Part shown: in pieces, positions 1 through 64,000 of the stretch
How the letters are laid out: each line of letters starts with the position of its first letter
Numbering within the stretch: the first letter of the stretch is position 1
From: Candidatus Sulfotelmatobacter sp.
GTDB lineage: Bacteria; Acidobacteriota; Terriglobia; Terriglobales; Acidobacteriaceae
Assembly: GCA_030041475.1 (NCBI GenBank)
Contig: JASHNU010000063.1
Coordinates: 1 to 64,000, forward strand
Length of the DNA stretch: 64,000 nucleotides
Direction: 5' to 3'
Translations under genes and position numbers: made by a program
The notes under the pieces: model-generated
The model's database searches: none
What the model saw: only the letters and a program-made list of their open reading frames with translations
Told to the model about the DNA's origin: nothing

Positions 1-779
1 TCCTTCTTCGCCGACATGGTGCAGCCGTCGCCCAGCGCGAACATCTCGCCCGCGATCTCTTTGGGCGTTTTGCTCTCGTATCCCTTCTCCCGAACCTTGA
101 TGAACCACGCATTCTCGGCAAAGCGCGCGGCGTCGAAGTAGAGCGGAATGCCACACCGCCGGCACACCTCGCTCACCCGGCGGACGTTTTCCATCGACAC
201 CGGCTGGCCGCCTCCGGAGTTGTTGGTCACCGTGAGCATAACGAGCGGAATTCGCTCCCGGCCCACCCGGCCAATCAGCTTCTCGAGCCCAGCCACATCC
301 ATGTTGCCTTTGAACGGATGCGCCAGCGCCGGCTGGCGGCCCTCCGGGACGAGCAGATCGACAGCTTCGGCGCCAGTAAACTCCACGTTGGCGCGCGTGG
401 TGTCGAAGTGCGTGTTGTTGGGAACCACGTCGCCCTTCTTGCACATCACGCCGAACAGGATGCGCTCGGCGGCGCGGCCCTGGTGCGTTGGGATGACGTG
501 TTTATAGCCGTAGATGTCTTGCACTGAGTTTTTGAAGCGCTCGAAGCTGCGGCTGCCGGCATAACTTTCGTCGCCTTCCATCACCGCGGCCCACTGGTGC
601 GTCGACATCGCGCCGGTGCCCGAATCGGTGAGCAGGTCGATGAGAACGTCATCGGCATGCAGCAGGAAGAGGTTGTAGTGCGCGCTTTTCAGAAGTTCTT
701 CGCGCTGGGCGCGCGTGGTCCAGCGAATCGGCTCGACACTCTTGATGCGAAAGGGTTCGATAATGGTTTTGGTGGGCAT
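1..779 (-). CDS. tnaA: Tryptophanase (beta-eliminating lyase), N-terminal part
   Basis: PLP enzyme that splits tryptophan into indole, pyruvate and ammonia; tyrosine phenol-lyase is the close relative. The N-terminal 259 residues are visible and the gene runs off the left edge. Seen: an N-terminal EPFRIKSVEPI block, DLLTDSGTGAMS, the GDESYAGSRSF segment, YGYKHVIPTHQGRAAE, and at the very edge TMSAKK, which carries the PLP-binding lysine. The SAKK form is more like tryptophanase than tyrosine phenol-lyase (SGKK). The start is the ATG at 779, with no strong Shine-Dalgarno. It is divergent from the hydroxyacyl-CoA dehydrogenase gene at 892. The family is secure; the substrate is less so. Confidence 0.85.
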   Translation of the reverse strand, partial: MPTKTIIEPFRIKSVEPIRWTTRAQREELLKSAHYNLFLLHADDVLIDLLTDSGTGAMSTHQWAAVMEGDESYAGSRSFERFKNSVQDIYGYKHVIPTHQGRAAERILFGVMCKKGDVVPNNTHFDTTRANVEFTGAEAVDLLVPEGRQPALAHPFKGNMDVAGLEKLIGRVGRERIPLVMLTVTNNSGGGQPVSMENVRRVSEVCRRCGIPLYFDAARFAENAWFIKVREKGYESKTPKEIAGEMFALGDGCTMSAKK

Positions 780-891
780 GAGGACCGTCCATTCAGAGAG
801 AAGATGCGAGAATGAAAACCTTCTATGATACGCTCGCGCCGGGCAGGTGGTAGACTCGAAGGTTTTCCCGGAGATCAAGCGAGGCACTCCT

Positions 892-1740
892 ATGAACATT
901 CAACGCGCCGGAGTCATCGGCGCAGGCACCATGGGCAACGGCATTGCCCACGTCTTTGCCCGCTGCGGATACAACGTGGTCTTGTGCGACGTGGAGCAGC
1001 GTTTTCTTGATCGTGCGCTCGGAACCATCAGCAAAAACCTGGAGCGCGAAACGTCAAAGGGGAAGATCACCTCTGCCGAGAGCGTTGCCGCACTGGGCCG
1101 CATTCAGACTACGACGGATCGCGCAAAATTCGCCGATTGCCACTTCGTGATCGAAGCCGCAACCGAAAAATTCGAAATCAAAACGGAAATCTTCCGCGAT
1201 CTCGACCGGCTAACGCGGCCTGACATCGTCCTGGCCTCGAATACGTCTTCCATTTCGATCACGAAACTCGCTGCACAGACCAAACGCCCTGACAAAGTCA
1301 TCGGCATGCACTTTTTCAATCCCGTGCCAGTGATGAAGCTGGTGGAAGTCATCCGCGGGCTGGCCACCTCGCAGGAAACGTTTGAGAGCGTCCGCGATCT
1401 TTCGCTGAGGCTCGAAAAAACGCCGGTTGAAGTCAACGACGCGCCCGGCTTCGTCTCGAACCGCGTGCTCATGCCGCTGCTGAACGAGGCCATGTACGCC
1501 GTGATGGAGGGCGTGGCCACGCCGGAAGCCGTCGACGAAGTTTTCAAGCTGGGCATGGCGCATCCCATGGGCCCCCTGGCGCTAGCCGATTTCATCGGCC
1601 TCGACGTCTGCCTCGACATCATGGGCGTGCTGCACTCGGGCCTGGGAGATCCCAAGTACCGGCCATGTCCGCTGCTCATCAAAATGGTCGACGCGGGCCG
1701 GCTGGGACGCAAGAGCGGGCGAGGGTTCTATAAGTATTAA
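892..1740 (+). CDS. hbd: 3-hydroxybutyryl-CoA dehydrogenase
   Basis: NAD(P)-dependent oxidation of 3-hydroxyacyl-CoA to 3-oxoacyl-CoA (or the reverse), in short-chain fatty acid or polyhydroxybutyrate metabolism in the cytoplasm. The 282 residues match the usual single-function length. The Rossmann motif is G10-A-G12-T-M-G15. The catalytic pair appears as H140 in [10 protein letters not shown] and E152 in KLVEV, and [12 protein letters not shown] opens the C-terminal helical domain. I chose the ATG at 892, preceded by GAGG about 8 bases upstream; the frame is open further upstream to 847, but that extension does not match the family. It stands alone and is divergent from tnaA. Confidence 0.93.
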
Positions 1741-1750
1741 TGTAAGTTTT

Positions 1751-1813
1751 CACCACGGAGACACAGAGAAGACAAGGAAACAACCATTGGATTTCTCCGT
1801 GCCTCCGTGCCTC
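1751..1813. repeat. Intergenic inverted repeat, CACGGAG/CTCCGTG type
   Basis: The left arm CACCACGGAGACACAGAG and the right arm CTCCGTGCCTCCGTGC can pair to form a long imperfect hairpin between the dehydrogenase stop and the next gene. The arms are built from the repeated word ACGGAG/CTCCGTG. I have seen very similar sequences between genes in unrelated bacteria; their function is unknown to me. Confidence 0.6.
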
Positions 1814-1835
1814 ATTGTGAAACGATTTTCCAAAC

Positions 1836-2186
1836 ATGAAGGCAGGACGTGGCAGCGACGCTCCGTTTTACCTTTTAGCTGCGCTCTGCGGCATCGGCGC
1901 GGGCGTAGCCGATGTCGTCGTGAATGATCTGCTGTTCACCGCGCTGCTCGTGCTCGCCTCGTGCATGGTGCTGGGCCTCGTTCGACGGCGATGGCCGTGG
2001 CGCTGGGTGCTGGTGGTCGGTGTCTTCATTCCGCTCACTGAATTCCTGGCCTACAAGGTTCTGGGCGTCAAAGCGACGCACGCGCAAATCTGGGGATCGT
2101 TTCTCGCATTCCTGCCGGGCATTGCGGGCGCCTACGGCGGCTCGATCATGCGCGCGGTCATCGACAACCTGCGGCAGGGAAAGTAG
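1836..2186 (+). CDS. Small conserved-looking membrane protein
   Basis: 116 residues with about four hydrophobic segments (roughly 9-30, 33-48, 54-72 and 85-107), so probably an inner-membrane protein. The loops are basic (RRRWPWR), which points to an inside-facing loop. No family recognised. It lies between the dehydrogenase and the broken DUF5946-like gene and is not obviously in an operon. The start ATG at 1836 has no good Shine-Dalgarno. Confidence 0.6.
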   Translation: MKAGRGSDAPFYLLAALCGIGAGVADVVVNDLLFTALLVLASCMVLGLVRRRWPWRWVLVVGVFIPLTEFLAYKVLGVKATHAQIWGSFLAFLPGIAGAYGGSIMRAVIDNLRQGK

Positions 2187-2201
2187 GCCGGGCGCTTCCG
2201 T

Positions 2202-2675
2202 TTAGCCGATCCCCAGCTCATCCTTCGCCAATTCCACAATCTGCGGACGGGTTTGCTGGCAAGCTTCCCACACCGACGCGCACCAGTTGCGAATCATGGT
2301 ATCCCTTTGCAAGCCAGGTGCAGCGGCGAGAACGTCAGAGATACCAATGGAGCCGCGCTCCTTGGGCAGCTGCGGCCGGAATCACTGCCGGCGGCGCTTC
2401 GCCAGTTGCATGTGCACCTTCTGCACCTGCCTTCCGGTGAGATCTTTCTCTACACTCAAGTACAGTCCGACCAGGGCAAACACGATCGTGATGTTCTTCG
2501 TCTCCGAGCCGGCGGTCTGCGCTGCATACGCATCGACTACGTTCTGGTGAATGAACGCGGGATCAGGGTGCGCCAGCGTGTAATACATAAGTTCGTGAAA
2601 CAGTTCCTCATTATTCGAGGGCATGGCCATTCGTTCTTCCGCTATTCTCTCAGCCATTCCAGTTCGAACCTCCAA
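2202..2675 (-). pseudogene. DUF5946-like gene interrupted by an in-frame TGA
   Basis: The first part reads up to the stop at 2384-2382 (ending QLAKRRRQ). The same frame then continues for 59 sense codons, FRPQLPKERGSIG...WCASVWEACQQTRP...LAKDELGIG, to TAA at 2204-2202. The joined product (up to 157 residues) looks like a single small helical protein with AHPDPAFIHQNVVDAYAAQ, resembling DUF5946 proteins as I remember them. The TGA sits where a tryptophan (TGG) would fit, so a one-base nonsense change is the simplest reading. Likely starts are 2630 or 2624 rather than 2675. A sequencing error is possible. No selenocysteine element is apparent. Confidence 0.6.
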
Positions 2676-2725
2676 AGGTAGTGGATAACTATTCAGTTAC
2701 TCCCTGATCCACAGCTCACACGCGT

Positions 2726-3541
2726 ATGCTCACGAGCATGGGTGTGTCCGTCTCCATGCTGGCCTCGGGCAGCCGCGGCAACTGCGCTATTGTGGCCAGC
2801 GCGCGCACGAGAATTCTCGTCGATGCGGGCGTCTCTTGCCGCGAAACCTTCAAACGCATGAAGGCGCTGGGCGACGACCCGCATTCGCTGTCCGCGATTC
2901 TCATCACGCACGAACATTCCGACCACATTTACGGATTGGCAACGCTGGCCAAGCGCTTGCGCATCCCAGTCTTCATGACCGGCGCCACGCATCAGGCCTG
3001 GGCCCGCGCCCTGCGCGCTGAAAACGGCGAACGGCCCAATCTCGAAAAACTTGAGCGCTTCGAATCCGGCCACCGCTTTCAGATCGGCGACATCGAAGTC
3101 AAACCCTTCACCATTCCGCACGACGCCGCCGATCCCGTCGGCTTTACCTTCCGCACCGAAGGCGTGAAAGTCGGCTTCGCCACCGACCTCGGATACATTC
3201 CGGCGAGCGTGCGCGATCACCTGCGCGGCTGCGATGTGCTGGTGCTGGAGTCGAACCATGATCTGGAAATGCTGCGCGTGGGGCCGTATCCGTGGTGCGT
3301 GAAACAGCGCGTGATGAGCCGCGTGGGCCACCTTTCCAACGAAGCTCTCGCAGATTTCCTTAGTAGCGACTATGATAATAGTGCAACGTTTGTTGTGCTG
3401 GCGCATCTCTCACAGGAGAACAACCACCCGGAAATCGCGCGCAGGCAGGCGGAACGGGCGCTGGCCAAGCGGGGCGGCCTGTTCTGCAACCGGCTGCTTC
3501 TGGCTTCGCAGGCCGAAGCGCTGGAACCGATTTGCTTGTAA
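2726..3541 (+). CDS. Metallo-beta-lactamase fold hydrolase, WalJ/YycJ-like
   Basis: Cytoplasmic MBL-fold protein, probably a 5'-exonuclease-like phosphodiesterase of the WalJ (YycJ/VicX) group. The metal motif H62-E-H64-S-D66-H67 is intact, followed by VGFATDLGY and VLESNHD blocks and HLSNEALADFL near the C-terminus, all typical of this subgroup. It is 271 residues from ATG 2726; the ATG at 2738 gives the family-like start MGVSVSMLASGSRGN and may be the true one. The walRK genes usually found beside walJ in Firmicutes are absent. The next gene (3560) follows after 18 bases and may be co-transcribed. Confidence 0.85.
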   Translation: MLTSMGVSVSMLASGSRGNCAIVASARTRILVDAGVSCRETFKRMKALGDDPHSLSAILITHEHSDHIYGLATLAKRLRIPVFMTGATHQAWARALRAENGERPNLEKLERFESGHRFQIGDIEVKPFTIPHDAADPVGFTFRTEGVKVGFATDLGYIPASVRDHLRGCDVLVLESNHDLEMLRVGPYPWCVKQRVMSRVGHLSNEALADFLSSDYDNSATFVVLAHLSQENNHPEIARRQAERALAKRGGLFCNRLLLASQAEALEPICL

Positions 3542-3559
3542 ACGAATTCACATTCACGC

Positions 3560-4003
3560 ATGAGTCAGCAGTGCATTGATCCCATGGTCGGCAAGACTCT
3601 GGCAGGCTGGCGGTATGACATTTCCGGCTTGGCACCGGAGATGCGCGGCGACTACGAACGGCATCTCGTCGCCTGCCAGCGCTGCCGCAGCCGCCAGCAA
3701 ATGCACCGCATCATTGACGTGGCTCTGATCGCCCTGGCTTCCGTCTCAGCCGGAGTTTTTCTGTTGGCCTTTGGCGTAATCCGCCACTTCCGCCCGCCGT
3801 ATGCGTTTTGGCTCGAAATTGGCGCCCTCGCCGGCTTTGCCCTTTCTGCGTTGATCTGGCTGGTCGTGGCAGTGGCCACGCCTGCTCCGGTCACCGTGCT
3901 GGACGCAGCCAAAGAGGGTGCTCGCCGCGTGCACGACCGCCTGCCGGAGGAAATCCGCCAGCGCCTTCCCGAAGAACTGCGCATCAAGATCACCGGGACT
4001 TAA
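3560..4003 (+). CDS. Membrane protein with an anti-sigma-like Cys/His N-terminus
   Basis: 147 residues. The N-terminal part (about 1-50) has H35xxxC39xxC42 in YERHLVACQRC, the spacing of the zinc-binding helix of anti-sigma factors and related small zinc-finger proteins. Two transmembrane segments follow (about 52-74 and 82-105), then an amphipathic, charged tail with RLPEEIRQRLPEELR. No adjacent sigma factor gene is seen, so a regulatory role is only a possibility. It directly follows the WalJ-like gene. Confidence 0.65.
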   Translation: MSQQCIDPMVGKTLAGWRYDISGLAPEMRGDYERHLVACQRCRSRQQMHRIIDVALIALASVSAGVFLLAFGVIRHFRPPYAFWLEIGALAGFALSALIWLVVAVATPAPVTVLDAAKEGARRVHDRLPEEIRQRLPEELRIKITGT

Positions 4004-4125
4004 ACCATGCAGTGGATCTCGTGCGCGCGGCGTATGGAAACTTTCCCATTCCAGATCTTCCTGCGCCTGCGTCCGGGACGAGCGCCCGAGTCGCACTCCC
4101 ACGGGACCTGAATCAGAAAAAAGTA

Positions 4126-4152
4126 TTGCACAAAGGGATTCCGCCGTAGAAT
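4126..4152 (+). promoter_or_regulatory. Possible promoter before the membrane protein at 4198
   Basis: TTGCAC (4126-4131), 15 bases, TAGAAT (4147-4152). Both boxes are good but the spacer is short. It lies 46 bases upstream of the ATG at 4198. Confidence 0.35.
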
Positions 4153-4197
4153 GTTCCTGCAGTTCTCCCCCCAATTCGCGCGAGAATAATTATTCAG

Positions 4198-4608
4198 ATG
4201 AACCGGGCCCTGAAGACACTGCGGGCGGTGCAGTGGTCTATGCTGGCGAGCATCCTGCTGTACGGTGCTCTGGGAGAACTGTGGGCGCCGCGCGCGCGCA
4301 CGGTGGATCCGGAGTTAAGCTACATTTTCAGCACGCTCGCGGTGGGCATTGTGGGGACGATTTTTGTGGTGCGCCGCACGCTGGTCCTGCGCGCCGCAAC
4401 CATCCTAGCCACTCAACCTGATGACCTGATCAGCCTTAATCACTGGCGCACTGGTTACTTGACGACCTACGCCCTGTGTGAAGTGCTGGCCCTGTTTGGC
4501 CTCGTGCTGCGTCTGCGCGGTTCTGAGTTCCAGCAGAGTCTGCTGTTTTATATCGGCGGCTTCGTGCTGCTGTTCTTCTTCCGGCCACGCGAGCCGGTCA
4601 GCGCGTGA
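4198..4608 (+). CDS. Four-helix membrane protein of unknown function
   Basis: 136 residues with hydrophobic segments at about 10-28, 42-59, 89-106 and 112-130, so a small polytopic inner-membrane protein. A short polar loop with TQPDDLISLNHWRTG lies in the middle. No family recognised. It is preceded by a possible promoter and followed, convergently, by msrA. Confidence 0.6.
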   Translation: MNRALKTLRAVQWSMLASILLYGALGELWAPRARTVDPELSYIFSTLAVGIVGTIFVVRRTLVLRAATILATQPDDLISLNHWRTGYLTTYALCEVLALFGLVLRLRGSEFQQSLLFYIGGFVLLFFFRPREPVSA

Positions 4609-4690
4609 ACCTGCGCCAAGACGTCCAGTCCGCTCAGGGCCGGTTCTTCGCAGCGCAAGGAACGCTCGCCCCCCCCGATGACACGGCCTC

Positions 4691-5164
4691 TTACTTGATG
4701 TGGCAGCTGGCCAGCCCGCGCTTCTCCAGATATTGCTGATGATAATCCTCGGCGGGATAAAACGTCACCGCCGGAACAATCTGGGTGACGATGCGCTTGG
4801 CATAGCGATGCGCGTCTTCCAGTGCCTTCTTCGAGGCTTCAGCCTCGGCGGCCTGCTCCGGCGAATGATAGAAAATGGCCGAGCGGTACTGAGTGCCCCA
4901 ATCCGGCCCCTGACGGTTCAACTGCGTGGGATCGTGGTTCTCCCAGAAAACTTTGAGCAGGTCGGTGTATTTCACGCGGGTGGGATCGAACTCGACTTCC
5001 ACGGCCTCGGCGTGGCCCGTGCCGTTGGTGCAGACTTCCTTATAATTGGGATTCTCGGTTTTTCCACCCGTATAACCGACGCGGGTTGAGACGACGCCCG
5101 GAATCTGCCGGAACGTGTGTTCCACGCCCCAGAAACATCCTGCTGCAAATGTGGCCTTCTCCAT
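4691..5164 (-). CDS. msrA: Peptide-methionine (S)-S-oxide reductase
   Basis: Repairs oxidised methionine (S epimer) using thioredoxin. The catalytic cysteine is C10 in the signature GCFWG, and GYTGG (residues 31-35) and [10 protein letters not shown] follow, as expected. C154 near the end (SCHIK) is a likely resolving cysteine. The 157-residue length matches MsrA-only proteins; no MsrB domain is fused. There is no signal peptide, so it is cytoplasmic. It is divergent from the secreted Asp-box protein at 5513. Confidence 0.95.
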
Positions 5165-5335
5165 TTCAGTCCGCTCCCTGATTTGACAGTAGATTCAAAA
5201 ACTCAAAGCGCAGGAGGTCCCTCGAATCCTGCCTTCGGCATTACGTTGGTTTCCCCAATTCTCACCAAATTAGATGACGAAACGCCGCCAATGTCACACA
5301 CTTGTCAAAAGCTAGTGAATAACACGGCTGGGCGA

Positions 5336-5364
5336 TTGACCCTCCCGTGGAATCGCGATACAGT
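5336..5364 (+). promoter_or_regulatory. Promoter for the Asp-box protein
   Basis: TTGACC (5336-5341), a 17-base spacer, TACAGT (5359-5364), within the 348-base gap between msrA and the ATG at 5513. This would give a leader of about 140 bases. The gap also contains a short direct repeat around GATTCTA (about 5393-5420). Confidence 0.5.
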
Positions 5365-5512
5365 CCGAGGGGCAGGGTTTCGCGGTGTCCTAGATTCTAA
5401 CGGCGTTCTGGATTCTACCAAGGTCAAATTTTCCGTGGTTTCGTCACTCCAGTTTCGTTCAGGAAAGGCTCGTTCAGAGATCGGCCTCCAGACCGCGCCG
5501 CGCTCACTGAAG

Positions 5513-6805
5513 ATGTTGCAAAAACTTGCACTCGTCCTGCTGATCGCATTCTTGGCCTCGCAGGCGATGGCGCAAGCCGTCTCGGGATTCCTCCCGCAGA
5601 CGCGCCTCGGCTACCGTTCCGGCGACCAGTGGGAGCCCGCGATGGCGGCCGACGGTCATGGTCATATCTACGTGCTCTATCCGCAATATGGTGCAGTGCC
5701 CGGCTGCCTGGGCTGCACGGTGCCAACGATCGCGCTCGAGGTGAGCAGCAATAACGGACTCACGTGGCAACCGTCGCGCCCACTGCTTCCCTTTCCCACC
5801 GGCCAGTTCGATCCGCAGATCGTCGTAAATCCCGCCGACCGGCAGACCGTCTACGCATCGTGGCTGCAGAACAACAAGCGGGACGTTATCGTCGCCCGCT
5901 CGCTCGACTTCGGCCAGACCTGGTCGTTTGCCTGGGCCGAGCGAGGCACTGAGGACGCCGACAAGCCGGTGCTGACGGTGCAAGGCAACGACGTCTATGT
6001 TGGCTTCAATCATGAAGAGAATTTCTTCGTCGCCGCGTCGCACGATGCCGGACAAACGTTCACGCGGTCCGAAGTAAATCCCAACGCCTCGCCGGGATGG
6101 TCACTCTCCGGTGGGGCCACGGTTGATCCCGCAGGGAACGTTTACTTCGGCTGGACCGCCTATGCCCGGCGTGAGATGCAGGCGCAGCCGGTCAGTATTT
6201 ATCTGAGCCGATCGACCGATGGCGGCCGCTCGTGGCTGACGTTGCTGCTCGATGTTTCCGGCGCGCCCCCGGAGTGTGCGCGCGAAAACTGCGAGACGGG
6301 ATATCTTGGAGCGCAGATCACACTGGCTTCCGACGCCGCGGGCGCTCTGTACGCTTTGTGGAACGCTGGATCGGCGAATGGCGGTCCGGAACGAATCTAC
6401 TTTTCGTCTTCCACCACGGGGGGTGCAACGTGGTCAGCGCGCGCCAACGTTTCCGCCGCACCATCTAGCGTTGAGCATTGCTTTCCCGCTATTGTCGCGG
6501 GCGCCGCGGGCGATGTTCGCATCGCATGGATGGACACACGCGCCAGCGAGCCCGGCCATCCTGAACATCCGCTGTGGAACACTTTCTACCGCAGTTCGAC
6601 CAACGGCGGCGCCACCTGGAGCGCCGAGAATCGCCTTTCTGGCGCAGCCACTGGTTACGACTACATTCTTCCCCCCGGGTTTCGCTTCCCCTTCGGCGAC
6701 TACTTCTCGCTGGCCATCGACAACGAGGGCGTCACTCACGCCGTCTGGGGCGAAGGCCGCGACTATAAGTCTCCCGGCTCCATCTGGTATACGCACGGCC
6801 GATAG
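5513..6805 (+). CDS. Secreted BNR/Asp-box repeat protein (sialidase-like propeller)
   Basis: 430 residues with a clear signal peptide (about 1-20, ending AMAQA). At least six Asp-box motifs of the S-x-D/N-x-G-x-T-W type recur at intervals: SNNGLTW, SLDFGQTW, SHDAGQTF, STDGGRSW, STTGGATW and STNGGATW. This is the pattern of a six-bladed beta-propeller as in sialidases and exo-glycosidases. I see no confident catalytic triad, so enzymatic activity is uncertain. I chose ATG 5513 because the frame open further upstream (to 5117) overlaps msrA antisense and lacks a signal peptide. The product is probably exported. Confidence 0.8.
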   Translation: MLQKLALVLLIAFLASQAMAQAVSGFLPQTRLGYRSGDQWEPAMAADGHGHIYVLYPQYGAVPGCLGCTVPTIALEVSSNNGLTWQPSRPLLPFPTGQFDPQIVVNPADRQTVYASWLQNNKRDVIVARSLDFGQTWSFAWAERGTEDADKPVLTVQGNDVYVGFNHEENFFVAASHDAGQTFTRSEVNPNASPGWSLSGGATVDPAGNVYFGWTAYARREMQAQPVSIYLSRSTDGGRSWLTLLLDVSGAPPECARENCETGYLGAQITLASDAAGALYALWNAGSANGGPERIYFSSSTTGGATWSARANVSAAPSSVEHCFPAIVAGAAGDVRIAWMDTRASEPGHPEHPLWNTFYRSSTNGGATWSAENRLSGAATGYDYILPPGFRFPFGDYFSLAIDNEGVTHAVWGEGRDYKSPGSIWYTHGR

Positions 6806-6888
6806 CCCAATCGCTGCAGCTGCAATCGGATTTCATCCCTCAGGTATATTGATCTCAAGCCGGCAGGATGTGCCCCGGGCGTGACTTC

Positions 6889-7053
6889 ATGAAGACTTTG
6901 GCCTCCTTGATTGCCAGTGTAATCGGAACCGGAGCGTGGATGCTGGGCTTCATGCGGAAAATCTGGCCTGCGCACCCCCATCTGGCCGCTTTGCTTCTCA
7001 CTGCGGGCCTCACCTACGTGGTGATCTACGTTTGGCCTGAGCCGCAGAAATAG
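6889..7053 (+). CDS. Small membrane protein
   Basis: 54 residues from ATG 6889, with two hydrophobic stretches (about 2-21 and 30-47) and a short PEPQK tail. No family recognised. It follows the Asp-box gene by 83 bases and may share its transcript. Confidence 0.5.
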   Translation: MKTLASLIASVIGTGAWMLGFMRKIWPAHPHLAALLLTAGLTYVVIYVWPEPQK

Positions 7054-7165
7054 GCGGGAGAAACTTCGGCGATAAGGAAAGGGCATGACTCGCCGAACAG
7101 GACTCACCGGGCAGGACTCGACGCGCAAGGTGCAGCCCAATGGGAGAGCCGGCGATGTGCCTGAC

Positions 7166-7330
7166 TTATTGCAGCGAACTGGCCACGTTGGAAAAGACCG
7201 TGTTCGCATTAGATCCAATCAGCTGAATCGTCCCCACAACGATCACCAGTATGACCGCCAACATCACCGCATACTCGGCGATGTCCTGGCCACGGTCGTC
7301 ACTGCAGAGTCTGCTCGCCAGAACCGGCAT
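7166..7330 (-). CDS. Flp/Fap-type pilin
   Basis: Small type IVb (Tad) pilin. From the ATG at 7330 it is 54 residues, the usual size. The cleavage region reads DDRG-QDIAEYA, followed by a hydrophobic helix MLAVILVIVVGTI; the glutamate after the predicted cleavage glycine is the conserved pilin Glu. I chose this start because GGGAGG lies 5 bases upstream; the frame is open to a GTG at 7393. No tad assembly genes lie nearby, so it depends on machinery elsewhere. Confidence 0.8.
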   Translation of the reverse strand: MPVLASRLCSDDRGQDIAEYAVMLAVILVIVVGTIQLIGSNANTVFSNVASSLQ

Positions 7331-7518
7331 AAGCGCCTCCCGTGCATTGCGCCCCATGACAAAAGGCGCGAGCACGTCCCGTGAAGGTTTCACTTTGCCA
7401 ATATCTTACGCCCTCCGGCAAGTCCGATTTCAATCGGGAGTGCATGGCGGGGCAGGCCAAAGTCGGCAAGTCGCCGGGGCGTCATTCCCACCCGCCTTCA
7501 TTGACGGAGTATACGCAT

Positions 7519-7686
7519 TGTTACTGCATCTCAAGCAGAGCCGCCATCGTCTCCACACCATCCCACAGGTTTTGCAGGCGCAGGTTTTCGTTGGGAGCGT
7601 GCTGATTGTCGTCGTAGTTGGCGATGGGCACGGTGATGGTGTGCGTCTCGGCGGCCCGCTCCATCGCTCAGCGGAACGCTGCCGCC
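7519..7686 (-). pseudogene. 3'-end fragment of an M20 peptidase gene (direct duplicate of 10514-10684)
   Basis: This stretch matches the last 55 or so codons and stop of the peptidase gene at 10516-11997, in the same orientation, with few mismatches and a two-base deletion near 7669 that shifts the frame. The readable part still encodes ITVPIANYDDNQHAPNENLR and the same stop codon. Similarity begins about two bases past the stop and ends exactly at the satP stop codon. No start or catalytic core is present, so it is a remnant. Confidence 0.85.
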
Positions 7687-8256
7687 CTACGCAAGCGGCA
7701 GAACCTTCCTTTTGTAAACTGTATTCGCCAACGTCGCCATGGCGATATACCAGGCAACGAGCCCTGTCAAAAAGATTTCCCATCCTGCTACGGATGCGGG
7801 ACATTTCCCAAGGACCACGAAGTCGAGCAAGATAAACGCCAACAAAAGCAGCCAGAACAGGACTGCCAGGAACTTCCCGATGCCATGGACCGCAATGCAA
7901 AAGGCTAATGTGAACAGTGTCCACATCAGGAAAAAACCAAGCTCCTCGGGGTGACCCGCCGGGATTCCCGTCTTCGGCTGCACATACAGCAGCACAAATA
8001 ATGACCACCAAAAGGCGCCGTAGCTCATGAACGCGGACCCACCAAAGATGCTTCCTTTCCGAAGGTCCACAATTCCAGCAATGAATTGCGCCGTGCCTCC
8101 GAAGGTGATGGCTAGCGCCAACGTCGGTCCAGCGCTCCAGTATCCGACGTTGTGCAGACCCGTCGCCATGGTCGTCAAGCCGAAGCCCATTAGCCCCACT
8201 ACGGCTGGGTTCGCCCACCACTCCTTGCAAATACCACTGTCTGCCAATTCCGCCAT
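7687..8256 (-). CDS. satP: Acetate/succinate transporter, GPR1/FUN34/YaaH family
   Basis: Inner-membrane carrier of 189 residues with six predicted helices. The family signature NPAVVGLMGFGLTT is near residue 16, and AITFGGTAQFIAGIVDLRKG and the aromatic GAFWWSLF block follow. It probably takes up acetate or a related small carboxylate. The TAG stop falls exactly where the peptidase-derived repeat begins. Upstream lie Crp-type sites at 8295-8332. Base composition is less GC-rich than most of the window, which fits acquisition by transfer. Confidence 0.92.
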   Translation of the reverse strand: MAELADSGICKEWWANPAVVGLMGFGLTTMATGLHNVGYWSAGPTLALAITFGGTAQFIAGIVDLRKGSIFGGSAFMSYGAFWWSLFVLLYVQPKTGIPAGHPEELGFFLMWTLFTLAFCIAVHGIGKFLAVLFWLLLLAFILLDFVVLGKCPASVAGWEIFLTGLVAWYIAMATLANTVYKRKVLPLA

Positions 8257-8288
8257 AAGATTGTTCTCCCTTCGCGAAGGCCTGACGG

Positions 8289-8332
8289 ATTGTCTGTGAA
8301 ACCTCTAAGAAATATCTGTGAAACCTTTCACA
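8289..8332 (-). promoter_or_regulatory. Crp-type operator and -10 for satP
   Basis: TGTGAAACCTTTCACA (8317-8332) is a perfect palindrome fitting TGTGA-N6-TCACA. A half site TGTGAA (8295-8300) lies 22 bases away, two helix turns. A -10-like GACAAT (8294-8289, minus strand) would put the transcript start near 8283, which places the palindrome centre at about -41.5, a class II activator position. Confidence 0.6.
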
Positions 8333-8413
8333 AATCGCCAGGGAAAGTAAGTCCCCCACCCGAATATCCCGGCTGCGCCCACAAACTATCGCCTGACGAT
8401 ATTTTTTTTCACT

Positions 8414-8456
8414 TGTGAAAGCTCTCACGGAACTTGCGCTGAACTTGACCTAAAGT
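8414..8456 (+). promoter_or_regulatory. Crp-type operator and -10 for the gene at 8476
   Basis: TGTGAAAGCTCTCACG (8414-8429) matches the Crp pattern with one arm base off. TAAAGT at 8451-8456 is a plausible -10. A start near 8463 would put the operator centre (8421.5) at -41.5, again class II. The leader would be very short, with GGAG at 8464-8467. Confidence 0.55.
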
Positions 8457-8475
8457 TCTGACTGGAGAATTCGCG

Positions 8476-8856
8476 ATGGGAGATCCCGCGAAAGAGCCGC
8501 TCTGCACCGTGAAGGAATTGCTGGCGTTCGGGGTGATCTGCGTGGTTTATAGTTCGATCCTTTTCTCATTGGACCCGGAATGGGTCAGCTGGGCCGCCCC
8601 TTTGGCCTTCGGAGGCGCCCTCTATACGGCCGACCCACCTCCTGCTTCCGCCCACCTCGACTCACCTCATGATGTCCTGCCCATGGCGTACTTGTGCGAC
8701 GCCCTGAGCCTCCTCGGCATAGTGCTCCTCGCCCTGGTGCACGACAGGCGGCACCTCAGCTGGCTAGGGTGGTTCAAGGCCGAATCGGAAAGTGGAAGTA
8801 TTGCAAAAGTACGACGTTTCCTGAGGTCCGGGTTCGCGCTAATAGCCGGGCGTTGA
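8476..8856 (+). CDS. Small membrane protein upstream of the Crp-like regulator
   Basis: 126 residues with two likely membrane helices (about 12-46, possibly split, and 71-87), then a basic C-terminal part. No family recognised. GGAG precedes the ATG by 8 bases. It ends 16 bases before the regulator gene and is likely co-transcribed with it from the Crp-site promoter at 8414-8456. That would make the regulator autoregulated. Confidence 0.5.
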   Translation: MGDPAKEPLCTVKELLAFGVICVVYSSILFSLDPEWVSWAAPLAFGGALYTADPPPASAHLDSPHDVLPMAYLCDALSLLGIVLLALVHDRRHLSWLGWFKAESESGSIAKVRRFLRSGFALIAGR

Positions 8857-8872
8857 ACTCCCGAGCAGCCTG

Positions 8873-9640
8873 GTGCTAGCATCCTCGGTGCAACTCCCCG
8901 TCGCTGCCAAGAAGGTGTGGCCGCATTTCGTTAGCGCCCTCGACTTGTTTCAAGGGGTATCGCGGCAGGATGCGCGGAAGATCGCCAGCCTCTGCTCAGA
9001 GAAGTGGTTTCCCAGTGGGGCAACGATATTCCAGGAAGGCGAGTCTGCTCATTCCCTTTACGTCCTGAAACAAGGCATGGTTAGGCTCATTTCCCTCTCC
9101 GATCAAGGGCGGGAAACCATTCTCCACATTCTTAAGCCCGATGAGCTCTTCGGCGAACTCCTTCTCTCCGAGGAGAAGCGACCTTTCACGGCCATTGTCA
9201 CTGAGGATTCTCTGGTCACGGTCATTTCCCACGAATCTTTTGTGGAGCTTTTGTCGGCCGTCCCCACCCTCGCTCTGAACTTTATTCGGCTGCTTTCGAA
9301 GCGATTGGCCACGGTGGAGAGGGGACTGGCAGGATTCGGCCATACCTGGTCCTATCACCGCCTAGCTAAAGTGCTCCTCCAGTTAAGCGAAAAACACGGA
9401 CAGGAGGTTCCTGGCGGTACCCTAATCAACGTCCATCTGACCCATGAAGATCTGGCCAATTTGATTGGCACGAGTCGGGAAACGGTCACGACACAACTCG
9501 GCAAGTTCACACGCATGGGCCTCTTGAAACGCGAGGCTAGGCGTTTCGTCGTAGCCAGGTCCAAGCTCGCCGATTTCATTCGCTCCGAAGAACTTCGACT
9601 GAAGGATCTCCCCTTTTCTCCGGGGACAATTCCTCGGTAG
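8873..9640 (+). CDS. Crp/Fnr-family transcriptional regulator
   Basis: 255 residues from a GTG start. The cyclic-nucleotide-binding-like domain (about 25-145) has FPSGATIFQEGE and FGELLLSEEKRPFTA. A Crp-type winged helix-turn-helix (about 188-225) has THEDLANLIGTSRETVTTQL. R202 and E203 of SRETV correspond to the Crp residues that read the TGTGA half site, in agreement with the TGTGA-type palindromes nearby. No Fnr-type N-terminal cysteine cluster is present. The usual cAMP-contact arginine region is not typical, so the ligand is unknown. Likely targets in this window are satP, its own operon and the etfB/mtbC intergenic region. Confidence 0.9.
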   Translation: MLASSVQLPVAAKKVWPHFVSALDLFQGVSRQDARKIASLCSEKWFPSGATIFQEGESAHSLYVLKQGMVRLISLSDQGRETILHILKPDELFGELLLSEEKRPFTAIVTEDSLVTVISHESFVELLSAVPTLALNFIRLLSKRLATVERGLAGFGHTWSYHRLAKVLLQLSEKHGQEVPGGTLINVHLTHEDLANLIGTSRETVTTQLGKFTRMGLLKREARRFVVARSKLADFIRSEELRLKDLPFSPGTIPR

Positions 9641-9753
9641 CGGCTCTTGAGCGCATGAAGTCGGCGAAGAGCATATTTCGCTTCGCTGCGCCAGGACCCG
9701 CGCTATCAGCAGATGGTCGAGCGCTATCGGAAGTGATCCGAATCCAGGATCGG

Positions 9754-10503
9754 CTACGGGCGTGTTCCGAAGTGATAGCTGGCTTGGATAGTGGCCACTG
9801 CCGACTTTCCGTCCACGAGCCGCGGCTCATAAACGAATTGCTTCACCGCTGCTATAACCACGTCGGCCAGCCGCTTGTCGCCGCCCACGACCTTTACGTC
9901 CTGCACTTTGCCGTCCTCGCCAACCGTCTCCACGAGGTAAACGGAGCCTGCGATCCCGGCAAGCTCGGGAGGCAACTGAGGTTCGGCGCCCGACACCTTG
10001 CGTGGCGCCAGGTCGAACACTCCCGCCGCGTTCAACACTCCGGTCCGAAACTCCTCTCGGAAAGGGATGGCGGAGAGGTAAGCTACTTCGCCTTTGGCCT
10101 TGTCGCCCCTTCCCTCTATCCCGAAGTGAAATCCAACCTGCGTCTCAACTCGGATCGGCGCGCCATTGAGCTGATAGGGACGATACGCAAAATCCCGCAA
10201 GGCATCCGCACTCGCGGCAACCAAGAGAGGATCGCCCTCTACCACCTGTCCTAAGACGATTTTCCCCGTCTCGTCAATGATGATTTTCAAGATGACGTCG
10301 CCTGCGGTTCCGGCCCGCAACGCGTCGTCAGGATACTCGGGCAACGAGCGATGCTCGACCAATCCGACCATTACTGCGCCGGAGACGCGGATGATCCTCG
10401 GTCGCTGCGGAGTCTGTGCTGGCGACGCCGAGTTGCCCGCCCCCTGACCCGCCGAGCACCAAGAGCACAGCGCCAAGAGCACGATGACTGTTCGCCTTAA
10501 CAT
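9754..10503 (-). CDS. Periplasmic protein with two TonB C-terminal-like domains
   Basis: 249 residues with a signal peptide (about 1-22). Two copies of a TonB_C-like fold are seen: one around residues 50-125 (LPEYPDDALRAGTAGDVILKIIIDETGKI) and one around 175-246 (PELAGIAGSVYLVETVGEDGKV ... FVYEPRLVDGK). There is no N-terminal transmembrane anchor with a proline-rich linker, so it is not a classical TonB. It starts 12 bases after the M20 peptidase stop, with GAAGGG as Shine-Dalgarno, so the two form an operon. Confidence 0.75.
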   Translation of the reverse strand: MLRRTVIVLLALCSWCSAGQGAGNSASPAQTPQRPRIIRVSGAVMVGLVEHRSLPEYPDDALRAGTAGDVILKIIIDETGKIVLGQVVEGDPLLVAASADALRDFAYRPYQLNGAPIRVETQVGFHFGIEGRGDKAKGEVAYLSAIPFREEFRTGVLNAAGVFDLAPRKVSGAEPQLPPELAGIAGSVYLVETVGEDGKVQDVKVVGGDKRLADVVIAAVKQFVYEPRLVDGKSAVATIQASYHFGTRP

Positions 10504-10515
10504 GCGCCCTTCGTG

Positions 10516-11997
10516 TTACTGCATCTCCAGCAGAGCCGCCATCGTCTCCACGCCATCCCACAGGTTTTGCAGGCGCAGGTTTTCGTTGGGAGCGTGCTGA
10601 TTGTCGTCGTAGTTGGCGATGGGCACGGTGATAGTGCGCGTCTGCGCGGCGCGCTCCATCGCGCCCAGCGGAACGCTGCCGCCCATGGTGGGCAGCAGCA
10701 CCACGGTTCCGCGCGCACTTTCCACGGCGTGAATCACTTCCTGCGCGATGGGCAGGTCCATGGGAGTGCGCACCGCGTTGTAGCTCGCCTGGTCGCGCAC
10801 GACCTTCGCAACCAGGGGATGCGACGTGAGAATCTCCTGTGCCGGGTCGGCGTCAACCATGAAATATCCGCGCGAGCCAATGTAGTCCACCACGCGCTCC
10901 TGCTGCTCGCGCCAGTCGATGCCAACCACGAGGCGCAGATCGAGATTGGCAGTGGCTGTCGGCGGAATCACGTTCGCGGCATGAGCGCCGACCTGGCCAG
11001 AGGCGAATCCGTTAATATTCAGCGAAGGCTGATTAATCAACTCGAGCAAATGCTTTCCCGAGCCGTCCGTATGCCCCAGCCAGAAAGATTGCATCAGCAT
11101 CTGGTCGTTCACCGGAGCGCGGGCGAGCGCCTCGCGTTCCAGCAGCGATAGCGGCGCGATTCCATCGTAAAAATGCGGGATGAGCACGTGCCCGTTCTCG
11201 TCTTTCATGCCGGCGAGCAACTGCGCCAGCATCATCGCCGGATTCGGCGCCCAGTTGCCGTAGTGCCCGCTGTGCAGGCCATGATGCGGGCCGTAGACCG
11301 TGATCTCCAGATGCGCGTCGCCACGCGCTCCGAAAACAACAGTCTGCTTCCCGCTCTGGTCCACCGGGCCGTCGCAAACCAGCCATACATCGCCATGAAC
11401 CAGTTCGCGGTTGGCATTGAGAATCTGCTCAAGATGCGGCGATCCGGCTTCTTCCTCGCCCTCCCACACGAAGCGAATATTCGCCCGCAACGGAATTTTA
11501 GCTGCGCGCAACGCGTCGAGGGCGGTCAGTTGGGCGAAGATCGCGGCCTTGTCGTCTCCCGCTGAGCGAGCAAAAATGCGCCGCTCCCCGTTGACGTTGC
11601 GAACCGTGGGACTGAATGGAGGGATCTCCCACTCCGACGGAGTCACCGGCTGGCCGTCGTAGTGCGCATAGAACACGATCGTATGCTGCGCGCCCCGCGT
11701 GGTGATTTGCCCGTAGACGACGGCAGGCGCATCGGGAATCGTCAACAGCCGCGACTCCACGCCGCGGGCCTTGAGCAGATCGAGCAACAGGTCGGCGTTC
11801 CGCTTCAGCCCCGCTGGATCAGCGGCGACATTGGGAATTGCCAGAAACTTGGCGAAGTTCTCTGTCAGTTCGGTTTGGCGCGCAGTCGTGTATTGGCGGG
11901 CAGCTTCGACCGCGCTTTGCCGTGGACTGGTCTGTGGAGGAAGCCCCGCGGCGGCACACAACAGCGGCAAGCATAGAACGTGCGACCTGCAAAACAT
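10516..11997 (-). CDS. Exported M20-family metallopeptidase
   Basis: Zinc-dependent exo- or dipeptidase of 493 residues from the ATG at 11997, which gives a signal peptide (MFCRSHVLCLPLLCAAAG); the frame is open to 12057. Metal and catalytic motifs are intact: AHYDGQ, SAGDDKAAI, WEGEEEAGS and, near the end, DDNQHAPNE. A dimerisation lid domain with GLHSGHYGNWAPNP lies in the middle. It probably acts in the periplasm on peptides. Its 3' end is duplicated at 7519-7686. Confidence 0.88.
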   Translation of the reverse strand: MFCRSHVLCLPLLCAAAGLPPQTSPRQSAVEAARQYTTARQTELTENFAKFLAIPNVAADPAGLKRNADLLLDLLKARGVESRLLTIPDAPAVVYGQITTRGAQHTIVFYAHYDGQPVTPSEWEIPPFSPTVRNVNGERRIFARSAGDDKAAIFAQLTALDALRAAKIPLRANIRFVWEGEEEAGSPHLEQILNANRELVHGDVWLVCDGPVDQSGKQTVVFGARGDAHLEITVYGPHHGLHSGHYGNWAPNPAMMLAQLLAGMKDENGHVLIPHFYDGIAPLSLLEREALARAPVNDQMLMQSFWLGHTDGSGKHLLELINQPSLNINGFASGQVGAHAANVIPPTATANLDLRLVVGIDWREQQERVVDYIGSRGYFMVDADPAQEILTSHPLVAKVVRDQASYNAVRTPMDLPIAQEVIHAVESARGTVVLLPTMGGSVPLGAMERAAQTRTITVPIANYDDNQHAPNENLRLQNLWDGVETMAALLEMQ

Positions 11998-12082
11998 CGC
12001 CACACTATACACGGCTTGCGACACGGCTTCTATAGCGAGCTTCCACACCTGTCCCAACTACGCCTGCCGCACCGTCACGCAG

Positions 12083-12466
12083 CTAAGAGTCTTCGACCAA
12101 AGCCTTCAGACGGGCCAGGGCCTGATCCCACTGAGTGGAGACCGAATCGAGATATTTTCTGATTTCGTCAATGGGCTTGGGATTGAGCTCGAACAAAGTT
12201 TCTCGGCCTTTACGAACACCGTGCACGATGCCTGCGCTCTCCATCGTTCGCAAATGCTTGGTGATGGCCTGCCGGGTCAGCTCCGATCCGCGGGCGAGTT
12301 GAGAAATGGAGTGCGGCCGCCCGCTCGAGAGTGTGCCGAGCAGCCGCAGCCGCGTCTGGTCGCCGAGAGCTGCAAAAATGGGCGCCGCGGAAGGAACAGC
12401 CAGCAATCGATGCGTGGCAGAGCGGCCCCGACCTCCGCCGGATCTATTTCGAAACATATTTCTCAA
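12083..12466 (-). CDS. ArsR-family transcriptional repressor
   Basis: Winged helix-turn-helix protein of up to 127 residues. The core IFAALGDQTRLRLLGTL ... SISQLARGSELTRQAITKHLRTMESAGIV is the classic ArsR domain. There are no metal-binding cysteines, as is usual for ArsR proteins paired with SRPBCC genes. Starts at 12466 or 12457 overlap the preceding SRPBCC gene by about 20 bases, so translation is probably coupled. The order is the reverse of the common ArsR-then-SRPBCC arrangement. It likely binds the twin palindromes at 12938-12994. Confidence 0.88.
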   Translation of the reverse strand: MRNMFRNRSGGGRGRSATHRLLAVPSAAPIFAALGDQTRLRLLGTLSSGRPHSISQLARGSELTRQAITKHLRTMESAGIVHGVRKGRETLFELNPKPIDEIRKYLDSVSTQWDQALARLKALVEDS

Positions 12467-12905
12467 TGTTCTTCATCTGCTCCGCCCAGCCGCCCTCGTT
12501 TCTGCGGAAGCAAGTGTCGCGGCGGTCGCTCGGGAGTTTGTCGAAGCCGGATTCGATGACCACCAGTAACGTGCCGGTGGCTGTCTTCTCCAGCCGGAAT
12601 TCGACAAGCGTGGTCGGCTCGCCGGTGTAGTCCGGCGAGTAGTCTGCTTTGTCGAGAGATTTGGGATGCGCCCAGCGGTAGGAAAACAACCGCTCCGCCT
12701 CCATCCTCTCGACCACGGCCTCGAATTTGATGTGCTCGTAACCGGGATAGGTGATCCAGCCGCGCGAGACCTGGCCAGCGGCAAAGGGGCCGTCCAGCTT
12801 CACTCCAAACCATTCGCCGAATTCGCGGTGATCCGTGAGAGCTTGCCAGACCCGCGATACCGGAGCTTTCAGTTCAATACGCTTTTCAATGCGGTCTGTG
12901 TTCAT
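12444..12905 (-). CDS. SRPBCC (AHSA1-like) domain protein
   Basis: 153 residues from the ATG at 12905. Typical START/Bet v1-like features are RIELKAPVSRVWQALTDHREFGEWFG at the N-terminus, LFSYRWAHP in the middle, and a C-terminal helix with GWAEQMKNIEKYV. The family has a hydrophobic cavity that may bind a small lipophilic ligand, but the ligand is unknown. It is first in a two-gene operon with arsR, controlled by the promoter and operators just upstream. Confidence 0.85.
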   Translation of the reverse strand: MNTDRIEKRIELKAPVSRVWQALTDHREFGEWFGVKLDGPFAAGQVSRGWITYPGYEHIKFEAVVERMEAERLFSYRWAHPKSLDKADYSPDYTGEPTTLVEFRLEKTATGTLLVVIESGFDKLPSDRRDTCFRRNEGGWAEQMKNIEKYVSK

Positions 12906-12937
12906 AAACACCCTTCCACAAAGAGCAGCCGTCATAA

Positions 12938-12994
12938 GCAACCCTCCGGTTGCATATTAACCGGAAACCTTCTAAAGCGCAACCCCCTGGTTGC
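12938..12994 (-). promoter_or_regulatory. Promoter flanked by two identical-class ArsR operators
   Basis: Two 16-base palindromes, GCAACC-N4-GGTTGC, lie at 12938-12953 and 12979-12994, with centres 41 bases apart (about four turns). Between and overlapping them on the minus strand are TTGCGC (12982-12977), a 17-base spacer and TAATAT (12959-12954). One operator covers the -35 box and the other abuts the -10 box, an ideal repressor layout for the SRPBCC-arsR operon. Confidence 0.75.
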
Positions 12995-13108
12995 ATGTTC
13001 GTAAGCGGACAGGGTGCTGTCGTGTACCGGCAGACGTGTATGGTCGTCGAGGCGCGGAATGTAACGGGGGAACTGCTCAATCAGCGCGCGCGATAGCCGG
13101 GCCGCGCC

Positions 13109-14059
13109 TTACTCCATCTGCATGCCGCCGGTAAGGTCGGCGATGCGCGCGACTTCGTGCTCGCGGCACCACTCCTCCAGTTCGTTGACGATCTTTTCCG
13201 TGGCGCATGGGTCCCAGTAGCTGGCGGTCCCAATCTGCACGGCAGTCGCTCCCGCGAGCATGAATTCCACCACGTCAGCCGCAGTCGAAATTCCTCCCAT
13301 GCCAATGACCGGAATTTTCACCGCGTGAGCGGCGTCGTAGACCATGCGCACCGCGATCGGCTTGATCGCCGGTCCGGACAACCCCGCCGTCACGTTGGCG
13401 ATGCGCGGCTTGCGGGTCACCGGATCGATGGCCATGGCCACAAACGTGTTGACGAGTGACAGCGCGTCGGCACCCGACTCCTGTGCCACATAGGCCATTT
13501 GCGCGATGCTGGTCACATTGGGCGAGAGCTTCACGATCAGCGGCCACCGTGCCACGCGCTTCGCGGTGGTGACGACCTCATCGAGCGTGCGCGGATCGCT
13601 GCCGAACTGCAACCCTCCCTGCGTCGTGTTCGGGCAGGAAACGTTCAGTTCATAGGCGGCGATGCCTTCACCTTCGTTCAGAATTTGGATGGTGTGTTCG
13701 TAGTCTTCGCGCGTGTAACCGAAAACATTGGCAATGACTACGATGTTCTTGATCTGCCGCAACCGCGGCAGTTTCTCCTCCAAAAATGCCTGCGCGCCAA
13801 TGTTCTGCAGGCCGATCGCGTTCAGCATGCCCGCTGCCGTCTCCCACAAGCGCGGCGGAGGATTGCCGATCATCGGCTCTTTCGAGAGGCCCTTCACCAC
13901 CAGCCCGCCGAGTTTCGCGAGACGCACAACGTCTTCGAACTCGACTCCATAGCCGAACGTCCCGCTGGCCGCGATGACAGGATTCTTGAGCTCGATGCCG
14001 GCGACGTTAACGCTGAGCTCGGGAACCGAGTGCCCGGCCTTGGCTGAGGAAGCAGTCAT
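13109..14059 (-). CDS. pyrD: Dihydroorotate dehydrogenase, class 1B catalytic subunit
   Basis: FMN enzyme of pyrimidine synthesis, oxidising dihydroorotate to orotate. 316 residues. The catalytic cysteine is C142 in NVSCPNTTQGG (class 1 uses Cys). NPVIAASGTFGYG, KLSPNVTSI and IPVIGMGGI complete the FMN-binding barrel. Class 1B enzymes pair with PyrK; no pyrK is seen here. The ATG overlaps the stop of the upstream phosphatase gene by four bases (ATGA), so the two are translationally coupled. Confidence 0.93.
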   Translation of the reverse strand: MTASSAKAGHSVPELSVNVAGIELKNPVIAASGTFGYGVEFEDVVRLAKLGGLVVKGLSKEPMIGNPPPRLWETAAGMLNAIGLQNIGAQAFLEEKLPRLRQIKNIVVIANVFGYTREDYEHTIQILNEGEGIAAYELNVSCPNTTQGGLQFGSDPRTLDEVVTTAKRVARWPLIVKLSPNVTSIAQMAYVAQESGADALSLVNTFVAMAIDPVTRKPRIANVTAGLSGPAIKPIAVRMVYDAAHAVKIPVIGMGGISTAADVVEFMLAGATAVQIGTASYWDPCATEKIVNELEEWCREHEVARIADLTGGMQME

Positions 14060-15702
14060 GGTCTCGCCTCCCCCGACTTCACGGCGCCGTCGGCGCGATG
14101 AGGAGGCGCGATGGCCTCGGTCAGCACGCGCCCCACCGAGTGCGTTGGCGCGTTGATTCCGAGCAGCAAAGCCAGCGTCGGGGCCAGATCGACCGGCTCA
14201 GCATGCCCGCGATACGTTCCCGGCTGAAACGGCAGGCCATAGATTGCCAACGGCACGTGCGTGTCGTAGTTGTAGGGCGACGCATGATCCGTGCCCGACG
14301 CGCCTCCCACGGTGTAAATCTCAGGTACACCCATCACGTACCAGCTTCCCTCCGGCGAATAGCTGTTCAAGTATTTTCGCCCCAGCGGCGTCGCCGGTGC
14401 TTCACCCAGCGCCAGCTGCGACTTCGTGTAGTAGTCGCGCAGTCCGGCTTCCTTCATGGCCTCGCCCACCGCGGTCTCGGCGTCGCGCTCGCGGGCATGC
14501 GCTGCGGCGAAGGCATCTTGATCAAGCCAGGCCATGGGATAGTCCAACCTCACATACGATGTCGGATGACCGGGAGACAACTTCGCCGTGAGTGCAGCAT
14601 TGATCTGTGCTTCGAGTTTGGCCACGCCCAGATTTGCCGCAGGAATGCGCAGTTTCTTCACCTGCGTGGGCAGCGACGCAACGCCGTGATCCGCCGAGAG
14701 AGCGATCCACACATCGGCGAGCCCGATCTGATGGCCGAGGAAGTTAATGAAATCAGCCAGTTCGCGATCGAGATCGAGCGCCATCTGTTGCATCTCTGCA
14801 GAGTCAGGGCCGACCTGGTGGCCCAGAATGTCGTTGGGCGAGAGACTGATCGCGAGCAGATCGGTGGCCGGACCGCGGCCCACATTTTCGTACATCACCA
14901 GTTCCCGGGCGAACTCGAACTCGTACTCGTTGCCGAACGAGGTTGGCCCGATGATTTCGTAGAAACCCGCTTCCGAGCCGTCTTTCCCCTTGCGGTGCGC
15001 GGTGGAGCGCAGCAGCGTGCCTTGCGCATCCTTCCAGTCGCGGTCCCAGTATTTGGCCGGGCGAGTATGGTTGAAGTCCTGCACCCAGCGCGGAAGTTGA
15101 TCCCGGTAATAGGTCGACGTGACCCAGGCGCCGCTCTTCGGATCGATCCAATATGCGGAGTCGCCGCCGAAGCCGGCAGGAAAAACGGCGGCGCGGTCTT
15201 TTAATGATACTCCAAAGACGCGCGACTTCCCCTGCGTGGCGAGCTTGAGCTCATCTCCCAACGTGTCGGCGAGCAGGTTGTGCGGCGATGCGCCCGTCCT
15301 GTCTCCCTCTACGCCGACGAGCTTGCTGTCCTCATCCTCGACAGAAGTCACCATGCGCTTCTTTTTCTGGTCCCACCACTCGTTGGCGACGATGCCATGA
15401 CCATTGCTATACGCGCCGCTGAACAACGTAGCGTGCCCAGGAGCAGTGCGCGTGTTGGCGTAGTTGTAGTTGCAGTCGGGAAAGTAGGCGCCGTGGTCGG
15501 TGAGGAAGCGGAACCCGGCGTCGCCGAATTGATCGTGATAACGCTCCAGGTAGTCGCCGCGGAATTGATCGATGACGATGACGACGACCAGTTTGGGACG
15601 CCCATTGTAAGCGGAAGCAAAACTTGCGCCGGATGAGGATAAGACGACAGCCGCCAGCACGCAGAAAACGCACGCCGCAGAAAACCGGGGGGTGAATTTC
15701 AT
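14056..15702 (-). CDS. Exported alkaline phosphatase-superfamily enzyme (PafA-like)
   Basis: 548 residues from ATG 15702, with a signal peptide (about 1-31). The metal/nucleophile motifs of threonine-type phosphatases are present: D45 in VIDQFRGD and T86 in NTRTAPGHATL. ADHGV (middle) and GTDHASPYNYDTHVPL (near the end) supply further metal ligands. The protein is probably periplasmic and hydrolyses phosphate monoesters, with phosphodiesters as an alternative. It overlaps pyrD by four bases. No Pho box was found by eye. Confidence 0.85.
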   Translation of the reverse strand: MKFTPRFSAACVFCVLAAVVLSSSGASFASAYNGRPKLVVVIVIDQFRGDYLERYHDQFGDAGFRFLTDHGAYFPDCNYNYANTRTAPGHATLFSGAYSNGHGIVANEWWDQKKKRMVTSVEDEDSKLVGVEGDRTGASPHNLLADTLGDELKLATQGKSRVFGVSLKDRAAVFPAGFGGDSAYWIDPKSGAWVTSTYYRDQLPRWVQDFNHTRPAKYWDRDWKDAQGTLLRSTAHRKGKDGSEAGFYEIIGPTSFGNEYEFEFARELVMYENVGRGPATDLLAISLSPNDILGHQVGPDSAEMQQMALDLDRELADFINFLGHQIGLADVWIALSADHGVASLPTQVKKLRIPAANLGVAKLEAQINAALTAKLSPGHPTSYVRLDYPMAWLDQDAFAAAHARERDAETAVGEAMKEAGLRDYYTKSQLALGEAPATPLGRKYLNSYSPEGSWYVMGVPEIYTVGGASGTDHASPYNYDTHVPLAIYGLPFQPGTYRGHAEPVDLAPTLALLLGINAPTHSVGRVLTEAIAPPHRADGAVKSGEARP

Positions 15703-15842
15703 CGTCAAGGTAGTTTACACAGGCGAGTGAAATCCGCCAACGACTGCACCGCTGGCAGACTCCTGAGTGCTAGTATGACGCGGGCGGTGTTTGACTTCAG
15801 TTTTTCAGCTCTGTCTCATTTGAACGACCGGAGGATCTGGCC

Positions 15843-16271
15843 ATGAGAAAACTGTGGTTGGTACTGATTGTGATCGCTGTGTTGGTTCCGATTTCGGCCG
15901 CGCAGGCCGCAAAACCCCACGCAGTCTCACAAGCGTTGATCGCGCGCGGCAGGTATCTGGTCGAGAGCACCAGTATGTGCAACGACTGCCACTCACCGCA
16001 CAACGAAAAGGGAGAAGTAATCGAAGCGCAGCGGCTCAAGGGAGCAACTTTGGAATTCAAACCCGCGGTTCCGATTCCGGTGTGGGCTGACAAATCAGCG
16101 AACCTGGTCGGACTGCCCGGATGGGAAAAAGACGCGGCCATCAAATTTTTCATGACTGGGCTCGCAGCCAACGGCCTGCCCGCGCGTCCTCCGATGCCCC
16201 AGTACCGCTTCAACGAGCGGGACGCCGAGGCGATTGTGGCGTATTTGCAGTCGCTGGCACCGGCGAAGTAG
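15843..16271 (+). CDS. Small exported monohaem cytochrome c
   Basis: 142 residues with a signal peptide (about 1-22). One haem-binding motif C46-N-D-C49-H50 is present and M118 in PPMPQYRF is the likely axial ligand, with FNERDAEAIVAYLQSL forming the class I C-terminal helix. Periplasmic electron carrier. It is divergent from the phosphatase gene; no partner oxidase or dehydrogenase is adjacent. Confidence 0.88.
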   Translation: MRKLWLVLIVIAVLVPISAAQAAKPHAVSQALIARGRYLVESTSMCNDCHSPHNEKGEVIEAQRLKGATLEFKPAVPIPVWADKSANLVGLPGWEKDAAIKFFMTGLAANGLPARPPMPQYRFNERDAEAIVAYLQSLAPAK

Positions 16272-17940
<1,669 letters not shown>

Positions 17941-17987
17941 TGCACAGAGCAGAAATTTCGACGTCGGCGCCCGGTGCGCCCCTACTC

Positions 17988-18362
17988 ATGAACGCCATCT
18001 GGCGCACAGTCCGCAGCTATGTTCTCTGGCAGCACGATCGGGGCACACTGCATTACGACATCATGGTCACGCTGATCCTGCTCTTCATTTTCCTTTCGCC
18101 TCGCGTGATCAATTTCAACGACAAACCCATCGCGCGCGATCCGCATCCCACGGATGTCATCGTGACGACCGACGGGGAAGGCCGCCTGGTCTACCAGGTT
18201 GCAGCCAGCGCCATCACGCCGGGCGATGACCGCTCGGTACGCGACCAGCTGCTGCGCATCATCGAGCCGATTTCGGGCGCGGTTTCGATCGTTAGTTATG
18301 ACGTTGTCCGCGACGGCAAAGGACGCACGCAAGGCTACAAAGTCGTGGTACGACGTGAGTAA
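17988..18362 (+). CDS. Single-pass membrane protein of unknown function
   Basis: 124 residues from ATG 17988 (frame open to 17940). One transmembrane helix (about 26-41: IMVTLILLFIFLSPRV) separates a short N-terminal part from a mixed alpha/beta domain of about 75 residues that ends YKVVVRRE. No known motif. It lies between serS and the LolA-like gene and is probably co-transcribed with the latter, possibly in envelope biogenesis. Confidence 0.65.
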   Translation: MNAIWRTVRSYVLWQHDRGTLHYDIMVTLILLFIFLSPRVINFNDKPIARDPHPTDVIVTTDGEGRLVYQVAASAITPGDDRSVRDQLLRIIEPISGAVSIVSYDVVRDGKGRTQGYKVVVRRE

Positions 18363-18401
18363 GCTCCTACGGGAATAACTCCAGCGCCCAGCTAGGCATT
18401 G

Positions 18402-19136
18402 ATGAAACCATTCTCACTATCGCTCGCCATCGCGATGCTGTGGAGCCTGCTGAGTTTCTCCGCGGCCTACGCCCAACAGCCGGCTGATGCCCTTGACTCC
18501 GTGTTGAAAAAGATGGACGAAGCGGCCGCGAGCTTTCGCACCACGCAGGCTGACTTCGAGTGGGACCGCTACGAGCGAGTCATCGACGAAGTGGACGACG
18601 TACAAACCGGCACCATCTACTATCGCCGCAATGGGAAAGACATCGAGATGAAGGCCGACATCAAGATGGTGGGCAACGCTCCCGGCCAACTTAAACCCGA
18701 ACCGAAATATGTCCTGTTCAGCGACGGCAAGATTCGCATGTACCAGCCCAAGCCCGACCAGGTGACCGAATACGACCTGGGCAAGAACAGTTCCGATTTC
18801 GAGAGTTACCTCGCGCTCGGTTTCGGCGGCAGCGGGCAAGACCTGGTCAAGGAGTTCGACGTAACATATGTCGGTCCGGAAAAGATCAACGGAGTGGTCA
18901 CGACGCAGTTGCGACTGGTGCCCAAGTCGACGCGCCTGCGAAACAACTTCAAGCAGATCCTTCTCTGGATCGATCTCGACAAAGGCATCTCGGTGCAGCA
19001 GAAATTCATCGAGACGCAGGGCGACTACCGGCTGGCGAAGTACTCGAATATTCAGGTGAACGGCAAAAGGATTCCCGACGAGGTTTTCCGGCTGAAGACC
19101 ACGGGCAAGACGCAGACGATCATATCGGGGCGGTAA
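18402..19136 (+). CDS. LolA-like outer-membrane lipoprotein carrier
   Basis: 244 residues with a signal peptide (about 1-25, ending AAYAQ). The fold signature is a run of beta strands with GTIYYRRNGKDIEMKADI, KYVLFSDGKIRMYQP and WIDLDKGISVQQKF, as in LolA/LolB-like periplasmic carriers. It probably shuttles lipoproteins or another lipid across the periplasm. ATG 18402 is preferred over the TTG at 18399. LolA and relatives are poorly conserved, so the exact cargo is uncertain. Confidence 0.75.
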   Translation: MKPFSLSLAIAMLWSLLSFSAAYAQQPADALDSVLKKMDEAAASFRTTQADFEWDRYERVIDEVDDVQTGTIYYRRNGKDIEMKADIKMVGNAPGQLKPEPKYVLFSDGKIRMYQPKPDQVTEYDLGKNSSDFESYLALGFGGSGQDLVKEFDVTYVGPEKINGVVTTQLRLVPKSTRLRNNFKQILLWIDLDKGISVQQKFIETQGDYRLAKYSNIQVNGKRIPDEVFRLKTTGKTQTIISGR

Positions 19137-19165
19137 GTGGTTGAATATAAAGAGGAAGTAGTGTG

Positions 19166-19194
19166 CTGAGATTTGCACACGGGGGCGCTATACT
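19166..19194 (+). promoter_or_regulatory. Promoter for the small gene at 19223
   Basis: CTGAGA (19166-19171), a 17-base spacer, TATACT (19189-19194), followed 29 bases later by the ATG at 19223. Confidence 0.5.
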
Positions 19195-19222
19195 GAGGCC
19201 TCATCCTCCGTTGGGTTCATTC

Positions 19223-19438
19223 ATGGCCAAAGTTTTTACCATTCCAGTCCCTCCGAAATTAGGCAGCCGGCGGCGCGAGCGCACTTCCGATCCTCGCTAC
19301 GTAGACGGGCAGCGCGTGCTGGTCGAAGCCATGCGGTATCTGGCGCAGGCCGATCCGGTGAAGAACCGGGCCGCTATCCAGCTGATCTCCGAGCACGTGC
19401 GCACGCGCTTCCGCATGAGCGACTCGCCGCTAGGATAA
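19223..19438 (+). CDS. Small basic protein of unknown function
   Basis: 71 residues from ATG 19223, with a basic patch GSRRRERTSDPRYVDGQR and a helical C-terminal half. No signal peptide or membrane segment. The frame is open to 19163, but the promoter at 19166-19194 excludes that longer start. A terminator follows. Confidence 0.55.
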   Translation: MAKVFTIPVPPKLGSRRRERTSDPRYVDGQRVLVEAMRYLAQADPVKNRAAIQLISEHVRTRFRMSDSPLG

Positions 19439-19497
19439 GGTTCCCGAACTCACGCGCGCCGGTCACCTTATTTGACGCTATTTGACGCTCAAGAAAA

Positions 19498-19520
19498 CGG
19501 GGCGGAAGAACTCCGCCCCG
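19498..19520. terminator. Bidirectional intrinsic terminator
   Basis: A nine-pair stem CGGGGCGGA/TCCGCCCCG with a five-base loop lies between the convergent genes ending at 19438 and 19547. It is followed by ATTTATTTT on the plus strand and GTTTTCTTG on the minus strand. Just before it, TATTTGACGCT occurs twice in tandem. Confidence 0.8.
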
Positions 19521-19546
19521 CATTTATTTTCGGCCGTACCGCCTGC

Positions 19547-22500
19547 CTAGAACGTGTAGCGCACGCCAAACTCCATCACGCGCGGATTTGACAGCGTTGA
19601 ACTGAAGTTGCCAAAGCTGCCCACTGTCGCCAGGGATGTGTTGCCGTTGATCGACATGGTGCCCACGTCGAAGCGCGGCGTGTTGGTCAGGTTATAGAGC
19701 GACCAGTTGAAGGTCAACACCTGGCCTTCGTGGACGACGAAATTCTTTAGCAGGTTTGTGTCTATGTTGAAAGTACCCGGACCGCGCATACCGTTGCGCA
19801 TTCCCGCCTCGCCGGGGAACTCGGCACGAAACAGGTTGATAGCCGCGTTTGGGTTAGTAGCGGCGTCGGTGATCCCGGGATCTTGAAATACGTTCGGACC
19901 GGTGAAACCGCTGGATTGCTGAACCATGTAGCTGCCGGTCTTGGGCAATGCCTTGCCTACAGGCACGGCCGGACTTTCCAGATTGAAGTTGGTGGCCCAT
20001 GCCGGGCTAAAAAGGGTAAAGGGATATCCCGTGGACCAGCGCCAGATTGCGGACCACGTCCAGCCCCCGAGTACGGCGTTGCCGATCCGCCCCATGTTGG
20101 CAGCAAAGCGCTTGCCCCTTCCCAGGGGCAACTCATAGAACCAGTTGGCATTGATGATGTGCGTCGTGTCGAAATCGGAGAGAGCGCGATTCTGATTGGG
20201 AAACCAGGAATTAATGATCTGGCTGCCCAGGCCGAAGCCCTCAAACTCGCTGATGCGCTCGGCGTTGGACCCCATGTCGATGGACTTGGAGTATGTGTAG
20301 TTGATGTCGAATTCCAACCCCCCTGATTTGTGCCGCAGGCTGAACTGGCCGGCGTTATAAGCGCTGTTGCCGACGCTGCGCCACGCGAAGAGTGAGGAAT
20401 ATTGGGAGTCGTAGAAATCGTATCCGGCGGTTTGTGTTCCGTTCAGCGTGGCGCAGGCGGGGTAACAAGAATCGGCATAGACCAGCCCGGGAACGTCGGC
20501 GTACTCGATGGCCGTGGTTTCATTCCCTGCATAGCAGGCGAACAGATCATACATGGCCTGGGTAGCAGTTACATGGAACAGCAGTCCGTTTATCCCCGGG
20601 AGCGTGGGGCCGCAGATCGTGCCGGGACTGCCAATTTCCCCGCCCAGCTGCGTAATGGAAAGCCCGGCCGCAGCCGGAAATAAGTCTTCCCAGTAATTGG
20701 TCCCGACCGAGGCGGCACTGATGTTCTGGATGGGAGTGCCCTGGTAGTACTGCTTGGCCAAAGCCTGCACGGCCTGGAAGTAGGTCGTACCGGTTTTCGG
20801 ATCGCGCATGTTCACCGGTTCGGCCAGATCTTCCTCCTGAAGCAAACGATGCGCGAAACGTCCAATGTATGAGGCCTCGAATACGAAATTCGAGGGTAGC
20901 TGACGCGTGATGGAGAAATCGATCACATGCGAGTAGGGAGTCTTTAGCTTGTCATCCAGCCCCCACGCGATAGCAAATCCACCCAGGCCGGGGCCGGAGG
21001 GTGGAGTGACCGGAAGAGCTGGCCCAGGCGCCGGTTCGACGATAGGGCAGGGAGCTGTGGGACACACGCCGGTCGTCGTTGCGCTCGTCGTGGGAATCGT
21101 GTTCAAGCCAGAGTAGCGCGCCGAGCCATCCACGCTTTGAACGCCGGCGACGTTGGAGATTGAGGTCGTCAAGCCAAATGAGCCGTTGCGATCGAAAGTA
21201 TTGGTCACGCCTTCGCCAAAGTGATCGAAGTAGATGCCATACCCGGCACGGATGGAGGTCATGCCGTCACCGCCCCACAACTTTCTCCAGAACCCGCTGT
21301 CTGCCTTGGGCGAATAGGCAACCGCAACGCGCGGAGCAAAATTGTTGTAATCCCATGCCCAGTAGGGCGATCCGCCATTGGCCGGACCGCTGAGGTTGAA
21401 CTGGATGGAAGGCTCGTAAGCCTGGCCCTCGGCAGCATTCAGACCGCGCTGCAGGAACCAATTGTGCAGGCTGATGGTTGGGGCAGACTGCAAGCCGGTC
21501 GTTTCATACGGCGGCTGCAACAACGAATAACGCAGACCATAGGTGAACGTCAGATTGGGCTTGATCCGCCACTGGTCCTGAGCGTAGCCCTCGTATTCAT
21601 TGTCGCGGAAGTGGCGCGGAACCAGTTGACCTTGAGGAATCAGTTGCAAGGTTTGGCTGTTGATAGGTTTCTGCTCGTAGTTGGAAAAGACCTCCGTGAT
21701 CAGACCGGCCATTGCAGCCATGGAAAAGTCGTAACTGGTGCCGAAGCTTGACTCCACGGCGGGGAATCCGAAGGCTCCGGGATCCAGGCTGCTTCCCGTG
21801 TTGGCTATAGCCGAAAAGTTCAGCCAGTACACGTTCGTCTGGCCGTAGAAAAAGTTTTCTTCGTTTGATTGCCGAAGGTTGTCGACCAATCTGTAATTCG
21901 CACCAAACTGAAGCGTGTGATTGCCAATGACTTTGGTCAGGTCGTCGACGATGTTTTTCACCGGCACGTGGGTGTTGACGGTCGGTGTCTCAGCGGTGAG
22001 GTTATCCATGCCGCGAAAGTCGATATATTGCTGGGTCTGCAGGCCCGCGTCGTTGATCAACTGGCTGGTATATCCGAAACGGAAGTTATTGATCAGAGTA
22101 GTGCTGAGGGTAGCGGTATAGCCCACGGTGAACCCTTTGTTGTTGATGTGCGAAACCTGCATTTGCGGCTGGCCGGGGAACTGCTCGCCGCCGGAGTTGG
22201 TAGCTTCATTGGTGTCGCCTGCGGGCGCAAACGGATTGGCAGCTCGATCGTTGTTGATGATTCCGCGCACAAACAAGCTGTGGTTGCCGTCTCGGGTGAG
22301 CCTGTAATCAAGCTTGACGACAAAAGCGTTCTCGTTCAGAGGCAAAGGAGATGGGAACGTAAAGCCGCGGAAATCGAGGCCAAAACCTACAGCGTCAGTG
22401 TTAGGCATCTGATACTGACAAAAAAGCTGAGAAGAATTCGGGTTACAACCGGTGGCGCTAGCCAAAAGCGGATTGGGACCCGGCCCCAGGGGGCAAGTCC

Positions 22501-23611
22501 CGGTCGTGCTGCAATTGGGGTCCATCGATTCGACGTTGGCCGCGGTCAGGGTCGTAATCCCACTCGCGCCACACTCAGTGGGGACTTGGCAGGGATACGC
22601 AATGCTGCCGATACGAAGATTGGCGTCGGGCACAACACGGTCCACCTGCAGATCCTCACGCTGGCGCTTGCCTTCGTAGTCGACAAAGAAGAACAAGCGG
22701 TCCTTGATGATCGGCCCTCCGACATTGGCGCCGAAGGTGTTGCGCAAAAGGAACGACGGTTTATTGGGCTCGAGCGCCCCAACTTCCGTGGCCTTGTTGA
22801 ACCAGTCGTTGGCCGGAGTAAAGTTTGGCCGGTTCAGGATAAAGAGACCGCCATGGATGCGATTGGTGCCGCTCTTGGTCACGAGAGACACCTGTCCGCC
22901 GGAGGACCGGCCGGTATCGGCGTCAGAGTTGCTGGTGGTGACCTTGAATTCCTCCAGGGCGTCGAGGGGAACGCGAATAGCTCCCTTGAAAGCCGTACCG
23001 AGAAGTTGGTCGTTGTTGTCGACGCCATCGAGAACGACGTTGGTCTGGTCGCTGCGCGCGCCGTTCACGGAGCCTTGACGGCTGTCGGCAGCAGAGTCAA
23101 TGCTATTGCCGTTTCCCGTGAACACCACACCCGGTTGCAGGCTGAGAATTCCGGTAGGGTCGCGGCCTTCGAAGGGGAGATTGGCGATCTGCTCGGCGCC
23201 GAAGGCGTGGCCCATACTAGCGTCCTGAGTATTGACGAGGGGCGCGGCGCTCGTCACTTCCACTGTTATTGTTCCGCCCGTCACCTGCATCGTGATGTTC
23301 AATGTGGCTGGGGTGGCGACCATCAGTTCCATGCCGGTCTGGTTCATGGTGGCGAAACCAGTGGCGTTCACGGTGATGTCGTACTTGGCAGGTGGCAGCT
23401 CGAGGAACTGATAATTGCCGGCATCGCCGCTCTTAGTCGTCCGGCTGAACCCTGTGGCCGGGTTGGTGATGGTGACGGTGGCTCCAGCGACGACAGCTCC
23501 CTTGGGGTCGTAAACGGTGCCATGCAACGAAGTGGTTGCCGTCTGCGCCAGCGCGAACGTGCCGAGGAAAACGCCTGCCAACAAAGTCCACAGCCATGAG
23601 CCGGAACGCAT
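19547..23611 (-). CDS. Oar-like TonB-dependent outer-membrane receptor
   Basis: 1354 residues. Signal peptide (about 1-22), then a carboxypeptidase-regulatory-like beta-sandwich (about 25-110: GTVYDPKGAVVAGATVTITNP ... GNYQFLELPP), a plug region (about 130-250 with RSDQTNVVLDGVDNND and TSNSDADTGRSSGGQVSLVTK), and a long beta-barrel ending in the aromatic GVRYTF needed for outer-membrane insertion. The ATG is preceded by AGGAG. Such receptors are very numerous in Acidobacteriota. The substrate is unknown; plant-polysaccharide or peptide uptake and adhesion are possible roles. Confidence 0.9.
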   Translation of the reverse strand: MRSGSWLWTLLAGVFLGTFALAQTATTSLHGTVYDPKGAVVAGATVTITNPATGFSRTTKSGDAGNYQFLELPPAKYDITVNATGFATMNQTGMELMVATPATLNITMQVTGGTITVEVTSAAPLVNTQDASMGHAFGAEQIANLPFEGRDPTGILSLQPGVVFTGNGNSIDSAADSRQGSVNGARSDQTNVVLDGVDNNDQLLGTAFKGAIRVPLDALEEFKVTTSNSDADTGRSSGGQVSLVTKSGTNRIHGGLFILNRPNFTPANDWFNKATEVGALEPNKPSFLLRNTFGANVGGPIIKDRLFFFVDYEGKRQREDLQVDRVVPDANLRIGSIAYPCQVPTECGASGITTLTAANVESMDPNCSTTGTCPLGPGPNPLLASATGCNPNSSQLFCQYQMPNTDAVGFGLDFRGFTFPSPLPLNENAFVVKLDYRLTRDGNHSLFVRGIINNDRAANPFAPAGDTNEATNSGGEQFPGQPQMQVSHINNKGFTVGYTATLSTTLINNFRFGYTSQLINDAGLQTQQYIDFRGMDNLTAETPTVNTHVPVKNIVDDLTKVIGNHTLQFGANYRLVDNLRQSNEENFFYGQTNVYWLNFSAIANTGSSLDPGAFGFPAVESSFGTSYDFSMAAMAGLITEVFSNYEQKPINSQTLQLIPQGQLVPRHFRDNEYEGYAQDQWRIKPNLTFTYGLRYSLLQPPYETTGLQSAPTISLHNWFLQRGLNAAEGQAYEPSIQFNLSGPANGGSPYWAWDYNNFAPRVAVAYSPKADSGFWRKLWGGDGMTSIRAGYGIYFDHFGEGVTNTFDRNGSFGLTTSISNVAGVQSVDGSARYSGLNTIPTTSATTTGVCPTAPCPIVEPAPGPALPVTPPSGPGLGGFAIAWGLDDKLKTPYSHVIDFSITRQLPSNFVFEASYIGRFAHRLLQEEDLAEPVNMRDPKTGTTYFQAVQALAKQYYQGTPIQNISAASVGTNYWEDLFPAAAGLSITQLGGEIGSPGTICGPTLPGINGLLFHVTATQAMYDLFACYAGNETTAIEYADVPGLVYADSCYPACATLNGTQTAGYDFYDSQYSSLFAWRSVGNSAYNAGQFSLRHKSGGLEFDINYTYSKSIDMGSNAERISEFEGFGLGSQIINSWFPNQNRALSDFDTTHIINANWFYELPLGRGKRFAANMGRIGNAVLGGWTWSAIWRWSTGYPFTLFSPAWATNFNLESPAVPVGKALPKTGSYMVQQSSGFTGPNVFQDPGITDAATNPNAAINLFRAEFPGEAGMRNGMRGPGTFNIDTNLLKNFVVHEGQVLTFNWSLYNLTNTPRFDVGTMSINGNTSLATVGSFGNFSSTLSNPRVMEFGVRYTF

Positions 23612-23829
23612 TGGTGATCTCCTAACCCGAACCTTACCTGGACGGGTCTGATTTTTTCCAAATAGTGCTTGCCCAAGGCTTTTGCTGAGGACGGAAACCC
23701 TGGGGACCTGATGGGGGCATATTGTGCAACTTGGCAGCCACGATGTTCAAGTCGAATTTTCAAGGGAATGGACGAGACTGTAAGGTTTAACTACGCAGTT
23801 TCACAGGTGCGGTTTCCAGATCTGGAAGT

Positions 23830-25263
23830 TTATTCACGTGGTTGGAAGAGGGCGGAGGCCAACAGAATCACCACGGGATAGCATTCCAGCGTGTAGCGGG
23901 GCTCGGGATTTTCGAGAGTTCCCAGGAACGCCGAGCGCAACAATAGAAACCAAACAAATAATCCAACGCCAAGAAACTTATGGCAGCGGAGCACTCCAGC
24001 AGCCGCCATGGCCACATAAAGCAGGTTGATGAGTCCGAAGCCCAGGCTGACGGCAAGCCAGCCTGCGTCGTCGTCGAGTTCCCACCAGCGCGGATCGGCT
24101 GGCAGGAGTTCGGTGCGCGGGCGCAGCCACATGTCGGCGATACGCAACGCCGGCAGCCACACGTAGTAGCGCAGGGCAGACGCATGTACCCGATCCCTGG
24201 CCAGCGCCGCAAAGCGGGCATCGAGTTCCGGCGTCAAATCGTGATCGCTGTTGTAATCGGTGAAGAGTTGTCTGGTTTCGTCGCGTTGCTGTGGCGAATC
24301 GAAAGCGCGGTTGGGCAGGCGGGAGATGTCAATTTGCTCTCCGGGCACGTTCCAGTAGATTTCCTGGACGGAGACATAATCGGCGATCCAGGTCTTGACC
24401 CAGTGGTTGAAGCCGCTCATCGGCGGTTCGTCGGCGTCATTGGCGTAGCGCGGCGCCAGCGGCTGGAAGCGATGCATCGTGTGCAGGTTCCGCAACGTCC
24501 AGGGAACCAGGGGTGTGAGGGCGCCAACGGCGACGAGGACTCCCGCCCAGAGGATGGCAGCCGCGTTGCGATTTCGCTTGGAGCGCAAGGCGCGAAGAAG
24601 CATACAGAGCAGATACGTGCCTATAGCTATAAGCAAAAGGCCGCCGTCGGGTCGCAGCAGGATGGCAGCGCCGACCGACAGCCCGCAGGCTAGCCAAATC
24701 CATTTCCCGGAGATGCGCGACCTGCCGTCATCCCGTTCTCCCGCCGCGGCTTTATCCCTTCCCAAGCCGCGCATGGCCAGATCCAGGGCCAGAGCGGTGA
24801 ATAAAATTTCCAGGGTTTCGGTCAGCGCCGTGGCTGCGTAGTTGGCGAGGAAGGGGCAAATGGCGGCCAGAAGAAATGCAGGCTTCGCAGCGCGTGGTGA
24901 AAACAGGCGCCGTGCGAGATCGGCAATCAGGAAGCAGGTACCGAGATCGAAGAGCACCTGCACCAGCAAAACGACGCGAAAATTTTCCGCGCCGAACAAT
25001 GCGAAAATGACGACCAGAAACGCAGGATATCCCGGCAGCCGGGAAAGAGTCGGCACGATTGCGCCGGAGTTGGTGATGCCGTAAATGCCGTGCTGGAGCC
25101 AGTTTTCCGCAATGTTTGCATAGAACCGGGAGTCATCCACGACCGCGGGGAATTCGAGTACAAACAACAACCGCAGAGCCACAGCGGCCAGAGTGACCGC
25201 GAGGAAAAACCGGGCGTCATTCCGTACGCCTTTCCGCGCTTCGTTCCGCACTAGTTCGCGCAC
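23830..25263 (-). CDS. Membrane glycosyltransferase, GT39/ArnT-like (GT-C fold)
   Basis: 477 residues from a GTG start. About ten transmembrane helices. The first periplasmic loop carries VVDDSRFYANIAENWLQHG, the acidic-pair motif typical of GT-C enzymes that use polyprenyl-phosphate sugars. A larger soluble insertion lies at about 290-390. It probably adds a sugar to a lipid or protein on the periplasmic side. It is divergent from the fusion protein at 25396, which also handles polysaccharide. Confidence 0.75.
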   Translation of the reverse strand: MRELVRNEARKGVRNDARFFLAVTLAAVALRLLFVLEFPAVVDDSRFYANIAENWLQHGIYGITNSGAIVPTLSRLPGYPAFLVVIFALFGAENFRVVLLVQVLFDLGTCFLIADLARRLFSPRAAKPAFLLAAICPFLANYAATALTETLEILFTALALDLAMRGLGRDKAAAGERDDGRSRISGKWIWLACGLSVGAAILLRPDGGLLLIAIGTYLLCMLLRALRSKRNRNAAAILWAGVLVAVGALTPLVPWTLRNLHTMHRFQPLAPRYANDADEPPMSGFNHWVKTWIADYVSVQEIYWNVPGEQIDISRLPNRAFDSPQQRDETRQLFTDYNSDHDLTPELDARFAALARDRVHASALRYYVWLPALRIADMWLRPRTELLPADPRWWELDDDAGWLAVSLGFGLINLLYVAMAAAGVLRCHKFLGVGLFVWFLLLRSAFLGTLENPEPRYTLECYPVVILLASALFQPRE

Positions 25264-25395
25264 CGAGCGAATGATAGCGCGTTTGCGGCCATCCCGCAGA
25301 AGCGAAAGCGCATCGAATCAGAAATCGGCTCACCCCGCACCCGCGAGAATTGACCCTGTCCCGCACACGGCATACGATAAACCTGCCGTTTCCCC

Positions 25396-28300
25396 ATGGC
25401 TGAACCGGTCTTCTACGATCCCCGACGCGCCCGCTGGAAACGCCTGCGGCGGCTGTTTGACGTGCTGGCGGTGAGCGTTTCCGCGCTGGTCATTTTTTTC
25501 GTCTACACCGCTTTGAAGGATGAGCCGCTGCCGGGATTGCTGTTCTCTCCGCAAAAGCGAGCCTTCAAAGCTCTGAAGGAGAGCGAAAAAGACAAGGCGC
25601 GTGAGCGGCAGAAGCGGCTGGCTGCACGCTCGCATCGCAAGTCGAAGCTGGCCGCGTCACAGGTCAAGCTCAATCAGGAAGAAGGAATTCGCGCCGCGTT
25701 TTACGTGCCGTGGGATGCCGCCAGCTTCTCGTCTCTGCGCGATTACGCTCGCCAGATCGATATTCTTTATCCCGACTGGCTGCATGTGTTGACGCCGGAC
25801 GGCCGCCTGCAAGCCATCGATGATCAGACCAACAAGTTTTTTGATGTGGTGAAAAGCGGCGTGGTTCGCCCCGTCGACGACCGCGTCATGCCGTTCCTGA
25901 ATGCCGAAGACCCCGGCATGGAAGTCTTCCCCATGGTGAACAACTTTGACGAAGTCGACTGGGTCGGCGACATCGTTGGGTTTCTGAATAATCCCGATGC
26001 GCGCAAGGCGTTTCGCCAGCAGGCGGCGCAATTCCTCTCGTCCGGCCGCTTCCGTGGCCTCATGATCGACTTAGAGGCCTTCCCCGCCAGCGGCCAACCG
26101 GGCTACGTCGCGCTACTGCAGGAACTGTCGGGTGATTTGCATGCCCGCGGCATGAAGCTCTATGTTGCCGTGCCGCCGCACAACGGAGAGTACGATTATC
26201 CCGCGATTGCGGCCGCAGCCGATGGCGTGGTGCTCATGAATTACGACGAGCACTTTCCCGGAGCGGCTTCAGGACCGGTGGCCTCGCAGGACTGGTTTGT
26301 CCAGAACCTGAATTTCGCCAAGACAGTCATACCACAGGAAAAGATCATCTGCGCCATCGCCGATTACGGCTACGACTGGGTGCTCAAACCGAAGAAAGGA
26401 AAATTGCCCGCCGAAGTGCACGACGTAAGCGTCAGTGTGCAGGAGGCGTGGCTGGCGGCGCGCGACTCCGATGTGGACGTCAATTTCGACGACGACGCGA
26501 TGAATCCGCACTTCAGCTATCTGGATGAGCGCGGTTTGCGGCACGATATCTGGTTCCTCGACGCGGTCACGGCGCTGAACCATATGCGGGCGGCGCAGAC
26601 GCTGGGCATTCAGACCTTCGCGCTCTGGCGGTTGGGCGGCGAAGACCGCTCCCTGTGGCGAATTTGGGATGTGCCCGGCGATCTCGGCGCGGTCGACAAG
26701 TTAAAAGACGTACCGCCCGGAGCCGACGTCGACATGGAGGGGCAGGGCGAAATTCTGCGGATCGAAGACAAACCGTCGCACGGCACGCGCGATTTGACCG
26801 TCGACGCCGACAGCCACCTGATCACCGACGAAGTCTTTCAGACCCTGCCAGAACCCTACCGTGTGGGTCGCTACGGATACAGCCCAAACAAGGTGGCGAT
26901 CACATTCGATGACGGCCCCGACCCGGAGTGGACGCCGAGAATTCTAGACGTGCTCAAGGCAAAGCACGCGACGGCGACTTTTTTTCTCATCGGCATTCAG
27001 ACCGACAAATTTTCTGGCATCGCGAAGCGCATCTACCGGGAAGGCCACACGATTGGTAATCACACTTTCACACATCCTGATGTGAGTAACATTTCGACCT
27101 CGTACATGAAGGTGGAGCTCAATCTCACGGAGCGGCTTTTCGCCAGCCTAGTGGGAGTTCGCGCCACCCTGATGCGGCCGCCCTATGCGATCGATGAGGA
27201 GCCGGACACGGCCGACCAGGTACGCCCGCTCGAGATTCCGCAGGAGATGGGCTACATCACGGTGGGCAACCGGATCGATCCCAACGACTGGAGCGACGTG
27301 CCCCGGCGCCGCACGGCGGAAGAAATCACGTCGTATGTGCTGGAGCACCTGCCGCCATGCCGGGTCGAGGATCTGCGCTGCGGCAACATTGTGCTGCTGC
27401 ATGATGGCGGCGGCAATCGCGCCGAGACGGTGCGCGCCCTGCCTATGATTATTGACGGCATCCGCGCCCGCGGCTACGAGATTGCGCCGGTGTATGAACT
27501 GCTGGGCAAGACGCGTGCGGACGTGATGGCTCCGCTGCCTGCAGGAGAGCTGTGGGCGGCGAGGCTGGACCGCATGGGCTTCTGGCTGTTCGACGTAGGC
27601 GTTGTTGGCATCGCCTGGATCTTTTTGGTGGGCGATCTGCTCATGACTGGGCGACTGCTCTTCATTGGCGCGTCTGCGGTGTACGACCGGCTGCGGGAGA
27701 GAATCTTTGGCCGGCCGGCGGAAGTTGCATCCTACAAGCCGAAAGTTGAGGTTCTGATTCCGGCATACAATGAAGAGAAAGTCATCGAGCGCACGGTGCG
27801 CGCGGCGCTAAATTCGAGTTATCCGAATCTGCGCGTGATTGTGATCGACGACGGATCGAAAGACCGCACGCTCGAAGTGGCGCGCCGGGCGTTTGCGGCC
27901 GAGGCCGCCGCGGGAACGGTTCTGATTCTCAGCAAGCCGAATTCAGGCAAGGCCGAAGCGCTCAATTACGGCATCGAGCACATTGGCGACGCCGAGCTTT
28001 TCGTCGGCATCGACGCCGATACGATCATCGCGCCCGACGCCATTTCCCGACTCGTGCCGCATTTCATCAATCCCAAAGTCGGAGCCATTGCCGGCAATGC
28101 GAAAGTGGGCAATCGCGTGAATTTGTGGACGCGGTGGCAGGCGTTGGAATACATCACCAGCCAGAATTTTGAACGGCGCGCGCTCGACGTGCTGGGTGCG
28201 GTGAGCGTGGTGCCGGGAGCGATTGGCGCGTGGCGAGTTTCGGCGGTGCGCGAAGCCGGCGGCTTTCACGTAGATACGGTTGCCGAAGACGCCGACCTCA

Positions 28301-28905
28301 CTATGGCTCTGCTTCGCCGCGGCTACCGCGTGGAATATGAAGACATGGCGCTGGCTTATACCGAAGCTCCGACCAACGCGAATGGCCTGATGCGCCAACG
28401 TTTTCGCTGGTCGTTCGGCATTCTACAATCGGTCTACAAGCATCGCGGCGTTTTCGCCCGCAAGGGAGTGCTAGGCTGGATTGCGCTGCCGAACATTGTT
28501 ATCTTTCAGATTCTGCTCCCGCTGGTGTCGCCGCTCATCGACATCATGTTCGTCCTGGGCACGATCTGGTATTTCATCCAGAAACATTTCCACCCCGACT
28601 CGGCCGATCCCGCGAGTTTTCACAAGCTGGTTGCCTTTTTCTTCGCCTTTCTGGTGATTGATTTCTTCGCATCAGCGATCGCCTTTGCCCTGGAGCGGCG
28701 ACGCCCCGATGATAAGGAAGACGCGTGGTTGCTCAGCCAGGTGTGGCTGCAGCGCTTTGCCTATCGGCAGTTATTTTCGATTGTGCTGTTCAGGACGCTC
28801 AAGCGTGCGCTCGAAGGCCGCAAGTTTGCGTGGGACAAATTGGAGCGCACGGCAGCGGTGAAGTATGTGCCGGCGGAGACTCACGATCACGCGAACGTTG
28901 GGTAG
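25396..28905 (+). CDS. GH18-like / NodB deacetylase / GT2 synthase three-domain fusion
   Basis: 1169 residues in three enzyme modules on one membrane protein. A transmembrane helix (about 26-42) is followed by a GH18-like barrel (about 95-430) with MIDLEAFP (D225, E227). A NodB deacetylase (about 490-690) has TFDDGP (D505, D506) and NHTFTH (H556, H560). Two membrane helices precede a processive GT2 domain (about 780-1050) with VLIPAYNEEK, D873-A-D875, E964-D965 and Q1001-RFRW-1005, then C-terminal membrane helices. The QxxRW motif marks hyaluronan/chitin/PNAG-type synthases. Predicted job: make, partly deacetylate and trim an N-acetylhexosamine polymer. The stop abuts atpC with no gap. Confidence 0.92.
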   Translation: MAEPVFYDPRRARWKRLRRLFDVLAVSVSALVIFFVYTALKDEPLPGLLFSPQKRAFKALKESEKDKARERQKRLAARSHRKSKLAASQVKLNQEEGIRAAFYVPWDAASFSSLRDYARQIDILYPDWLHVLTPDGRLQAIDDQTNKFFDVVKSGVVRPVDDRVMPFLNAEDPGMEVFPMVNNFDEVDWVGDIVGFLNNPDARKAFRQQAAQFLSSGRFRGLMIDLEAFPASGQPGYVALLQELSGDLHARGMKLYVAVPPHNGEYDYPAIAAAADGVVLMNYDEHFPGAASGPVASQDWFVQNLNFAKTVIPQEKIICAIADYGYDWVLKPKKGKLPAEVHDVSVSVQEAWLAARDSDVDVNFDDDAMNPHFSYLDERGLRHDIWFLDAVTALNHMRAAQTLGIQTFALWRLGGEDRSLWRIWDVPGDLGAVDKLKDVPPGADVDMEGQGEILRIEDKPSHGTRDLTVDADSHLITDEVFQTLPEPYRVGRYGYSPNKVAITFDDGPDPEWTPRILDVLKAKHATATFFLIGIQTDKFSGIAKRIYREGHTIGNHTFTHPDVSNISTSYMKVELNLTERLFASLVGVRATLMRPPYAIDEEPDTADQVRPLEIPQEMGYITVGNRIDPNDWSDVPRRRTAEEITSYVLEHLPPCRVEDLRCGNIVLLHDGGGNRAETVRALPMIIDGIRARGYEIAPVYELLGKTRADVMAPLPAGELWAARLDRMGFWLFDVGVVGIAWIFLVGDLLMTGRLLFIGASAVYDRLRERIFGRPAEVASYKPKVEVLIPAYNEEKVIERTVRAALNSSYPNLRVIVIDDGSKDRTLEVARRAFAAEAAAGTVLILSKPNSGKAEALNYGIEHIGDAELFVGIDADTIIAPDAISRLVPHFINPKVGAIAGNAKVGNRVNLWTRWQALEYITSQNFERRALDVLGAVSVVPGAIGAWRVSAVREAGGFHVDTVAEDADLTMALLRRGYRVEYEDMALAYTEAPTNANGLMRQRFRWSFGILQSVYKHRGVFARKGVLGWIALPNIVIFQILLPLVSPLIDIMFVLGTIWYFIQKHFHPDSADPASFHKLVAFFFAFLVIDFFASAIAFALERRRPDDKEDAWLLSQVWLQRFAYRQLFSIVLFRTLKRALEGRKFAWDKLERTAAVKYVPAETHDHANVG

Positions 28906-29316
28906 TTATCTGGTGCGCGATGCCACATCCAGGCGCGCTTCGGCGCGATGGAGCGCATCGAGGGCTCGCTCGACGTTGACGGTCGGGTCGCCGCTGGTCA
29001 GTCGCTGCTCGGCACGCTCTTTGGCTTTGCGGGCGCGTTCCACATCAATTTCCGACGGGCGCTCGGCGGTTTCGGCCAGGATCGTCACTTTATCGGGCAG
29101 GACTTCGGCAAATCCCCATGCGACGGCAAGCCGCTGCTCGGTTGCGTTTTCCCGGTAGGTGATTTCGCCGACCGCCAGTTCGGTGATCAGGGGAGCGTGC
29201 CCAGGCATGACGCCGAGGTAGCCGTTCTTGCCGGGAATCTGGACTTCCTCGGCCGCCCTGGTCTCCACGACTTTCTTTTCCGGCGTGACGATCTCGAGTT
29301 GGAATACTTCGGCCAT
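28906..29316 (-). CDS. atpC: ATP synthase epsilon subunit
   Basis: 136 residues. N-terminal beta-sandwich with LEIVTPEKKVVE, IPGKNGYLGVMPGHAPLIT, then the regulatory C-terminal helical hairpin. Part of the F1 central stalk. Last gene of the minus-strand operon; its stop codon touches that of the convergent fusion gene. Separated from atpD by a word-repeat hairpin. Confidence 0.96.
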   Translation of the reverse strand: MAEVFQLEIVTPEKKVVETRAAEEVQIPGKNGYLGVMPGHAPLITELAVGEITYRENATEQRLAVAWGFAEVLPDKVTILAETAERPSEIDVERARKAKERAEQRLTSGDPTVNVERALDALHRAEARLDVASRTR

Positions 29317-29395
29317 TCAGTGGTCAGTCGTCAGGGGTCAGGGTCAGCCTTCAGTTCTTGACTGATCACTGGCCACTAGCCCCTGGCCACTGCTC
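29317..29395. repeat. Word-repeat hairpin in the atpD-atpC gap
   Basis: The left arm repeats GTCAG/GGTCAG words and the right arm repeats the complement (CTGATCACTGGCCACTAG and CCCTGGCCACTG). The arms pair imperfectly over about 30 bases. It fills the whole gap between the two genes. Confidence 0.65.
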
Positions 29396-30841
<1,446 letters not shown>

Positions 30842-30850
30842 TCAAACCTC

Positions 30851-30986
30851 GGCTTTTGGCTCTTAGCTTTGCTTTTAGCTTGAACCCTATTGTGCAAGCA
30901 TCTGATTCTCAGTCGCCACACTGCTAACTTATGCGGCCAGCAATATCGTCAAAATATTCTCGAAAAAGCTAATCGCTAAGAGCTTC
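30851..30986. repeat. Word-repeat hairpin in the atpG-atpD gap
   Basis: The left arm (30851-30880) repeats GGCTTTTGGC, TCTTAGCTTT and GCTTTTAGCTT; the right arm (30964-30986) reads AAAAGCTAATCGCTAAGAGC and pairs with it. About 80 bases of ordinary sequence lie between the arms. Confidence 0.6.
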
Positions 30987-30989
30987 CCC

Positions 30990-32069
<1,080 letters not shown>

Positions 32070-32070
32070 G

Positions 32071-32147
32071 CTCGAGTTGCGAGCCCTGAGTCGCGAGTCC
32101 CGAGAAAAAGCCCTGTGTGCTCGCGGCTCGGGACTCGGGACTAGCGA
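32071..32147. repeat. Word-repeat hairpin in the atpA-atpG gap
   Basis: The left arm iterates GAGTCGCGAGTCCCGAG; the right arm CTCGGGACTCGGGACTAGC is its near-perfect complement. It fills the gap between the two genes. Confidence 0.7.
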
Positions 32148-33861
<1,714 letters not shown>

Positions 33862-33880
<19 letters not shown>

Positions 33881-34398
33881 CTAATCTTCTCCAGCTGCCC
33901 TTTCACTGAGCCATCGTAGATCGTGCTTCCGATGCGAACCACGGCGCCGCCGAGCAGCGAAGTGTCAAGCGCGTACTGTGCGCGGATTTTCTTGCCGGTC
34001 ATCTTTTGGATCTCGCCTTCGAGAGAACTTTTCTCGGCTGCGCCCAGTTCACGCACACTTGAAATTTGCGCCTCGGCGAATCCCATGCGCGCATCGAGTT
34101 CCCTTTCCAGTTGATCGACAATCGCGCTCAGAAAGTGGATCCGCCGGTGGTCGATCAGCACGGCCACCAGATTACGAACCTGCTTGCTGATGCCCTCCTG
34201 CTTCACGATCGCGTCAAGCAGATGCCGCTTCTGATCGGCGGCGACGGCGGGATTCTCCCACACACGCCGTAGCGGCACGCTCTCGCTGACCAAGCGCGCG
34301 ACCTCGCGCAATCCAGCGACGGACGCGGCCACGTCGAGATGCTCATCGAGCACCACATCGGCGAAAGCCCGCGCATAAACAGCGGCGACGGAGGCCAT
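33862..34398 (-). CDS. atpH: ATP synthase delta subunit
   Basis: 178 residues. N-terminal six-helix domain starts VAAVYARAFADV; the C-terminal part has SSLEGEIQKMTGKKIRAQYALDTSLLGGAVVRIGSTIYDGSVKGQL, the family signature. Connects F1 to the peripheral stalk. The stop codon lies inside the right arm of a hairpin repeat. Confidence 0.95.
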
Positions 34399-34400
34399 CC

Positions 34401-35240
34401 TTACTGACCGTCCTTTCTGGGAACGTCGGGTCTTTGTCCCTCCCAGCCCGTGTCTTCAGCACCCAGTTGCCCGGCAAAGTTGCGGACCAGCGCCTGATCA
34501 GTCGCGGCATCGACGCGAATCTGCTTTTGCGCCAGCGCAACCGCTAGATCGGCGGCGTACGCGGTAAGTTGGCGGCGCGCCGCTTTCGCGGCGGCGGCAA
34601 TCTCCTGCTCGGCCGCGGCGACCATCTTGCGCGCATCGTCTTCGGCTGCGGCTTGAATGCGGGCTTCTTCGGCAGCACCTTCTTTTTGGGCAGCTTCGCG
34701 GATCGCATCAATCTCAGAGTCGAGTTTCCGCAGGCGTGACTCGATTTCGGCAAGCCGGCGCCTCGCTTCCTCGCTCGCCTTCTGCGCTTCCTGCATGGCC
34801 TTCTGAATGGCAGCGGTGCGCGCGCGGAAAGCTCCAGGGAGAAATTTGCGCGCGGCCCAGAGGATGACCAGCGCGACCACCACGAAGTTTGTAAGCATGC
34901 TCAGCCAGTAAGCACTACGCAGGTCGAGCCCGGTCAATCGGGAAACCAACCGTACCGACGGCGACTGTTTGAACTCGGCGGTCTCGTCTTTTTCTTCGCC
35001 CGCGGCTTCGCGGGTTTCATGCGCCAGTTCCTGTCCGATTCCGCGATTCGGGGGCGCCTGCTTGACCTCCTGTTCCGAAGACGATGGCTGCGACCGCTGC
35101 GGTTGGGAAGGCTGAGCCTGTTGCTGTGGCCGATTCGCCGGCCCTTTCGCCTGATCGTCAGCACGTGTGCATACGAAGCTCGCGCTGACGAAAAGCAGCG
35201 CCAGAAGCGCCGGACGGACGATTTTTCGCGTGACTGTCAT
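34401..35240 (-). CDS. atpF: ATP synthase b subunit with signal-peptide-like and Pro/Gln-rich N-terminus
   Basis: Peripheral stalk subunit, 279 residues against about 160 usually. The first 27 residues look like a cleavable signal peptide (LLALLFVSASFVCTRA), followed by a Pro/Gln/Ser-rich linker (about 30-66) and a charged region to 100. The real membrane helix is at about 110-131, then the long charged coiled coil of the stalk and a C-terminal delta-binding part. Signal peptide or second anchor cannot be decided by eye. It overlaps neither neighbour (2 and 5 base gaps). Confidence 0.93.
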   Translation of the reverse strand: MTVTRKIVRPALLALLFVSASFVCTRADDQAKGPANRPQQQAQPSQPQRSQPSSSEQEVKQAPPNRGIGQELAHETREAAGEEKDETAEFKQSPSVRLVSRLTGLDLRSAYWLSMLTNFVVVALVILWAARKFLPGAFRARTAAIQKAMQEAQKASEEARRRLAEIESRLRKLDSEIDAIREAAQKEGAAEEARIQAAAEDDARKMVAAAEQEIAAAAKAARRQLTAYAADLAVALAQKQIRVDAATDQALVRNFAGQLGAEDTGWEGQRPDVPRKDGQ

Positions 35241-35245
35241 TGCAA

Positions 35246-35701
35246 TCAGCGTCCTGCTCCCGCCGGCTGCAGAACACGGCGCACAATTTCCTGAGCCAAA
35301 GTCGCAGCTTCGCCTCGCAGACTTTTCTCTGCAGCAACGCGATCGGCCTCGATTCCGCTCTTGGCCGCAGTCACCTGGGCCTGAGCTTTGCTGCGCGCCT
35401 GATTCACCGCGCTAGTGCGAGCCTGCAGCGCCGCCTGCCGGCGTGCTTCCTGCGCCCGAAAAACGGCGGCACGCGCTTCGCGCAGGCGCTGCTCGTATTC
35501 CCCTGTGCGCGCCTCCGAGGCGGCGATGTCAGCCCGCGACTTCTCCACGGCACCTTCAGTTTTGCCGCGTCTCTCTTCAAGGATGCGCCCCAGGGGCTTG
35601 TGGACGATAAATGTGTACAGCAGGTAAAGAAGCGCCAGCAGAATCACAGTCGGCACGGAGCCGAGCAGTAATTCGCCTAGTTGGTGAAGCGTTTGATCCA
35701 T
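35246..35701 (-). CDS. ATP synthase b' subunit
   Basis: 151 residues. One N-terminal helix (about 14-33) then a long alanine/arginine/glutamate-rich coiled coil, typical of the b-type peripheral stalk subunit. With atpF it forms the b/b' heterodimer known from photosynthetic and several other bacteria. First gene of the structural ATP synthase operon. Confidence 0.92.
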   Translation of the reverse strand: MDQTLHQLGELLLGSVPTVILLALLYLLYTFIVHKPLGRILEERRGKTEGAVEKSRADIAASEARTGEYEQRLREARAAVFRAQEARRQAALQARTSAVNQARSKAQAQVTAAKSGIEADRVAAEKSLRGEAATLAQEIVRRVLQPAGAGR

Positions 35702-35830
35702 AATGCTGAGTACGGTTGCTGAGCACGGACTGCCGAATTACTGAAAACGAGTTGCCGCCCGAGCACCGATCCAGACCTGCAAAATGAGGGCTGTGAAGAC
35801 TGTTAAGTCTAACGTCCGGAGGGGCTTATG
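35702..35830. other. Spacer upstream of the ATP synthase genes
   Basis: Contains another iterated-word stretch (TGCTGAGTACGGTTGCTGAG, GTGCTCAGC-type words, 35703-35770). No confident -35/-10 pair was found for the ATP synthase operon, whose promoter should lie here or upstream. Confidence 0.35.
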
Positions 35831-36043
35831 TCAACGTGGAGAAAACGACGGTTGGGACCGTTTTTGCTCTTTGCGGAGACAAGAATGCCGGAGTGGACGA
35901 GTCGCCCTGAAGCCAAAATCTGAGAGCGTTTTGATGACGAGCGGGCACTCAAAACTCTGTCGTGACATTGGGTTAGCGTGCAACCTCTGGGTAGGCAGAT
36001 TTCTGCATATAGTTCTTGACTTCGCGGTAAACAGGTTTAGCAT
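35831..36043 (-). CDS. Small ORF with a perfect Shine-Dalgarno, 70 residues
   Basis: GGAGGTGA lies 7 bases before the ATG at 36043, the strongest ribosome-binding site in the window. The product is basic, without a signal peptide or membrane helix, and not recognised (TAKSRTICRNLPTQ ... ECPLVIKTLSDFGFRATRP). Third codon positions are not GC-rich, which weakens the coding case. It lies ahead of the ATP synthase operon on the same strand, 130 bases upstream. Two hairpins precede the ribosome-binding site. Confidence 0.42.
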   Translation of the reverse strand: MLNLFTAKSRTICRNLPTQRLHANPMSRQSFECPLVIKTLSDFGFRATRPLRHSCLRKEQKRSQPSFSPR

Positions 36044-36049
36044 ATAGAT

Positions 36050-36126
36050 ATCACCTCCGATCCAATTCAGGATCGAAAGGGCCGATAGCCAAGGAATGTC
36101 ACCGCTTCTTGGTTGCCGGCCCTTTT
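36050..36126. ncRNA. Two-hairpin element: leader of the small ORF or a plus-strand small RNA
   Basis: Hairpin 1: CGATCC (36058-36063)/GGATCG (36070-36075), six perfect pairs, touching the Shine-Dalgarno on the minus strand. Hairpin 2: AAAGGGCCG (36076-36084)/CGGCCCTTT (36117-36125) with an inner CCAAG/CTTGG helix, followed on the plus strand by a TTTT run. Upstream on the plus strand, TTGACT and a TAGCAT box (about 36017-36045) could be a promoter. Either strand could be the transcribed one. Confidence 0.4.
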
Positions 36127-36180
36127 AATGTTTCTGGCTTCGTTCCCGTCCAGGGTCACGCCGGGGAAGAGCTAGAGAAA

Positions 36181-37254
36181 CTATGTCGCAGGCTTGAGTG
36201 GGTCTCCGGCATTCACAGCGTTCTTGAACACATACAAATACGACGCTGCCGGGCGCTTTTGCATCGCAGCCTTTTTCTTTGATTTCAAACCTGTGAGTTT
36301 CCCTAAAACACTCCGCGCACCCGCAACCGCGGCAGCAGTGATCCCCAGCGGACCTCCAGCGGCAACGGCCACGCCCAGCGTTACTAGCGTGGCCGCATCA
36401 ACTGTGAAAAGTGTCTCCGCTGTGTTCAATCCCAGTTCCTCCTTGAGGAACTTAAACTCGCCGGTCAGTTCGGACTGGAATCTCTCGCGAATGCGCTTTT
36501 TCTCAGGTTCATTCTTCGCCGAACTGTAATCTTGGGCGGCTTTGTCAAGTTTGCTCCAATAGCCCTGTCGGAACGTTTTCTGATAGGGTGCTTTCTCCCG
36601 AAATTCCTTTTCCCGAAATTCAATTAACTGAGGAAGCGTAAACTGGTTAACGTCCACGATATTCAGGGCCTCGACTGCAGAGAAGTAGTTTTCTTCCGAA
36701 CCAAGTTCCCGATTGTTTCGTTTTCTCTCTTCAATTTCCGTGGTTTGTCGCACGTCATCCGTTGCCAATGCCGAGTCTGTTACCAGCTGTGTATCGTTGC
36801 CGACGCAGCATTGGGCGAGAATAGTCATGGTTATTCGACCAAAGACAGTCGGGACGATCATCTCGCCCTTAACTCCTGTTTTTGCCGCAATTCCAAGTTC
36901 TGCGAGGTCTTCCCAAGTCTTATAGAACAATTTCTCGAAGTAGATGACAAAGCCCCTGTCACCCGCTTCTTTCTTTAAGAACCAGTCCGGCAGATTCGGT
37001 GTTGTGGCAATGTCAAGAACCCGGTCGTGTGTGTCAAGCTTCTCCTTGTCGCTTGGTACGTGCTCGCGAACAACCAAGCGGTGGGCGTGTTCCAGGTTCT
37101 TCTTATCTTCGGCGTTGTAGCCAAACTCGCCGTACGAGATCTGATAGTGCCTCCATGGTGTTATGTTTTCGACCTGATCCCAGAGCAGCAGCGCAGACTT
37201 CATCATGCGGTCGGTTTGCACGTGAATGTTTGGAAAGTAAAGAGCGTTTTGCAT
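36181..37254 (-). CDS. DUF6236-like protein of unknown function
   Basis: 357 residues. The N-terminus NALYFPNIHVQTDRMMKSALLLWDQVENITPW resembles DUF6236 proteins as I remember them. A long charged helical part follows, then a glycine/alanine-rich hydrophobic segment (about 300-320) and a basic tail. Base composition is nearer 50% GC than the surrounding genes, which suggests recent transfer. Function unknown; proteins of this kind often sit in accessory regions. It is flanked by the two-hairpin element and hflX. Confidence 0.65.
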   Translation of the reverse strand: MQNALYFPNIHVQTDRMMKSALLLWDQVENITPWRHYQISYGEFGYNAEDKKNLEHAHRLVVREHVPSDKEKLDTHDRVLDIATTPNLPDWFLKKEAGDRGFVIYFEKLFYKTWEDLAELGIAAKTGVKGEMIVPTVFGRITMTILAQCCVGNDTQLVTDSALATDDVRQTTEIEERKRNNRELGSEENYFSAVEALNIVDVNQFTLPQLIEFREKEFREKAPYQKTFRQGYWSKLDKAAQDYSSAKNEPEKKRIRERFQSELTGEFKFLKEELGLNTAETLFTVDAATLVTLGVAVAAGGPLGITAAAVAGARSVLGKLTGLKSKKKAAMQKRPAASYLYVFKNAVNAGDPLKPAT

Positions 37255-37328
37255 GTGTGCCCCCTTCGACCTGGGGTCACATTATCTGGCTGGTTCTTCC
37301 GCGAATCAAGCCTAACGGCCAATGCCAT

Positions 37329-38798
37329 TCACTGCGTCCACTGCCTCACCCGTCTCACCACTGACTCCGGTGCATCGACTTCGAGTTCAACCGCGCCATC
37401 TTCATAGTTCCGCGAATAAATCCGCGCTTTCGCTTCGAGCAGCGCAAGCAGCTTGCCTTCTTTCTGCGGCACACGCAGATGCACGCGGCTGATGGGATCT
37501 TCCTCGATCATTGTGTCGATGCGGGCGAGCAGTGGCTCGACTCCTATGCCTTCGACGGCGGAAACGTAAACGGTGTTCCCACTGCGGGCAGCGTCTGCGA
37601 TCAGGCTTTGCGCGACTTCTTCATCCAGCAGGTCAACTTTGTTCATCACGTGGAGGCGCGGCTTTTTCTCGACCTCGAGTTCCTTCAGCACGATTTCCAC
37701 CTGCGCATCCTGCTCGGCCGAGAGCCGGCTGCTGGCATCGGAGACGTGCAGAATCAGCGACGCGCGCTGCACTTCTTCGAGCGTGGCGCGAAATGCGGAG
37801 ACCAGCGTGTGCGGCAAGCTGCGGATGAATCCCACCGTGTCAGACAGCAGGACTTTTCGTTTCGACGGCAGAGTGACGCCGCGGATGGTGGGATCTAGCG
37901 TGGCAAACATTTTCGGCGACGACAAAACTCCTGCCCGCGTGAGCGCATTGAATAGCGTCGACTTGCCGGCGTTGGTGTAGCCGACCAGCGCGACGGTCGC
38001 GACTGGCGCTGACTCGCGCCGCTGCCTCTGCTGGGCGCGAATGCGGCGCACATTTTCGAGTTGCTCCTCCACGTGCCGGATGCGGCGGTAAATCTTGCGC
38101 CGGTCGGTTTCAAGCTGGGTTTCACCGGGACCGCGCGTGCCGATCCCGCCGCCCAGTTGCGACATCTCGATGCCGCGTCCAGCCAGCCGCGGCAGCATAT
38201 ATTGCAGTTGCGCCAACTCGACCTGCAGCTGGCCTTCACGCGTGCGCGCGTGGCGGGCAAAAATGTCGAGGATGAGCTGCGTGCGGTCGATCACGCGCCG
38301 ATGAACGATCTTCTCAATGTTGCGCTGCTGCGATGGGCTGAGATCGTGATCAAACAAAAGCAGGTCGGCATTGACGGAGGCGGCCGCGCCTGCGATTTCT
38401 TCGAGCTTGCCGGCGCCGATCAAGGTTGCGGGATCGACTCGGTCGCGATGCTGCAGAATCGAACCGACGACCTTCGCTCCGGCGCTTTCAGCCAGCGTGC
38501 GCAGTTCGGCCAGGGACTCGTCGGCGTCGAATTCCGGAATGCTGGGCTTGCTGTTTGCCTTCGCGGAAAGCGATTTGGCCGCACCGGCCGACTGCATCTC
38601 AGCCGCATCGCGAGCAGTAGCCGCCTGAGCCGTCACCGAGCCTGCAGAGCGGCGCGAGCGCACGTGCATGCCGACAAGAAATGCCCGTTCCTGCGCGGGC
38701 TGCCGGCGGGCCTCTTCTTGCGCGAACTGGCTGGCCACAAGCACACTACTGCCGGCGCGCGTACGATCGCGGGATTTCTTGGAATGAGAACCTGCCAA
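37329..38798 (-). CDS. hflX: Ribosome-associated GTPase HflX
   Basis: 489 residues. N-terminal HflX domain (about 90-250: [44 protein letters not shown]), then a G domain with [14 protein letters not shown] and NKVD. It splits stalled or heat-damaged 70S ribosomes. The N-terminal 85 residues are a low-complexity extension. It follows hfq by 24 bases, as in many proteobacteria. Confidence 0.96.
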
Positions 38799-38822
38799 AC
38801 CCAGAACGCCTTGTGTTTGTCT

Positions 38823-39134
38823 TTATCCTTCGGTGCCCGACGCGCTCGCCGCCGTAACCGCCGGAATCGCAGCCGTCGGGGCCTTCTCAGCGTGAGCCGC
38901 GTGCGGCGCATGCGCCGGAGCCAGCCGGCCCATCACTACGGTCGAGATGGCATGCTTGAAGATGAGCTGCTCCTGACCGTTCGCATCCAGCACGACGGAG
39001 TACTTGTCGAAGGAGCGGATGCGGCCCGTTAACTTCACCCCACTGAGCAGATAGATCGTAATGCTCGCTCTCTCTTTGCGGGCCGTGTTGAGGAAGGAAT
39101 CCTGAATGTTTTGCGCCGGCTTATTGCTGTCCAT
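38823..39134 (-). CDS. hfq: RNA chaperone Hfq
   Basis: 103 residues from ATG 39134, with AAGGAGA 6 bases upstream; the frame is open far upstream, but only this start matches. Sm1: [20 protein letters not shown]; Sm2: [10 protein letters not shown], with the KH pair for poly-U binding. The distal-face residues are in [14 protein letters not shown] 32-residue His/Ala/Pro-rich tail follows the core, longer than in most short Hfqs. Hexameric, pairs small RNAs with mRNAs. Operon with hflX. A promoter and long leader lie upstream. Confidence 0.97.
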
Positions 39135-39311
39135 AGCCGATCTCCTTAATTTATAGACTGTAACCAATGCCCCGCAGGCTAAGCCCGCAGGCAACTCCAA
39201 GACATACAGCCTGCTCCCGGAAGCCTTCCCAGCGCCCCGGGAACAACGGGGGGGACATTCCTGCCAGCCGGAGCAGCCATGGCGCGTAACTGCACCCTCC
39301 GACAAGGAGAT
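39135..39311 (-). ncRNA. Structured leader of hfq
   Basis: About 175 transcribed bases lie between the predicted start (near 39311) and the hfq ATG. Visible pairings: a closing stem CTGCTCCGG/CCGGGAGCAG, inner CCCCCG/CGGGG and GGAAGG/CTTCC elements, and a second GCGGGCTTAGCCTGC hairpin nearer hfq. I could not match it to a known riboswitch. Hfq controls its own synthesis in other bacteria, so autoregulation is one possibility. Confidence 0.45.
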
Positions 39312-39317
39312 GTGAGT

Positions 39318-39346
39318 ACGATACGGCGATTGGCGTTGCTTTTCAA
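39318..39346 (-). promoter_or_regulatory. hfq promoter
   Basis: TTGAAA (39346-39341), 17-base spacer, TATCGT (39323-39318) on the minus strand. The start would fall near 39311, leaving a long leader. Confidence 0.6.
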
Positions 39347-39523
39347 CCTTGAAGTTTGACCAGGTTGACAGAGCACGCGCGTAGGGGGCAGACTGGCCTC
39401 GGCTCGGCGGCAAACGCTTTCCGCTGATGCCTCCTGCAATCTGTCTCCTCGCCGCGTGCCCCAGGTTCTCAAGGGTATGCGGGGCCCCATAACCTCACAG
39501 GCAGTCGGAGGAGGAAATCCAAC

Positions 39524-40264
39524 ATGCACCATTTCGTAGCAATGACAATAGCCCTGGTGACACCCACCGTCAGCGGCAAAGAAGCTTTACTCCTGATTCT
39601 GCGCTGGTTCCATTTCTTGGCTGGGATTCTCTGGGTAGGCCTGCTGTACTTCTTCAACCTGATCAACGTCCCCTTCATGAAACAGGTAGACGCGGCGGCC
39701 AAACCAAAAGTTTTCCAGAACCTAACTTTGCCCGCCCTGAACTGGTTCCGCTGGAGCGCGCTGGCGACGGTCTTCATCGGGGGATGGTATTGGGGACAGT
39801 TTTACGTGGGCGCCGACGCCGAGCGCCAGGGAGCGAGCAGCCTGCCCACCGTCGCTCTGTTTTGCGGGTTATGGCTCGGAGTCTGGTTCATCCTGTTCAT
39901 AATGATCAAGAAAATGGCTCCCAGCGGCTACGTTCTTGGTGTTATAACGACGATCTTGGTCTATGCCGCGGGCTGGATTTTCGTGAACTACACGCCCGTC
40001 GGCGGAGACGACCAGCATGTCATCGCAATCGGCGTAGGCGGAGGAATGGGCGTGGTGATGCTGTTCAATGTCTGGGGCATCATCTGGCCGAACAACAAGA
40101 GAGTCATCCGCGGGACGCTGGCCGGCACTCCGCCGGAGAACGCCGCAGTTCTGGCCCGGCAGGCGTTTCTGGCCTCGCGGACGAATTTCTTCTTATCCGT
40201 ACCGCTGTTGTTTTACATGGCCGCCAGTTCTCATTTCTCGAGCACGGTGATCTTTGGGAAGTAA
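39524..40264 (+). CDS. PuuD-like (urate oxidase N-terminal type) membrane protein
   Basis: 246 residues, about six transmembrane helices. RWFHFLAGILWVGLLYFFN, RWSALATVFIGGWYWGQFY and FNVWGIIWPNNKRVI are typical of the membrane domain that precedes cytochrome c in urate hydroxylase PuuD. Here no cytochrome domain follows, and no purine genes are near, so urate oxidation is not assured; such stand-alone domains are common in non-urate users. GGAGGAGG precedes the ATG. Two hairpins follow the stop. Confidence 0.75.
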   Translation: MHHFVAMTIALVTPTVSGKEALLLILRWFHFLAGILWVGLLYFFNLINVPFMKQVDAAAKPKVFQNLTLPALNWFRWSALATVFIGGWYWGQFYVGADAERQGASSLPTVALFCGLWLGVWFILFIMIKKMAPSGYVLGVITTILVYAAGWIFVNYTPVGGDDQHVIAIGVGGGMGVVMLFNVWGIIWPNNKRVIRGTLAGTPPENAAVLARQAFLASRTNFFLSVPLLFYMAASSHFSSTVIFGK

Positions 40265-40280
40265 ACCGCGGAGGAGTTTG

Positions 40281-40326
40281 CGTCGGCGGCAGCCGACGAC
40301 GTTGCATAGCGCGGCGAAAGCCGCGC
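40281..40326 (+). terminator. Tandem hairpins after the PuuD-like gene
   Basis: CGTCGGC-GGCA-GCCGACG (40281-40298) and GCGCGGC-GAAA-GCCGCGC (40309-40326) have perfect seven-pair stems. The second is followed only by CATTTGT, a weak T-tract. Confidence 0.5.
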
Positions 40327-40395
40327 CATTTGTACTCTTCCCCGCTTTCGCGGCGGGACGAGAGCCGCTGATCTGGCGCCAGCCTAACCAGGATT

Positions 40396-40505
40396 GTCAT
40401 CCCGACCAAGCACTTGGATTGGCGAATGCCAATCCAAGGCTCGTGGAGAGCCTGCCCTGAGCGACCGAGTGCAACGAGGAAGCCGAAGGGGACCTGCTGT
40501 TTCAC
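40396..40505. repeat. GTCATCCCGA...GGAACCTGCT-type intergenic repeat with a strong hairpin
   Basis: Starts TTGTCATCCCGACC and ends GAGGAAGCCGAAGGGGACCTGC, the family that reads SERSEES when translated. Inside is CTTGGATTGGC-GAAT-GCCAATCCAAG (40413-40438), eleven perfect pairs. Confidence 0.55.
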
Positions 40506-40539
40506 TCCGGCCGCACCCACTCCTCCGCAGAAAAAAGAA

Positions 40540-40561
40540 GGCCCGCACCGAAGTGCGGGCC
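40540..40561 (-). terminator. Intrinsic terminator of the second receptor gene
   Basis: On the minus strand: GGCCCGCAC, tetraloop TTCG, GTGCGGGCC, then TTCTTTTTTC. A textbook nine-pair stem with a stable loop, 55 bases after the receptor stop. Confidence 0.88.
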
Positions 40562-40615
40562 GAATTTAGGTTCTGGTTCGAGGCGCCACGCCGTGGCGCA
40601 TCGAACTCAAACCGG

Positions 40616-43600
40616 TTAGAACTTCACGCGAGCGCCGATCTGGATAGCGCGTGGGCCGAAGGGGGGGCTAATCTGGCCACCCAACGAACCGAAGTTCGGT
40701 GCATTCGAGCCGTTCGGGCCAAAGTACGGATAGTTGTCGAGCTGTTGCTCGTGGTTGAACACGTTGGTGAAGACACCATCGAGCTCGAGGCTGACGCTTT
40801 CCGCCACGCGGATGTTCTTCTTGATGGCGAAGTCCATGTTCCAGTAATTCAGGCCGGGCAGAATGCCATAGCCGCCGTCCCTGGTGTCTACGCCCAGAAT
40901 CGGGTTGCGCCAGTACTGATATTGGAGTGTCCCATCCTTGAATGTATTAACCGGATAGCCGTCCCCGGCAGCCTGTCCTTGGCAAGTGGCAATGTAGTAA
41001 CCGGGAGCAGACGGGAACGCCGCGCCAGTGTGGCAGGCGTAGGCGTGTGATTTGAGGGTGGCGCCAGGCAGCGGTTCGGCATTCTCCTGATCATAGTCCG
41101 CGCAGGCAACACCATCGCACGCGCCAAATGATTGGTAATCGGCGAAGGTTGTAGGTATCTGCATGGGAGTGCCTGTCCCGGCGGTGAGAATGCTGGAGAA
41201 CGTCCAGCCACCGAGCGCGCGCCCGATGATCCCACTCTGCCCCTTGTAAAACGGAGGCGAGTAGACAAAGAACGCGTTAAAGACGAGCCGGCGGTCAAAT
41301 GGCTGTACGCCGTACCCCACGTTCGGGTTGGTGGGGTCGAGAAGATCCAATTCGCTGGAGGATTGCGTCTGTGCTCCCAGGCCCAGAGCCTTCGACCAGG
41401 TAAAGTTAGACTGCATAGTCAATCCGCGCCAATCGGCCATCTTGACCGAGACGAAGCCAGCGTTGTAGTTGCCGTGGCCGAAGGCGCCGTTCAATGTGGC
41501 TGTCGACGTGTATTGGCCGGAGCAACCAATCGTAGTTGTCGCGAGCGGGTTTATCGTGCTGCATGTGGCTGGAATAGCCGTGCTCATCATGGTGCGCGGG
41601 AAGTTGAAAGCGCCACCGCTGCTGCCGTTGACTATGGTGCAAGTGCCAGGGCCGCCCGGGCAGTTCGCACCGGTATCCAGATCGCTCCACAGGCTCCATA
41701 CCTGGGCGTTGGTGAGGTTGCCGTAAGGGAAGGGGGTGATGCCTTCATTGATCGCCACAGCTTGGGTGCAGTTAACAAAGCCCGTGCAGTAGCCGGTTCC
41801 CGCCAGAGCAGTCTCGAAGAACGGCTGAGGGGTCACGGCAGCCAGACTCGGTCCAGCGCTCGCAGAGGCGCCGGGCAAGGCCGATCCTCCGCAGCCGCCG
41901 CCGGCGAGTCCGGCCAGGCCGCCGCAGAGTTGTTGAACCAGGGTAGCGTAGGCATTCTTAAAAGACTGCCCACCCAGCGTCATGTTATAGGGCACGGCAT
42001 TCAACATGAGCGGAGAGTACTCGTTCGTGATTCGGCGGCCGATGTAGCCCAGCTCAACGGTAACTTTGCGGCTCACCTGGCGCTGAATGGTTACGTTGAA
42101 CGAATCAATTGCATCCGGGCGGGAATTCGGATCCAGAGACTCCGGCGAGGCGGAGACTGGGTTATTGAATCCCGGATAGACGGGCTGAGGTAGCGTGGGG
42201 GTGGCCAAGTTAAGGAGAGGAATCGTCCCGCCGCCAGTAACCGACGACGTCGTGTTGACGCGCCATGCGGCATTCGGTCCCGCAGTCCAAGTGGCTGCTC
42301 CCGGCGAGCCGCAGCCCCAGGTGCCGGTTGCGCCAGCGATGTTCGACTCGCAAGCGACTGGCTGTTCGAGGCCGAGGCCGAGCAGCGGGACCAGCACCTG
42401 ATAGACCCCGTTGGTGCGGCCGTAGGTGCGTCCATAACCGGCCCGGACGACTGTGTTAGCCAGAGCGCCTGTAGTGTTGGTTGGCGACCAGGCAAAAGCC
42501 GCGCGCGGACTGAATTCACCGTAGTAGGGGTTGTAAGGGTACTTTTTGCCACCCTCCGTATTGCCGACCAGGGCAAATCCGATCTCTGGATTGTATACTT
42601 GGCCAGCCAATGCCGCCCGGTTGCGGGCCGCAATGTATCCCTCCGCCGAAACCGGCGTATCCGACTGATCAACAATGATCGTTTGTTTCCCGTTCTGCTC
42701 AGTGGGGGGCATCTCGAGCGCATAACCCAAGCCGTACGTGAACGTCATGGTCGGCTTCAGATGCCAGGTATCGCTGAAGTACACGTTGTAGTAAGGAATC
42801 GTACTCTTGTCGAACGCATTTGATAGAGGAGGAAGCAAAGTCAGACTTGCACCAGTACGCGCAAACATCTGCGATGCAATGGAGGTTACGCCTAGCAGGG
42901 AAGCGGCCAAAGCCGAGCAGTTCTCAATGGTGACCGTCGCCCCGACGCTGTTTGTGGCGCCGCAGGCGGGCAGGGTCGTGTCGTTGATCAACGAGCCGTG
43001 GGTATTGTCGCCCAATGAATACACGGGATAGGCGTTGATGGTGCCGCCGCTGTCGTTGCGCTGATGGTAATCGAAATTGTGCTGATAGTAACCGCCAAAC
43101 TGGAACAAATGGTTGCCGTGCAACTGGGAAAGGTCGTCGCGGACCATGTTGTCATGACCATCCCAGAAACGGCGGCGAATCTGCTGGTTGTTGGAGTTGA
43201 TCGGGGTAAGGTCCTGGGTCTGGTTTTGGCCCGCCATGATTTCAACTGCAGCCCCCATACCGGCAACCTGGGGCGGGGCTCCAAACCGGTTCCAGGCCCA
43301 CCAGTTGCGCAGGTAGCTGTAATGGAAATCGTTGGTTGTATTGCTGGTAATGTTGGTCGTCAAGCCCGCTACGAAGTACCAGTCCTGGACCGGATCGCTG
43401 GACTGCGAAACCGGATGGCCCAGGGTGTCACCGGTTACGAAGCCGCCGATATCAACTTGCTGGTCGCCGGCGTATTTCAGGTTGAAATAGCGATAACTGG
43501 TGAAGAAGTGCTGCTTCGACGAGAAATCATGGTCGATGCGGCCCACCATGAACTTGCTGCTGATCGGAAGGGACAGGTTGGCCGAGAAACCTTGAATATT

Positions 43601-44920
43601 GGCTCCGTCGCACAAGCTCTGGCTGCAAGCGGCGTTGGTCGGAGGCTCGTATGTGCTCCATATTGTTGAAACTACAGGGTTGATCCCGGTATATAGCGCC
43701 TGCGGGTCGCAGGAGACGAGAGTCGTGTTGCAGCCGTAGCCAACAGGGTACGTGGTACCGTTGTAGGTCTGCGGGCTGCCGGTCATGTTGTAATCGACCG
43801 CGCCGAAAGTGGTGGGGCCGTCGTCCAACAGAAGGCCTTGCTCCAGCGCCGACGAGGGCACGTTCCTGAAAATCGTCTCGGAATCCCCCCACTTGAAGCC
43901 CTCATAGTTGAAGAAGAAATAGGTCTTGCCTCCGAGAACTTCTTTCGGAATGAGTGGCCCACCCAGTGATCCGCCGTAGCGGCTGAAGTGGTACGAGGGA
44001 AGTCCCACGTGAAATCCAGGGATGTAGTTCAGGAAGTTGTTTTGCCAGGTGTTACTAGCCCAGTTGTTGTCCCTGTAGTATTCATAGGCGCTCCCATGGA
44101 AACTGTTGGTGCCGCGCTTCGTAACCACTTTCACTTCAGCGCCTGCGGAGGAATTGAAATCCGCAGTCTGGCCCGCGGTGTTCACCTTGAACTCTTCAAC
44201 GCTGTCGGCAGGAGTGGGCATCACGCCCGACGGGGCAGTATCAACTACTCCGTTTCCGGTGGAAGCTCCGCCAGTCGGGTCGCCGACACTCAGCATAAGC
44301 GCCGCGCCGGTATAGACGCTGCCATTGCCGTCCATATCATTGGTGTTGTTGCCGCCGTCCAGGGAGAAATAGTTCTGATCGTCGACGGCGCCAGCCACGC
44401 TGCCGTTTGGCGAAACGCCGGGCTGCAACTCGACGAAAGTGTTGACGTCGCGGCCGATGCTGGGCAGGTTATCGAGCGCAACAGCAGTGAGGGTCTGGCC
44501 GACTGTGGCGTTCATAGTCTGCAGCTCGCTGCCGGTGCTTTGCACCTCAACCACGACGCTGGCGCCGCCCACCTGAAGGGCGAGATTCAGCGTGAGAGCA
44601 GAACCCACCGTCACTTCCTGATTCTCTGCCTTCGTGGTCGCGAAGCCTTGCTTGGCCACCGTCACGCGATACATGCCGGGAGGAACGTCCGCAAAAATGT
44701 AGCGTCCCGCGGCGTTGGTGGTCGTCGTGCGGGCCGTATTGGTCCCGACATCGGTTAACGTCACCGTGGCGCCGACCACCACCGCGTTCTGTTGGTCGGT
44801 GATGGCCCCGGCGACCGTTCCTGAGTTCGCGGCGCCTTGTGCCCACGCGGGTAGCGCGCTACCCACGCAAAGTAGAACTACGACGAGGAAAATGGCCAAA
44901 CTAACGCTGCGCGTGTGCAT
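40616..44920 (-). CDS. Oar-like TonB-dependent outer-membrane receptor (second)
   Basis: 1434 residues from the ATG at 44920, chosen because GGAGGAAGC precedes it and a clean signal peptide follows (about 1-28, ending PAWAQ); the frame is open to 45004. Carboxypeptidase-regulatory-like domain at about 33-115 (GAITDQQNAVVVGATVTLTD, GRYIFADVPPGMY), plug with NYFSLDGGNNTNDMDGNGSV and TAGQTADFNSSAGAEVKVVT, barrel to the end. It diverges strongly from the receptor at 19547. A palindrome at 45212 may regulate it. Substrate unknown. Confidence 0.9.
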   Translation of the reverse strand: MHTRSVSLAIFLVVVLLCVGSALPAWAQGAANSGTVAGAITDQQNAVVVGATVTLTDVGTNTARTTTTNAAGRYIFADVPPGMYRVTVAKQGFATTKAENQEVTVGSALTLNLALQVGGASVVVEVQSTGSELQTMNATVGQTLTAVALDNLPSIGRDVNTFVELQPGVSPNGSVAGAVDDQNYFSLDGGNNTNDMDGNGSVYTGAALMLSVGDPTGGASTGNGVVDTAPSGVMPTPADSVEEFKVNTAGQTADFNSSAGAEVKVVTKRGTNSFHGSAYEYYRDNNWASNTWQNNFLNYIPGFHVGLPSYHFSRYGGSLGGPLIPKEVLGGKTYFFFNYEGFKWGDSETIFRNVPSSALEQGLLLDDGPTTFGAVDYNMTGSPQTYNGTTYPVGYGCNTTLVSCDPQALYTGINPVVSTIWSTYEPPTNAACSQSLCDGANIQGFSANLSLPISSKFMVGRIDHDFSSKQHFFTSYRYFNLKYAGDQQVDIGGFVTGDTLGHPVSQSSDPVQDWYFVAGLTTNITSNTTNDFHYSYLRNWWAWNRFGAPPQVAGMGAAVEIMAGQNQTQDLTPINSNNQQIRRRFWDGHDNMVRDDLSQLHGNHLFQFGGYYQHNFDYHQRNDSGGTINAYPVYSLGDNTHGSLINDTTLPACGATNSVGATVTIENCSALAASLLGVTSIASQMFARTGASLTLLPPLSNAFDKSTIPYYNVYFSDTWHLKPTMTFTYGLGYALEMPPTEQNGKQTIIVDQSDTPVSAEGYIAARNRAALAGQVYNPEIGFALVGNTEGGKKYPYNPYYGEFSPRAAFAWSPTNTTGALANTVVRAGYGRTYGRTNGVYQVLVPLLGLGLEQPVACESNIAGATGTWGCGSPGAATWTAGPNAAWRVNTTSSVTGGGTIPLLNLATPTLPQPVYPGFNNPVSASPESLDPNSRPDAIDSFNVTIQRQVSRKVTVELGYIGRRITNEYSPLMLNAVPYNMTLGGQSFKNAYATLVQQLCGGLAGLAGGGCGGSALPGASASAGPSLAAVTPQPFFETALAGTGYCTGFVNCTQAVAINEGITPFPYGNLTNAQVWSLWSDLDTGANCPGGPGTCTIVNGSSGGAFNFPRTMMSTAIPATCSTINPLATTTIGCSGQYTSTATLNGAFGHGNYNAGFVSVKMADWRGLTMQSNFTWSKALGLGAQTQSSSELDLLDPTNPNVGYGVQPFDRRLVFNAFFVYSPPFYKGQSGIIGRALGGWTFSSILTAGTGTPMQIPTTFADYQSFGACDGVACADYDQENAEPLPGATLKSHAYACHTGAAFPSAPGYYIATCQGQAAGDGYPVNTFKDGTLQYQYWRNPILGVDTRDGGYGILPGLNYWNMDFAIKKNIRVAESVSLELDGVFTNVFNHEQQLDNYPYFGPNGSNAPNFGSLGGQISPPFGPRAIQIGARVKF

Positions 44921-45338
44921 TGCTTCCTCCAGAGAACCAAGAGATTGAAGTGTTTTCGACATTACCCGCCAACGCAGAAGCGGTGAACCCTTGCAACAGC
45001 CCAAGGAGTTTGACTTGCCCTCGGCTCATGCGCCCCGGATTCCTGGGAGCAAATGGGGCGATCCGAGTTACTTCGAGACCCCTCAAACCTGACTACCGAA
45101 ATCTTGACGCCCATCTTGCCGAGCGGGCGCTCGTTCACTGCACACACAAAACGATCATGGCACAAGCGAACGAACAGTCTGTGCAACTCACAATCCAAAC
45201 AACAATTACGATAAACAATTTGTTTACAATGGTTTAGTATCGGTTGAGTGCGGCGCCGATACCGAAATCGGTAGAAAGCCAGCCCCTCGAATATGGCAAT
45301 TGGAAGCTCGCGCCGCTTCAGGAAGTAATAGGGAAGTC
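44921..45338. other. Gap upstream of the second receptor
   Basis: No convincing ORF. AT-rich at 45200-45240, including the palindrome TAAACAATTTGTTTA (45212-45226; TAAACAA, one base, TTGTTTA), a good candidate operator. A second weaker inverted repeat (CGATACCGAAATCGGTA) lies at 45257-45273. Confidence 0.45.
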
Positions 45339-46385
45339 CTAGCGGCGCATTTTAGCCGCCTTGGCCGGTGCCTCGCCCGCAACCAAAACACGCTTCACAA
45401 TCGGCGTGTTCAGCTTGTACTTGCGCTGGCTCAAATTGCCCTCCTCATCCCTCACTTGGAGCACAAAGACGGGCAGGGTGCCCTCCTTGTCGAACTCCTC
45501 ATTTGTGACGTTCACGGGAAGCACTCCGGCAAGCTTGTGCTCGCGGTAGGCGGTCTCATATCGGTGCTTTCGCACGTTCCAGGTGAAGACGCGCACCTGG
45601 TCGAAGTCATAGGGCAGGCCGTCGTGAGGTTCAGTCAGCACACAAAGATACTGCGGGACTTTCTTGGCACCATCGCTCACCTGGTTCAACACGAAGAAAG
45701 CCACGAAGCGCTGGCCTTCACCATACTGGGCGATGTCGAGCGGTACATCGACGTCAACCATGCGTGACAACACCCAGCCTACGCGGCCCTGATCATCACG
45801 GACCAGCCACCAGTCTTCCAGCACAGGCCCGGAAGGAACTTTCTGTCCCGACTTCACGATTTCGGAAACGGCGCGCCGGTTGAGCGGCGGACCCTGCGTC
45901 TGCTTTTCCGCCGTTGCCCGCTTGAGCAGTGAGACTTTCCCTCCCGCGGCCAACTGATAAAGATGTTCGGCTTCGCGGCCAGGAGTAACGTGAAGGTTGG
46001 TCTCATTGCGCAAGACACCGGGAGCCTGAACAGGATCGTTCTGATTGTCCTGGGTCAGTTTCTGCAAGGCGTCGAAAGTTCTCTGATCCACCAGAAACCG
46101 CTGCTCGATCCAGCCTTCGAGCCCGCCCGCAGTGCGCACGCGGGCGAAGCGTTTTTCTCGCTCCAGCACCTCGACGCGCTCTCCGTTTTTCACGTTGCCG
46201 ACCGGCCGGTAGGCGACCGCGACCTGATCGCGTAGCACCGCCTGCGGCGCCGACACGTAGGCCACCTCCAGCACGCGATGGCGTCCGCGGCTGCAGCTGG
46301 GAAGACAGATTGTGCCGATCACAGGCGCCAGGATCATCAGCGCCGCGGCACGGCGCAGAGCACGTGATGGACGTAGCAGTTTCAC
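45339..46385 (-). CDS. Exported protein with two SH3-like domains
   Basis: 348 residues. N-terminal hydrophobic stretch (about 13-30) followed by LPSC, a possible lipobox. Two bacterial SH3-like regions: about 40-100 (VAYRPVGNVKNGERVEVLE ... GGLEGWIEQRFL) and about 125-210 (NLHVTPGREAEHLYQL ... WWLVRDDQGRVGWVLSRMV). The remaining C-terminal part is beta-rich and unrecognised. Such proteins bind cell-wall peptides or act as periplasmic scaffolds. Confidence 0.75.
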   Translation of the reverse strand: MKLLRPSRALRRAAALMILAPVIGTICLPSCSRGRHRVLEVAYVSAPQAVLRDQVAVAYRPVGNVKNGERVEVLEREKRFARVRTAGGLEGWIEQRFLVDQRTFDALQKLTQDNQNDPVQAPGVLRNETNLHVTPGREAEHLYQLAAGGKVSLLKRATAEKQTQGPPLNRRAVSEIVKSGQKVPSGPVLEDWWLVRDDQGRVGWVLSRMVDVDVPLDIAQYGEGQRFVAFFVLNQVSDGAKKVPQYLCVLTEPHDGLPYDFDQVRVFTWNVRKHRYETAYREHKLAGVLPVNVTNEEFDKEGTLPVFVLQVRDEEGNLSQRKYKLNTPIVKRVLVAGEAPAKAAKMRR

Positions 46386-46540
46386 GAATCAGTCGTGTTT
46401 CGTTCACTATAGCGCGTTGCACGCGTCTCATTGCCGCACGAAGGTTTACGCCGCAGACACGCCTTTAGTACACATCAGCCTGCCACCGATGCACGAAGCT
46501 ATAGTAGGCAGTTGGAAGACGGCCAGAATTCAGGAGTGAA

Positions 46541-46569
46541 CTGACACACGCTTTGGCATCGGTTACCAT
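46541..46569 (+). promoter_or_regulatory. Promoter for the DsbA-like gene
   Basis: CTGACA (46541-46546), 17-base spacer, TACCAT (46564-46569), 80 bases before the ATG at 46650. Confidence 0.45.
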
Positions 46570-46649
46570 AGATGACAGCTTGGAAACGGGGTGGGCAGAG
46601 CTGCTTGCCCGCGTTGCGCCTCTAATCAAGAGGGATTCTGTCCGCGGGG

Positions 46650-47264
46650 ATGCCAACAAGACTCATGAATAAAGCATTCGTTTGCCGCTTTACAATCGCG
46701 CTTTTTGCTCTTCTTGCCGTTAACTGCATCGCGCAAGACACACCGGCCACGGTGTTTCGTCCGCCGAAAGGCGCGCAGGTCGCGATTGTGGTTTTCGAGG
46801 ATCTGCAATGCCCTTCCTGCCGGCACACCACGCCACTGGTCGAGCAGGCCTCGAAAACTTACAAGATCCCTGTCGTGTGGCATGATTTTCCCTTGCCCCT
46901 GCACAACTGGTCCTATCAGGCGGCCGTGTTCGCGCGCTTCTTTGACACGCGGTCGAAGGAACTGGGCAACCAGTATCGCGACTATATCTTCGAAAACCAG
47001 CTCGAAATCAATCCCCAGAATCTGCGTGGGTACACCGAGAAATTCGCCGCCGAACATAAGGTCGAATTGCCCTTTGTCATCGATCCGGACGGCAAGCTGG
47101 CTGGACTGGTCAACGCTGACCGCGACCTCGGCAAAGCTCTGAAGCTCGAGCACACCCCGACGGTGTACATCGTGAGCAGCCGCAACCCTGCGCGGCCATA
47201 CATTGAAGTCAAGGAACCCAACAGCCAGCTCTACGCCACGATCGACGCGATGATGAAGAATTAA
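46650..47264 (+). CDS. DsbA-family thiol:disulfide oxidoreductase
   Basis: 204 residues with a signal peptide (about 1-29). Active site C54-P-S-C57 in FEDLQCPSCRHTTP, a long helical insertion as in DsbA, and the cis-proline loop HTPTVYIV. Periplasmic disulfide formation or reduction; CPSC is less common than CPHC and may shift redox potential. The ATG at 46665 is an alternative start. It converges on pfkA with 2 bases between the stops. Confidence 0.85.
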   Translation: MPTRLMNKAFVCRFTIALFALLAVNCIAQDTPATVFRPPKGAQVAIVVFEDLQCPSCRHTTPLVEQASKTYKIPVVWHDFPLPLHNWSYQAAVFARFFDTRSKELGNQYRDYIFENQLEINPQNLRGYTEKFAAEHKVELPFVIDPDGKLAGLVNADRDLGKALKLEHTPTVYIVSSRNPARPYIEVKEPNSQLYATIDAMMKN

Positions 47265-47266
47265 GT

Positions 47267-48331
47267 TCAGTCGCCAAAGCCGATGCCGATGGCGCGGGCC
47301 GTGCGCACCAGTTCGCCATCGGGCTGGACTTCCTTCAGGTGCCCGATGGCCTTGGCAACGTCCACGGCAACGATCGAGCCGGCGCGCAGTGCCACCATCT
47401 TGCCGAATCCACCCTCCGCGATCAGGTCCACGGCGGCTACGCCAAACCGCGTGGCCAGCACGCGGTCATAGGGCGAAGGCGAACCGCCGCGCTGAATATG
47501 CCCCAACACGCTGACGCGGACTTCTTTATTGGAGATGAGGGAAATCGCGTCGCCCACGAGATTGCCCACTGGCCCGCCGTGCGCGATCTGCTTCAGTTCC
47601 GGCGGCAGCTTGATGCCTTCTGCGACCACAACAATGGTGAAGCGGCTGCCGTGGCTTTCACGCCGCGCGATGAAATCACACACGCTCTTGATGGTGAAAG
47701 GAATCTCAGGAATCAGGATGACGTGCGCGCCGCCGGAAATCCCGCCGGCCAGCGCGATCCAGCCGCAGTCGCGGCCCATCACTTCGACCACCATTACGCG
47801 ATGGTGCGAGGCGGCGGTAGTGTGAATTTTGTCGATCGCGTCGGAAACCGTGTGCAGCGCGGTGTCGAAGCCGAAAGTCAGCTCGGTGGCCGAGAGATCG
47901 TTATCAATCGTCTTGGGCACGCCGACAATCTTCACGCCCTTCTGAAACAGCTCATGCCCGATCTTCTGCGAGCCGTCGCCACCGATGGTGATGATCGCGT
48001 CAATGCCAAGCTTCTTCGAATTGGCGATGACCTGGTCGGAAATGTCGCGCACGACTTCCACGCCGTTCGCTTCCGTGCGGTAGTGAAACGGATTGCCGCG
48101 GTTGGTGGTGCCGAGGATGGTGCCGCCACGGGGCAGAATTCCGCTCACGCGGTCGAGCGTGAGCTCAAACGATTTCTCCGGCCAGATCAGGCCATCGAAG
48201 CCGTCGGGAATGCCAATGACCTTCCAGTTGTGTTTCAGGATGGCGGCCTTGGTGGCGGCGCGGATGACCGCGTTGAGACCGGGAGCGTCCCCGCCCCCAG
48301 TGGCGATGCCTATGCAACGAACGTCAGACAT
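47267..48331 (-). CDS. pfkA: 6-phosphofructokinase with mixed ATP/PPi signature
   Basis: 354 residues from ATG 48331; an ATG three codons upstream (48340) lies within a tandem repeat and is less likely. Phosphorylates fructose 6-phosphate in glycolysis. The two donor-site positions read GGDGS (glycine, ATP-like) and PKTIDND (lysine, PPi-like), so the donor cannot be assigned. MVVEVMGRDCGWIALAGG, IPEIPF and LGHIQRGGSP are conserved. Confidence 0.93.
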   Translation of the reverse strand: MSDVRCIGIATGGGDAPGLNAVIRAATKAAILKHNWKVIGIPDGFDGLIWPEKSFELTLDRVSGILPRGGTILGTTNRGNPFHYRTEANGVEVVRDISDQVIANSKKLGIDAIITIGGDGSQKIGHELFQKGVKIVGVPKTIDNDLSATELTFGFDTALHTVSDAIDKIHTTAASHHRVMVVEVMGRDCGWIALAGGISGGAHVILIPEIPFTIKSVCDFIARRESHGSRFTIVVVAEGIKLPPELKQIAHGGPVGNLVGDAISLISNKEVRVSVLGHIQRGGSPSPYDRVLATRFGVAAVDLIAEGGFGKMVALRAGSIVAVDVAKAIGHLKEVQPDGELVRTARAIGIGFGD

Positions 48332-48433
48332 ACGATTCAAGCATACGATTCAAACATGAGATGAAGTGGCTCGCTACGATGATAGCGCCTCAGGACGGGA
48401 ATGAGGGCAGCACGAGTGGGCGTAGCCCAGACT

Positions 48434-48730
48434 CTACTCAGCCTTACGAGCCCGGCGTATAATATCGGCATCTGGCGGACGGGCTGTGAGGCCCGCGAGC
48501 CCCGCCGGCTCCTCTTGAATGGCCTTTAGTTTGGCAGCGGCCCAAGTGTCTGAACCAGTTTGCTGGAGGCGCGCGCCAATGGTAATGCCGGCGAGATCGC
48601 CCGTTTTGTACGTACTTTTGATCGCGCTGGCAATGGCCACGTCTTGCGCCTGCCCGCCTGCTCCATCTGTAGCTTCCATCTCACCCAGCAGCGCAACCGC
48701 TGGAGGCAGCCAATTCACGTTGACTATCAA
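48434..48730 (-). CDS. Possible small protein or remnant antisense to the TIG lipoprotein
   Basis: 98 codons open, with a protein-like end (AIASAIKSTYKTGDLAG ... GSDTWAAAKLKAIQEE) and fairly GC-rich third positions. It overlaps the 5' half of the plus-strand TIG ORF, so at most one of the two is likely translated over the overlap. It may be the 3' end of a once longer gene. Confidence 0.3.
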   Translation of the reverse strand: MIVNVNWLPPAVALLGEMEATDGAGGQAQDVAIASAIKSTYKTGDLAGITIGARLQQTGSDTWAAAKLKAIQEEPAGLAGLTARPPDADIIRRARKAE

Positions 48731-48983
48731 CGGGAATCACTTTCGCACTACCTCGATCGTGTACTTGAACGGCTCCTCGTTGCCGACGACTTTCGTCAGC
48801 AGCCAGCAGTTGACCGCAACCATCCCCGCTGCCGACATTGCACAGGCCGGAACGTTGCAGATCCTTGTGCTCAATCCCCCATCGGGTGGCACGGCAACTA
48901 CTGGCCCTGATCAATTGCAGACCACGACACCCACGTGCGCCGGCGGCGACTCAAACGTCGTTTCCTTCACGGTCAGCCCGTGA
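48579..48983 (+). CDS. Single IPT/TIG-domain lipoprotein, possibly a remnant
   Basis: 134 residues from ATG 48579. Signal-like start with a cysteine (VLLIALAMATSCAC) and then one complete TIG domain: PSVASISPSSATAGGSQFTL ... NGNHFRTTSIVYLNG ... IPAADIAQAGTLQILVLNPP. TIG domains usually occur in larger secreted proteins, so this could be the last piece of a truncated gene joined by chance to a hydrophobic start. Confidence 0.45.
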   Translation: MVMPARSPVLYVLLIALAMATSCACPPAPSVASISPSSATAGGSQFTLTINGNHFRTTSIVYLNGSSLPTTFVSSQQLTATIPAADIAQAGTLQILVLNPPSGGTATTGPDQLQTTTPTCAGGDSNVVSFTVSP

Positions 48984-49200
48984 CGAATTGGCAGGGTTCA
49001 ACTTCGGCACCGTCAGTAGATGCCCCATACACCTGCGGCTACGACATCCGGTAGACGGCCGTCTGGTTCACCGAACTGCAGCAGATGCCGATGTTCCGAA
49101 GCCAAGGCCACTTGCAACAGCGCGCGAAAAGTGGGGCGCCCACATTTCAACAGCAGGCCGCCGAAGATGGGAACTTCGGCAAGGCGGAGCATCCGCCCGT

Positions 49201-49926
49201 TTAGTCGGTTACGTCGAGTGTGTTTGTGCCGGTGACGGTCGTTTGCGGGTAGGAAACGGTGACAGTGACGTTTCCAGGTGTTGTTGCGGCGACGGCCTCC
49301 GTGCAGGAGGCTGGTGAGGAAGTCGTCACGCAGGCTATGCCAGACGCGTCGGTCCCCGTAAGCGTCCAAGTTGCGCTCGTGGTGATGTCTATCGTCTCCG
49401 TCTGGCCGCTGGCGTTCGTGTAGTTGGCGATGGCATAGAGGTTTACGGGCGTCGATACATTGATGTCTTCGGTTGAGGGTGAGCAGCTGCCCGAAGAGTT
49501 GTTTTGGCTCACGCATATGCTGACAATGTTCGTGAGATAGACCACGCCCGTGGCGGTGGCGGTCAGCCCCTGGTATGCTGCATTTACGGTGATCGATCCG
49601 ATGCCGGTTCCGGTCACCAGGGCTACGCTCGGGTTGTTGAAGGTGGCAGTCCCCGTTGTACCTGTGGATGCCGACCAGTCTACGCCGCTCGTGATCTGCG
49701 TGTTTCCGCTGCCATCACTGTTGGTCCCCCACAATTGAAGCGACTCCGTTCCACCCAGAGCCACCTGCGGCGATGTGGGATCGATGGTGATCGCGGAGTA
49801 AGTGTTGGCGGGGAAAAATCCCCTGCAGCCCACCGCCAGCGCCAGCGCCAGAAGCGCGGCGAAAGCGCTCATCAAATTCAGCTTCGACCGCAGTTTCAAC
49901 CCGAGTTTCGACTTCGTGGATGACAT
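49201..49926 (-). CDS. Lipoprotein with bacterial Ig-like (BIG2-type) domains
   Basis: 241 residues from ATG 49926 (frame open to 50259 but without sense). Lipobox LALAVGC at about 24-30. Ig-like repeats with SAITIDPTSPQVALGGTESL, VDWSASTGTTGTATFNNPSVALVTG and a second similar unit to the end (YANASGQTETIDITTSATWT-like). Cell-surface or outer-membrane lipoprotein; likely structural or adhesive. GGAG lies about 12 bases upstream. Confidence 0.75.
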   Translation of the reverse strand: MSSTKSKLGLKLRSKLNLMSAFAALLALALAVGCRGFFPANTYSAITIDPTSPQVALGGTESLQLWGTNSDGSGNTQITSGVDWSASTGTTGTATFNNPSVALVTGTGIGSITVNAAYQGLTATATGVVYLTNIVSICVSQNNSSGSCSPSTEDINVSTPVNLYAIANYTNASGQTETIDITTSATWTLTGTDASGIACVTTSSPASCTEAVAATTPGNVTVTVSYPQTTVTGTNTLDVTD

Positions 49927-50173
49927 GGTCTGTGAGGACTCCTTGCCTTCTGAGGGCCTCTTCGCCCTGCGGATTCTTTCGGCGCTACGGCCCCGCTTAC
50001 GCCAGTTTTCTGTTGATCTGGTTTCTGTTTGATCTCTTCCTATCCAGTCTGAAAAAATTGTAGCAGAGTCAATTCCCTGAGGCGCACACTCTGGTACCTG
50101 AACCAGCACGGAAACGTTCCCTGCCAAAGGCTCGTCAGGTAGAACGCCGGCGGGACCGCCGCTTGCAGTAAAA

Positions 50174-50204
50174 ATGGCCAGCGGTTTTGTCGGCCGCTGG
50201 CCAT
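50174..50204 (-). terminator. Intrinsic terminator after the WXXGXW-repeat gene
   Basis: Eleven-pair stem ATGGCCAGCGG/CCGCTGGCCAT with a nine-base loop, followed on the minus strand by TTTTTAC. It lies 61 bases after the stop at 50265. Confidence 0.85.
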
Positions 50205-50264
50205 CGAACTTCTTCCTTCCAACCCATCGCTCCTTCATTCCGCCGTTCCTACGCCTCAAGTCGG

Positions 50265-51263
50265 CTAAAACTTACCGTGTTTCTCCGGCTTGGGCGCACT
50301 CTGATGCTTCGGTGGCGGACTCGACTTGGGCGCGCTTTTGGGCGCCGGATTAGAATGCGGAGCCGGTGCTGCGTGAGACTCGTTGCTGCTCGGCCGGCTT
50401 TCGTTGCGATTGCTCGAATTCGAGGACTCGTTCGAAGGTTTTGAGAACGACCGGAATCCTTCGTTCGAGCCGCCCCGATTGCCCGCCGGAGACGATGCCC
50501 GCGCTTCTTTGGGCGACATTGCAGGAGCGTGGTATTCCCCGCCCGCCGCTCTGGCTCCAACTACAGAATGGCTGCTGAAGTCTCCAGCCTTCGAGGTCGC
50601 CGCAATCGCCGGACGGCCGTGGTTTTCCGAAGCGAAGTTCTGCCGGTTCTGGCTGGCCAAATGTTCTTGCTGCGCCTGCGCAGCCAGCGGAGCCTGGTGC
50701 GGTTCGTTCTCCGCCGCCCGTTCGGCTGCCGTGGGAGTGGCCTGCACGCCGCCCGCGCCGCCATTGAATGCCGTCGTGTTGTTGTTGACTACGACCGTGC
50801 GGTTGTAGACGTTGGTCACGTTAGTGACACTCACGTTGTTGACGGAGCGGTTATAGAAGAATGTTCCGCCGCGCCACTCGCCGCCAACAAAGCCCACCCC
50901 GCCGTAGCCGAATCCGTAGTTAATGCCACCGTAGAATCCGATGTGCGGGCCCCAATATCCGGCGTGCCACAGATAAAGGCCCCCGCCCCAGCCCCACCAG
51001 CCAGGCGTCCACAGCAAGCCCACCGGTGCGACAACCCACGTTCCGGGCACCCAGTAATAGCCGCCTTCATCGTTCCAGCCCCAATAGCCGGGTGTCCACA
51101 TGTAGCCCGGGCCAGGGCAAATCGGCTGCGCGTAAACCGGCAGCGCCGGCGGCCCGATGCGGACCGAAATGCCGACCGCAATCTGCGCCACGGACGCGGC
51201 AGAAAGTGACATTACAACGAGTGCCATTACAAGCCAACGAGCTACCGATCGATTGAGATTCAT
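50265..51263 (-). CDS. Secreted WXXGXW-repeat protein
   Basis: 332 residues with a signal peptide (about 1-27). Residues 45-120 are packed with YXWXPGYW/WXXGXW units (YMWTPGYWGW, YYWVPGTWV, LLWTPGWWGW, YLWHAGYWG). Asn/Val-rich NRSVNNVSVTNVTNVYN follows, then a long Ser/Asn/Pro/Lys-rich disordered tail. The repeats form a family common in Acidobacteriota and Planctomycetes with unknown function. AGGGGA precedes the ATG. Confidence 0.85.
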   Translation of the reverse strand: MNLNRSVARWLVMALVVMSLSAASVAQIAVGISVRIGPPALPVYAQPICPGPGYMWTPGYWGWNDEGGYYWVPGTWVVAPVGLLWTPGWWGWGGGLYLWHAGYWGPHIGFYGGINYGFGYGGVGFVGGEWRGGTFFYNRSVNNVSVTNVTNVYNRTVVVNNNTTAFNGGAGGVQATPTAAERAAENEPHQAPLAAQAQQEHLASQNRQNFASENHGRPAIAATSKAGDFSSHSVVGARAAGGEYHAPAMSPKEARASSPAGNRGGSNEGFRSFSKPSNESSNSSNRNESRPSSNESHAAPAPHSNPAPKSAPKSSPPPKHQSAPKPEKHGKF

Positions 51264-51505
51264 GCCAAATTCCCCTTAGGCTGCGAGGCCGATGATCTTC
51301 CAAGGATGATCCGGCCCGAAGTGAACAACACCATTGTGACGCAAAATCAGGCCCAGAACGCATTACGTTCCTCCCATGTAAACACTGAACTTTCGGGTAT
51401 GTTGCTGCCGCTGGCAATTATTTTTGAATGAGCAGCTTGGGCGGCTGGCACGGGTTTCACCGCGCTTTTTCGCGACCGGAGATGGGGTGTCGGGAAACCG
51501 GCCGG

Positions 51506-51940
51506 CTAGTTGATCTTGCGGGCGCGGGCGATGCGTTCGTCGATCGGCTTGCGGCCGGCGAATCCTTCCTGCATTCCATGCCAGTGGGTGATCGATTTTT
51601 CGCCCAGCTTCCAGCAAAGAAGAATGATCTGGCCGTCGACTTCGCAGGGAAAGTCGAGCAGGCCGATGTTCAGATCCTTCACCTGCACGCCGATGGAGTC
51701 GATCTCGGCGAGCGCGTCTTTGGCGCGCTGCTCGGCCTTGGCGCGTTCGGCCTTGCGCCGTGCCAGCGGCACCACGTCGAGATAAGTGCCGCCGTTCAGA
51801 AAGATGCGTTGCTGCAGCGCCTGCTGCTCGGCCTCAAATTCTTCCATGAGTTTCTTGGCGGAGATCGCGCTCCGCAGCAGCGATTCGAGAACCGGCAACA
51901 GCGACTGAGCTTCGTCGAGAGTAAACGTGCGGTCAGACAT
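51506..51940 (-). CDS. DUF2203 family protein
   Basis: 144 residues. FTLDEAQSLLPVLESLLRSAISAKKLMEEFEAEQ at the start, a helical middle, then GVQVKDLNIGLLDFPCEVDGQIILLCWKLGEKSITHWHG, the family's characteristic end. Cytoplasmic, function unknown. It is probably in its own transcription unit: a word-repeat hairpin separates it from the upstream DUF1906 gene. Confidence 0.88.
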   Translation of the reverse strand: MSDRTFTLDEAQSLLPVLESLLRSAISAKKLMEEFEAEQQALQQRIFLNGGTYLDVVPLARRKAERAKAEQRAKDALAEIDSIGVQVKDLNIGLLDFPCEVDGQIILLCWKLGEKSITHWHGMQEGFAGRKPIDERIARARKIN

Positions 51941-51999
51941 ACAGTTATTTTACTACTGCAATTTGCGACGAGGAATGCTGGCGCGCTATTGGCCAGATT

Positions 52000-52096
52000 C
52001 AAGGGACCAGGGCCCAGCGGCTAGGGATTAGAGGTCCAGAGCACCAGACCTGACATCTCGTGTCTGCTCCCTGTTCGCTAACCCCTAGCCCCTGAT
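52000..52096. repeat. Word-repeat hairpin between DUF1906 and DUF2203 genes
   Basis: Left arm words AGGGACCAGGGCCCAGCGGC and TAGGGATTAG pair with right-arm GCTAACCCCTAGCCCCTGAT. Same architecture as in the ATP synthase operon, different word. Confidence 0.55.
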
Positions 52097-52912
52097 CTAC
52101 CGGGTGCGGGCGTGCGAGGGATCGGCCGAGGTTGCCGTGTTCAAATCGACGTACAGTTTTTGCGCGGCCAGTTCCGGCGGATAACAGTTTCCGTCGCGGC
52201 TGTAGTTGGTGCAGCGTCCGGCGACATCTTTGCGCTGCGGCGACTGCGCGAACTGCCAAACGTCGGCGAAGGAGACACCGCTCTGCCCGGGCTTGGGCGG
52301 ATGAGCGGAAAAGCTGCAGCCGGGCGCAGGCGGGCACGCGTCACTCGTCACCCAGTAGGTGATGTCGCGGCCGGAGGCATGGGCGCGAATGTCTTCCGCG
52401 GTCACGATGTTGTTGTCGTCCGGCGATGGCATGCCGGAGCAGTAAATTCCGGCTCGGAATCCCGCCGCCGCAACGCCGTCCACCCAGGCATTAATGTAGG
52501 CCTTCTGCTCGGGGAGCATGCGCCCGCCCTGTTCCTGGTCCAGGAAAATGATGGTCTTGGCCGGAAAGCCTTCGCGGCGGGAAGCGGCGGCAGCGGCACC
52601 GGCATCGGATTGGCCGAGCCTCCTAGCGTTGTTAACGGATTTCAATTCAGCGTAGACGCGTCCATTGAAGAGCACGAGGAATCCGAATCCCGCCGACTCG
52701 ACCGCAGCGCGGTGGCCGCGCCAGCTGTTCGATTTCGCTCCCGGAGGATTGTTGAGCCAGTAGCCGGCGTAAGAAAAAGTCTGGCGTAGCGCGCCAAGAT
52801 TGGCATCGCCGGGATATTCGTTGCGGTCGAAGCCGAGATAAAACGCCCTTTGGGCGGTGAGGATTCCGCAGAAAAACGCCAGCGTCGCGATGAGCTGCGA
52901 GCCAACCTTCAT
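52097..52912 (-). CDS. DUF1906 (glycoside hydrolase-like) secreted protein
   Basis: 271 residues from ATG 52912 (an ATG at 52921 is also possible). Signal peptide (about 1-21). FYLGFDRNEYPGDANLGALR, YWLNNPP, FLVLFNGR, TIIFLDQEQGGRMLP and YINAWVDGVAAAGFRAGIYCSG follow the Rv2525c-like TIM barrel with acidic residues where a GH25-type catalytic pair would be. Possible cell-wall hydrolase. It starts 9 bases after moaA. Confidence 0.75.
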   Translation of the reverse strand: MKVGSQLIATLAFFCGILTAQRAFYLGFDRNEYPGDANLGALRQTFSYAGYWLNNPPGAKSNSWRGHRAAVESAGFGFLVLFNGRVYAELKSVNNARRLGQSDAGAAAAASRREGFPAKTIIFLDQEQGGRMLPEQKAYINAWVDGVAAAGFRAGIYCSGMPSPDDNNIVTAEDIRAHASGRDITYWVTSDACPPAPGCSFSAHPPKPGQSGVSFADVWQFAQSPQRKDVAGRCTNYSRDGNCYPPELAAQKLYVDLNTATSADPSHARTR

Positions 52913-52921
52913 CGTGGGCAC

Positions 52922-53944
52922 CTACCCACCAATATGCACCATCGTGCGTGAAGCCGGCACGAAATCGGGCTCTCCGATATGATGCCGTTCTTCTTTCTTG
53001 GCGACGACGCCCCGAATGAACTCCGCCATTTCTTCGTCGCTCGCGCCGCGGCGCATCTCGGCGTAGAGGTCGTGGTCCCACACGGAAAATAGGCAAGTCC
53101 GAATCTTGCCGTCGCAAGTGATGCGGATGCGGCTGCAGTGCCCGCAGAAGGGATGCGAGACGGGCGCGATGATGCCGATTTCGCCGATGCCGTCGTCGAA
53201 GCGGTAGCGCCGCGCAGTCTCGGAGCGAGCGTGCGGAATTTCGACCAGCGGGCGGTACTCGGCCATGCGCGCCAGAATTTCCTCGAGCCGGACCACGGTT
53301 TCTGGCGACCAGACACGATCCTCTTCGAGCGGCATGAATTCAATGAAGCGCACGACCACACCTTCTTCGCGCGCGAACATCCCGAAGGGAATGACCTGGT
53401 CTTCGTTGAAGCCGCGCATCAGGACGCAATTGACTTTTAGCGGCCACAGGCCGGCGCGGCGGGCAGCGCGAATCCCGGCCAGCACGCGGTCGTATCCGCC
53501 CGGCACGCGCGTGATGCGGGCGAAGCGGTCGGGATCGACGGCATCCATGGAGACGGTGACGCGCGTCAGGCCGGCCCCTTTGAGCGGCTGGGCGAGCTCG
53601 GCCAGCAAGTGTCCGTTCGTGGTGAGGGCGATGTCGAGCGGGTCGCCATCTTTGCTTCCATCGGACGCGCGCAGTTGCGACAGCTCGCGCACAAACTCGA
53701 CCACTCCCTTGCGCAGCAGAGGCTCGCCGCCGGTCAGGCGGACCTTCGTGATCCCCATGCCGACGAGCACGCGCGCCATGCGCAAATAGTCGGTAAAGGC
53801 GAGGTCTCCGTAGAGCGCGCCTTCATTCCCCGTGCGGCAATAGACACACTTGTAGTTGCAGCGGTCGGTGATGGAGATCCGCAGGTCGGAGATGCGCCGG
53901 CCGAATTTGTCGTGCAGAAGCAAGGTCGTTGAGGGTCGAATCAT
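52922..53944 (-). CDS. moaA: GTP 3',8-cyclase, molybdenum cofactor synthesis
   Basis: Radical SAM enzyme making the first intermediate of molybdopterin. 340 residues. N-terminal cluster C29xxxC33xxC36 in DRCNYKCVYCRTG, C-terminal cluster in FCGHCSRIRITCDGKIRTCLF, and the essential C-terminal double glycine (VHIGG) is present. Other moa genes are not in the window. The next gene downstream is the DUF1906 gene, so the pairing seems accidental. Confidence 0.96.
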   Translation of the reverse strand: MIRPSTTLLLHDKFGRRISDLRISITDRCNYKCVYCRTGNEGALYGDLAFTDYLRMARVLVGMGITKVRLTGGEPLLRKGVVEFVRELSQLRASDGSKDGDPLDIALTTNGHLLAELAQPLKGAGLTRVTVSMDAVDPDRFARITRVPGGYDRVLAGIRAARRAGLWPLKVNCVLMRGFNEDQVIPFGMFAREEGVVVRFIEFMPLEEDRVWSPETVVRLEEILARMAEYRPLVEIPHARSETARRYRFDDGIGEIGIIAPVSHPFCGHCSRIRITCDGKIRTCLFSVWDHDLYAEMRRGASDEEMAEFIRGVVAKKEERHHIGEPDFVPASRTMVHIGG

Positions 53945-54060
53945 TGATCGTCGATCGCTGATCGCGGACCCTTGAATCGCCGCTCGTCGGGCGATGGTCG
54001 TTGACCTTTGGTCATGTCCCCCTGTCGCTAACGATCGACGACCAACGGCTAATGGTTTAT
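53945..54060. repeat. Word-repeat hairpin between moaA and amt
   Basis: Left arm TGATCGTCGATCGCTGATCG with GGACCCTTGAATCG; right arm CGCTAACGATCGACGACCAA. The arms are complementary with a loop of about 50 bases. The remaining gap to 54289 shows no clear promoter. Confidence 0.6.
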
Positions 54061-54289
54061 TTTAACGCCTTGGCCCGTGTGTCCGCCGTCACAACCTATC
54101 GTGACAATTCGCACTGAGTTTCTCTCAGCCTAGGTACAGTCTCTGACTGTAATAGCGTTTCCCGCGCTCTTGGGTCTCAGGGGCTCTCCACGAGCAGGAG
54201 AAGTTCTCAGTCTGGACCCCCTGTTCGCCATCCGCGGGCCATTCTCTTACATTTCGCACCTGGCACCTCGCATCTCATCGGAGGATCGC

Positions 54290-55552
54290 ATGCTCCATCT
54301 CGATACGGGCAACACTGGCTTCATGATTCTATGCACCAGCCTGGTCATGTTGATGACGCCCGGCCTGGCATTCTTTTATGGCGGCCTGGTGGGGCGCAAG
54401 AACGTCCTGGCCATCATGATTCAGAGCTTCGTCTCCATGGGCTGGACTACCGTCATTTGGTACATTTACGGCTATTCTTTGTGCTTCAGCGGCGACTGGC
54501 ACGGCGTGATCGGCAACTTTCACTATGCTTTCCTTCGCGGCATCGGTCTCAGCACACCGTCGCCTAACGACACGATTCCGGCATTCGTCTTCATCGCGTA
54601 TCAGATGATGTTTGCCATCATCACTCCCGCGCTGATCTCCGGAGCGTTCACCAATCGCGTCACCTTCAAGGCCTATATGCTGTTTCTGACGGCATGGCTG
54701 ACCTTCGTCTACTTCCCGTTTGTCCACATGGTGTGGGGCGGAGGATTTCTGCAGCAATGGGGCGTGAAGGACTTTGCCGGCGGCATCGTGGTTCACAACA
54801 TCGCCGGCCTTGCGGCCCTGGCTTCGGTCATTTACGTGGGCAAGCGCCGCGTGGCAGACCGCGGCCCGCATAGCATTCCGCTGGTCGCGCTGGGCACGGG
54901 CCTGCTGTGGTTTGGCTGGTATGGATTCAACGCGGGCAGCGAAATGCGCGTGGATTCCGTGACCGCCACGGCATTCCTGAATACCGATGTTGCCGCCTCC
55001 TTTGCCGCCATCGCCTGGCTGATGGTCGCGTGGCTGAACGAGAAGAAACCCAAGTTCCTGGGCCTGCTCACCGGCGCAGTCGCCGGATTGGCCACGGTAA
55101 CTCCGGCGGCGGGATTCGTCTCTCCCACGACGGCCGTGATTATCGGCATCGTTTCGGGCGTGGTCTGCTACTACGCGGTCGAAATGAAGAACAAGCTACA
55201 GTGGGACGATGCACTGGACGTTTGGGGAGTCCACGGAGTCGGCGGATTTCTGGGCATTGTCATGCTCGGCATCTTCGCCAACAAGCAATTCAATCCCGAG
55301 GGCGCGAACGGACTGCTATACGGCGACCCGATATTCCTGCTCAAACAGGTAACCGCCGTAGTGTTCTCTTCGGTCTGGGCATTTGCATTTACCTACGCCA
55401 TGCTGCGGATCATCGATGCCTTCACCCCGGTGAAGGTCAGCGGTGCGTCCGAAGAAATTGGCCTCGACGAGTCGCTCCACGGTGAACGCGCCTACGAGCA
55501 GCTTACCGATGGCGACGTCATTCATGAACTGGTCAAAGCCGCCCGGTCGTAA
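54290..55552 (+). CDS. amt: Ammonium transporter
   Basis: 420 residues, eleven transmembrane helices. Start ATG 54290 with GGAGG 6 bases upstream (frame open to 54170). Pore histidines lie in VHMVWGGG and VHGVGGFLG; GLAFFYGGLVGRKNVL and GFNAGSEM are family marks. No glnK (PII) gene follows, which is unusual. The 3' end overlaps, antisense, the extension of the GDSL gene. Confidence 0.95.
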   Translation: MLHLDTGNTGFMILCTSLVMLMTPGLAFFYGGLVGRKNVLAIMIQSFVSMGWTTVIWYIYGYSLCFSGDWHGVIGNFHYAFLRGIGLSTPSPNDTIPAFVFIAYQMMFAIITPALISGAFTNRVTFKAYMLFLTAWLTFVYFPFVHMVWGGGFLQQWGVKDFAGGIVVHNIAGLAALASVIYVGKRRVADRGPHSIPLVALGTGLLWFGWYGFNAGSEMRVDSVTATAFLNTDVAASFAAIAWLMVAWLNEKKPKFLGLLTGAVAGLATVTPAAGFVSPTTAVIIGIVSGVVCYYAVEMKNKLQWDDALDVWGVHGVGGFLGIVMLGIFANKQFNPEGANGLLYGDPIFLLKQVTAVVFSSVWAFAFTYAMLRIIDAFTPVKVSGASEEIGLDESLHGERAYEQLTDGDVIHELVKAARS

Positions 55553-56380
55553 GGCCCGGTCGGAGCATCGCATTGGGTTGCTATCTGTCTTGACGGAAAG
55601 ATGACTTGCCTTTGCAATTGCCGCCTCTGCCAGCGGCGCCATGATTTTGTATCCCGCTTCATTGGGATGCAGGCCGTCGTCGGCGAGTTCGCGCTTGAGC
55701 AGTCCTTTGTCGTCAACCATGGCGGTGAAATAGTCGAGATACACGGCATCGTTCCTGGCGCAGTAATCCTTGAGCCATTGATTCAGCGCTAGGATCCGTT
55801 CCCGCGGACGCCGCGCAAACGATTCCTTCGCATCCAGCGTGTAGTTGTGTACTGGCAGCACGGAGGCGAAGACCACCCGGATGCCGTGCACGCGCGCCAG
55901 TTCCGCCATGGTCGCGTAGTTGGACTCGATGTCTTCGTTGCGCGCGGGACCGGTAACGCCCGCTATATCGTTGGTGCCGGCGAGCACGACCAGCACTTTG
56001 GGATGCAGATCGATCACGTCCTGACGAAAGCGCACCAGCATCTGCGGAGTCGTCTGGCCATCAATGCCGCGGTTGAGGTACGGCCTGCCGGGGAAATAAT
56101 CGGAGAGCTTCCAGTAGTCGGTGATGGAGTCGCCCAGAAATATGACGCGATTCTCGCCTGCCCTCGGTGGCCCGACCGCCGCATTGGCCTCGCGATAGCG
56201 TTTCAACTCACCGAAGTCATCGGTATATATGGCGACGCGCGAGGCGCGGTAGTCGTCAAGCCCGGGAGAGCCGGTGGAAGGGATGGAGGGAGCGGGAACA
56301 TTTTGCTGGGCGAGAGAAGCTGGACGAACTATCGAAAGCAGAAGGACGGCCCCTACTATGCGCAGGAATCTGATATGCAT
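55316..56380 (-). CDS. GDSL/SGNH-family esterase, C-terminal run-on into amt
   Basis: Exported hydrolase with a signal peptide (about 1-25 from ATG 56380; the frame open to 56518 upstream reads the intergenic SERSEES repeat). Blocks: FLGDSIT (S85), GIDGQTT, AGTND (N137) and D235-G-L-H238. The domain normally ends near residue 258 (IMAPLAEAAIAKA). The remaining roughly 95 codons are not family-like, and 79 of them lie antisense to amt, suggesting loss of the original stop. Confidence 0.82.
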   Translation of the reverse strand: MHIRFLRIVGAVLLLSIVRPASLAQQNVPAPSIPSTGSPGLDDYRASRVAIYTDDFGELKRYREANAAVGPPRAGENRVIFLGDSITDYWKLSDYFPGRPYLNRGIDGQTTPQMLVRFRQDVIDLHPKVLVVLAGTNDIAGVTGPARNEDIESNYATMAELARVHGIRVVFASVLPVHNYTLDAKESFARRPRERILALNQWLKDYCARNDAVYLDYFTAMVDDKGLLKRELADDGLHPNEAGYKIMAPLAEAAIAKASHLSVKTDSNPMRCSDRALRPGGFDQFMNDVAIGKLLVGAFTVERLVEANFFGRTADLHRGEGIDDPQHGVGKCKCPDRREHYGGYLFEQEYRVAV

Positions 56381-56424
56381 ATTCCCCCGTAGTATGTTAG
56401 CCAGAGGCAAGGCAAGGATAACAG

Positions 56425-56605
56425 CAGATTCCTCGCTGCGCTCGGAATGACAAGCCTTTTCCGCTTCGCCGTATCCGTGGAAATCCGCGCTAATCCGCGG
56501 CGAAAGAATTTTGGGCAAAGACGCCGGCCGCGGATCCTTCGACTCGGCAAAGAACGCCTCGCTCAGGGTGAGCGCAGCGGGGCTCAGACGCCCCGCTAAA
56601 CGCCG
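56425..56605. repeat. Cluster of intergenic repeats
   Basis: Three families side by side: AGCAGATTCCTCGCTGCGCT (SERSEES type) at about 56427-56450, the ATCCGTGGAAATCCGCGCTAATCCGCGG type at 56475-56508, and GGATCCTTCGACTCGGC... at 56533 on. No ORF. Confidence 0.55.
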
Positions 56606-58345
56606 TCACATCCCGTCGTAGTTCGGGCCGCCGCCGCCCTCGGGTGGCACCCAGTTGATGATCTGGTACGGATCAGCGATGTCGCAGGTCTTGCAGTGGA
56701 CGCAGTTCGACGGATTCAGGCTGATGCGCTTGCCGTTGGGTTGGGTCGTGTCATCGACCATTTCGTAGACGTTGGCCGGGCAGAAATTCTGGCAAGGGCT
56801 GCCGTACTCCCGCACGCAGCGCGTGTTGCAGTTGTTGGTGTCGTGGATAACGAGGTGCGCGGGCTGGTCTTCTTCGTGCTTGGTGCCCGAGTGGTAGAGG
56901 TCGGTAAGCTTGTCGAAGGTGAGTTTGCCGTCGCCTTTGTACGGGCCGAGCAGGTGGGCTTCGGGGTAGCCGTCGGCGGTGGGGTTCGCAGGAAGTTCGG
57001 CGAGTTTGCGCATACGGTCATATCCGGCATGGCCGGGATAGCGATTCTTCAGGCCACGGCCGCCGGTAATCATCTGCAGGCCGGTGTTGAACATACCGGC
57101 AAACATGCCACGCTCGAATCCCTGATGCAGGTTGCGCACTTTCCACAGCTCTTCTTTGATCCAGCTGGATTCGACTTTTTTCTGGAATTCGCTCAGCGTC
57201 GCGGCCGACGAGTCGTCTTTCGTCAGCGCTTCGAATGCCGTTTCAGCAGCGAGCACGCCGCTCTTGATGGCCAGATGAATTCCCTTCAGGCGCGCGGAGT
57301 TCAAAAAGCCGGCAGAGTCGCCGAGAATCATCCATCCGTTGCCCGCGACCGGAGGGATCGCCCACCAGCCGCCGTAAGGCATGGACTTCGCACCGTAGCG
57401 GATCATCTTGCCGCCCTCGAGCAACCTAGCCACAAACGGGTGCCGCTTGAATTCCTGCAACACGCGCTGCGGATCGAGCCGCGGGTCGGCGTAGTCGAGC
57501 CCGGTGACGAAGCCCAGCGAAACGATGCTGGTTGCGCCCTCGCCCTTTGAGCCGTAAATCCATGCGCCGCCGTATTCGTGCGTGGTGAGCGGCCAGCCCA
57601 TGGTGTAGATGACTTCGCCCGGCGCGATGCGGCCTGCAGGAAGTTCCCAGAGTTCTTTCACGCCGACGCCGTAGGTTTGCGGGTTCGCGTTCTTCGCGAG
57701 GTTGAATTTTTCGATGAGTTGTTTGGTCAGCGATCCGCGCGTGCCTTCGGCGAGGATGACAACCTTGGCTTGCAGATCGTAGCCGGGCTCGAAGTTCGAC
57801 TTCTGGTGGCCCTCTTTATCCACGCCTTTATCGTCGGTTTGAACGCCGGTGACACGATCGCCCTCGAACAGAAGTTCTGATCCGGCGAAACCGGTGAAAA
57901 TCGTGATCCCGGTTTCCTCAACCTTACTGCCCAGCCACTTCACGAAACGATTGAGCGAAATGACGTAGTTGCCGTGATCGCGCAGAAACGGCGGGGTGAT
58001 GGGAAACTTGAACTTGCCCTTCTCGGTAAGAAAGTAGACAGCTTCTTTCGTCACCTCAGCGTCGAGTGGCGCTTCTTTCTTGAAATCGGGGAGCAGCTCG
58101 GCGATAGCCCGCGGATCAAGCAGCGCTCCGGAAAGACAATGCTGGCCGATCTCGCGAGCTTTCTCGAGCACGTAGATGTTTTCTTTGCTGAGCTGTGCGT
58201 CAGGATGAGCGACGTTGTGGCCGTCGATCAGTTGGGCCAGGCGAAGAGCGCAGGCCATGCCGGCGGGGCCTCCGCCGACGATGACTACATCGGCGGGCAT
58301 CTGCGGGCGCTCAACGCCTTCGATCGGTTTGCGGAATACGAGCAT
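56606..58345 (-). CDS. Electron transfer flavoprotein-ubiquinone oxidoreductase
   Basis: 579 residues. Membrane-associated enzyme passing electrons from ETF to quinone. N-terminal FAD motif VVIVGGGPAGMACALRLAQ at about 21-40; the ubiquinone-binding middle region; and a C-terminal ferredoxin-like part with CVREYGSPCQNFCPANVY and NCVHCKTCDIADP, carrying the [4Fe-4S] ligands. With etfA and etfB upstream on the same strand it forms the complete branch. Confidence 0.95.
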   Translation of the reverse strand: MLVFRKPIEGVERPQMPADVVIVGGGPAGMACALRLAQLIDGHNVAHPDAQLSKENIYVLEKAREIGQHCLSGALLDPRAIAELLPDFKKEAPLDAEVTKEAVYFLTEKGKFKFPITPPFLRDHGNYVISLNRFVKWLGSKVEETGITIFTGFAGSELLFEGDRVTGVQTDDKGVDKEGHQKSNFEPGYDLQAKVVILAEGTRGSLTKQLIEKFNLAKNANPQTYGVGVKELWELPAGRIAPGEVIYTMGWPLTTHEYGGAWIYGSKGEGATSIVSLGFVTGLDYADPRLDPQRVLQEFKRHPFVARLLEGGKMIRYGAKSMPYGGWWAIPPVAGNGWMILGDSAGFLNSARLKGIHLAIKSGVLAAETAFEALTKDDSSAATLSEFQKKVESSWIKEELWKVRNLHQGFERGMFAGMFNTGLQMITGGRGLKNRYPGHAGYDRMRKLAELPANPTADGYPEAHLLGPYKGDGKLTFDKLTDLYHSGTKHEEDQPAHLVIHDTNNCNTRCVREYGSPCQNFCPANVYEMVDDTTQPNGKRISLNPSNCVHCKTCDIADPYQIINWVPPEGGGGPNYDGM

Positions 58346-58448
58346 TCCAACAACTTTCCTTCCGCTGATTCACGCGGATGAACGCGGATCAAGAACAATT
58401 CATTGGTTCAAGAATCCGCGGAATCCGCGTTGATCCGCGGTAAAGAAG
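58346..58448. repeat. Word-repeat hairpin (CGCGGATC) between etfA and ETF-QO
   Basis: Left arm ATTCACGCGGATGAACGCGG, right arm CCGCGGAATCCGCGTTGATC; the two pair over about 25 bases. The second half reappears at 56475-56508. Confidence 0.6.
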
Positions 58449-59444
58449 TTACCCTCCCGCTTTCGCCTTCTTCACCTCTTCGATCAGCGGGGGAACGATG
58501 TCGAACAGGTTGCCCACCACCGCGTAGTCGGCAATCTCGAAAATCGGAGCCTCGGAATCTTTATTCACGGCAATGATGGTGCGCGAGCCCTTCATGCCGA
58601 CGATGTGCTGAATGGCGCCGCTGATGCCGAGAGCGAGATAGAGCTTCGGCGCAACGGTCTGGCCGGAAGAGCCGATCTGGCGGTCCATCGGAAGCCATCC
58701 GGAATCGCAAATCGGGCGCGACGCTGCGAGATCTCCACCGAGCGCGTCGGCAAGATTCTTCGCCATCTCGATATTCTTCTGCTCCTTGATGCCGCGGCCC
58801 ACAGCCACGATGACTTCGGCCTGGGTGAGGTCGACGGCCTGCTTGGCCTCTTTGAAAACTTCCTGCGGCTTGTTGCGGATCAAGCCGTCCGCGATTTCGA
58901 CTGGCACGATCTCGACAGGAGCGGCGCTGGCGCCGGCCTCGGCCTTGTCTCCACGAAACGCACCGTTCTGAAAAGTTGCGAACCACGGCACGTCACCGGC
59001 GAAGCTTACGTCAGCTGCAAGCTTGCCCTGGAACATTTGTCGCGTGAAGATAAGCTTGCCCGCATCATGTTTGAATCCGATGCAATCGCTGATCACCGTG
59101 CGACCCATGGCTGTCGCAAGCTTTGGAATGAAATCGCGCACCTGATAGGTGTGCGGCATGATCACGAGCTTCTGCTGCTTCGCAGCAAGAAACTGCTTGA
59201 GCGCAGCGGCAAATGCGTCGGGCGTGTAAGGTTCGAGCCTGGGTGATTCGATGGCATAGACTTTCGCGACTTTTTTCGCGGCGACTTCGGCAGCAATCGC
59301 GGCGGCATTCGCTCCGATGACAGCCGCTTCGAGTGGCCAGCCGGTGGCTGCCGCCAGAGCCTGGCCTGCGGTGATGGTTTCCCAGGAAACGCGATTCAGC
59401 TTGCCTTCGCGTTGCTCAACGACGACTAAAATCGTGTCTGCCAT
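58449..59444 (-). CDS. etfA: Electron transfer flavoprotein alpha subunit
   Basis: 331 residues from ATG 59444. The C-terminal FAD domain carries GRGIKEQKNIEMAK, RPICDSGWLPMDRQIGSSGQTVAPKLYLALGISGAIQH and AVNKDSEAPIF, all conserved. Forms a heterodimer with EtfB and collects electrons from acyl-CoA and related dehydrogenases. A repeat-containing 127-base gap separates it from etfB. Confidence 0.96.
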   Translation of the reverse strand: MADTILVVVEQREGKLNRVSWETITAGQALAAATGWPLEAAVIGANAAAIAAEVAAKKVAKVYAIESPRLEPYTPDAFAAALKQFLAAKQQKLVIMPHTYQVRDFIPKLATAMGRTVISDCIGFKHDAGKLIFTRQMFQGKLAADVSFAGDVPWFATFQNGAFRGDKAEAGASAAPVEIVPVEIADGLIRNKPQEVFKEAKQAVDLTQAEVIVAVGRGIKEQKNIEMAKNLADALGGDLAASRPICDSGWLPMDRQIGSSGQTVAPKLYLALGISGAIQHIVGMKGSRTIIAVNKDSEAPIFEIADYAVVGNLFDIVPPLIEEVKKAKAGG

Positions 59445-59448
59445 AGAC

Positions 59449-59540
59449 TCCCTGTCATTCCGAACCGGCGCACGGCGGGGGTAAGGAACCTGCTTTGCTC
59501 CAGCACGATCACAAATACTGCCGAGCTTCGCTCGGCCTGG
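59449..59540. repeat. SERSEES-type intergenic repeat
   Basis: TGTCATTCCGAACCGGCGCA ... GGTAAGGAACCTGCTTT fits the GTCATTCCGA...GGAATCTGCT family, here in the etfB-etfA gap. Confidence 0.5.
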
Positions 59541-59571
59541 CCGGGTCAAAGACCCGGCCCCACACAGGCAA

Positions 59572-60342
59572 TCACAGCACCCGCAACTCGTTGCGCAGCT
59601 TGTCCACCAACTTCTTTGCGATTTCAGCCGGCGGGCCGTCGATGTGTTCGGTCTTTTTTGTTTTCTGCGGAACGTACAGCTTCTCGATCTTCTGCAGGTT
59701 CCCGCCGATCGCCGATTGCACCTCGGCCAGCGTGACTTTGCGCAGTGGCTTGTTCTTGGCCTGCTTGATGCCGATCAGCGTTGCGTATCGCAGCTTGTTG
59801 ATGCCGGATTGAATCGTCAGCACGGCGGGCAAAGGCATGTCGACGAATTGAAAGTATCCGGCTTCGAGCTCGCGCTTTACCCGGATGCCGGCGTCCGTTT
59901 TTTCGATCTGCATGATGATGGTGGCGTGCGGCCAGCCCAGCAGTTCGGCGAGAATCACGCCGGTCTGGGCGTAGCCGTAGTCGTCGGACTGCAGCCCGGT
60001 GAAGATCAGGTCGAATTGTTCCTCTTTGATCGCGGTAGCGAAGGCCTTGGCCGTGTTGAAGGCGTCGAGGCCGACGAACTTGTCGTCTTCCAGATGGATG
60101 GCGCGGTCGGCGCCCTTGGCCAGTGCCTCGCGCAGCACCTGCTGCGCGCGAGCTGGGCCGCTGGTGATGACCACGACTTCGCCCTTGTGTTTTTCCCGTT
60201 GCCGAAGCGCCTCTTCGAGGGCGTAGGCGTCGGGCTCATTGACCTCGTAAGAAACATCTTCGCGGATCCAGGTGCCGGATTCATTGAGCTTTAGTGGCGC
60301 ATCTTTCTGCGGCACTTGCTTCATACAAACCAGGATTTTCAA
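59572..60342 (-). CDS. etfB: Electron transfer flavoprotein beta subunit
   Basis: 256 residues. MKILVCMKQVPQKDAPLKL, EALRQREKHKGEVVVITSGPA, DLIFTGLQSDDYGYAQTGVILAELLGWPHAT are diagnostic; AMP-binding subunit of ETF. First gene of the minus-strand operon. TATACT (60399-60394) is a good -10, with no obvious -35 box. The Crp-type palindrome at 60473-60488 would then lie at about -93.5. Confidence 0.96.
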   Translation of the reverse strand: MKILVCMKQVPQKDAPLKLNESGTWIREDVSYEVNEPDAYALEEALRQREKHKGEVVVITSGPARAQQVLREALAKGADRAIHLEDDKFVGLDAFNTAKAFATAIKEEQFDLIFTGLQSDDYGYAQTGVILAELLGWPHATIIMQIEKTDAGIRVKRELEAGYFQFVDMPLPAVLTIQSGINKLRYATLIGIKQAKNKPLRKVTLAEVQSAIGGNLQKIEKLYVPQKTKKTEHIDGPPAEIAKKLVDKLRNELRVL

Positions 60343-60472
60343 GAATTATGACTCCTTACTCGGTGGCTCCGGAGAGCCACAGCAAAACTGGTAAGTATAA
60401 ATGAGCGGTGAGTGTGGTAGGAAATGCCGCCCTGCGCCATTTATCGATGAGAATTCAACCGGAAGTCACATT

Positions 60473-60488
60473 TGTGATCGCAATCACA
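60473..60488. promoter_or_regulatory. Perfect Crp-type palindrome between etfB and the corrinoid protein gene
   Basis: TGTGATCGCAATCACA matches TGTGA-N6-TCACA exactly. Its centre is 45.5 bases before the mtbC-like start and about 93 bases before the predicted etfB transcript start. Confidence 0.65.
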
Positions 60489-60525
60489 GACCACCGCAGC
60501 CCCGCCGGGTCAGCATGGCCCAGAT

Positions 60526-61224
60526 ATGCCCTCAGATAGGCCGGACGACCTGTTCTCCACCATGCGCCAGAGCATCATTGACGGCGCGTCCGATACGGCA
60601 TCCAGCCTCGCGCGGCAGGCCGTCGCCTCTGGCGTCGCTCCACTCGATGCTATCAACAACGGCTACGTCCCCGGCATGCACGACGTAGGCGAGCAGTTCG
60701 CGAAGGGCCAGATGTTTCTGCCCGACATGATGGCCTCGGCCGAGGCCATGCGCGCGGCCATGGCCGTGCTGGACCCCGAACTGACCAAGGTCGGGGCAGA
60801 ACGGCCCACGGCGGGCGTGGTCGTGCTGGGCACCACAAAGGGAGACATCCACGAAATCGGAAAGATTCTCGTCGGCACGCTGCTTAGCGCGCATGGCTTT
60901 CGCGTTCACGATCTCGGAGTGGATGTGGCAGGCGACACGTTTGCCGCGAAGGCGCGCGAACTGGGCGCCGACATCGTGGGCGTATCGGCGTTGCTCACTA
61001 CGACGATGCGGAATCAGAAGGGCGTGATCGAGTCGCTGGAGAAAGCGGGCTTGCGTTCCCAGGTGAGGGTCATGGTGGGCGGAGCGCCGGTCACGCGCCG
61101 CTGGGCGGAAGAAATTGGCGCAGATGGCTATGCCAAGGACGCCATGAGCGCCGTGGACCTTGCCCGGGAGCTGATGAATCAGAAAGTGCTTCGGCAAAAC
61201 GCTCCCGTCGCGGAGCAGGCATGA
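60526..61224 (+). CDS. Corrinoid protein (MtbC-like, B12-binding)
   Basis: 232 residues. N-terminal helical cap (about 10-90) and a B12-binding Rossmann domain with D107-I-H109-E-I-G112, H109 being the cobalt ligand, then SALLTTTMRNQKGVIE and VGGAPVT. It carries the methyl group taken from the substrate by the MttB-type partner to a tetrahydrofolate or CoM methyltransferase. No Shine-Dalgarno precedes the ATG. Its stop overlaps mttB by four bases (ATGA). Confidence 0.92.
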   Translation: MPSDRPDDLFSTMRQSIIDGASDTASSLARQAVASGVAPLDAINNGYVPGMHDVGEQFAKGQMFLPDMMASAEAMRAAMAVLDPELTKVGAERPTAGVVVLGTTKGDIHEIGKILVGTLLSAHGFRVHDLGVDVAGDTFAAKARELGADIVGVSALLTTTMRNQKGVIESLEKAGLRSQVRVMVGGAPVTRRWAEEIGADGYAKDAMSAVDLARELMNQKVLRQNAPVAEQA

Positions 61225-62696
61225 GGCCAAAGTTCGAACTGCTCGACAAGGCGCTGATCGAGCGCATTCTCGACGAGGCTTTTCAGCTCCTCGAAGACCC
61301 CGGCGTGCGCGTCGCCCCTTACGTGGTCGAACTGCTGAGTTCGGCAGGAGTGGCGGTCGCCGACGGTGTCGCCCATATTCCCGAGGCTCTTGCCCGCCGG
61401 CTGCTCGATCTCGCTCCCCGTGGATTCTGCCTTTACGATCGCAGCGGCAAGCCTGCCGTGCGGTATGGCGGAGACGATGTTCATTTCGATCCTGGCTCGT
61501 CGTGCCTGAACATTCTTGATCCCGCAACGCAGCAGGCTCGCCCGGCGATGGCTGCCGACCTGGTGCGACTGGTGCAGGTCACCGAGATGCTGCCGGAGTT
61601 CGCGGCGCAGTCGACGGCGATAGTCTGCAATGACGTCCCACAGGAAATCGGCGACTGGTATCGGCTGCTGCTGGTACTCTGGTACTCCGAAAAGCCGGTG
61701 GTGACGGGCGCGTTCTCGGCGTCGAGCCTGCACACGCTGCTCGATGTGCTGGCGATCGAAAGCGGTGGCAGCGACGAACTGCGCCGGCATCCGCGGGCGA
61801 TCTTCGACGTCTGCCCGTCGCCGCCGCTGAACTGGTCGGAATTCGCATCGCAAAATCTGGTGGATCTGGCGCGGGGCGGCATTCCTGCGGAAATCGTCAG
61901 CATGCCGCTGGCAGGCGCAACGGCGCCCGTAACGCTGGCCGGTTCAGTCGTGCAGCACGCCGCCGAGTGCATTAGCGGAATCACGATCCATCAACTGGCG
62001 CAGCCCGGAGCGCCCATCGTTTGGGGTGGCGCGCCTGCGATCTTCGACATGCGCACGGGAAAAACGCCCATGGGCGCGATTGAGACGGCCATGCTCGACG
62101 TGGCTTGCGCGCAGGTCGGGAAATATGTCGGCTTGCCCACGCACGCGTATATGGTCGCGGGTGATGGCCGCGTGATTGATGCGCAGGTGGAAATGGAGAG
62201 CGGCATGTCGGCCGTGCTGGGCGCGCTGGCCGGGATCAACATGATTTCGGGGGCGGGGATGCTGGATTTTCTGGCCTGCCACAGCATCGAAAAGCTGGTG
62301 ATCGACGCCGAGGCTATCGCCTCGGCCAAGCGATTGATCGCGGGCATCGAGCCGCGCAGCGACTCGCTCGCCCTCGCGATGTTCGCGGAAACCGGCTTGC
62401 ACGGCGACTTCCTGAAATTGAAGGAAACTCGGGCGTTGTTCAGAAAGGAGCAGCACTTCCCTTCTGCGGTCATCGATCGCGGCCTCGCTTCTTCGGACGG
62501 CAGCACGCCCGGCATACTGGAACGCGCGGGGCAGCGTGTCGAAGAACTCATCTCAGCGTACGTGCGCCAGCCGCTGCCGGATGATCGCGAAAAAAAAATG
62601 ATTGCCTTCGCGCAGCGCGAAGGGAAAAAAGCCGGACTGGAAGGATTGCCGGAGATTCTCAAACCGGAGTACGCACCAGAAGCCGGATTGATGTGA
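61221..62696 (+). CDS. MttB-family methyltransferase, non-pyrrolysine type
   Basis: 491 residues. Demethylates a methylated amine and passes the methyl group to the corrinoid protein. N-terminal LIERILDEAFQLLEDPGV and the TIM-barrel segments DVCPSPPLNWSEFASQNL, IVSMPLAGATAPVTLAGSVVQ and GTPMGAIETAM-like residues match. The frame holds no internal TAG, so no pyrrolysine; such homologues (MtgB-type) act on glycine betaine or other quaternary amines rather than trimethylamine. No activase or second methyltransferase is in the window. Confidence 0.92.
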   Translation: MRPKFELLDKALIERILDEAFQLLEDPGVRVAPYVVELLSSAGVAVADGVAHIPEALARRLLDLAPRGFCLYDRSGKPAVRYGGDDVHFDPGSSCLNILDPATQQARPAMAADLVRLVQVTEMLPEFAAQSTAIVCNDVPQEIGDWYRLLLVLWYSEKPVVTGAFSASSLHTLLDVLAIESGGSDELRRHPRAIFDVCPSPPLNWSEFASQNLVDLARGGIPAEIVSMPLAGATAPVTLAGSVVQHAAECISGITIHQLAQPGAPIVWGGAPAIFDMRTGKTPMGAIETAMLDVACAQVGKYVGLPTHAYMVAGDGRVIDAQVEMESGMSAVLGALAGINMISGAGMLDFLACHSIEKLVIDAEAIASAKRLIAGIEPRSDSLALAMFAETGLHGDFLKLKETRALFRKEQHFPSAVIDRGLASSDGSTPGILERAGQRVEELISAYVRQPLPDDREKKMIAFAQREGKKAGLEGLPEILKPEYAPEAGLM

Positions 62697-62699
62697 TGA

Positions 62700-62717
62700 G
62701 CGGCCCTTCAAGGCCGC
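62700..62717. terminator. Weak bidirectional terminator
   Basis: GCGGCC-CTTCAA-GGCCGC, six pairs, right after the mttB stop and before the convergent gene at 62768. No T-tract. Confidence 0.35.
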
Positions 62718-62767
62718 GTAAACCATGAAAACCCGCTGGGCCTCAGCCCGCGTGCGACGTCGCGCCC

Positions 62768-63043
62768 CTACTCTGTGAAAACCACCGACTGCACACCGGA
62801 AATCTCAAACCGCTTGCGGCAGCGCATGTTTTTGCAGGCCATCAGGTCGTCTTTGCGCAGCATGTAGGAGCGGGCTTTAGCGAAGCGGGCACGGTCGCGC
62901 TCGTCGGCGCGTCCGGGAAGCTGGCGCTTCTTGGTGCGAACCAGCCAGGTCACCTCATATTCGGCCGATTGCTGGCAGTGCGGGCAATTCAGCGTGGCTT
63001 GCTTCTTTTCCTGCCGCTCATCGAAAAAATCTTTCTCTTCCAT
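62768..63043 (-). CDS. Small zinc-ribbon protein
   Basis: 91 residues. Two cysteine pairs, NCPHC (C19, C22) and CKNMRC (C70, C75), form a split zinc ribbon around a basic helical middle (KKRQLPGRADERDRARFAK). Cytoplasmic. Possible nucleic-acid binding; no family name recognised. Confidence 0.65.
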   Translation of the reverse strand: MEEKDFFDERQEKKQATLNCPHCQQSAEYEVTWLVRTKKRQLPGRADERDRARFAKARSYMLRKDDLMACKNMRCRKRFEISGVQSVVFTE

Positions 63044-63172
63044 GTCGTTCTTAGCTGCCAGCTGCAGTCGAATCCTGGCTCGCCGTCTTTTCGTGAACCA
63101 TTAATGACAATCCGATTATTGCAGGTTTGCACGGGACAAGCTATGGCAACATGAAGCGAGCAGGCCCACGCG

Positions 63173-63340
63173 ATGCCTCGGAAGAGAAAAACCAAGCGCT
63201 TTCGGGCAGTAACGGCAGTCAAGGAACTGGCCCGCGAGCGCGTGGGTACGCCGCCCGCAGCCAAGGTAGTTCCGCACAAGAAGAAGAAACCGGAGAAGCA
63301 CAAGCCGACGCTGGGCAAGCTGCTCGGCGAAGCAGACTAA
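63173..63340 (+). CDS. Small lysine/arginine-rich protein
   Basis: 55 residues, starting MPRKRKTKRFRAVTAVKELA, with PHKKKKPEKHKPTLGKLLGE near the end. About a third of residues are Lys/Arg, and third codon positions are mostly GC, so it is likely real. It would bind nucleic acid or the ribosome, by composition only. No strong ribosome-binding site; the frame upstream of the ATG offers no other start with a better one. Confidence 0.5.
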   Translation: MPRKRKTKRFRAVTAVKELARERVGTPPAAKVVPHKKKKPEKHKPTLGKLLGEAD

Positions 63341-63361
63341 CCGTATTGCCAGCGCACGGTG

Positions 63362-64000
63362 CTATTGAAAGGCAGCAGTTACGGTGATGCTATTTTCCAT
63401 GACAACAATGCACTGCGTGCCGCTCGATGAACTGCAGCCTGTCCAACTGACCAAAGTCGATGTGCCGGTAGGAGTTCCGGTCAGCGTTACGCTCGTTCCA
63501 ATGATAAATGTCGAGTTACAAGAAGTAGAAGAGCTTGACTGACAATCGATCCCCGGCGGGTTGCTGACCACGGTGCCTGACCCGGTCAAGCTCGTGGTAA
63601 GCGTCGGCTGGGGGCCTGCTGGGGTGCAGCCCTCGGCTGCCGGGCCGTTCACAGTAATCGAGTCCTGGTTGCTGACAATGTCGTTGCCGTCCTGATGCAT
63701 CTCGGCAAAAACCTGCGCTACGCCGCAGTCCTGGTTGGGAGAAGCCACTCCCGTGGAGGTGATGGTAATGACCTGAGGATTATCCGACTGCCAGTCCACC
63801 TGGTCGGTGATGTCAACGGTTTTCGGGGGATGGATGTACGTGCCGATCGCCTTAAATTGAAAATAAAGGGCCGGGTCGACCCCGCCGAACGTTCCGCCGG
63901 TCGAGGGCGTGATTGAAATCGAGATCAGCTGCGTAGGACGGGCGCAACTGGACAGACTCAACAGCCCGACGCCAGCGCCCGCCAAGACAAAGATACCGAT
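63362..64000 (-). CDS. Ig-like/InlB-B-repeat lipoprotein, cut by the right edge
   Basis: At least 212 residues; the frame stays open to the window edge, so the start is missing. GVGLLSLSSC is a lipobox, so only a short N-terminus is lacking. A BIG2-like domain (ISISITPSTGGTFGGVDPAL ... VDWQSDNPQVITITSTGVAS) is followed by a C-terminal repeat domain with GSGTVVSNPPGIDC and STLVSWTGC ... ENSITVTAAF, as in divergent InlB B-repeats. Surface lipoprotein of a type numerous in Acidobacteriota. Confidence 0.75.
   Translation of the reverse strand: MGIFVLAGAGVGLLSLSSCARPTQLISISITPSTGGTFGGVDPALYFQFKAIGTYIHPPKTVDITDQVDWQSDNPQVITITSTGVASPNQDCGVAQVFAEMHQDGNDIVSNQDSITVNGPAAEGCTPAGPQPTLTTSLTGSGTVVSNPPGIDCQSSSSTSCNSTFIIGTSVTLTGTPTGTSTLVSWTGCSSSSGTQCIVVMENSITVTAAFQ

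Follow-up and report, generated by a model that had tools for sequence, protein, structure and literature searches.

A conserved CRP/FNR-type palindrome and its probable role as class II operator of a corrinoid methyltransferase operon in Acidobacteriota

We analysed a window of 64,000 nucleotides (nt) from a Candidatus Sulfotelmatobacter genome (Acidobacteriota), in which two groups of genes diverge from a 183-nt gap (Table 1). To one side lie etfB, with a TTG start at 60342, etfA and a gene for an ETF:quinone oxidoreductase; to the other, a gene for a corrinoid protein, starting with ATG at 60526, precedes that for an MttB-superfamily methyltransferase. The gap holds the palindrome TGTGATCGCAATCACA. 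The original prediction of a perfect Crp-type palindrome in this gap was borne out: its coordinates were confirmed, all ten consensus bases of TGTGA-N6-TCACA are present, and such sites are more frequent than expected by chance. The mirror symmetry extends over 6 bp per arm (TGTGAT/ATCACA) around an asymmetric inner CGCA. The centre lies 138.5 nt from the etfB start and 45.5 nt from the corrinoid start, in agreement with the 45 bases first given as the distance to the methyltransferase operon start codon.

Table 1. Coordinates of the features discussed (position 1 is the first base of the window)
Feature	Position	Strand	Evidence or remark
satP, 126-aa membrane-type gene and CRP-like gene	7687-9640		satP on the minus strand
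satP sites	8295, 8317, 8414		TGTGAAA-type
CRP-like gene	8873-9640
ETF:quinone oxidoreductase	56606..58345	-	PF05187 + PF21162
etfA	58449..59444	-	PF00766 + PF01012
etfB, divergent neighbour	59572..60342	-	PF01012
Divergent gap	60343-60525		183 nt
TATACT, conserved predicted etfB -10	60394..60399	-	in last 200 nt of 30/30 etfB upstream regions
CRP/FNR-family operator TGTGATCGCAATCACA	60473..60488	.	core GTGA-N6-TCAC kept in 20/20 aligned corrinoid loci
GAC flank, promoter side of operator	60489..60491	+	invariant in 20/20 corrinoid loci
TCAGCAT, proposed corrinoid-operon -10	60510..60516	+	22 nt after operator; inferred assignment
Corrinoid (B12-binding) protein, MtgC/MtbC-like	60526..61224	+	PF02310 + PF02607 over cut-off
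MttB-superfamily methyltransferase	61221..62696	+	PF06253, 254 bits; 491-aa uninterrupted frame

Under a first-order Markov model of the window, 0.037 perfect sites are expected per 64 kb and about 1e-4 in the gap alone, against two observed in the window. Genome-wide, 27 perfect sites were found against 2.7 expected (first-order Markov model), and a reversed-pattern control gave 0. With its two TGTGA/TCACA half sites, a 6-bp spacer and a frequency above chance, the element has the properties of a CRP/FNR-family operator, and judged by sequence alone it is genuine, conserved and functional.

The best NCBIfam match of the corrinoid protein is NF047995 (MtgC; 224 bits, under its cut-off of 310), and the methyltransferase, the sole PF06253 (MTTB) match in the genome, scores 312 bits against TIGR02369, under its cut-off of 525. 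Since neither protein reaches an NCBIfam cut-off for a named substrate, no substrate was assigned. The methyltransferase frame contains no in-frame TAG and, with its PF06253 match, is therefore of the non-pyrrolysine MttB type. According to the available portion of a mire study, Acidobacteriota there expressed exclusively methanol and methoxylated-compound demethylation genes, and expression of the non-pyrrolysine mttB, a gene linked to quaternary amines, came from Proteobacteria (PMC10805028); acidobacterial expression of this kind of operon thus finds no support in that study.

A contig scan with the corrinoid protein yielded 30 loci, 20 of them acidobacterial. The aligned set (n = 20) comprised the window and 19 acidobacterial loci; L030, which begins inside the gene, was left out, and the loci from outside the phylum (L031-L040) were analysed separately. 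L106 and L103, which share exact stretches of 400 and 1000 bases with L020 and L027, were counted once, and a second, distant candidate site in L024 (two mismatches) and L025 was disregarded. Across the aligned set GTGA-N6-TCAC is invariant, and all ten consensus bases are matched in 14/20. The operator centre lies 42.5-65.5 nt from the assigned corrinoid start (mean 51.1, sd 4.7), and the invariant GAC flank is followed by a spacer of low information and then by a TCAGCAT- or TCAAAT-like element, approximately TCA(G/A)(C/A)AT. The upstream sequence covered in L021-L029 (1.4 to 8 kb) showed no etfB, and all nine loci keep the site (four perfect, four with one mismatch, one with two). Seven further corrinoid loci came from whole genomes; five (G056, G088, G060, G012 and G073) have a site with at most one mismatch, G060 alone of the seven with the GAC flank, and the upstream regions in G018 and G035 have no site at that threshold. 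Overall, the site precedes the corrinoid gene in 25/27 acidobacterial loci, often as NGTGAC..GTCACA in the deeper relatives, and near the start of 0/10 homologues outside the phylum. In simulated sequence, the probability of a start-adjacent site was 0.004 with up to one mismatch and 0.05 with up to two. These comparisons support control of the methyltransferase operon by a regulator that, judged by its predicted operator, belongs to the CRP/FNR family.

Class II CRP/FNR activators bind sites centred at about -41.5. Around 87 sites, chosen without regard to promoter motifs, we tallied TANNNT in all 174 oriented flanks; the sites came from the genome of the window (G000, 27/27 sites) and two others (G063, 22/27; G111, 38/38). 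Matches numbered 24 at offsets 22-24 after the site, with the peak at 22-23 nt; other three-base windows had 3.5 on average and never more than 8. Three of four permuted motifs stayed flat (4, 7 and 5 matches at these offsets, where the means were 5.8, 7.9 and 6.2); the fourth, T..A.T, which has letters in common with real -10 sequences, gave 14 against a mean of 5.9. A -10 element at offset 22 places the operator centre at -41.5, the class II position, and class II -10 elements stand behind several other sites of the genome (TACCCT, TACTTA and TTCAAT, for example). In the window the proposed -10 fits the looser pattern [TC]A..[AC]T, not TANNNT. The predicted +1 falls near 60523, which puts the operator centre at about -42.5 and leaves a leader of about 3 nt, compared with about 8 nt in most close relatives. 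From this geometry, a centre at about -41.5 with a -10 hexamer 22 nt past the 16-mer, we infer that the operator would act on the corrinoid operon from a class II position. A riboswitch or structured leader before the corrinoid gene was also considered and rejected: no Rfam match was found at E up to 1 across 59400-62800, and the predicted leader is about 3-8 nt long.

The etfB side of the gap looks different. In the best 30 loci of the order, taken from 89 genomes with an etfB match, the predicted -10 is always present, and a site with at most one mismatch within 400 nt is absent from 27/30 upstream regions. The three with a site are those of G000 and G080, where it is common to the corrinoid operon, and of G063; conservation of the palindrome upstream of etfB, which had been named as a check on the original prediction, is thus limited to 3/30. 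Among the ten loci with etfB adjacent, the distance from operator to etfB start ranges from 103.5 to 438.5 nt (sd 98), and relative to the transcription start deduced from TATACT the sites lie at -59.5 to -396.5, with no helical phasing (Rayleigh R 0.23, n = 9, p ~0.6). The conserved, phased position of a class I CRP site is therefore not seen. On the basis of these sequences, etfB appears to have its own promoter (TATACT) and to be a bystander to the palindrome.

We weighed whether a single operator might nonetheless act in both directions where the genes adjoin, as a class II site for the corrinoid operon and incidentally as a class I site for etfB. The genes are adjacent in ten aligned loci, and spacings of 93.5, 104.5, 105.5 and 114.5 are near phase, but two loci with a spacing of 66.5 fall out of phase, the Rayleigh statistic gives no sign of phasing, and most etfB promoters have no site, so that we regard such two-way action as unlikely.

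Other elements were noted near etfB. The G063 region carries the perfect site TGTGAGGCTGATCACA 109 nt from etfB, with GAC on neither side; no MTTB gene was found in G063, and a homologue of the window gene 62768-63043 lies directly upstream of its etfB on the same strand (L171 / L124). This site may be left over from a corrinoid operon since lost, or it may truly serve etfB. A conserved TTTATACT occurs in 27/30 etfB upstream regions, and in 9/10 close loci a GGAAA (TTTCC) motif stands 70-77 nt ahead of the start of etfB; these are possibly the site of another regulator.

We also considered the genes that neighbour the 27 perfect sites of the genome. They include those for PFOR, a NiFe hydrogenase pair, a TIGR04053 radical-SAM protein, citrate synthase, AsnA, an NfnA-like subunit, the alpha subunit of a 2-oxoacid:ferredoxin oxidoreductase (Kor; 424 bits, cut-off 411), which is preceded by a ferredoxin-like frame, and a BcrC-like (benzoyl-CoA-reductase-like) protein with an activase domain (346 bits, under the cut-off of 421). 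The adhE start is 812 nt from its site, and a methylmalonyl-CoA mutase large domain is 197 nt away from another. Neighbours without an evident anaerobic link, named by eye, are glyS and genes for a Ser/Thr kinase, a recombinase, a peptidase and a response regulator. Conservation was assessed in 57 stretches around 60 sites of G063 and G111 (match at E 1e-15). In 26/57, some gene matches a frame near a site of the window's genome, several at paralogue level only; in the other 31, no gene matches any such neighbour. Sites before the radical-SAM gene and before a YraN/galT pair are conserved in both genomes, those at Kor, PFOR, citrate synthase, a CxxCH protein (cytochrome-c-like by eye, with no Pfam match) and the hemA region in G063, and that at glyS in G111. 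None of the sites at the hydrogenase, BcrC-like, Nfn-like, AsnA and AdhE genes turned up again in the 57 stretches. The anaerobic character of the set is our judgement from the neighbours that could be named. Two observations stand beside it: two genera (L056, 3375; L168, 2546) share a site some 50 nt ahead of glyS, identified by eye as the gene for glycyl-tRNA synthetase beta, for which anaerobic control has no obvious rationale, and genes for UspA-type universal stress proteins (by eye) are found near sites in L049 and L052, the PFOR and cyclic-2,3-diphosphoglycerate-synthetase-like loci.

The genome has six HTH_Crp_2 matches, four over cut-off. A CxxC-x8-C motif near the N-terminus marks two near-paralogues on contig C43 and one protein on contig C18. 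In 32 homologous loci selected without a cysteine filter (among them L070, the reference gene), the cysteines C13, C16, C25 and C64 and the residues R201, E202 and R206 are present in 32/32. An earlier set of 26 regulators had been pre-filtered for CxxC-x6-9-C, so that its first three cysteines are partly invariant by choice; three of the 29 regulators that passed were left out of it, and L093, L096 and L097 had been lost through the filter itself. The Cys-type regulator has a CRP-like R-E-x-x-x-R recognition helix; in the available text of two reports, R, E and R at helix positions 1, 2 and 6 accompany TGTGA sites, with the specificity pairs R180-G3 and E181-A6 (PMC1274295, PMC5701242).

The density of TGTGA-N6-TCACA sites follows the best Cys-type match (rho 0.75 over 120 genomes, phylogeny being crudely controlled; 0.73 over 38 genus means, with -0.10 for a reversed-pattern control). 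The partial correlation given HTH_Crp_2 density is 0.68, and in the reverse partial 0.09 is left for HTH_Crp_2 density once the Cys-type match is accounted for. Contrasts within genera bear this out in part: in g29, a 78%-identical orthologue goes with 38 sites in G111, and only a 50% match with 7 sites in G096; in g1, the carriers G000, G063 and G080 have 27, 27 and 41 sites, the non-carriers G085 and G117 6 and 8. Exceptions in g1 are G110, with a close regulator orthologue and 11 sites, and G014, with only a 52% match and 23 sites. The tighter pattern TGTGAT-N4-ATCACA accounts for 12/27 sites in G000, 14/27 in G063, 12/41 in G080 and 12/38 in G111, and for 2/11 in G110 and 2/15 in G102, both with close regulator orthologues; it was rejected as sole measure. 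There is a hint here that the inner operator bases shift with the regulator clade, although G110 and G102 show that this rule is not strict. From its CRP-like helix, its four invariant cysteines and the covariation with site density, the most likely reader would be the Cys-type paralogue pair G000:C43:221584 and C43:189859. The third regulator type (contig C18, 398-aa frame) was set aside as reader: it does not alone explain the site load, because G085 (L099) and, by frame length, G117 carry this type and yet are poor in sites.

The candidate reader resembles several known systems in part. E. coli FNR carries an N-terminal CxxC-x5-C motif and a fourth cysteine near position 122. The system described here is like FNR and class II promoters in its site at about -41.5, its weak -10, its N-terminal CxxC...C and its anaerobic targets. 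It is unlike FNR in its site (TGTGA-N6-TCACA rather than TTGAT-N4-ATCAA), in a third cysteine that follows after eight residues rather than five, and in C64, which is apparently not at the place of FNR Cys122; with CxxC-x8-C plus C64, the family does not have the cysteine arrangement of FNR proper. By profile matches, its overall sequence is closer to CRP/GlxR-like chains than to FNR. With E. coli CRP and GlxR it shares the consensus site, the R-E-x-x-x-R reading helix and its best matches among sequences of solved structure; it differs in having GLNA and YEVT for GELS and RTSS and four invariant cysteines, and no class III cyclase was found. Desulfovibrio HcpR/HcpR1, as far as the available text of the reports goes, is likewise of the CRP/FNR family, with TGTGA-N6-TCACA sites, a regulon of anaerobic energy metabolism and co-evolution of regulator and site (PMC1274295, PMC545781, PMC5701242). 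It differs in phylum, in its core target hcp, which was not recognised among the named neighbours here, and in its cysteines: in the accessible part of its description HcpR is without the FNR-type cysteine motif (PMC1274295), whereas the Cys-type family has four cysteines in 32/32 loci and so falls outside that definition.

This likeness also bears on the signal, since a Cys-type reader might sense NO or another redox signal, not oxygen, in the manner suggested for HcpR1 (heme) and HcpR2 (Fe-S). In the available text on these proteins, HcpR1 binds both TGTGA-N6-TCACA and heme, and HcpR2 is discussed in connection with Fe-S clusters damaged by NO (PMC5701242). The nameable site neighbours here, however, are fermentative and ferredoxin enzymes, with no hcp, nor or nap recognised among them, most of the 171 frames being unannotated, and we hold sensing of this kind to be rather improbable.

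The GELS and RTSS stretches of GlxR contact cAMP. The Cys-type protein has GLNA opposite the former and YEVT opposite the latter, and thus does not have the cAMP-contact residues expected of the regulator of a cAMP-CRP regulon. A class III adenylate cyclase (PF00211) was not found in the 99.6% complete genome by a search that was positive in 5/14 control genomes. The available account of HcpR1 describes a non-cAMP regulator that also reads TGTGA-N6-TCACA (PMC5701242). On these three grounds, "Crp" in its cAMP sense, as used in the original prediction, is not supported; a textbook "Crp box" need not imply cAMP.

The other perfect TGTGA-N6-TCACA context in which a common signal had been proposed is that of satP. 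The three satP sites lie between satP and the 126-aa gene that precedes the CRP-like gene, and their inner bases differ from those of the site at 60473. The CRP-like protein has a single cysteine and, by eye, a GEL motif, and was found in 2/120 genomes at E 1e-40. In G012, a satP-like gene (38% identity) is grouped with counterparts of the membrane-type gene (58%) and of the regulator (71%), and AGTGAAAGCTTTCACA precedes satP. The cassette is best read, from its gene content and sites, as a separate local circuit. The proposal that the palindrome answers to the same signal as satP is not supported, given the TGTGAAA-type site, the cassette's own regulator and the rarity of that regulator.

These results bear on the scheme first put forward, in which a regulator of cAMP-CRP type, bound at -93.5, would activate etfB in class I fashion and would be shared with the methyltransferase operon and satP. 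The distance of -93.5 is arithmetically right if TATACT (the complement of 60394-60399) is the etfB -10, and it is helically sensible in the window and in L011; G063 keeps its site near etfB with no MTTB found, and a link between ETF and demethylation is biochemically conceivable. Against this stand the 27/30 etfB regions without a site although TATACT is present in 30/30, the unconserved spacing and phasing, the class III cyclase that was not found and the other type of the satP site, which together make the scheme highly unlikely. What survives of the idea of a Crp operator for both operons is the CRP/FNR family and the control of the methyltransferase operon; etfB as a client does not, cAMP as the signal probably does not, and coupling of etfB and satP to the palindrome is not supported. 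That the window's own CRP-like protein, 51 kb away beside satP, reads the palindrome is extremely improbable: it is of the CRP/FNR family, lies near a perfect TGTGA-N6-TCACA and has, by eye, a GEL motif like cAMP-binding relatives, but its presence in so few genomes makes it unlikely as a conserved reader, it was not found in G080, which keeps MttB and the site, nor in G063 and G111 despite their 27 and 38 sites, and its local sites are of the TGTGAAA/TTTCACA type, in a cassette that recurs with such sites in G012.

We therefore favour, as reasonably likely in its entirety, a reading in which the palindrome is a class II operator of the corrinoid/MttB operon, read by a Cys-type protein in response to low oxygen or a redox signal within an anaerobic regulon, with etfB a bystander. 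A CRP/FNR-family activator would bind the palindrome and switch on the operon from a centre at about -41.5 to -42.5, beside the poor -10 TCAGCAT. The activator would be the Cys-type CRP/FNR pair, with a putative iron-sulfur cluster on its four cysteines; its signal is probably lack of oxygen, or another redox signal, rather than cAMP. The corrinoid operon would be one member of an anaerobic-metabolism regulon, and etfB would run from its own promoter. The site, its conservation, its geometry, its neighbours and its covariation with the regulator family are what the sequences themselves provide.

A literature search that covered few subscription journals turned up neither an acidobacterial CRP/FNR regulon nor this operator, nor an account of how these bacteria change over to anoxic life. 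Tentatively, and at somewhat short of even chances, the Acidobacteriota of this order may have an undescribed class of redox regulator, with a CRP/GlxR-like body, a CRP-type reading helix and a four-Cys Fe-S sensor whose fourth ligand is in an unusual place, which would serve as a master anaerobic switch, the operon carrying its own class II promoter between locations. Peat and soil Acidobacteria include facultative anaerobes; in the available text of one report, relatives from peatland, among them SbA1, from whose record L017 comes, are described as such, with hydrogenases and fermentation genes (PMC6018796). For these bacteria the favoured reading offers a master regulator that can be tested, together with a rule for its sites and a list of targets, and would put methyl-group demethylation, a step possibly feeding wetland carbon flow, under an anoxic switch. 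Both regulator genes on contig C43 themselves have a one-mismatch site upstream (L066, 3341; L067, 3288), and their autoregulation is possible.
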